Positions 1-24,356 of a stretch of DNA of 24,356 nt are shown piece by piece. The notes beneath the pieces are model-generated. The model made no database searches. It saw only the letters and a program-made list of their open reading frames with translations, and had not been told where the DNA came from. The stretch covers positions 1 to 24,356 of the forward strand of contig JACPHL010000019.1 in the NCBI GenBank assembly GCA_016188625.1. The letters are read 5' to 3'. The stretch comes from Candidatus Rokuibacteriota bacterium. GTDB lineage: Bacteria; Methylomirabilota; Methylomirabilia; Rokubacteriales; JACPHL01. Both the position numbers and the translations under genes were made by a program. Each line of letters starts with the position of its first letter. The stretch's first letter is position 1.

Positions 1-324
1 CAGTACTCCGTCCAGGTGATGGAGGACCATGCCGAGTACCTGAGGACGCGCGCCCCGGGCATGCCCGAGCGCCCGGCCGCCCGGCATGTCCTGACCCTCA
101 GGCTCACACGGCTCCTCTGGCACCAGACGCTCCGGCTCGGCCTCTTCGCGCTCGGGAGCCCCAATGACGGGGACTGGTATGTGAGCCCGGAGGCGCGGTA
201 CCAGGTGACCGATGCGCTCTCGGTGACCGCTGGCCTGAACCTCTTCGGCGGCCCGCGCCGCACCGAGTTCGGCCAGTTCGGGGAGAACTCCAATCTCTAC
301 GCGGTTGTCCGCTACGCTTTCTGA
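1..324 (+). CDS. C-terminal end of an outer-membrane beta-barrel protein (partial)
   Basis: The reading frame is open from the first base of the window and ends in TGA, so this is the last ~107 residues of a longer protein. The visible part alternates polar and hydrophobic residues in short strands (around RHVLTLRLTRLLW, TLRLGLFALG, YVSPEARYQV, LSVTAGLNLF, NLYAVVRYAF) separated by Gly/Asn/Asp-rich turns. It ends in an aromatic Phe after an alternating strand, the usual C-terminal signal recognised by the BAM machinery. This supports a porin or transport barrel in the outer membrane. The family cannot be fixed from the tail alone; a DUF1302-type barrel is possible but unproven. Confidence 0.6.
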   Translation, partial: QYSVQVMEDHAEYLRTRAPGMPERPAARHVLTLRLTRLLWHQTLRLGLFALGSPNDGDWYVSPEARYQVTDALSVTAGLNLFGGPRRTEFGQFGENSNLYAVVRYAF

Positions 325-445
325 GGCATTCCTGGCTGGCACCCAAGGTGGTATCACGTGGCTGGGGTGAGCTGGCCTGAAAGGGGTTCAGACCACTCCC
401 CGCCAGAGTAAGTCCGAGAGCTCACAAAAATAGGACGATTGCCCC

Positions 446-664
446 TTGATCAATTCCGGAAACACCTATCAAGCTGTCTACGCGGGACAGGGGCTTCGAT
501 TGCTCGGGGGGATCAGGGTTCTCGGCTGCGTCCTTCTCGCGGTGTACCAGCATCCTGCATGGCTGTGGCTCATCGGCCTGATGGGGATCAGTCTGCTCCG
601 TGGGAGGGCGCGGGTGGATGTCTGCACAAGAGGGAGTGAGCGATGGGCCTCTACCAGTTCCTGA
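446..664 (+). CDS. Small membrane protein, DUF2892/YgaP-like (tentative)
   Basis: A 72-residue frame from a TTG start carries one hydrophobic hairpin, roughly residues 18-53 (GLRLLGGIRVLGCVLLAVY then HPAWLWLIGLMGISLLRG), followed by a Cys in a context like the C-terminal Cys motif of DUF2892 (YgaP-type) inner-membrane proteins. The frame overlaps the start of the next gene by 22 nt, which would fit translational coupling. The start codon is weak and no good Shine-Dalgarno sequence is visible, so both the start and the reality of the gene are uncertain. No function is assigned. Confidence 0.35.
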   Translation: MINSGNTYQAVYAGQGLRLLGGIRVLGCVLLAVYQHPAWLWLIGLMGISLLRGRARVDVCTRGSERWASTSS

Positions 665-1221
665 AATTCCTCCACATCCTGGCAGTGGTCTTCATGGCGG
701 CCCCCCTGTACAACCTGATCGTGGTCAACGAGCGGGTCAGGTTTGGGAAGGCCCATCTGCAGGTGGACCAGTACTTCGAGAACATCATTCGGGGCAACTC
801 TACCCGGTGTTACATCTTCCAGCTCACCGCGCTGGTCACAGGCCTCCTCCTCGTCGGCCTGGGCGGGTCGTGGCTCTCCCTCTTCACCAACTGGGTCCTC
901 CTGGCAAAGCTGCTCCTCCTCTTGGTCCTCATGGGGCTCCTTTCCGTGGTGCACTTCTCCATCCAGCCCCGAATCGATCGGCTCCTGTCCCGGGCTGACG
1001 GCGAAACCATCCCTCAACCCATTGCGGCCGAGATCGCTCCCCTCCGCCTTCGCCGGAAGAGACTGGCCTCGGTCTGCCTCTTCCTGGTCATTATCACCGT
1101 CCTCCTCGGGCTCCAGGTTTTCTCCGCCTTCTGGGCCCCGTTGACCGTCGTCCTGGTTGTCCTGGCGGCCCTTTTCGCTTGGAGGGTCTACAAGACGCCT
1201 GTCCCCTACGGGTGGGCATGA
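643..1221 (+). CDS. Multi-pass integral membrane protein, function unknown
   Basis: The ATG is preceded by GAGGGAGTGAGCG, a usable ribosome binding site. The 192-residue protein has about five membrane segments (around residues 5-29, 56-75, 78-107, 141-161 and 163-181) joined by basic or polar loops. The N-terminal KFLHILAVVFM stretch resembles the first helix of small DUF2269/CopD-like membrane proteins, which carry a conserved Lys-x-x-His, but no catalytic or metal-binding signature is complete enough to name a family. It probably sits in the inner membrane and may be co-expressed with the preceding small membrane ORF. Confidence 0.7.
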   Translation: MGLYQFLKFLHILAVVFMAAPLYNLIVVNERVRFGKAHLQVDQYFENIIRGNSTRCYIFQLTALVTGLLLVGLGGSWLSLFTNWVLLAKLLLLLVLMGLLSVVHFSIQPRIDRLLSRADGETIPQPIAAEIAPLRLRRKRLASVCLFLVIITVLLGLQVFSAFWAPLTVVLVVLAALFAWRVYKTPVPYGWA

Positions 1222-1246
1222 GGAAAGCTGGCGAGGCCCGGCGCGC

Positions 1247-1275
1247 TTGAAACGCGGCGGGTGTGCCGGCATTAT
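1247..1275 (+). promoter_or_regulatory. Sigma70-like promoter for the LysR gene
   Basis: TTGAAA at 1247-1252 and CATTAT at 1270-1275 are separated by 17 nt. Predicted transcription would begin near 1282, leaving about 18 nt before the GTG at 1300 with a GGGAGGCG ribosome binding site. This placement supports the 1300 start over the GTG at 1261, which lies inside the promoter spacer. Confidence 0.55.
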
Positions 1276-1299
1276 GGGCGAGGGAGGCGCGAGGGATCG

Positions 1300-2247
1300 G
1301 TGACCCTTCAGCAGCTCAGGATCGTTCTGGCCGTCGCCAAGCACGGGAGTTTTACCAAGGCGTCCCAGGAGCTCCACGTGAGCCAGCCCGCCCTCTCCCT
1401 TCATATCCGCCAGCTCGCGGATGAGGTCGGGCAGCCCCTCTTCGACCGTGCGGGGAAGGGGGTGACGCTCACGGAGGCGGGTCGGTTGGTGGAGCAGTAC
1501 GCCATCAAGATCTTCGCTCAATTCCGCGAGCTCGAGGAAGGGCTGGCGGAGCTCAAGGGGGTCCAGCGGGGAGAGCTGGTGGTGGGGGCGAGCACGACGC
1601 CGGGGAACTACCTGCTCCCCTGGATCATCGGGCGGTTTCGACAGCGCTACCCCAAGATCACGGTCCGCCTGGAGGTGGCGAACAGTCGGGACATGGTCCT
1701 GCGGGTCCTCCGAAACGAGGTGGATCTGGCCCTTGTGGGTGGGCGACTCGTGGAGGATCCTCGCCTCATCGTCGAACCTTACGTGGTGGACGAACTGGTG
1801 CTCGTTGTGGCGCCAACCCACCCGTGGGTTGGGCGCCAGCGCATCCTGCCCGGGGATCTCCAGCAGGAATCCCTCATCCTTCGGGAGGCGGGCTCGGCGA
1901 CCCGCTGGGTGATGGAGGAGGCCTTCCGCGTCCAGGGGATCCCGTGTCGGGTGGGGATGGAGCTGGGCCAGACCGAGGCGATCAAGGGGGCTGTGGCGGC
2001 GGGGATAGGGGTGGCCATCCTGTCCCGATTCGCCGTGGCCCATGAGGTGGCCTGCGGGACTCTGGCCCTCACCAGATTGGAGGGGGTTTCCCTCACGCGC
2101 GACTTCCTCCTCGTCCGCCTCAAGGACAAGCGCCAATCCGCCGTTGCCCTGGCCTTCCGTGAGGTCCTGGCGGAGGAGCGGGCCACTATCGGAAAATACT
2201 CCCACCCCAGACACCCGCACCGGCCCCGGTCCCCCAGCGAGGGGTGA
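1300..2247 (+). CDS. LysR-family transcriptional regulator (CysB/CysL-like)
   Basis: This 315-residue protein has the classic LysR architecture. An N-terminal winged helix-turn-helix (LQQLRIVLAVAKHGSFTKAS, then SQPALSLHIRQLADEVGQPLFDR) spans about residues 3-60. A linker helix and a periplasmic-binding-like effector domain (from GELVVGASTTPGNYLLP onward) follow. The GTG at 1300 is chosen because a promoter and ribosome binding site sit just upstream and the HTH begins immediately after it. It precedes, on the same strand, a FAH/dioxygenase/LLM cluster that has its own promoter; LysR proteins often control adjacent catabolic genes, so it is a plausible regulator of that cluster. The effector is unknown. 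The last ~20 residues (HPRHPHRPRSPSEG) are a basic, proline-rich tail outside the conserved fold. Confidence 0.9.
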   Translation: MTLQQLRIVLAVAKHGSFTKASQELHVSQPALSLHIRQLADEVGQPLFDRAGKGVTLTEAGRLVEQYAIKIFAQFRELEEGLAELKGVQRGELVVGASTTPGNYLLPWIIGRFRQRYPKITVRLEVANSRDMVLRVLRNEVDLALVGGRLVEDPRLIVEPYVVDELVLVVAPTHPWVGRQRILPGDLQQESLILREAGSATRWVMEEAFRVQGIPCRVGMELGQTEAIKGAVAAGIGVAILSRFAVAHEVACGTLALTRLEGVSLTRDFLLVRLKDKRQSAVALAFREVLAEERATIGKYSHPRHPHRPRSPSEG

Positions 2248-2296
2248 CCGGCCGGAGGCGGGTCTTTGGAAGCCCCTTCCTTCGCCGGCAGCGTCC

Positions 2297-2325
2297 TTGA
2301 CAGGCCCAGGGGGGTGGTGTATCAG
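2297..2325 (+). promoter_or_regulatory. Sigma70-like promoter for the FAH/HGD/LLM cluster
   Basis: TTGACA (2297-2302) and TATCAG (2320-2325) are separated by 17 nt. The predicted start near 2332 leaves only about 5 nt before the ATG at 2337, so the mRNA may be nearly leaderless, although an AGGGGGA sequence lies just upstream of the ATG. Confidence 0.5.
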
Positions 2326-2336
2326 GGGGATGAGCG

Positions 2337-3329
2337 ATGCGGCTTGTCACCTTCGAGGTCACGACCCCGGTGGGGCGGTTCGAGCGCCTGGGCGCGCTCG
2401 TCCACTGCGAGATCGTGGACCTCAACGCGGCCTTCGGGGCGTGTCTGCTCCATTCCGGGCACGGCGACCAGGCGGCGCGCCTCGCGGACGTGGACGCCCC
2501 GCCCGACCTGCTCCGCTTCCTCGAGATGGGCTCCTGCGGCTGGGAGGCGGCGGCCAGGGGCCTCGACTTCGCGGCGAAGGTCCGTGCGAGCGGGGAGACC
2601 GTCGAGGGGCCGCGAGGGGAGCAGCTCTTCTACCGCCCTGAGGCGGTCCGGCTCCTGGCGCCGCTGCCGCGCCCGGTCTCCCTCCGGGACTTCCTGACCT
2701 TCGAGGCCCACGCCAAGGTCGGCTACGGCCGGCGGGGTGAGCCGATCCCCGAGGCGTGGTACCGGATGCCGCTCTACTACAAGGGGAACGCCCGCTCCAT
2801 CGTGGGGCCGGAGGCCGACGTCCTCTGGCCGCCCTACACCCGCCGCCTCGACTACGAGCTGGAGCTGGCGTGCGTGATCGGCCGCCGGGGGCGCGACATC
2901 CCGGTCGAGGAGGCCGACCGCTACCTCGCCGGCTTCACGGTGATGAACGACTGGAGCGCCCGGGACATCCAGAAGGGGGAGATGGCCGCCCGCCTCGGCC
3001 CCGCCAAGGGGAAGGACTTCGCCACCTCGCTGGGCCCCTGCCTGGTGACCACGGACGAGCTGGACCCCAGGAACCTCAGGATGCTCGCCCGCGTCAACGG
3101 CGAGGTCTGGTCCGAGGGGAACTCCGGCAGCTCCCACTGGACCTTCCCCCAGATGATCGCCCACGCCTCCATGGCCGAGACCCTCTACCCGGGCGAGGTC
3201 TTCGGCTCCGGGACGGTCGGGGGCGGGTGCGGGCTCGAGCTGGACCGGTGGATCCAGCCCGGGGACGTCGTGGAGCTCGAGATCGAGGGGATCGGGGTCC
3301 TCCGAAACCGCGTCGTCAAGCCGTCCTGA
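2337..3329 (+). CDS. Fumarylacetoacetate hydrolase (FAH) family protein
   Basis: The 330-residue protein has the FAH fold. A small N-terminal domain precedes the catalytic core, which contains DFLTFEAH (Asp118, His125), the ExE metal pair in LDYELELACVIG (Glu174, Glu176) and MNDWSARDIQ (Asp205). These match the Asp126/His133/Glu199/Glu201/Asp233 pattern of human FAH, so divalent-metal-dependent cleavage of a C-C bond next to a carbonyl is expected. The GSGTVGGGCG and PGDVVELEIEGIG motifs near the C-terminus are also typical. Followed after 23 nt by a homogentisate-type dioxygenase, it would act two steps later in homogentisate catabolism (fumarylacetoacetate to fumarate and acetoacetate). The family also includes other acylpyruvate hydrolases, so the exact substrate is inferred from the neighbour. 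Confidence 0.9.
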   Translation: MRLVTFEVTTPVGRFERLGALVHCEIVDLNAAFGACLLHSGHGDQAARLADVDAPPDLLRFLEMGSCGWEAAARGLDFAAKVRASGETVEGPRGEQLFYRPEAVRLLAPLPRPVSLRDFLTFEAHAKVGYGRRGEPIPEAWYRMPLYYKGNARSIVGPEADVLWPPYTRRLDYELELACVIGRRGRDIPVEEADRYLAGFTVMNDWSARDIQKGEMAARLGPAKGKDFATSLGPCLVTTDELDPRNLRMLARVNGEVWSEGNSGSSHWTFPQMIAHASMAETLYPGEVFGSGTVGGGCGLELDRWIQPGDVVELEIEGIGVLRNRVVKPS

Positions 3330-3352
3330 GGCATCCGCCGGGAGGGGTCGCG

Positions 3353-4450
3353 ATGTTTCCCCAGATGAAGGGCAGGATCAGCCGCCAGGCCCACGTCCGG
3401 ATCCCCGAGGGGACCTACGAGGAGGAGCACGCCCGTCGGGGGTTCTTCGGCCGGGCCTCCCACCTCTATCACCTCCACCCGCCGACGGCCTGGGTTCGCG
3501 TCGAGGGGCCGCTGCGCCCGCGGCTCTTCCTGGGCGAGGCCGCCGAGCCGAGCGATCTCGCGGTCCCCGGCGGGACGCCCGAGAAGCTCCTCTGGAACAG
3601 CGAGGTCGCCCTCTCGATCTCCCGTCGGAGCGAGGCAATGCCCTTCTTCATCCGGAACGCCGACGGCGACGAGGTCCACTTCATCCACCGCGGCCGGGGG
3701 CGCCTTCAGACCGACTACGGCCCACTCGCCTACGGCCCCGGCGACTACCTCTGGATCCCCAAGGGGACGACCTACCGCGTCCTTCCCGAGACCCAGGATG
3801 GCTTCACCCTGATCATCGAGAGCTTCCTGGAGCTCGGCCTCCCCGACCGGGGGCTCCTCGGCCAGCACGCCTTCGTCGATCCCGGGGTCTTCGAGACCCC
3901 CGAGCCCGAGCCCCACGACGAGGCCGGGGAGTGGGAAGTCCGCGTCAAGCGGGGGGACGAATGGACGCGCCTCGTCTACCCCTTCCACCCCCTCGACGTG
4001 GTCGGCTGGAAAGGCGACCTCACCGTGGTCCGCTTCAACGTCCGGGACCTCCGGCCGGTCGTGAGCCCGCGCTACCACCTCCCTCCCACGGTCCACACCA
4101 CCTTCGCGGCCGAGCGGTTGGCCATCTGCACCTTCGTCCCGCGCCCGTTCGAGACCGACCCCGAGGCCCAGCGGGTCCCCTTCTACCACCGGAACATCGA
4201 CTACGACGAGGTCCTCTTCTACCACGCCGGCGAGTTCTTCAGCCGCCACGGGATCGGGCCCGGGGCCCTCACCCTCCACCCGCAGGGGATCCACCACGGC
4301 CCCCACCCCAGGGCCTTCGAGGCGGCGCGGGCCAAGGCCGGGACCGACGAGGTCGCGGTCCTTGTCGAGACCCCGGTCCCCTACCAGGTGACCCCGGCGG
4401 CCGAGAAGCTCGAGGATCCGGCCTACGCCACGAACTGGGCACTGCCCTGA
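3353..4450 (+). CDS. hmgA: Homogentisate 1,2-dioxygenase-like protein (short form)
   Basis: This 365-residue double cupin starts at an ATG preceded by GGGAGGGG. The iron ligands of homogentisate dioxygenase can be traced: FYHRN (His279), DYDEVLF (Glu286) and GIHHGPHP (His314 or His315). They correspond to His335, Glu341 and His371 of the human enzyme. An N-terminal cupin has NADGDEVHFIHRGRG and GDYLWIPKGTTYR. Canonical homogentisate dioxygenases have about 430-445 residues, so this belongs to a shorter bacterial branch whose substrate could be homogentisate or a related dihydroxyaromatic. It sits between the FAH hydrolase (23 nt upstream) and an LLM oxidoreductase (10 nt downstream), in an apparent operon. 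Neither maleylacetoacetate isomerase nor 4-hydroxyphenylpyruvate dioxygenase is present in the window. Confidence 0.85.
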   Translation: MFPQMKGRISRQAHVRIPEGTYEEEHARRGFFGRASHLYHLHPPTAWVRVEGPLRPRLFLGEAAEPSDLAVPGGTPEKLLWNSEVALSISRRSEAMPFFIRNADGDEVHFIHRGRGRLQTDYGPLAYGPGDYLWIPKGTTYRVLPETQDGFTLIIESFLELGLPDRGLLGQHAFVDPGVFETPEPEPHDEAGEWEVRVKRGDEWTRLVYPFHPLDVVGWKGDLTVVRFNVRDLRPVVSPRYHLPPTVHTTFAAERLAICTFVPRPFETDPEAQRVPFYHRNIDYDEVLFYHAGEFFSRHGIGPGALTLHPQGIHHGPHPRAFEAARAKAGTDEVAVLVETPVPYQVTPAAEKLEDPAYATNWALP

Positions 4451-4460
4451 GGGCTCGGCG

Positions 4461-5471
4461 ATGATGCGCTTCGGGATCTTCTCGGTGGTGGACCACTACC
4501 CGGCCGAGCTCAGGCGGAGCGCCGGGGAGTTCTACGCGGAGCTGCTCGAGCAGGTGGAGGCGGCCGAGGAGCTCGGCTACGACTCCTTCTGGATCGCCGA
4601 GCACCACTTCCACGAGTACGGCGCCATCCCCTCGCCGCCCGTCTGGATGGCCGCGGCGGCCGGGCGGACGCGGCGGATCCGGCTCGGGGTCGCCGTGAGC
4701 GTCCTCCCCTTCCGGAACCCGCTCCTGGTGGCCGAGGAGTACGCCATGGTGGACGTGCTCTCGGGGGGGCGGCTCAACTTCGGGGCGGGCTCGGGGTACC
4801 TCAAGCACGAGTTCGAGGGGTTCGGGGTCTCGCCCGAGGAGAAGCGGGAGCGCTTCGATGAGGCGCTGGCGATCATCCGGAAGGCGTGGACCGGGGAGCG
4901 CTTCTCCCACGACGGGCGCTTTCACCGGGTCCGGGACGTGGCGATCCAGGTCACGCCGGTCCAGCGCCCCCACCCGCCGATCTGGGTGGCGATCCTCCGG
5001 AACGAGGCCGCCCCCTTCGTCGCCAAGAACGGCTACCCGCTCATGATGATCCCCTACGCGACCACCGAGCAGCTCGACGAGCTGGCCCGGACGGTCTCGG
5101 CCTTCAAGGCCGCCTACCGCGAGGCCGGGCACGGCGACCCCGAGACCCTCGCCCTGGCCTTCGGCCTCCACGCCTACGTGGCCGAGGGGTTCGCCGAGGC
5201 GACGGCCCAGGCGCGGGAGGCGATGGACCGCTACGTCCGGACGCGCCTCTACGCCAAGCAGCGCCCCTACGGCGCGTTGGTGGAGAAGTCGCTGATCGCC
5301 TACGGGAGCCCGGAGGAGGTGATCCGGGTCTTCCGGCGCTACGAGGCGTGCGGGTTCACCCTGGCCCTGCCGATCCTGAACTTCGGCGGGCTCCCCCAGA
5401 AGCTCGTCCTTCGCTCCATGGAGCGCCTCGCCCGCGAGGTCCTCCCCGCCTTTGACTCGGAGGGGGGCTAA
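4461..5471 (+). CDS. LLM class flavin-dependent oxidoreductase (luciferase-like)
   Basis: The 336-residue TIM-barrel protein carries the hallmarks of bacterial luciferase-like monooxygenases: FGIFSVVDHYP at the start, the acidic/His strand DSFWIAEHHFHEYG, RIRLGVAVSVLPFRNPLLVAEEYA, DVLSGGRLNFGAGSGY, and QRPHPPIWVAILRNE. It would use reduced FMN or F420 to oxygenate or oxidise an organic substrate. It begins 10 nt after the dioxygenase, so the two are probably co-translated. Its role in the cluster is probably an upstream hydroxylation or side-chain oxidation of an aromatic, but this is inferred from position only. ATG codons at 4461 and 4464 are both possible starts. The last codons and the TAA stop lie inside a dispersed hairpin repeat, giving the terminal residues Ser-Glu-Gly-Gly. 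Confidence 0.88.
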   Translation: MMRFGIFSVVDHYPAELRRSAGEFYAELLEQVEAAEELGYDSFWIAEHHFHEYGAIPSPPVWMAAAAGRTRRIRLGVAVSVLPFRNPLLVAEEYAMVDVLSGGRLNFGAGSGYLKHEFEGFGVSPEEKRERFDEALAIIRKAWTGERFSHDGRFHRVRDVAIQVTPVQRPHPPIWVAILRNEAAPFVAKNGYPLMMIPYATTEQLDELARTVSAFKAAYREAGHGDPETLALAFGLHAYVAEGFAEATAQAREAMDRYVRTRLYAKQRPYGALVEKSLIAYGSPEEVIRVFRRYEACGFTLALPILNFGGLPQKLVLRSMERLAREVLPAFDSEGG

Positions 5472-5484
5472 CGCCCCCCTTCCG
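5458..5484 (+). repeat. GC hairpin module of the dispersed repeat family, overlapping a stop codon
   Basis: AGGGGGGC (5461-5468) pairs perfectly with GCCCCCCT (5473-5480) around a TAAC loop that contains the LLM gene's stop codon. Only two T residues follow, so it is a poor intrinsic terminator, though it could stall or protect mRNA 3' ends. A near-identical hairpin in the opposite orientation occurs at 8880-8905. Confidence 0.7.
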
Positions 5485-5502
5485 AACCTCCCCCCTGGGC
5501 GA

Positions 5503-5519
5503 CGGCGGCAAAGCCGCCG
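5503..5519. repeat. Small GC inverted repeat
   Basis: CGGCGGC (5503-5509) and GCCGCCG (5513-5519) flank an AAA loop, giving a 7-bp stem between two coding regions that face each other. No T tract follows on either strand. Confidence 0.45.
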
Positions 5520-5531
5520 CTCGAAGCGGAC

Positions 5532-5598
5532 CGGTCAAGAGCGTTGCGCCAAGATCACCGCGCCGCGGAGCGTGTGGAGCGAGGGGCTGATGCCTCCC
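5532..5598 (+). repeat. Dispersed repeat, copy A (33-bp and 34-bp modules fused)
   Basis: Bases 5532-5564 are an exact inverted copy of 9116-9148. Bases 5565-5598 match 8916-8949 in inverted orientation with one or two changes. In copy B these two modules are separated by about 165 bp; here they are joined at a shared CGCGCC, as if the middle had been deleted between short direct repeats. It lies in the gap between two convergent genes and encodes nothing recognisable. Confidence 0.85.
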
Positions 5599-5663
5599 CC
5601 GCGGGCCGTCTGGCTGGAGCCTCTCCGCGTCACGCCGACCCCTCCGAGTTGGTTGGGGGCGGC

Positions 5664-6620
5664 TCAGGCGTCCTGCCAGGCCGGGACCCCGCCGAGGGAG
5701 GTGGCGGTCGTGACGGCGCGGACGACCGCGCGCGCCACCGCCTCCTGGGCGGCGAGGCCGAGGCGGTCGAGGGGGACCTCGCGCTCCCCGGTGGAGAGGG
5801 CGAAGAGGGTGTCGCCGTCCACCGTGGTGTGGGGCGGGGAGAGGGTCCGGGCGAGGCCGAGGTGGGCGAGGCCGGCCAGGACGGCGGCCTGAGGTTTGGT
5901 GAGCCGCGCGTCGGTGGCCACGACCCCGATGGTCGTGTGGAGCCCCCGGAAGGCCGGGGGCGGCGCGCCCTCCCGGAGGGCCCGGGCCGTGTCGAGGAGA
6001 TCGCGGCTATCCGGCGAGGTGCGGGTCCCGGCCAGCAGCCGGCCGCTCTCCGGATCGCGGACGTCGCCGAAGGCGTTGACGGCCACGAGCGCGCCCACCA
6101 CCACCTCGCCGACCTCGAGGCTCGCGCTCCCGAGCCCGCCCTTCATGGCCCGGGCCATCCCGTAGAGCTTCCCGACCGTCGCGCCCGTCCCGGCCCCGAC
6201 GCTCCCCTCCGCCACGGGCCCGGCGCCGGCGGCCCGCGCGGCCCGCTCCCCCATGGCGCGATCCGGGCGGGCGCGCGGGTCGCCGAGGGCGAGGTCGAAG
6301 AGGATCGCCCCCGCGACCAGGGGGACGACGGTGGGCCCGGTCGGAAAGCCGATCCCCTCCGCCTCCAGGAGCGCCATCACGCCGGCGATCGCCTCGAGGC
6401 CGAAGGCGCTCCCCCCGGCCAGGACCACGCCGTGGATCCGCTCGGTGAGGTGGCGGGGGTCGAGGAGGTCGAGCCCCGCGACCCCCGAGGCCCACCCGCG
6501 GATCTCGACCCCGCCGACGGCGCCGCCCGGGCAGAGGATCGCGGTGCAACCGGTGATCCGTTCGAGGTCGGTGGCGTGGCCGACGCGGAGCCCCGGGACG
6601 TCGGTGAGGCTGCCGGTCAC
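5664..6620 (-). CDS. P1 family peptidase (DmpA/NylC-type N-terminal nucleophile amidohydrolase)
   Basis: The 318-residue protein shows the P1/DmpA fold: SLTDVPGLRVGHATD at the N-terminus, TGCTAILCPGGAVGGVEIRG, VVLAGGSAFGLEAIAGV, EGSVGAGTGATVGK and the core HTTIGVVATDARLTKPQA, ending with SPPHTTVDGDTLFALSTG. In NylC-type enzymes self-cleavage exposes a Thr nucleophile between Asn and Thr at the start of the TTxGVVAT strand. Here Thr229 is kept but the preceding Asn is His228. Members hydrolyse amides or N-terminal residues. The GTG start overlaps the stop of the upstream HEAT-repeat gene (GTGA), so translation is coupled. The much longer open frame upstream is only a shadow of that gene. Confidence 0.88.
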   Translation of the reverse strand: MTGSLTDVPGLRVGHATDLERITGCTAILCPGGAVGGVEIRGWASGVAGLDLLDPRHLTERIHGVVLAGGSAFGLEAIAGVMALLEAEGIGFPTGPTVVPLVAGAILFDLALGDPRARPDRAMGERAARAAGAGPVAEGSVGAGTGATVGKLYGMARAMKGGLGSASLEVGEVVVGALVAVNAFGDVRDPESGRLLAGTRTSPDSRDLLDTARALREGAPPPAFRGLHTTIGVVATDARLTKPQAAVLAGLAHLGLARTLSPPHTTVDGDTLFALSTGEREVPLDRLGLAAQEAVARAVVRAVTTATSLGGVPAWQDA

Positions 6621-7828
6621 GGCTCGGCCGAGGGCGGCCTCGGGCGCCGGCTGGCCTCCTCGGCCGGGACTTGGCCGAGGGAGACCTCGCCGGCCACCTC
6701 GAGCCCCCGCTCCACGAACCGCCGGACCCAGGGGATCCCGCGCGGCTCCCGCTCCGGGTCCGCGAGGGCCAGGGCGACGGCCAGGGCGATCCGCGCCTCG
6801 GGCTCCCGTCCGAGCCGCGCCAGGACCGCGGCCTGCTCCTCGAGGCGCCGGCCGAAGCGGCGGCGGGCCTCGGGCGTGAACTCGGCCTCGATGATCCTGT
6901 CCACGATGGCGGCCTGGCGCTCGGCCTTCACCTGATCCGGGACGATGAGCCGGCTCTCCTTGAGTTGGAGCAGCTCGACCGCCTCGGCCTGGACGCGCCC
7001 CGGGTCGAGGAACCACCCGCCGAACTCCCGGGCGTCGAACAGCTCGCCCGAGCGCTCGAGGAGCCCCGGATCCGCCGTGACGGCCTCGGGGTCGAGCAGC
7101 TCGTAGACCCACGGCCGGGGCGGCGCCTCCGGCAGGTCGAGGGCGAGAAGCCAGGGGGCGAGCGCCCCGGGAGGCGGCGCGCCGGTCTCGGCGTGGCGGC
7201 CGACGGCCTCCGCCACCAGGCCGAGCGCGGCCATCGGCGGGAGCTCGACCCAGGGGAGCGGCCCTTCCTCGAGGAGCGCCTGCACCTGGTTGTCGAGGCG
7301 CTTTCTGGCGACCGGGCCGCCCTGGACGTCCAGGACCCCCGCCTCGGCGGAGAGGAGGAAGGAGAGGAGGAGCCACTCCCCGGAGGGCCCGCGCAGGGCG
7401 AGCCAGAGGCCGCGGGCGCCGGTGCCGTCGAGCGCCGAACCCCAGGCGCGCGCCGGCACCGGCCGGGCGGGGGCCCGGGGAGCCGGGGCGGGGGTTTCGA
7501 CCCGGATCCCGGTCTGGCGGAGGCGGTAGAGGGCGCGCCGGGCCGCGGTCCGCACGGCCTTGGGGGCGCTCGCGTCGAGGGCCTGGAGGGCCCGCGCGGC
7601 CTCTTCGCTCGGGATCGCGCCGAGCGCCTCGGCGGCCGCCTCGGCCCACGCCGGCCGCTCACCGAGGAGGCGCGCGAGGAGCGGGAGCGCCTCGGCGCCG
7701 CGCGCGCGCGCCAGGGTCTTGAGGCGGGTGGGGAGCTCGGCGGGCGGGATCGCCTCGAGGGCCTGGGAGAGCGCGGCGTTCTCGCCCGCGCCGGCCAGGA
7801 GCTCCTCCAGGGCCGGTGGGGCTACCAT
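6617..7828 (-). CDS. HEAT-repeat-like protein, function unknown
   Basis: This 403-residue protein starts at an ATG that overlaps the stop codon of the upstream gene by 7 nt. Residues ~10-110 are a run of short amphipathic helices (LPTRLKTLARARGAEALPLLARLLG, AEAAAEALGAIPSEEAARALQAL, KAVRTAARRALYRLRQTG) typical of HEAT/PBS-lyase repeats, which serve as protein-binding scaffolds. A Pro/Ala-rich linker follows (about 115-130). The rest (~140-390) is a conserved-looking domain I do not recognise, containing GEWLLLSFLLSAEAGVLDVQGG and a basic, helical C-terminus. It lacks a signal peptide and is probably cytoplasmic. It is the middle gene of a coupled trio with an unknown 184-aa protein and a P1 peptidase. 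Confidence 0.75.
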   Translation of the reverse strand: MVAPPALEELLAGAGENAALSQALEAIPPAELPTRLKTLARARGAEALPLLARLLGERPAWAEAAAEALGAIPSEEAARALQALDASAPKAVRTAARRALYRLRQTGIRVETPAPAPRAPARPVPARAWGSALDGTGARGLWLALRGPSGEWLLLSFLLSAEAGVLDVQGGPVARKRLDNQVQALLEEGPLPWVELPPMAALGLVAEAVGRHAETGAPPPGALAPWLLALDLPEAPPRPWVYELLDPEAVTADPGLLERSGELFDAREFGGWFLDPGRVQAEAVELLQLKESRLIVPDQVKAERQAAIVDRIIEAEFTPEARRRFGRRLEEQAAVLARLGREPEARIALAVALALADPEREPRGIPWVRRFVERGLEVAGEVSLGQVPAEEASRRPRPPSAEP

Positions 7829-8376
7829 TCGGCGAGCAGGCGGAGGAGCGGCTGGTACGGGGCGGGGTGGAGCTCGGGCCGGAGGTAGACCTTCTTCATG
7901 TAGGTCAGGGCCCCGGCGTAGTTCTCGAAGCCGCCGGCCAGGGCCGCGAAGAGCGAGGCGCGGGGCTTGAGGGCGCTCTTGTCGTGTTGGGAGACGAACC
8001 GGTACGCCCGCTTCCCCTCGCGGACGTAGTACCCGGTGATGCTCCGCCCCTCGACGAACTCCCGGAAGACCCCGGTCATGAAGAGGGTGTAGTCGCCGAT
8101 CTGCTGCTTGATCTCGCGCTCCCGGAACGGGTCGAAGTCCGCGGCGTGGAAGTCCCACGCCCGCTGGGCCTCGAGGAGGAGATCGACCACCGTGTCGAGC
8201 CGCCGGCCGCCGGCCCCGCGGATCGCGTAGAGGGCCTCGGTCCGGGCGAAGCGGGTCAGGAGGTCGGCCAGGTAGTCGGCGACCGGCTGGTCCCCGATCG
8301 AGAGGTCCCCGAAGCTCCGCCGGACCAGCGGATCGAAGAAGCGCCGGAGCGTCGCGGGCGCGTGATCCGCCACCAC
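7822..8376 (-). CDS. Conserved-looking hypothetical protein (184 aa)
   Basis: The frame starts at GTG 8376, about 6 nt after a strong GAGGAGGG site and 12 nt after a predicted transcription start, and ends in Trp-TAG overlapping the next gene. The sequence is soluble and helical, rich in Arg, Asp and Phe (RRFFDPLVRRSFGDL, ADYLADLLTRFARTEALY, DFDPFREREIKQQIGDYTLFMTGVFREFVE, GKRAYRFVSQHD, PYQPLLRLLAEW). I recognise no domain, cofactor motif or signal peptide. The balanced composition, ribosome binding site and promoter argue that it is real and the first gene of the trio with the HEAT protein and the P1 peptidase. Confidence 0.8.
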   Translation of the reverse strand: MVADHAPATLRRFFDPLVRRSFGDLSIGDQPVADYLADLLTRFARTEALYAIRGAGGRRLDTVVDLLLEAQRAWDFHAADFDPFREREIKQQIGDYTLFMTGVFREFVEGRSITGYYVREGKRAYRFVSQHDKSALKPRASLFAALAGGFENYAGALTYMKKVYLRPELHPAPYQPLLRLLAEW

Positions 8377-8394
8377 GCATCCCTCCTCGATCCC

Positions 8395-8423
8395 ACTATA
8401 CCCCAGCTCCCCGCGGCTGCCAA
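8395..8423 (-). promoter_or_regulatory. Promoter for the 8376-5664 operon
   Basis: On the minus strand, TTGGCA (8418-8423) and TATAGT (8395-8400) are 17 nt apart. The predicted start near 8388 leaves about 12 nt to the GTG at 8376, including the GAGGAGGG ribosome binding site. It is back to back with the plus-strand promoter at 8438-8467. Confidence 0.65.
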
Positions 8424-8437
8424 GGCGCTCAAAAACT

Positions 8438-8467
8438 TTGACTTGCGCGAAGCCGGCTCGCTAGAAT
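8438..8467 (+). promoter_or_regulatory. Promoter for the 8487 gene
   Basis: TTGACT (8438-8443) and TAGAAT (8462-8467) are 18 nt apart. The expected start near 8474 leaves about 13 nt to the ATG, containing AGAGGAGG. Only 14 bp separate its -35 box from that of the divergent promoter, so one regulator could control both. Confidence 0.65.
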
Positions 8468-8486
8468 CGGCCAGAGGAGGTGGCGC

Positions 8487-8873
8487 ATGGCGAACCCGAC
8501 GGTGGACGAGCAGATGGAGCTGGAGGAGTTCATCGAGGAGGAGGAAGAGCCCCGAAGCCGCCCGTGGGGGGCGATCCTCTCGGTGGTCCTCGCCTTCCTG
8601 GTGCTGGTGGTGGGCTATCAGTGGCACCAGGCCTCGGCGCGCGAGCAGGATCTCCGGCTCGAGCTCCAGACCCTCCGGCAGGAGGCGGAGACCCTACGCC
8701 TCCAGGCCGTGGAGGTCCAGCAGCAGCTGGAGGTCTTCAAGCGGCAGGTCGCCACGCTCGGCCAGGAGAAGGCGGGGCTCGAGAAGAGGCTGGTCGCCGC
8801 CGAGGAGCGCGCGAGCAAGGCGCTGGCCGCCGCCGCGACCCAGAGGAAGGCGCCCCCGGCCCGCCGCCGCTAA
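8487..8873 (+). CDS. Single-pass membrane protein with coiled coil, function unknown
   Basis: The 128-residue protein has a very acidic N-terminus (residues ~7-22, EQMELEEFIEEEEE), one membrane helix (about 28-46, GAILSVVLAFLVLVVGY) and a long heptad-patterned helix (about 50-120, rich in Leu, Glu, Gln and Arg), ending in a basic RKAPPARRR tail. The topology is that of small bitopic scaffold proteins with a coiled coil on one side of the inner membrane. A good ribosome binding site and promoter lie immediately upstream. No family is recognised. Confidence 0.8.
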   Translation: MANPTVDEQMELEEFIEEEEEPRSRPWGAILSVVLAFLVLVVGYQWHQASAREQDLRLELQTLRQEAETLRLQAVEVQQQLEVFKRQVATLGQEKAGLEKRLVAAEERASKALAAAATQRKAPPARRR

Positions 8874-8879
8874 GTCACT

Positions 8880-8905
8880 CGGAAGGGGGCGCTATCCCCC
8901 CTCCG
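8880..8905. repeat. GC hairpin module of the dispersed repeat (inverted copy)
   Basis: GGGGG and CCCCC arms flank a short CGCTAT loop. Read on the minus strand it nearly matches the hairpin at 5458-5484 and again puts a stop codon (TAG, 8892-8894) in the loop, ending the extended hisC frame. It lies between convergent genes (8487 + and hisC -), where it could act as a weak two-way transcription barrier; no T tract is present. Confidence 0.65.
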
Positions 8906-10067
8906 GGCCCCCGACGGGAGGCGTCAGCCCCTCGCTCCACACGCTCCGCGGCGCGCCCGCCAGTGGCTCGCCGGGCGGGGCCCCTCCTCTCCGCCTTTCG
9001 CCCGCCTGTCGGCTTCCCCACCCGGCTCGCTCACGGCGGGCACCCGCGCCGCTCCGCTTAACGTTCCGCTCGGGGCCGACGCCTCCCCGGCGGGTCCCGG
9101 CCGCCGAAAGGGGCTGGCGCGGTGATCTTGGCGCAACGCTCTTGACCGCGACCACGAAGTTGGCCTCGCTGGGCACCCAGCCCAGGCCGCGCCGGGCGAA
9201 CTCGCCGTAGAGGAAGCGCCGCTCCTCGAAGACCAGGGCCCGCGTCCGCTCGCGGTGGGCGACGTCCCCGAGCGCCGCCCGGGCGGCGGCCTGGGCCAGG
9301 CGGTTTACGTTGAACGGCTCGCGGAGCCGCCCCAGGGTCTCGATCACGCGCGGCGCCCCCACCGCGTAGCCGATCCGGAGCCCGGCCAGCCCCGCGATCT
9401 TCGAGAAGGTGCGCAGCACGACCAGGGTAGGACGGCGGGCGAGGGCCTCGAGGCCGTCCGGGCAATCGTCCGTCTCGACGAAGTCCCGATAGGCCTCGTC
9501 GAGGAGCACGACGACCTCCCCGGGGAGCGCCCCGAGGAACGCCTCCCACGCCGCCCGGCCCACGACGGTGCCGGTCGGGTTGTGGGGGCTCCCCACGAAG
9601 ACGAGCTTCGTGCGGGGCGTGACGCGACCGGCCAGGTCCTCGAGGTCGATCCGGTAGTCGCGGAGCGGGCTCCAGACCACCGCGCCGCCCATCTGCCGGG
9701 CCGCCGACTCGTAGGGCTCGAAGGCGGGACGGGGGATGACGACCTCGTCCCCGGGATCCACGAGGGCGCGGACCAGGAGCCCGATCAGCTCGTCGGCGCC
9801 GTTGCCGAGGAGGATCGCCCCCGGCGTCACCCCCAGCGCCGTCGCGAGGGCCTCCCGGAGGGCGACCGCCCCGCCGTCGGGGTAGAGGTGGACCCGCTCC
9901 ACCTCGGCGCGGATCGCCTGGAGGGCGAGGGGCGAGGGCCCGAGGGGGTTCTCGTTGGCCGACAGGCGCACCACGGGCCGTCCGAGCTCCGCCTCGAGCC
10001 GCTCGAGCGGGGGGCCGGCGTCGTAGGGGGTGAGATGGGCGAGCGCGGGCCGCCACCGGGGTTCCAT
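8892..10067 (-). CDS. hisC: Histidinol-phosphate aminotransferase with replaced C-terminus (probably defective)
   Basis: Residues 1-308 are a clear HisC, a PLP-dependent aminotransferase converting imidazole acetol phosphate and glutamate to histidinol phosphate. Visible are LSANENPLGPSP, NGADELIGLL, FVGSPHNPTGT, LLDEAYRDF and the Schiff-base Lys223 in RTFSKIAGLAGLRIGYA. After SEANFVVAV the expected last ~45-50 residues, including the conserved Arg that binds the substrate acid group (usually LRVTVGT-like), are absent. The frame instead runs for ~82 residues through the dispersed repeat 8885-9148 and stops in its hairpin. The foreign tail is Arg/Gly/Pro-rich and looks like translated noncoding DNA. 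The enzyme is therefore predicted to be damaged unless the join is an assembly error. Confidence 0.85.
   Translation of the reverse strand: MEPRWRPALAHLTPYDAGPPLERLEAELGRPVVRLSANENPLGPSPLALQAIRAEVERVHLYPDGGAVALREALATALGVTPGAILLGNGADELIGLLVRALVDPGDEVVIPRPAFEPYESAARQMGGAVVWSPLRDYRIDLEDLAGRVTPRTKLVFVGSPHNPTGTVVGRAAWEAFLGALPGEVVVLLDEAYRDFVETDDCPDGLEALARRPTLVVLRTFSKIAGLAGLRIGYAVGAPRVIETLGRLREPFNVNRLAQAAARAALGDVAHRERTRALVFEERRFLYGEFARRGLGWVPSEANFVVAVKSVAPRSPRQPLSAAGTRRGGVGPERNVKRSGAGARRERAGWGSRQAGERRRGGAPPGEPLAGAPRSVWSEGLTPPVGGPEGG
8916..9148 (-). repeat. Dispersed repeat, copy B (full-length, MITE-like inverted ends)
   Basis: This is the longest copy. 9116-9148 equals the 33-bp module of copy A, inverted. 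9042-9087 is the 46-bp module shared with copy C, and 8916-8949 is the 34-bp module of copy A. The section 8916-9087 (172 bp) has imperfect inverted ends: GGGAGGCGTC at 8916-8925 and GACGCCTCCC at 9078-9087, with about 17 of 20 matching when extended. No transposase frame lies inside, so it resembles a nonautonomous mobile element or a large structured intergenic repeat. Confidence 0.8.
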
Positions 10068-10081
10068 GGCGATGCACCGGG

Positions 10082-10110
10082 AGTGTACGGGGGCCCGGCA
10101 GGCCTGTCAA
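10082..10110 (-). promoter_or_regulatory. Promoter for hisC
   Basis: TTGACA (10105-10110) and TACACT (10082-10087) on the minus strand are 17 nt apart. The predicted start near 10075 lies only about 8 nt before the ATG at 10067, so hisC mRNA would be close to leaderless. Confidence 0.6.
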
Positions 10111-10235
10111 GCGAGGGCCGGCCTGTGGAGGCCACGCGCGAGAATCCGCGGACCGATCCGCGGGGGGTGGGGCTCACGGCGGACCACCCCTCTGATCGGT
10201 GAAGGGCCCGGACCAAACCCCTCGAGGACCGGCGA

Positions 10236-10418
10236 CTAGGCGACCTTGGACTTGTTGGACGGTTTGGCGCTCGTGCCGGTCGCTCCCGCTGAGTCTCCGG
10301 GGGTGGCGGCTCGTCGCGTCTTGGATCGGCCCATGAGGAGATGGTAGAGGAAGAGGCACCCGATCAGGGCCAGGATGACCCCGACCCCGACGATCCGCTC
10401 CCAAAACCCGAGCTCCAT
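10236..10418 (-). CDS. Small single-pass membrane protein (60 aa)
   Basis: GGAGGT lies 7 nt upstream of the ATG at 10418, the best start (the frame is open further upstream but without a ribosome binding site). The product has one membrane helix (about residues 9-29, IVGVGVILALIGCLFLYHLLM) followed by a cytoplasmic-type basic, Ser/Thr/Ala-rich tail (SKTRRAA to NKSKVA). The form is that of small membrane-anchoring or assembly peptides, but no family is recognised. Confidence 0.65.
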   Translation of the reverse strand: MELGFWERIVGVGVILALIGCLFLYHLLMGRSKTRRAATPGDSAGATGTSAKPSNKSKVA

Positions 10419-10518
10419 GGCACACCTCCGCCGCATGTTGCGGTCATGATCCCTGGGATGAGCCCTCGGCCACGGCAGCCGTAGGCGGCCTGCCGGGGCG
10501 CCGAGCGGTGCGGGGAGC

Positions 10519-10899
10519 TTACGCTCGGGGAGGGGAACGGCTGAGGCGAGAGGAGAGGGCGAGGCTCTCGAGGGGGCCCGGCCCCTCCCAGAGGGGGAGG
10601 CGCCCGAGTGGACGACCGACCGCGAGCGCCTGCTCGGACGCCTCGCGGGTCGGGTCGGTGGACGGGGCCGTCAGGCCCGCGGCCGCTTCCCAGGCGTGGG
10701 TCTCGGGGGCGTCCCACGACGGAAACGCCTGCCAGATCCCGCCGGCGACGGCCACGCCGTGGTGGACCTGGGCCAGGGACAGGAGCCCGAGCAGGAGGGT
10801 GACGGGCAGGAGGAGTGCCGGCGAGCGCCCCCCTCGACCCCCGGTCGCCGCCGCCGGCTCCACCGCCACCCTGTCCCTACTTCGGGCTCTGACCGGCAT
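10519..10899 (-). CDS. Hypothetical protein with a signal-anchor-like segment
   Basis: The ATG at 10899 is preceded by AGGTGA at a suitable distance. The 126-residue product has a basic N-terminus, a hydrophobic stretch around residues 30-52 (ALLLPVTLLLGLLSLAQ) and then a periplasmic-looking region with Trp residues (GGIWQAFPSWDAPETHAWEAAAG). The C-terminal half is low-complexity Leu/Arg/Ser/Pro. No homologous family is recognised. The high GC content gives many chance frames, so its reality rests on the ribosome binding site and the anchor segment only. Confidence 0.4.
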   Translation of the reverse strand: MPVRARSRDRVAVEPAAATGGRGGRSPALLLPVTLLLGLLSLAQVHHGVAVAGGIWQAFPSWDAPETHAWEAAAGLTAPSTDPTREASEQALAVGRPLGRLPLWEGPGPLESLALSSRLSRSPPRA

Positions 10900-11349
10900 C
10901 GCGCGTCACCTGCGACCTTCGCAGAGCCCGGTACGCAGGGGGGGCCTCCTGGTTCGGGGACGTCCGGAGGGGTGACCCGAGGATCGTAGGGCCCGGGAAA
11001 GTCGATATTCCTGGGGATAACGCTGGAAGGGGTACTGGGGAGGGGTACCGTCACCTGTGGGCTGGGGGGCACGGGGTCAGAACACCCCGCGCCCCAGGAG
11101 ACGGAACGCCGGAGGAGTCGCGTCCGTCCCCTGCGCCTCGAGCGGGTCGGCAGATCTACTGGCCTTCACCCGAACGGCTTGTTGTAGGTATATCTTCCTG
11201 CTCCCCTCGGGGTCGTCCTCGGGGACCAAAGGTCGGCAGCAGTCTAGATAGCCCCGGGTGGGCTGTCAAGCGGAATTGCGGGTTGGTGCTCGTTCTGCAG
11301 ATTCGGCCCCCGAAGCGACGGCGGGGACGGGCGCGGCTCTCCGGCCCCG
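10900..11349. other. Gene-free gap of about 450 bp
   Basis: This stretch between a hypothetical gene and the LLM gene (both minus strand) holds no convincing frame, tRNA or terminator. It has a lower-GC patch (about 11170-11290, with GTATAT and TAGATAG) and a GGGGTAC/GGGGTACC near-repeat around 11030-11050. I see no known riboswitch or recognisable regulatory motif. Confidence 0.5.
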
Positions 11350-12354
11350 TCATGGCACCAGCGGACGCACCTGCTCCGCCAGGAGCCGCATCGCGCGGGC
11401 GACCGCGTCGTGGGGCATGCCGGGCCAGTGGACGCGGAAGATCATCGTGGTCGCGCCGACCAGATCCGCGCAGCGGCGGATCTCGGCGGCGCACCCGGCC
11501 GGGTCGCCCAGGATGAAGCGGTCGCGGACGAGATCCTCGAATCCCTGCGTCATGTCGTCATCCCGGGGCAGGGCGCGGTGCTGTCCCCACTGGACATATG
11601 CCTGGTACTTCCTCTCCAGGGAGGGCCGCACCAGCCGCAGGGCCTCGGCACGACTCCCGGCCACGAAGATCTCCCGCATCACCGGGAGCTCCACGGGAGA
11701 CGGTTTGCCGAGCCGTGCCAGCGCCGCGCGGTAGAGCCCCAGCTGCCGCTCGATCGTCTGGACCGTGGCGTGCGGGTTGACGATCCAGGCATCTCCCAAC
11801 TCCGCCGCTCGCTCCACCGCCCGGTCACTGTTCGCGGCGACCCAGACGGGCGGCCGGGGGCGCTGCACCGGCCGGAGTGCCGTGCGGGCCTCGACGAGCC
11901 GGCAGTGCGGCGACTCGAACGTCACCGCCTCGCCCGCCCAGAGCCGCTCGATGACCCTGAGGTGATCGGCGAGCCGCCGGACCCGGTCCCCTTGGCCCAG
12001 GCCGAAGGCCCGGTCCTCGACCTCGCGGTACCCGAGGCCGATCCCGAAGATCAAGCGCCCTCCGGTCACGATATCGAGCGTGGCCGCCTCTTCGGCGACG
12101 GCCACCGGATTCAGGAGCGGCAGAAGGTAGATGGTGATGCCGAGCCGCATCGGCCCGGCCTCCGCGGCCAGCCGGGCGGCCGCGACCGCCGGCTGGAGCA
12201 TCTGGAACTCCGCGACCAGGAAGTGTTGGCCGAACACGATCAGGTCGAAGCCGAGCTCGCGGGCGAGGCGCACCTGCTGAAGGGTCTCCTGGAACCGCTC
12301 GACCGGGGGCTCCGACGGGAGATACTGATTGGTGATCAGGAGCCCGAAGCGCAT
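11350..12354 (-). CDS. LLM class flavin-dependent oxidoreductase (second copy)
   Basis: A 334-residue luciferase-like TIM barrel: MRFGLLITNQYLP at the start, ARELGFDLIVFGQHF, MRLGITIYLLPLLNPVAVAEEAATLD, VTGGRLIFGIGLGYREVE and PVQRPRPPVWVAANSDRAVERAAELGDAW. It would use FMNH2 or F420H2 and belongs to a different subgroup from the copy at 4461, sharing only the family motifs. It stands alone, with no enzyme gene next to it that would indicate a substrate. GGAGGATC lies upstream of the ATG at 12354. Confidence 0.88.
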   Translation of the reverse strand: MRFGLLITNQYLPSEPPVERFQETLQQVRLARELGFDLIVFGQHFLVAEFQMLQPAVAAARLAAEAGPMRLGITIYLLPLLNPVAVAEEAATLDIVTGGRLIFGIGLGYREVEDRAFGLGQGDRVRRLADHLRVIERLWAGEAVTFESPHCRLVEARTALRPVQRPRPPVWVAANSDRAVERAAELGDAWIVNPHATVQTIERQLGLYRAALARLGKPSPVELPVMREIFVAGSRAEALRLVRPSLERKYQAYVQWGQHRALPRDDDMTQGFEDLVRDRFILGDPAGCAAEIRRCADLVGATTMIFRVHWPGMPHDAVARAMRLLAEQVRPLVP

Positions 12355-12420
12355 CGGGGGATCCTCCAGCTCGGACGAAGCATTCCCTTACAACGCATTC
12401 ACGGGGCGAACCGGAAACGA

Positions 12421-12454
12421 CGAAGGGGCTACGGCCCGAGCCGTAACCCCTTCG
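12421..12454 (-). terminator. Hairpin terminator after the initiator tRNA
   Basis: CGAAGGGGCTACGGC (12421-12435) pairs with GCCGTAACCCCTTCG (12440-12454), 14 of 15 pairs plus one G-U, around a 4-nt loop. The minus-strand sequence that follows is only modestly T-rich (TCGTTT). It starts 8 nt past the encoded CCA of the tRNA, as expected for a stand-alone tRNA transcript. Confidence 0.75.
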
Positions 12455-12461
12455 CTTCAAC

Positions 12462-12538
<77 letters not shown>

Positions 12539-12550
12539 ATGCCGTCCCCT

Positions 12551-12579
12551 ACCTTACCCCACCCTCCCGCGCCTGTCAA
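12551..12579 (-). promoter_or_regulatory. Promoter for tRNA-fMet
   Basis: TTGACA (12574-12579) and TAAGGT (12551-12556) on the minus strand are 17 nt apart. The start near 12544 would give a precursor with only about 6 nt before the mature 5' end. Confidence 0.7.
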
Positions 12580-12628
12580 GCCCGGTGGCCCCACCGCGGA
12601 GCCAGCCGGGGAGGGACGCCCGGCTCGC

Positions 12629-12970
12629 CTAGGGTCGCGCGCGCGGCACCGCGGGGCCCGGGGCGCCCTCTTCCTCCCGCGGCGCCGGGGCGGCGGGGAA
12701 GCGGAGGACCCGCTCCCCGGGCCGGACCAGCCCGAGCCGCTCCCGGGCGATCTGCTCGACGACGGATGGGTCCTCGCGCAGCCGGTCGATACTCAGGCTC
12801 AGGCGCTCGTTCTCGGCCTCGAGCTGCTGGACCTCGCGGTGGAGGGTCGTCACCGTCCGGCGGAGCTCCCAGAGGCGGAGGAGGCCGTTGTCCCCGAGGA
12901 GGGCGGCCGTGGCGAGGAGGCCCAGGAGGCCGGCCACGACCCAGCCCGCGCGGGGCCGCCAGGCCCGCAT
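12629..12970 (-). CDS. ftsB: Cell division protein FtsB/DivIC
   Basis: From ATG 12970 the product has about 113 residues. It has one membrane helix (about 9-26, GWVVAGLLGLLATAALLG), then a coiled coil (about 30-70, LWELRRTVTTLHREVQQLEAENERL) and the conserved DPSVVEQIARERLGLVRPGE segment of FtsB/DivIC proteins. These link FtsL, FtsQ and the septal synthase at the division site. It starts 5 nt after the enolase stop, an eno-ftsB pairing common in bacteria. A Pro/Glu-rich tail (~20 residues) extends past the conserved part. The ATG 45 nt further upstream lies inside eno and is less likely. Confidence 0.85.
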   Translation of the reverse strand: MRAWRPRAGWVVAGLLGLLATAALLGDNGLLRLWELRRTVTTLHREVQQLEAENERLSLSIDRLREDPSVVEQIARERLGLVRPGERVLRFPAAPAPREEEGAPGPAVPRARP

Positions 12971-12975
12971 CCCGC

Positions 12976-14304
<1,329 letters not shown>

Positions 14305-14946
14305 CTACTGCTTCGGCATCCCCGGGAGCCCGGCCGGCATGGCGAGCTTCTGGAAGCCCGCGGGGACCTCGAACAGCTCGGCTGGCTGGCGGCCCACCTT
14401 GATGTTCCGGAGCTCCACCCGCGCCGTCCCCTGCTCGTCCTCCCAGCGGATCGGCAGCTCCCCGAGGTCCTGGGCGAGCCACTGGTAGCCCACGTAGGTC
14501 TCGTCCTTCCCGGTCACCGTGACCTTGTACTTCTTCGTGGGATGGCCGCTCACCGTCTCGCTCCCGACGAGCCGGCGCTCGATCTTCTGGGTCGGATCGC
14601 GCCCCGAGAGGGCGTCCTCGGGCCGCTCCGGGATCGGCATCTCGACGTACATCCGCTCCTCCGGCATGAGCATCCAGAACACCCGCTTGTCCAAGCGGGC
14701 GATCATGACCTGCCGCTGCCCCTCCAGGGTCATCTCCAGCCGAGACTTGTCGGGGCTCACGAAGATCTTGCCGTTGAAAACGGCGTGCGCCGCGCCGCCT
14801 ACGATTGTTTTGTGGAGCTGGAGGCTGCGCCCGTTGGGCTTCGCATGGTCGATCACCGTGTGCGTGTCTGCAAGCTGCCGGCCCGAGATGAGGGCCAAGC
14901 CGTCGATTTGCGACATCACGCCTTCGCCGTTCAATGCGACGTTCAA
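14305..14946 (-). pseudogene. Chimeric ORF: SufD fragment fused to DUF4412-like protein lacking its N-terminus
   Basis: The frame is open for about 213 residues from a TTG (upstream it stays open into the ispA tail). Its first ~60 residues are SufD sequence (see 14765-14985). From about GKIFVSPDKSRLEM onward it becomes a different protein: VMIARLDKRVFWMLMPEERMYVEM, RRLVGSETVSGHPTKKYKVTVTG, then PAELFEVPAGFQKLAMP. This second part resembles DUF4412 or outer-membrane lipoprotein-sorting-like periplasmic proteins, which normally begin with a signal peptide and a few more strands. Both are missing. The gene therefore lacks its own start and secretion signal and is probably non-functional as it stands, or the join is an assembly artefact. 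Confidence 0.65.
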
Positions 14947-14985
14947 GTCGTAGCGCGAAAGCCGCGCGCCGAGCGTGAGGCCCTG
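14765..14985 (-). other. sufD (fragment): SufD-derived fragment inserted between ispA and the DUF4412-like gene
   Basis: Translated on the minus strand this gives about 70 residues of SufD, the FeS-cluster scaffold subunit: QGLTLGARLSRYDLNVALNG, then DTHTVIDHAKPNGRSLQLHK and VGGAAHAVFNGKIFV. E. coli SufD has SRQLHKTIVSDKGRAVFNGL at the same place. The rest of sufD is absent on both sides. The patch has visibly lower GC and different codon choice (for example AAAACAATCGTA, TTGAACGGC) than its neighbours. Confidence 0.8.
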
Positions 14986-15773
14986 GCCCGGGAGGCCTCG
15001 AGGCCCAGGAGGTCCGGGAAGGTCGCCTTCTTCTTCCGCCGGTCGCTCCCCGCGGTCTTGCCCAGGGCCTCGAGGCTCCCCTCGACGTCCAGGATGTCAT
15101 CCACGATCTGGAAGGCGAGCCCGAGCCGCTCCCCGTAGGCCGTGAGGGCGGCCAGCGGCGCGGGCGCCGCCCCGGCCAGGAGGGCGCCGGTCCGGATCGC
15201 GGCCCGGATCAGGGCCCCGGTCTTCCGCGTGTGGATCTCCTCGAGGACCTCGGCCTCCACGGCCCGTCCTTCGGACTGGATGTCCACGACCTGCCCGCCG
15301 ATCATCCCCGCGGTCCCGGCGGCCTCGGTGATCTCGGCGAGCACCCGCGGGAGGATCGCCGGGTCGAGCCGGCCGTCGCGGAAGGTCTCGGCCACGAGGC
15401 GGAAGGCCAGGGTCAGCAGGGCGTCGCCCGCTAGGATGGCGATCGCCTCGCCGAAGACCTTGTGGCTGGTGGGGCGGCCCCGGCGATAGTCGTCGTCGTC
15501 CATGGCGGGGAGGTCGTCGTGGATGAGGGAGTAGGTATGGATCAGCTCGAAGGCGCAGGCGGTGGGGAGGACGTCGTCGAGCCGGCCGCCCGCGACCTCC
15601 GCCCCGGCGAGGACCAGGATGGGCCGGAGGCGCTTGCCGCCCGCGAGGACGCTGTAGCGCATCGCCTCGTGGATGGTGGGGGGGGAGGTCTCGGCGGGCG
15701 GGAGGAAGCGGGCCAGGGCCTCGTCCACCACCCGGCGCCGCTCCGCGAGGTAGGCGGGGAGATCGACTCTCAC
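14943..15773 (-). CDS. ispA: Farnesyl/geranyl diphosphate synthase, 3'-truncated
   Basis: The GTG start overlaps the xseB stop (GTGA). Residues 1-264 are a clear short-chain trans-prenyltransferase: GGKRLRPILVLAGAE, the first Asp-rich motif in LIHDDLPAMDDDDYRRGRPT (Asp86, Asp87), GQVVDIQSEG, HTRKTGALI and the second motif FQIVDDILDVEG (225-229), then GKTAGSDRRKKKATFPDLLG. It would make C15 (or C10/C20) diphosphates for isoprenoids. Normal IspA has about 295 residues; here homology stops at LLGLEASRARA and the frame ends 12 codons later inside the SufD fragment, so the last ~30 residues (terminal helices) are replaced. Both catalytic motifs survive, so activity is possible but fold stability is doubtful. 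Confidence 0.88.
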   Translation of the reverse strand: MRVDLPAYLAERRRVVDEALARFLPPAETSPPTIHEAMRYSVLAGGKRLRPILVLAGAEVAGGRLDDVLPTACAFELIHTYSLIHDDLPAMDDDDYRRGRPTSHKVFGEAIAILAGDALLTLAFRLVAETFRDGRLDPAILPRVLAEITEAAGTAGMIGGQVVDIQSEGRAVEAEVLEEIHTRKTGALIRAAIRTGALLAGAAPAPLAALTAYGERLGLAFQIVDDILDVEGSLEALGKTAGSDRRKKKATFPDLLGLEASRARASRSARGFRATT

Positions 15774-16048
15774 GCCTCCCGCTCCTCCTCCCACCCGAAC
15801 GGCTGGGGGCGGAGCAGGCCGCTCTCGTCGCGGGTGAGGACCTCGATCCGGCGCTCGACCGCCTCCAGGCACTGGCCGCAGTAGCGGACGAGGGCGATCC
15901 CCTCCTCGAAGGCCTTCAGGGACTCGTCCAGGGAGAGGGTCCCGGCCTCCAGCGTCGCCACGAGCTGCTCGAGACGGGCCAGGGCCTCCTCGAACTTCGG
16001 GAAGTCGGGCTCGGGGGCGCCGCCGGGCTCAGGCATCGGCCTGTCCAT
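15770..16048 (-). CDS. xseB: Exodeoxyribonuclease VII small subunit
   Basis: A small helical protein with the XseB signature (FPKFEEALARLEQLVATLEA then GTLSLDESLKAFEEGIALVRYC and CLEAVERRIEVL). It forms the long helical stalks that bind the large subunit. ATG 16048 is chosen because GAGGAGGT lies 11 nt upstream; GTG 16057 is too close to it and ATG 16036 is also possible. All three overlap the end of xseA, so the two subunits are translationally coupled. The C-terminal ~15 residues (LLRPQPFGWEEEREA) lie beyond the usual family end. Confidence 0.92.
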   Translation of the reverse strand: MDRPMPEPGGAPEPDFPKFEEALARLEQLVATLEAGTLSLDESLKAFEEGIALVRYCGQCLEAVERRIEVLTRDESGLLRPQPFGWEEEREA

Positions 16049-17396
16049 CGGGCTCACGGACCTCCTCGACCCGGCACCCCAGCTCCCCTTCCGACAGCCT
16101 GACCCGCACCCGCTCCCCGGGGCCGACCTGGCGGGCGCGGACGACGAGCTCGCCCGAGGGCAGGGTGCAGAGGCTGTAGCCCCGGGCCAGCACCGCCAGG
16201 GGGCTCAGGCCCTCGAGCCGCGCCGCGAGCGCCCCGATGGCCCCGCGCCGCCCCTCGAGCGACCCGCTCGCCGCGCGCCCAAGCCGGCGATGGAGCTGGT
16301 CGAGCACCTTCGCACCATGAGCCATGTTAGCCAACGGCACCCCGGGTCGCAAAGCATTTTTGGCCCGGAGATAGCGCTGGCGGGCCGAGCGATGGCCCAG
16401 GGCGAACCCGCGGCGGAGCCGGGCGGCCAGCTCGTCGAGGCGGCGCTCGGCCTCCCGGAGCGGCCGGCCGGGGTCGGTGAGGACCCGACGCCGGGCCAGC
16501 TCATCCAGCCGCTCGCCGAGCCGCCGGACCCGCTGGTCGAGGGCCCGCCGGAGCCTGGCGGCCAGGTCGGCGAGGCGCGCGAGCAGCGCCGCCTTCTCCT
16601 GGACCACCAGCTCCGCGGCCCCGGACGGGGTGGGGGCCCGGAGGTCGGCGACGAAGTCGGCGATGGTCACGTCGGTCTCATGGCCGACCGCGGAGACGAC
16701 CGGGATCTTGGAGGCGGCGATCGCCCGGGCCACCGCCTCCTCGTTGAAGGCCCAGAGATCCTCCAGCGAGCCGCCGCCCCGGGCCAGGACGAGGACGTCG
16801 AGCCCGCCCAGCCGGTTCAGCTCCTGGACCCCCTGGACGATCTCGCCGGCGGCCTCGGCGCCCTGGACCCGCACCGGGTAGATGAGGACGTGGACGTTGG
16901 CGAACCGCCGCCGGACGATCTGGAGGAAGTCCCGGACCGCGGCCCCCGTGGGGGAGGTGATCAGGCCGATCCGGCGCGAGAGGCGGGGGAGGGGGCGCTT
17001 TCTGGCCGGGTCGAACAGCCCCTCGGCGGCCAGGCGGGCCTTGAGCTGCTCGAAGGCGAGCTGGAGCGCGCCGAGCCCCTTGGGCTCCAGGATCTCGCAG
17101 ACGAGCTGGTAGTCGCCCTTGGGGCCGTAGACCTCGAGCCCCCCGAAGGCGAGGACATGGAGGCCGTCCTGGGGCTCGAACCGGAGCCGCCGGAGGCGGT
17201 TCCGGAACAGGACCGCCCGGATCTGGGCGTTCTCGTCCTTCAGGGTGAAGTAGACGTGCCCCGAGCCGGGGGCCCGGAGGTTCGAGATCTCCCCCTCCAC
17301 CCAGAGCCCGCCGAAGGCGGACTCGAGGCGCTCCTGGATCTGCCGGGTCAGCTCGGAGACGGTGAGGACCCGTCGCCCGGGCTCGGGGAGGGACAT
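16029..17396 (-). CDS. xseA: Exodeoxyribonuclease VII large subunit
   Basis: The 455-residue protein has an N-terminal OB-fold DNA-binding domain (residues ~10-110, VSELTRQIQERLESAFGGLWVEGEISN, HVYFTLKDENAQIRAVLFR), the catalytic domain (RIGLITSPTGAAVRDFLQIV, LDVLVLARGGGSLEDLWAFN, VVSAVGHETDVTIADFVAD, RAPTPSGAAELVV) and the long helical C-terminal region ending in the conserved LSPLAVLARGYSL. It degrades single-stranded DNA processively to short oligonucleotides. The ATG follows the folD stop by one base. An AT-richer stretch with unusual codons (about 16313-16372) lies in the helical part but keeps the frame. Confidence 0.95.
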   Translation of the reverse strand: MSLPEPGRRVLTVSELTRQIQERLESAFGGLWVEGEISNLRAPGSGHVYFTLKDENAQIRAVLFRNRLRRLRFEPQDGLHVLAFGGLEVYGPKGDYQLVCEILEPKGLGALQLAFEQLKARLAAEGLFDPARKRPLPRLSRRIGLITSPTGAAVRDFLQIVRRRFANVHVLIYPVRVQGAEAAGEIVQGVQELNRLGGLDVLVLARGGGSLEDLWAFNEEAVARAIAASKIPVVSAVGHETDVTIADFVADLRAPTPSGAAELVVQEKAALLARLADLAARLRRALDQRVRRLGERLDELARRRVLTDPGRPLREAERRLDELAARLRRGFALGHRSARQRYLRAKNALRPGVPLANMAHGAKVLDQLHRRLGRAASGSLEGRRGAIGALAARLEGLSPLAVLARGYSLCTLPSGELVVRARQVGPGERVRVRLSEGELGCRVEEVREPDGQADA

Positions 17397-17397
17397 C

Positions 17398-18252
17398 CTA
17401 GGCCAGCCCGGCCTGGCGCGTGGCCGCCAGCAGGGTGTTCCGCATCAGCATCGCCACCGTCATGGGGCCCACCCCCCCGGGGACCGGCGTGAGGGCGGAG
17501 GCCCGCTGGCTGACGGAGTCGAACTCCACGTCCCCGACCAGCTTCCCGGAGGAGAGCCGATTGATCCCCACGTCGATCACGACCGCGTCGGGGCGGACCA
17601 TCTCGCCCGTGATGACCTGCGGGCGTCCGGCGGCCACGGCCAGCAGCTCGGCCCGGCGGGTGTGCGCGGCGAGGTCGCGGGTGCGGGTGTGGCAGATCGC
17701 CACGGTCGCGTGCCGGGCCAGGAGGAGGTGGGCGAGGGGCTTCCCCACGATCCGCGAGCGGCCGACCACCACCGCCTCCATCCCCTTCAGCTCGATCCCG
17801 TAGTGGTCGAGGAGCTCCATCACGCCGGCGGGGGTGCACGGGACGACGGTGGGGGAGCCGGCCAGGAGGCGGCCGAGGTTGTAGGGGTGGAAGCCGTCCA
17901 CGTCCTTGGCCGGGTCCATGGCGTCCAGGACCCGCCCCTCGTCGAGGCCGGCCGGCAAGGGGAGCTGGAGGAGGATGCCGTGGACGCCCCGGTCGGCGTT
18001 CAGCTCCCGGATCAGGGCGAGCAGGTCGGCCTCGCCGAGCCCCTGGGGGTAGAGGTGGTCGCGCGCGGCGATCCCCACCTCCTGGCAGGCGGCGCGCTTC
18101 CGCCCGACGTAGATCTTGGAGGCCGGGTCCTCGCCGACCAGGACGACGGCGAGGGTCGGGGTGACCCCCCGCGCCCTCGCGGCCTCCACCTCGGCCTTGA
18201 CGGTCCCCAGCACCCGGGCGGCGACCGCCTTGCCGTCAAACACCTGCGCCAT
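17398..18252 (-). CDS. folD: Bifunctional methylenetetrahydrofolate dehydrogenase/cyclohydrolase
   Basis: The 284-residue FolD has the family motifs VLVGEDPASKIYVGRKRAA (catalytic Tyr48 and Lys52), GVHGILLQLPLP, DVDGFHPYNLGRL, PCTPAGVMELLDHYGI, VVVGRSRIVGKPLAHLLL (NADP-binding) and the C-terminal LTPVPGGVGPMTVAMLMRNT. It interconverts 5,10-methylene- and 10-formyl-tetrahydrofolate for one-carbon metabolism. GAGGGGGAG lies before the ATG. It is separated from ymdB by a strong terminator yet runs straight into xseA (1-nt gap), so it is probably the first gene of the folD-xseA-xseB-ispA unit. I see no clear promoter in the short gap. Confidence 0.97.
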   Translation of the reverse strand: MAQVFDGKAVAARVLGTVKAEVEAARARGVTPTLAVVLVGEDPASKIYVGRKRAACQEVGIAARDHLYPQGLGEADLLALIRELNADRGVHGILLQLPLPAGLDEGRVLDAMDPAKDVDGFHPYNLGRLLAGSPTVVPCTPAGVMELLDHYGIELKGMEAVVVGRSRIVGKPLAHLLLARHATVAICHTRTRDLAAHTRRAELLAVAAGRPQVITGEMVRPDAVVIDVGINRLSSGKLVGDVEFDSVSQRASALTPVPGGVGPMTVAMLMRNTLLAATRQAGLA

Positions 18253-18283
18253 CCCCGCTCCCCCTCAGGCCGACCACCGGCCG

Positions 18284-18306
18284 AAAAAAAGGGGGGCCGT
18301 GCCCCC
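18284..18306 (-). terminator. Rho-independent terminator after ymdB
   Basis: On the minus strand GGGGGC, loop ACG and GCCCCC are followed by a C and seven T residues (the A-run at 18284-18290 on the plus strand). It begins 25 nt after the ymdB stop and should end the rny-ymdB transcript before folD. Confidence 0.85.
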
Positions 18307-18330
18307 TGCCCCTCGCGGCATCGGCCGGCC

Positions 18331-19125
18331 TCAGGCGACGGGCAGGTCCACCTGGAGCCGGCGAATCTCGAGGGCCCGCCCGGTCTCGGGATCCACCCGC
18401 ACCACCGCGCCCTGGAGGCGGGTCGGCCCCCTGGCCGGCTCGAAGCGCGCGGGCATCTGCGAGACGAACCGCTGGATGGCGATCTCCTTGGCGATCCCGA
18501 TGACCGAGTCCACGGGGCCCGTCAGGCCGAGATCGGTGCAGTAGGCGGTCCCGGCGGGCAGGATGCGCTCGTCGGCGGTCTGGACGTGGCTGTGAGTCCC
18601 GAGGACCGCCGAGGCCCGGCCGTCGAGGTACCAGCCCATGGCCTGCTTCTCTGAGGTAGCCTCCCCGTGCATGTCCACGACGATCACCGGGGTCTCCTCC
18701 CGGAGGCGGGGGAGCTCCTCGTCCGCCTTCCGGAACGGGCAGTCCAGGGTCGGCATGAAGATCCGCCCCATGAGGTTCAGCACCCCCACCTTGTGGGCGC
18801 CGGCCTTCAGCACCACGGCCCCGACCCCGGGGGTGCCGGGCGGATAGTTGGCGGGCCGTAGGAGGCAGTTCTCCTTGGTGATGAACTCCACGATCTCCTT
18901 CTTGTCCCAGATGTGGTTCCCCGAGGTGAGGACGTCCACGCCGCCGTCCAAGAGGGCCCGGGCGATCGGGGGCGTCACGCCCGCGCCGCCGGCGGCGTTC
19001 TCGACGTTGGCGATGGTGAAGTCCACGTCGTACTCGGCCTTGAGCTGGGGCAGGAGGCCGAAGACCGCCTTCCGCCCCGGCTCGCCGAAGACGTCGCCGA
19101 TCATGAGGAGGGTCAGACGGCTCAC
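18331..19125 (-). CDS. ymdB: YmdB-family metallophosphoesterase (TIGR00282)
   Basis: The 264-residue enzyme is a binuclear-metal phosphodiesterase like B. subtilis YmdB, which acts on 2',3'-cyclic nucleotides. Metal-binding motifs are intact: MIGDVFGEPGR (Asp11), NVENAAGGAG (Glu42, Asn43), TSGNHIWDKKE (Asn70, His71), VVDMHGEATSEKQAMGWYLD and LGTHSHVQTADERIL. The GTG start overlaps the rny stop (GTGA), so it is coupled to RNase Y. The rny-ymdB pair is widely conserved and suggests a role in clearing or sensing RNA-decay products. No signal peptide is present. Confidence 0.95.
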   Translation of the reverse strand: MSRLTLLMIGDVFGEPGRKAVFGLLPQLKAEYDVDFTIANVENAAGGAGVTPPIARALLDGGVDVLTSGNHIWDKKEIVEFITKENCLLRPANYPPGTPGVGAVVLKAGAHKVGVLNLMGRIFMPTLDCPFRKADEELPRLREETPVIVVDMHGEATSEKQAMGWYLDGRASAVLGTHSHVQTADERILPAGTAYCTDLGLTGPVDSVIGIAKEIAIQRFVSQMPARFEPARGPTRLQGAVVRVDPETGRALEIRRLQVDLPVA

Positions 19126-20693
19126 CGGGCGTACTCCACCGCCCGCGTCTCCCGGATCACCGTCACCTTGATGTGACCGGGGTACTGCATCTCGCCCTGG
19201 ATGCGCTTGGAGATCTCCTTGGCGAGCTGATGGGTCTCGAGGTCCGAGACCAGGTCGGACTTGGCGATGATCCGGAGCTCCCGCCCCGCCTGGATGGCGT
19301 AGGCCGCGTCCACCCCCTTGAAGGAGCGGGCGATCTCCTCCATCTTGGACACCCGCTTGATGTAGCTCTCCAGCACGTCGCGCCGGGCGCCGGGGCGCGC
19401 CGCCGAGATCCCGTCGGCGGCCTCGACCAGGATGGCCTCCACCGTCTCGGGCTCGGCGTTGTCGTGGCCGGCCAGGATGGTGTTGAGCACGGCCTTGGGC
19501 TCGCTGTACTTGGTCAGGACCTCCACGGACAGCTCGACGTGGGTCCCCTCCTGCTCGTGGGTCAGGGCCTTGCCGATGTCGTGGAGGAGCCCGCAGCGCT
19601 TGGCGAGCTTGACGTCGGCCCCGACCTCGGCCGCCATCATCCCGGCCAGCCAGGCCACCTCCTTACTGTGCTGGAGGCAGTTCTGGCCGTAGGAGGTCCG
19701 GTACTTGAGCCGCCCGACCAGCTTGACCAGCTCGGGGTGGAACCCGTGGACCCCGACCTCGAAGCAGGCCTTCTCCCCCTCCTCCTTGAGCATCTGGTCC
19801 ACGTCCTTCTTGACCTTCTCCACCACCTCCTCGATCCGGGCGGGGTGGATGCGCCCGTCGGCGATCAGCCGCTGCAGGGCCAGCCGCGCGACCTCCCGCC
19901 GCAGCGGATCGTAGGCCGAGATGATGACCGCCTCGGGGGTATCGTCCACGATGAGGTCCACCCCCGTGGCCAGCTCCAGGGCGCGGATGTTGCGGCCCTC
20001 GCGGCCGATGATGCGCCCCTTCATGTCGTCCGAGGGCAGGTCCACGATGGAGACCGCCGTCTCCACGCAGTAGTCGGGGGCGAGGCGCTGGATGGAGGTC
20101 GCCAGGACCTCCCGCGCCTTCCGCTCGGCGCTCTCGCGGGCCTCCTCCTCGAGGCGCATCCCGAGGAGGACCGCCTCGCGCCGGGCCTCCTCCTCCATCT
20201 GGGCGAGGAGCTGCCGCTTGGCCTCCTCGGCGGTCATCCCGGCGGTCCGCTCCAGCTGGCGACGCTGCTCCTCCAGGAGCCCCTGGTAGCGCGCCTCCAG
20301 CTCCGCCGCCGTCTTCTGCCTGGTCTCGAGCTCCCGCTCCCGCGCCTGGTACTCCCTATCCCGTCGGTCCAGCTGGTCCAGACGCCGGGTGACCTGCTCC
20401 TCCTTCTGGAGGAGCCTCCGCTCGATGGCCTGGATCTCCTTCTGACGCTCCCGGATCTCCTTCTCGAGGTCCGTCCGGGCCTTGAGCACCAGCTCCTTGG
20501 CCTCGATGGAGGCGTCCCGCCGCTTGACCTCGGCCTCGCGGCCCGCCTCCTCGAGGATCCGCCGGGCCTGATCCTTGGTCGCCCCGATCTGCCGGGCGAT
20601 CAGCTGCCTACCGATCCATACCCCCCCCACCAGGGAGAAGGCGCCTACAACCACCACGATCAACACCACCACGATCGTATCCAGGGTCGTCAC
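19122..20693 (-). CDS. rny: Ribonuclease Y
   Basis: A full-length 523-residue RNase Y: an N-terminal membrane anchor (about residues 6-25, TIVVVLIVVVVGAFSLVGG), a long charged coiled coil (about 40-200), a KH RNA-binding domain with GRIIGREGRNIR (226-237), and an HD phosphohydrolase domain with His342 and the His371-Asp372 pair in LLHDIGKALTHE. It is the membrane-bound endoribonuclease that starts mRNA decay. The start is GTG with AGGGGAG directly upstream. Its promoter at 20811-20839 gives an unusually long leader (~110 nt) of lower GC, the only long leader in the window. Confidence 0.97.
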   Translation of the reverse strand: MTTLDTIVVVLIVVVVGAFSLVGGVWIGRQLIARQIGATKDQARRILEEAGREAEVKRRDASIEAKELVLKARTDLEKEIRERQKEIQAIERRLLQKEEQVTRRLDQLDRRDREYQARERELETRQKTAAELEARYQGLLEEQRRQLERTAGMTAEEAKRQLLAQMEEEARREAVLLGMRLEEEARESAERKAREVLATSIQRLAPDYCVETAVSIVDLPSDDMKGRIIGREGRNIRALELATGVDLIVDDTPEAVIISAYDPLRREVARLALQRLIADGRIHPARIEEVVEKVKKDVDQMLKEEGEKACFEVGVHGFHPELVKLVGRLKYRTSYGQNCLQHSKEVAWLAGMMAAEVGADVKLAKRCGLLHDIGKALTHEQEGTHVELSVEVLTKYSEPKAVLNTILAGHDNAEPETVEAILVEAADGISAARPGARRDVLESYIKRVSKMEEIARSFKGVDAAYAIQAGRELRIIAKSDLVSDLETHQLAKEISKRIQGEMQYPGHIKVTVIRETRAVEYAR

Positions 20694-20810
20694 CTCCCCT
20701 CACCCTCTGCCAGGGAGACCCCGTGCACGCCTGGGTCGGAGTAAGTTGTGAATCCGTCGGCCACATGGCTCGCAGTTGGAAACGCAATTGGAAACGGTTG
20801 AATTCAAATC

Positions 20811-20839
20811 AGTTTAGGGCAATAAGGACAGGGTGTCAA
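20811..20839 (-). promoter_or_regulatory. Promoter for rny-ymdB
   Basis: TTGACA (20834-20839) and TAAACT (20811-20816) on the minus strand are 17 nt apart, near consensus. It lies just downstream of the 6S RNA terminator, so rny has its own transcription start near 20804. Confidence 0.75.
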
Positions 20840-20854
20840 GAAAGGAAAATCCCC

Positions 20855-20887
20855 AAAAAGAAGGGCGGGGAGCCTTTCTCCCCGCCC
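20855..20887 (-). terminator. Rho-independent terminator of the 6S RNA unit
   Basis: On the minus strand GGGCGGGGAG, a 5-nt loop and CTCCCCGCCC form a perfect 10-bp stem (20863-20887) followed by TTCTTTTT. It ends the transcript that starts at the 21100-21129 promoter. Confidence 0.9.
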
Positions 20888-20892
20888 CGCCA

Positions 20893-21093
20893 AATTCCCC
20901 GCCGCTACCGTGTGCCCCGGCGTTTTCGAACCTGGATGATCCAGGTGGGCGCTATGTAGGAGGGCTTTAGGCTTCCCCTTCTAGGAGGGGCCTGCACACC
21001 ACCCTCGCACTCAAGCCCCCTTGTCGTTTCGATTGAGGCTCGAAACTTACCCTGACATCACGCGTAGCCGCAGGGAAGCTCGATCCCGAACCT
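20893..21093 (-). ncRNA. ssrS: 6S RNA (SsrS-like) gene
   Basis: Downstream of zapA, the classic 6S locus, a transcript of about 200 nt is framed by its own promoter and terminator. Its ends form a long closing stem: TTCCCTGCGGCTAC near 21078-21065 pairs with GTAGCGGCGGGGAA near 20908-20895. The span between the stem ends is about 184 nt, close to the 184 nt of E. coli 6S. The 3' half resembles E. coli: GAAGCCTAAAG corresponds to GAAGCCTTAAA, and the CACCTGGATCATCCAGG hairpin corresponds to the E. coli CACCTTGAACC hairpin. A GTTTCGA/TCGAAAC hairpin lies in the 5' half. 6S RNA mimics an open promoter and binds sigma70 RNA polymerase. Confidence 0.8.
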
Positions 21094-21099
21094 CCACCC

Positions 21100-21129
21100 C
21101 TATTAAGCCACGACCGGCCGACCCGTCAA
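21100..21129 (-). promoter_or_regulatory. Promoter for the 6S RNA
   Basis: TTGACG (21124-21129) and TAATAG (21100-21105) on the minus strand are 18 nt apart. Start of transcription is expected near 21093. A run of seven T residues on the minus strand lies just upstream of the -35 box. Confidence 0.65.
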
Positions 21130-21160
21130 GGAAAAAAACGGTACGTCCGAGCCCCCGCGC

Positions 21161-21206
21161 GGGAGGCGTCGGCCCCGAGCGGAACGTTAAGCGGAGCGGC
21201 GCGGGT
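21161..21206 (+). repeat. Dispersed repeat, copy C (46-bp module only)
   Basis: These 46 bases are an exact inverted match to 9042-9087 of copy B. The other modules and the second inverted end are not found nearby. It lies about 20 bp beyond the zapA stop codon and just upstream of the 6S promoter. Confidence 0.85.
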
Positions 21207-21225
21207 CCCCGCGAAGAAAAACGCC

Positions 21226-21446
21226 TCAGCCGCTCACCGTCCGCTCCAGGAGGGCGATGAGGGCGTCCACCCGCCCCGCCACCTGGTCCTGATCCTCGCG
21301 GGCGCGGAAGAGCTCGTCCACGATGTGCAGGCCGGCCAGGACCGACAGGCGCATCGGTTCCTTCACCCCGGCCCCCCGGCGCAGCTCCTGGATCTTCCCC
21401 TCCAGCGTTGCCCCAGGATCTCGATCTCGGCCCGTCCCGCGTCCAT
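21226..21446 (-). pseudogene. zapA: zapA remnant with internal deletion and frameshift
   Basis: From ATG 21446 the frame reads MDAGRAEIEILGQR, the normal ZapA start, then goes out of frame and stops early. In a second frame the same strand gives LEGKIQELRRGAG, then KEPMRLSVLAGLHIVDELFR and VDALIALLERTVSG to the TGA at 21226, the typical ZapA C-terminal half. The total (221 nt) is not a multiple of three and is about 70-80 nt shorter than a usual ~95-residue zapA. The segment after the first strand is missing. ZapA cross-links FtsZ filaments. The second half has no good start of its own. The locus (between a zapB-like gene and 6S RNA) is the expected one. Confidence 0.75.
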
Positions 21447-21448
21447 GG

Positions 21449-21733
21449 TCACACCCCCAGCCGCTCGATCTCTTTGAGGATCCCCTCGACCTGGGCCAAG
21501 AGCTCCTCCCGCTCCTTGAGGAGGCGGCGGTGGTCCGCCTCCAGCTGGGCGAGGCCGGCGAGCCGCGCCCGGAGCTCCCCGAGTTCGCGCCCCTGGGCCT
21601 CCAGCTGCTGGAGGAGCTCGGCGTTCTCGCGCTCGAGCCGGGCCCGCTCCCCCCGCAGGGTCTCGATCAGCTCGACGGCCCGCTGGACGTGCTGCTCCAG
21701 GAGCCCCAGGCGCTCCAGCGGGGTCGCCATCAT
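21449..21733 (-). CDS. ZapB-like coiled-coil protein
   Basis: The 94-residue protein is almost entirely one coiled coil (LERLGLLEQHVQRAVELIETL through KEREELLAQVEGILKEIERL), with regular Leu heptads. The ATG overlaps the pheT stop (ATGA), so it is coupled to pheT, and it ends just before zapA. Small coiled-coil proteins at this place are usually annotated as ZapB-like division factors or simply hypothetical. The assignment rests on position and coiled-coil form, not on a conserved motif. Confidence 0.7.
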   Translation of the reverse strand: MMATPLERLGLLEQHVQRAVELIETLRGERARLERENAELLQQLEAQGRELGELRARLAGLAQLEADHRRLLKEREELLAQVEGILKEIERLGV

Positions 21734-24144
21734 CCTGCCTCCCCCTCGAGGCCGCGGATCTCGGCGCCGAGGCGCCGCCGGAGCCGCGCGATCACCTCGT
21801 CGTGGAGGGCGTTGACCTCGGCGTCAGTGAGGGTGCGGTCCTCGGCCTGGTAGAGGATCGAGTAGGCAAGGCTCCGGAGGCCCGGCCCGACCTGCTCGCC
21901 CGCGTAGACGTCGAAGAGCTGGACCGTGCGGATCCACGGGCTCTCGGTCTCCCGGATCACCCGGACCACCTCCGCGGCGGGGACCTCGGCCGGGAGCACG
22001 ACCGCCAGGTCCCGCGTGACCCCGGGATGGCGCGGCAGGGAGCGGTGACGCGGGGGGCGAGCGGGGACGGCCTCGAGCCGGTCGAAGGAGAGCTCGGCGA
22101 CGTAGACCGGCCCGGGAACGTCGTAGACCTCGGCCAGCCGCGGGGCCAGCTCGCCGAAGGCGCCCACCCGGCTCCCCCCGACCGTGGCGAAGGCCCCGCG
22201 CCCCGCCTCGAGGTAGGGGAGCTCCGCGGCCTCGACCTCGACCCCGCCGCGGCCGAGGGCCTCGACCACGGTCTCGACTACCCCCTTCACGTCGAAGAGG
22301 TCCAGGCGGGCCTTGTCGGCGTGCCAGCTCCTCGGTCCCCGGAGCCCCGCCATCACGACCCCGAGCCGCGTCTCCTCCCGCGCCAGCTCGCCGGCGCCCC
22401 CGGCCTCGAAGACCCGCCCCACCTCGAAGAGCTGGACGTCCCCGAGCTGGCGGCGGACGTTCAGGGCCAGGGCCTCCAGGAGGCCGGGGAGGAGGGTGGG
22501 GCGGAGGACGGAGCGGTCCGACGAGAGCGGATTCCGGAGGGTGAGGACCCGGGGATCGGCGGGGTCGCACCCCAGGGCCGGGAGGTGAGCCGGGTTGATC
22601 AGGCTGTAGGTGATCGCCTCGCGGAGCCCGCGCCCGACCAGCGCCTGGCGGACGGTCGCCTCGAGGGCCAGGTGGCGGGGCCGGCGGGTCGGCCGGAGCG
22701 GACCCGCCGGCAGAGTCGCGGGGACCCGGTCGTAGCCCCAGATGCGGACGACCTCCTCGACCAGGTCGTCCTCGACGGCGAGGTCGCGCCGGTGGCTCGG
22801 CACGACGATCTGGAGCCGCTCGCCCTGCTCCTCCACGGTGAGCCCGAGGCCCTGGAGGATCTGGATCACGGTCGGGCGCGGCGGGGAGATCCCGGCGACT
22901 CGCTCGATCCGCTCGAGGCGGAGCGGCACCCGCACCGGGGGGCGCGGGCTCGGGTAGGCGTCGAGGACCCCTCGAGCGAGCGCGCCGCCGCCGAGGTCGG
23001 CCAGGAGCTGGGCGGCCCGGTCCAGGGCGTCCCTGAGCCCCTCGATGTCGGCGCCACGCTCGAAGCGGTAGGAGGCCTCGGTGGCCAGGCCGAGGGCCTT
23101 GGCCGTCCGGCGGATCGAGGCGGGGAGGAACCAGGCGCTCTCCAGGAGGACCGTCCGGGTGCTCAGCGTGACCTCGGTGTTCGCCCCGCCCATGACCCCG
23201 GCGAGCCCGACCGCCCGCTCGGCGTCGGCGATGACCAGCACGGTCTCGGCCAGGGTGCGGCTCTGGCCGTCCAGGGTGACCAGGAGCTCGCCGGGCCGGG
23301 CCCGCCGCACCACGATCCGCCGCCCGGTGAGGGTCTCGTGGTCGAAGGCATGGAGGGGGTGGCCGAGCTCCCAGAGGACGTAGTTCGTCACGTCCACGAG
23401 GTTGTTGATCGGCCGGAGCCCGACCGAGCGCAGGCGCTGGGCGAGCCACGAGGGCGAGGGCCCGACGGTGAGGCCGGTGATCAGCCGGGCCGTGTACCGG
23501 GGACAGAGGTCGGGGGCCTCCACCGTCACCGAGGCCAGCGCCGCCGCCTCCTGGTCCCCCTCCTTGACGGCGATGAGCGGCAGCCGGAAGGGGGCGTCGG
23601 TGAGGGCGGCGACCTCGCGGGCCACGCCGACCACCGAGAGGCAGTCCGGGCGGTTCGGGGTGACTTCGACCTCGAGGATCGAGTCGTCGAGCCCGAGGCA
23701 GGCGACGAGGTCCGCGCCGGGCTCGGCGTCGTCGGCGAGGAGCAGGATCCCGGCCGCCTCCTCCCCGATCCCCAGCTCCGCCTCGGAGCAGAGCATCCCC
23801 TGGGAGGCGGTCCCCTTGATGACGGCCGTCTCGATCCGGCGTCCGTCAGGGAGGCGGGCGCCGGGAGGGGCGAAGGCGACCCGGGCGCCCGGCCGGACGT
23901 TGGGCGCCCCGCAGACGACGCTGAACTGCTCGCGGCCGGTGCGGACCCGGCAGAGGGTCAGGGGCGGGCCGGCCGGGTGCGGCGCCACCTCGGTCAGCTC
24001 GCCGACCACGACCCCGTGGAGCCCGGTCACCACCGGGGCGATGCCCGCGACCTCGATCCCCGCCATGGTGAGGCGGTCGGCGACCTCCGGGGGAGGGAGG
24101 GCGGTCTCCACGAACTCGCAGAGCCAGCGGTAGCTGATCTTCAT
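21730..24144 (-). CDS. pheT: Phenylalanyl-tRNA synthetase beta subunit
   Basis: A full-length 804-residue PheT. The order is: N-terminal MKISYRWLCEFVE; the tRNA-binding OB domain (about 40-150, VGELTEVAPHPAG to GMLCSEAELGIG); SILEVEVTPNRPDCLSVVGVARE; the B3/B4 editing domain with LRPINNLVDVTNYVLWELGHPLHAFD; VMGGANTEV; the B5 domain with VPSHRRDLAVEDDLVEEVVRIWGYD; the synthetase-like core with RNPLSSDRSVLRPTLLPGLL and LFEVGRVF; and the C-terminal FDX-ACB anticodon-binding domain (PPRHRSLPRHPGVTRDLAVV, SLAYSILYQAEDRTLTDAEV). It forms the alpha2-beta2 enzyme with PheS, encoded 28 nt upstream. Confidence 0.97.
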   Translation of the reverse strand: MKISYRWLCEFVETALPPPEVADRLTMAGIEVAGIAPVVTGLHGVVVGELTEVAPHPAGPPLTLCRVRTGREQFSVVCGAPNVRPGARVAFAPPGARLPDGRRIETAVIKGTASQGMLCSEAELGIGEEAAGILLLADDAEPGADLVACLGLDDSILEVEVTPNRPDCLSVVGVAREVAALTDAPFRLPLIAVKEGDQEAAALASVTVEAPDLCPRYTARLITGLTVGPSPSWLAQRLRSVGLRPINNLVDVTNYVLWELGHPLHAFDHETLTGRRIVVRRARPGELLVTLDGQSRTLAETVLVIADAERAVGLAGVMGGANTEVTLSTRTVLLESAWFLPASIRRTAKALGLATEASYRFERGADIEGLRDALDRAAQLLADLGGGALARGVLDAYPSPRPPVRVPLRLERIERVAGISPPRPTVIQILQGLGLTVEEQGERLQIVVPSHRRDLAVEDDLVEEVVRIWGYDRVPATLPAGPLRPTRRPRHLALEATVRQALVGRGLREAITYSLINPAHLPALGCDPADPRVLTLRNPLSSDRSVLRPTLLPGLLEALALNVRRQLGDVQLFEVGRVFEAGGAGELAREETRLGVVMAGLRGPRSWHADKARLDLFDVKGVVETVVEALGRGGVEVEAAELPYLEAGRGAFATVGGSRVGAFGELAPRLAEVYDVPGPVYVAELSFDRLEAVPARPPRHRSLPRHPGVTRDLAVVLPAEVPAAEVVRVIRETESPWIRTVQLFDVYAGEQVGPGLRSLAYSILYQAEDRTLTDAEVNALHDEVIARLRRRLGAEIRGLEGEAG

Positions 24145-24172
24145 CGGGGCGCGGCCGGGACCGCGGCACTCA

Positions 24173-24356
<184 letters not shown>

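Follow-up and report, generated by a model that had tools for sequence, protein, structure and literature searches.

The question raised by this locus is how a short repeat without a transposase gene, present in full at positions 8916-9087 of the window (the whole stretch of DNA that was analysed, 24,356 nucleotides), has come to be dispersed through its genome. The sequence-only reading had treated four modules as one unit with further copies in the window. Our analyses redrew that unit: the segment 8916-9087 is a discrete element, but neither the GC hairpin at about 8876-8908 nor the 34-bp module at 9113-9147 belongs to it, both being repeats in their own right, and the modules that recur in the window do so in copies A and C, which are solo ends only. 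The features are as follows.

8916..9087, minus strand: copy B, the element at its full length of 172 bp; it is imperfectly palindromic, and its minus-strand sequence folds into a single long hairpin.
9042..9087, minus strand: left end of the element (the 46-bp module of the earlier reading), with 61 genome-wide matches to the left-end core.
8916..8949, minus strand: right end of the element, with 78 genome-wide matches to the right-end core.
5560..5598, plus strand: copy A, a solo right end of the element; the right-end module recurs, once, in the window.
21161..21212, plus strand: copy C, a solo left end of the element; the left-end module recurs, once, in the window.
8876..8908, plus strand: terminator-like GC hairpin 3' of the stop codon of the ORF at 8487-8873; a separate repeat.
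9113..9147, minus strand: separate 34-bp repeat module (GGTCAAGAGCGTTGCGCCAAGATCACCGCG), outside the element.
5455..5562, plus strand: terminator-like hairpin, second hairpin and 34-bp module 5' of copy A, belonging to other repeat families.

The covariance model match to copy B spanned 8913-9091 on the minus strand (E 2e-18), and the imperfect inverted repeats said to bound 8916-9087 were confirmed (GGGAGGCGTC / GACGCCTCCC, about 16 bp including mismatches). Of the element, copy A retains just the final ~38 bp, joined to modules of other repeats, and copy C just the initial ~50 bp. Modules of 29, 26 and 30 bases each occurred exactly twice in the window, with none expected from 100 shuffles. 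The hairpin of the 8876-8908 type was found near 34 of 62 element copies; both it and the 34-bp module often adjoin the element and are also found without it.

Several observations concern the surroundings of these copies. Many stop codons in the source genome are followed by a terminator-like GC hairpin (ACTCGGAGGGGGGCT...), then by a second hairpin (GTTGCGCCGGCAAAGCCGGCGCTCGAAGCGGACC), which is present in genome G044 too, and then by more modules. Copy C sits 80 bp from a 6S RNA gene (window 20892-21079, minus strand; Rfam RF00013, 95 bits). At copy B, the PF00155 match of a hisC-like class I/II aminotransferase gene (window 8892-10067, minus strand) stops at profile position 307 of 361, breaking off exactly where the repeat modules start, and the open frame continues across the element; about 12 bases (CGGTCAAGAGCG) are common to the gene and a repeat module. 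Either the gene has truly lost its 3' end or the sequence was misjoined here.

The source assembly (G000) is a MAG of a Rokuibacteriota-type lineage, comprising 2.6 Mb in 344 contigs at 84% completeness. The earlier claim of a real, high-copy repeat held: a genome-wide search allowing up to 2 mismatches found 61 left-end and 78 right-end matches, and the reversed control patterns of both ends gave none. A profile search of fetched stretches, amounting to ~11% of the genome and picked around matches, returned 89 matches, of which some 60 were complete or almost so. The true copy number is probably higher, because many contigs end within a copy. Mean pairwise identity among 52 copies was 89%, and the flanks beyond the element ends were mostly unrelated between copies. 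Partial copies took the form of truncations at contig ends, solo ends and a recurrent 52-bp form, found in several places, that consists of the two ends fused directly, without the interior. The possibility that solo-end copies form a loop enclosing a gene was rejected, as the solo right ends examined were deletion relics.

Searched at the DNA level, other genera of the order yielded diverged matches, and the named records with the core pattern were Candidatus Rokuibacteriota MAGs. The compared genomes all came from outside the source's own genus and family. From 19 homologues in other genera, whose rows omit the variable middle of the hairpin, and 6 own copies we made an alignment with joined arms (A1) and built from it a covariance model (R1). 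This model matched 9 of 60 genomes of the order, the source genome included, and, outside the order, 6 of 7 genomes of one genus (family f8); G083 had 14 matches and G072, which is nearly complete, had 11. With loop motifs and layout in common with the element, the f8 copies are clear homologues. Unit length is 172 bp in the source and about 175-245 bp in relatives. Groups of f8 copies (loci L189-L208) additionally have common inverted flanks of ~75 nt per side (e.g., GAGCCGGCGAGGGAAGC...), and given these flanks the f8 repeat is embedded in a larger mosaic. The plasmids, phages and viral contigs searched contained no match to the element. The earlier remark that no named family with this sequence was known was borne out by Rfam, where none of 4227 covariance models matched even at E up to 5-10, and the open-access literature searched yielded no report of such repeats in Rokubacteria or Methylomirabilis.

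Every copy folds into a single long hairpin in which paired blocks alternate with purine-rich internal loops, for example GAGCGAGC opposite GCGAGCGAG, which, from their sequence, could form tandem G-A pairs. Folding copies and looking for covariation had been proposed as a check, and base pairs do covary across genera. In A1, whose structure was taken from one member and whose fraction of paired cells is thereby biased upward, 41 of 67 pairs had changed on both sides, as against 26.7 ± 2.2 in shuffled alignments and 14-22 in slid controls, and the covariation score was 0.227 against 0.103. The outer arms of the relatives differ between copies, yet each pairs with its own partner (mean -49.1 kcal/mol, versus -34.5 kcal/mol for swapped arms), and 0 of 50,000 permutations were as good. 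Homologues across the class retain the interior fold. The apex of the hairpin in the order is hypervariable in sequence and nearly fixed in length, at 63-67 nt or, for one subfamily, 35 nt. Of the earlier proposal of a structured RNA, the conserved fold and covariation stand, but single-stranded DNA would fit them too.

The two strands of the hairpin proved to be unequal. For the polarity analysis, helices were defined without G-U pairs and retained only if present on both strands. Deviating cells in the G000 copies comprised 85 G-U and 13 A-C, and the corresponding ratios were 28:0 in copies lying with the neighbouring genes and 15:1 in copies lying against them. Polarity is similar in the two settings, and thus the constraint tracks the element's own strand. 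Selection via the neighbouring mRNA was rejected, the strand bias being independent of gene direction. When distinct states in G000 were counted, pairs of the G-U plus purine type outnumbered those of the A-C plus pyrimidine type by 19:3 among shared states and by 15:12 among private ones (p 0.03 for G000 alone). The pattern was repeated in f8 (shared 25:10, private 32:29), and the pooled counts were 44:13 and 47:41 (p 0.005); states at one pair are not independent in these counts, and private changes may include assembly errors. We read the polarity as a constraint on the lineages that multiply, with inserted copies left to drift.

These observations lead us to think it somewhat probable that the repeat is a non-autonomous dispersed hairpin element that is propagated as a folded single strand and is ERIC- or REPIN-like in behaviour. 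One defined strand of the imperfect palindrome forms a long hairpin, with internal loops that are purine-rich and conserved, and under such a mechanism an enzyme supplied in trans would recognise this folded strand, as single-stranded DNA or RNA. The enzyme would then place the strand in gaps between genes, in many cases next to other hairpins. After insertion, copies would drift, and further ones would come solely from lineages in which the strand has kept its ability to fold. Complementary flanks in G000 are not explained by insertion into pre-existing hairpins alone, a reading rejected because flank pairing was barely above that of swapped flanks.

Alternatively, the element could be a functional non-coding or cis-acting RNA kept by the host, such as an mRNA-processing or termination hairpin, with its spread a by-product. 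The conserved fold and covariation are consistent with this, as is placement: among 41 own copies with a gene on both sides (called by a simple codon-usage script), 28 lay between codirectional genes and 11 between convergent genes, and only 2 of 41 between divergent genes. Orientation to the genes was nevertheless random, with 14 of the codirectional copies lying with the genes and 14 against them (8 with and 9 against in f8 and G002), and the favoured strand was the element's own, not the transcribed one. The lack of strand bias in private changes and the patchy presence in 9 of 60 genomes of the order also speak against a host-kept RNA.

Copies at the same gap in different genomes bear on this explanation from both sides. 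Three gaps are occupied in several genera of the order, namely ftsW-murC, aminotransferase-glycosyltransferase and the gap before an acyl-CoA dehydrogenase. The presence of copies within the ftsW-murC gap, and hairpin arms that, compared between genera gap by gap, are 76-98% identical despite greater divergence of the loops and the adjacent intergenic DNA, would suit a host RNA, and the arm identity leaves room for some constraint on resident copies. Against this, G-U and A-C differences at the common gaps were even (42 to 54). Double changes there preserved pairing only moderately often. In the core tree, common gaps carried different subfamilies in different genomes, which undercuts simple vertical descent with compensation: the G028 copy in the murC gap grouped with the G037 copy in the acyl-CoA dehydrogenase gap (93/97), and the G028 copy in the glycosyltransferase gap with another G039 copy (99/93). 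Within the ftsW-murC gap, the copy of G039 lies in inverted orientation. Copies that arrived repeatedly or were replaced account for these gaps better than plain inheritance does. Solo right ends adjoin full copies at some of the gaps and may recombine with newcomer copies. Taken together, we regard a host-kept RNA as unlikely.

The sequence-only reading had also raised a MITE. Classically, this would be an insertion sequence reduced by deletion, whose terminal inverted repeats are bound by a DDE transposase that moves it as double-stranded DNA; insertion sequences are the presumed source of prokaryotic MITEs and can mobilise them in trans (PMC10969869). The element resembles such MITEs (e.g., Correia/NEMIS and QMITE) in being short, with inverted ends and no coding gene, and in that it would give a hairpin transcript. 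Its many copies and the 52-bp forms, internally deleted with both ends retained, fit as well, and the earlier observation that no transposase lies inside the element was correct. The MITE reading was not borne out, however. Direct repeats of 2-12 bp were no better than with swapped flanks across 48 copies, so that no target duplication of this size was seen, and no autonomous copy or parent insertion sequence was found. The stretches read contained no insertion sequence or transposase gene at or between matching ends, in a MAG that is incomplete and breaks at copies. A transposase recognising only the ends would, moreover, need neither conserved internal loops nor a strand-polarised fold, and would not account for an interior fold kept by homologues across a class. 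A double-stranded MITE is hence less likely than the folded-strand hairpin, and we consider it distinctly improbable.

The REP-like family suggested earlier fared no better, failing on tag and stem size. In REPs, a GTAG or CGTC tag is left unpaired beside a stem of 5-13 bp (GTAG) or 8-9 bp (CGTC) (PMC3733652). The element has no GTAG tag, its CGTC lies solely within the paired terminal stem, and the hairpin spans the whole element; its stems are far longer than 5-13 bp and its unit is 172 bp, compared with 20-40 bp. A REP or REPIN repeat moved by a RAYT tyrosine transposase would share with the element a hairpin dimer-like layout, intergenic placement mostly between convergent and codirectional genes, solo ends, the lack of target duplication, strand polarity and long persistence. 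The enzyme does not follow the element, however. Y1 transposases were absent from seven carriers (G000, G002, G025, G039, G044, G059 and G069), although these MAGs are incomplete and the absence is not final, and none of 17 Y1 loci in carrier genomes had a copy or end module nearby. Within the order, the presence of Y1 was uncorrelated with that of the element (3 of 9 carriers versus 8 of 51 others, p 0.34). We therefore consider movement by RAYT to be extremely improbable.

A further alternative is an RNA-mediated, bacterial SINE-like element, in which the element's own promoter would drive transcription of the fixed strand and a reverse transcriptase would return the transcript to DNA. Tolerance of G-U on one strand only, whatever the gene direction, and the conserved unpaired purines would be expected of such an element. 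Polarity does not tell RNA from DNA, because G-T is likewise the better mismatch in folded DNA, and reverse transcriptase (PF00078) was absent from G000 and 10 other carriers, of 15. This makes the RNA-mediated route very unlikely. Reverse transcriptase and IS110 were each rejected as the mobiliser, neither having a positive association with the element. In a phylum-wide survey, IS110-type transposases were in fact depleted in carrier genomes (3 of 15 versus 52 of 80, p 0.002, uncorrected for kinship), and this depletion may reflect only kinship.

Returning to the folded-strand hairpin element, the closest known system in anatomy, copy number and lack of its own transposase is ERIC, as compared by description. 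ERIC is present in 30 to 711 copies per genome (PMC10969869). Both are imperfect palindromes of similar size, intergenic and present in tens to hundreds of copies. The element differs from ERIC in its lineage, its very high GC content, its larger hairpin and its conserved internal loops. We also entertain, as a doubtful extension, a class-wide hairpin that multiplies via its own folded strand of fixed polarity, perhaps as RNA, using an enzyme unlike RAYT, IS110 and the tested reverse transcriptases. If true, this would in effect make it a bacterial SINE analogue, or else a transposon substrate of a new, single-stranded kind.

Most of the extragenic palindromes known from bacteria are short and are linked either with a single enzyme or with none at all. 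The element described here is large, and its fold with conserved internal loops has been kept across a class of uncultured bacteria. The comparison of shared with private pair changes, combined with identification of the G-U-tolerant strand, offers a simple way of distinguishing selection for propagation from a host function. Should the polarity hold, it would indicate an enzyme acting on a folded single strand. In these bacteria, copies of the element also explain why draft genomes break at such sites.
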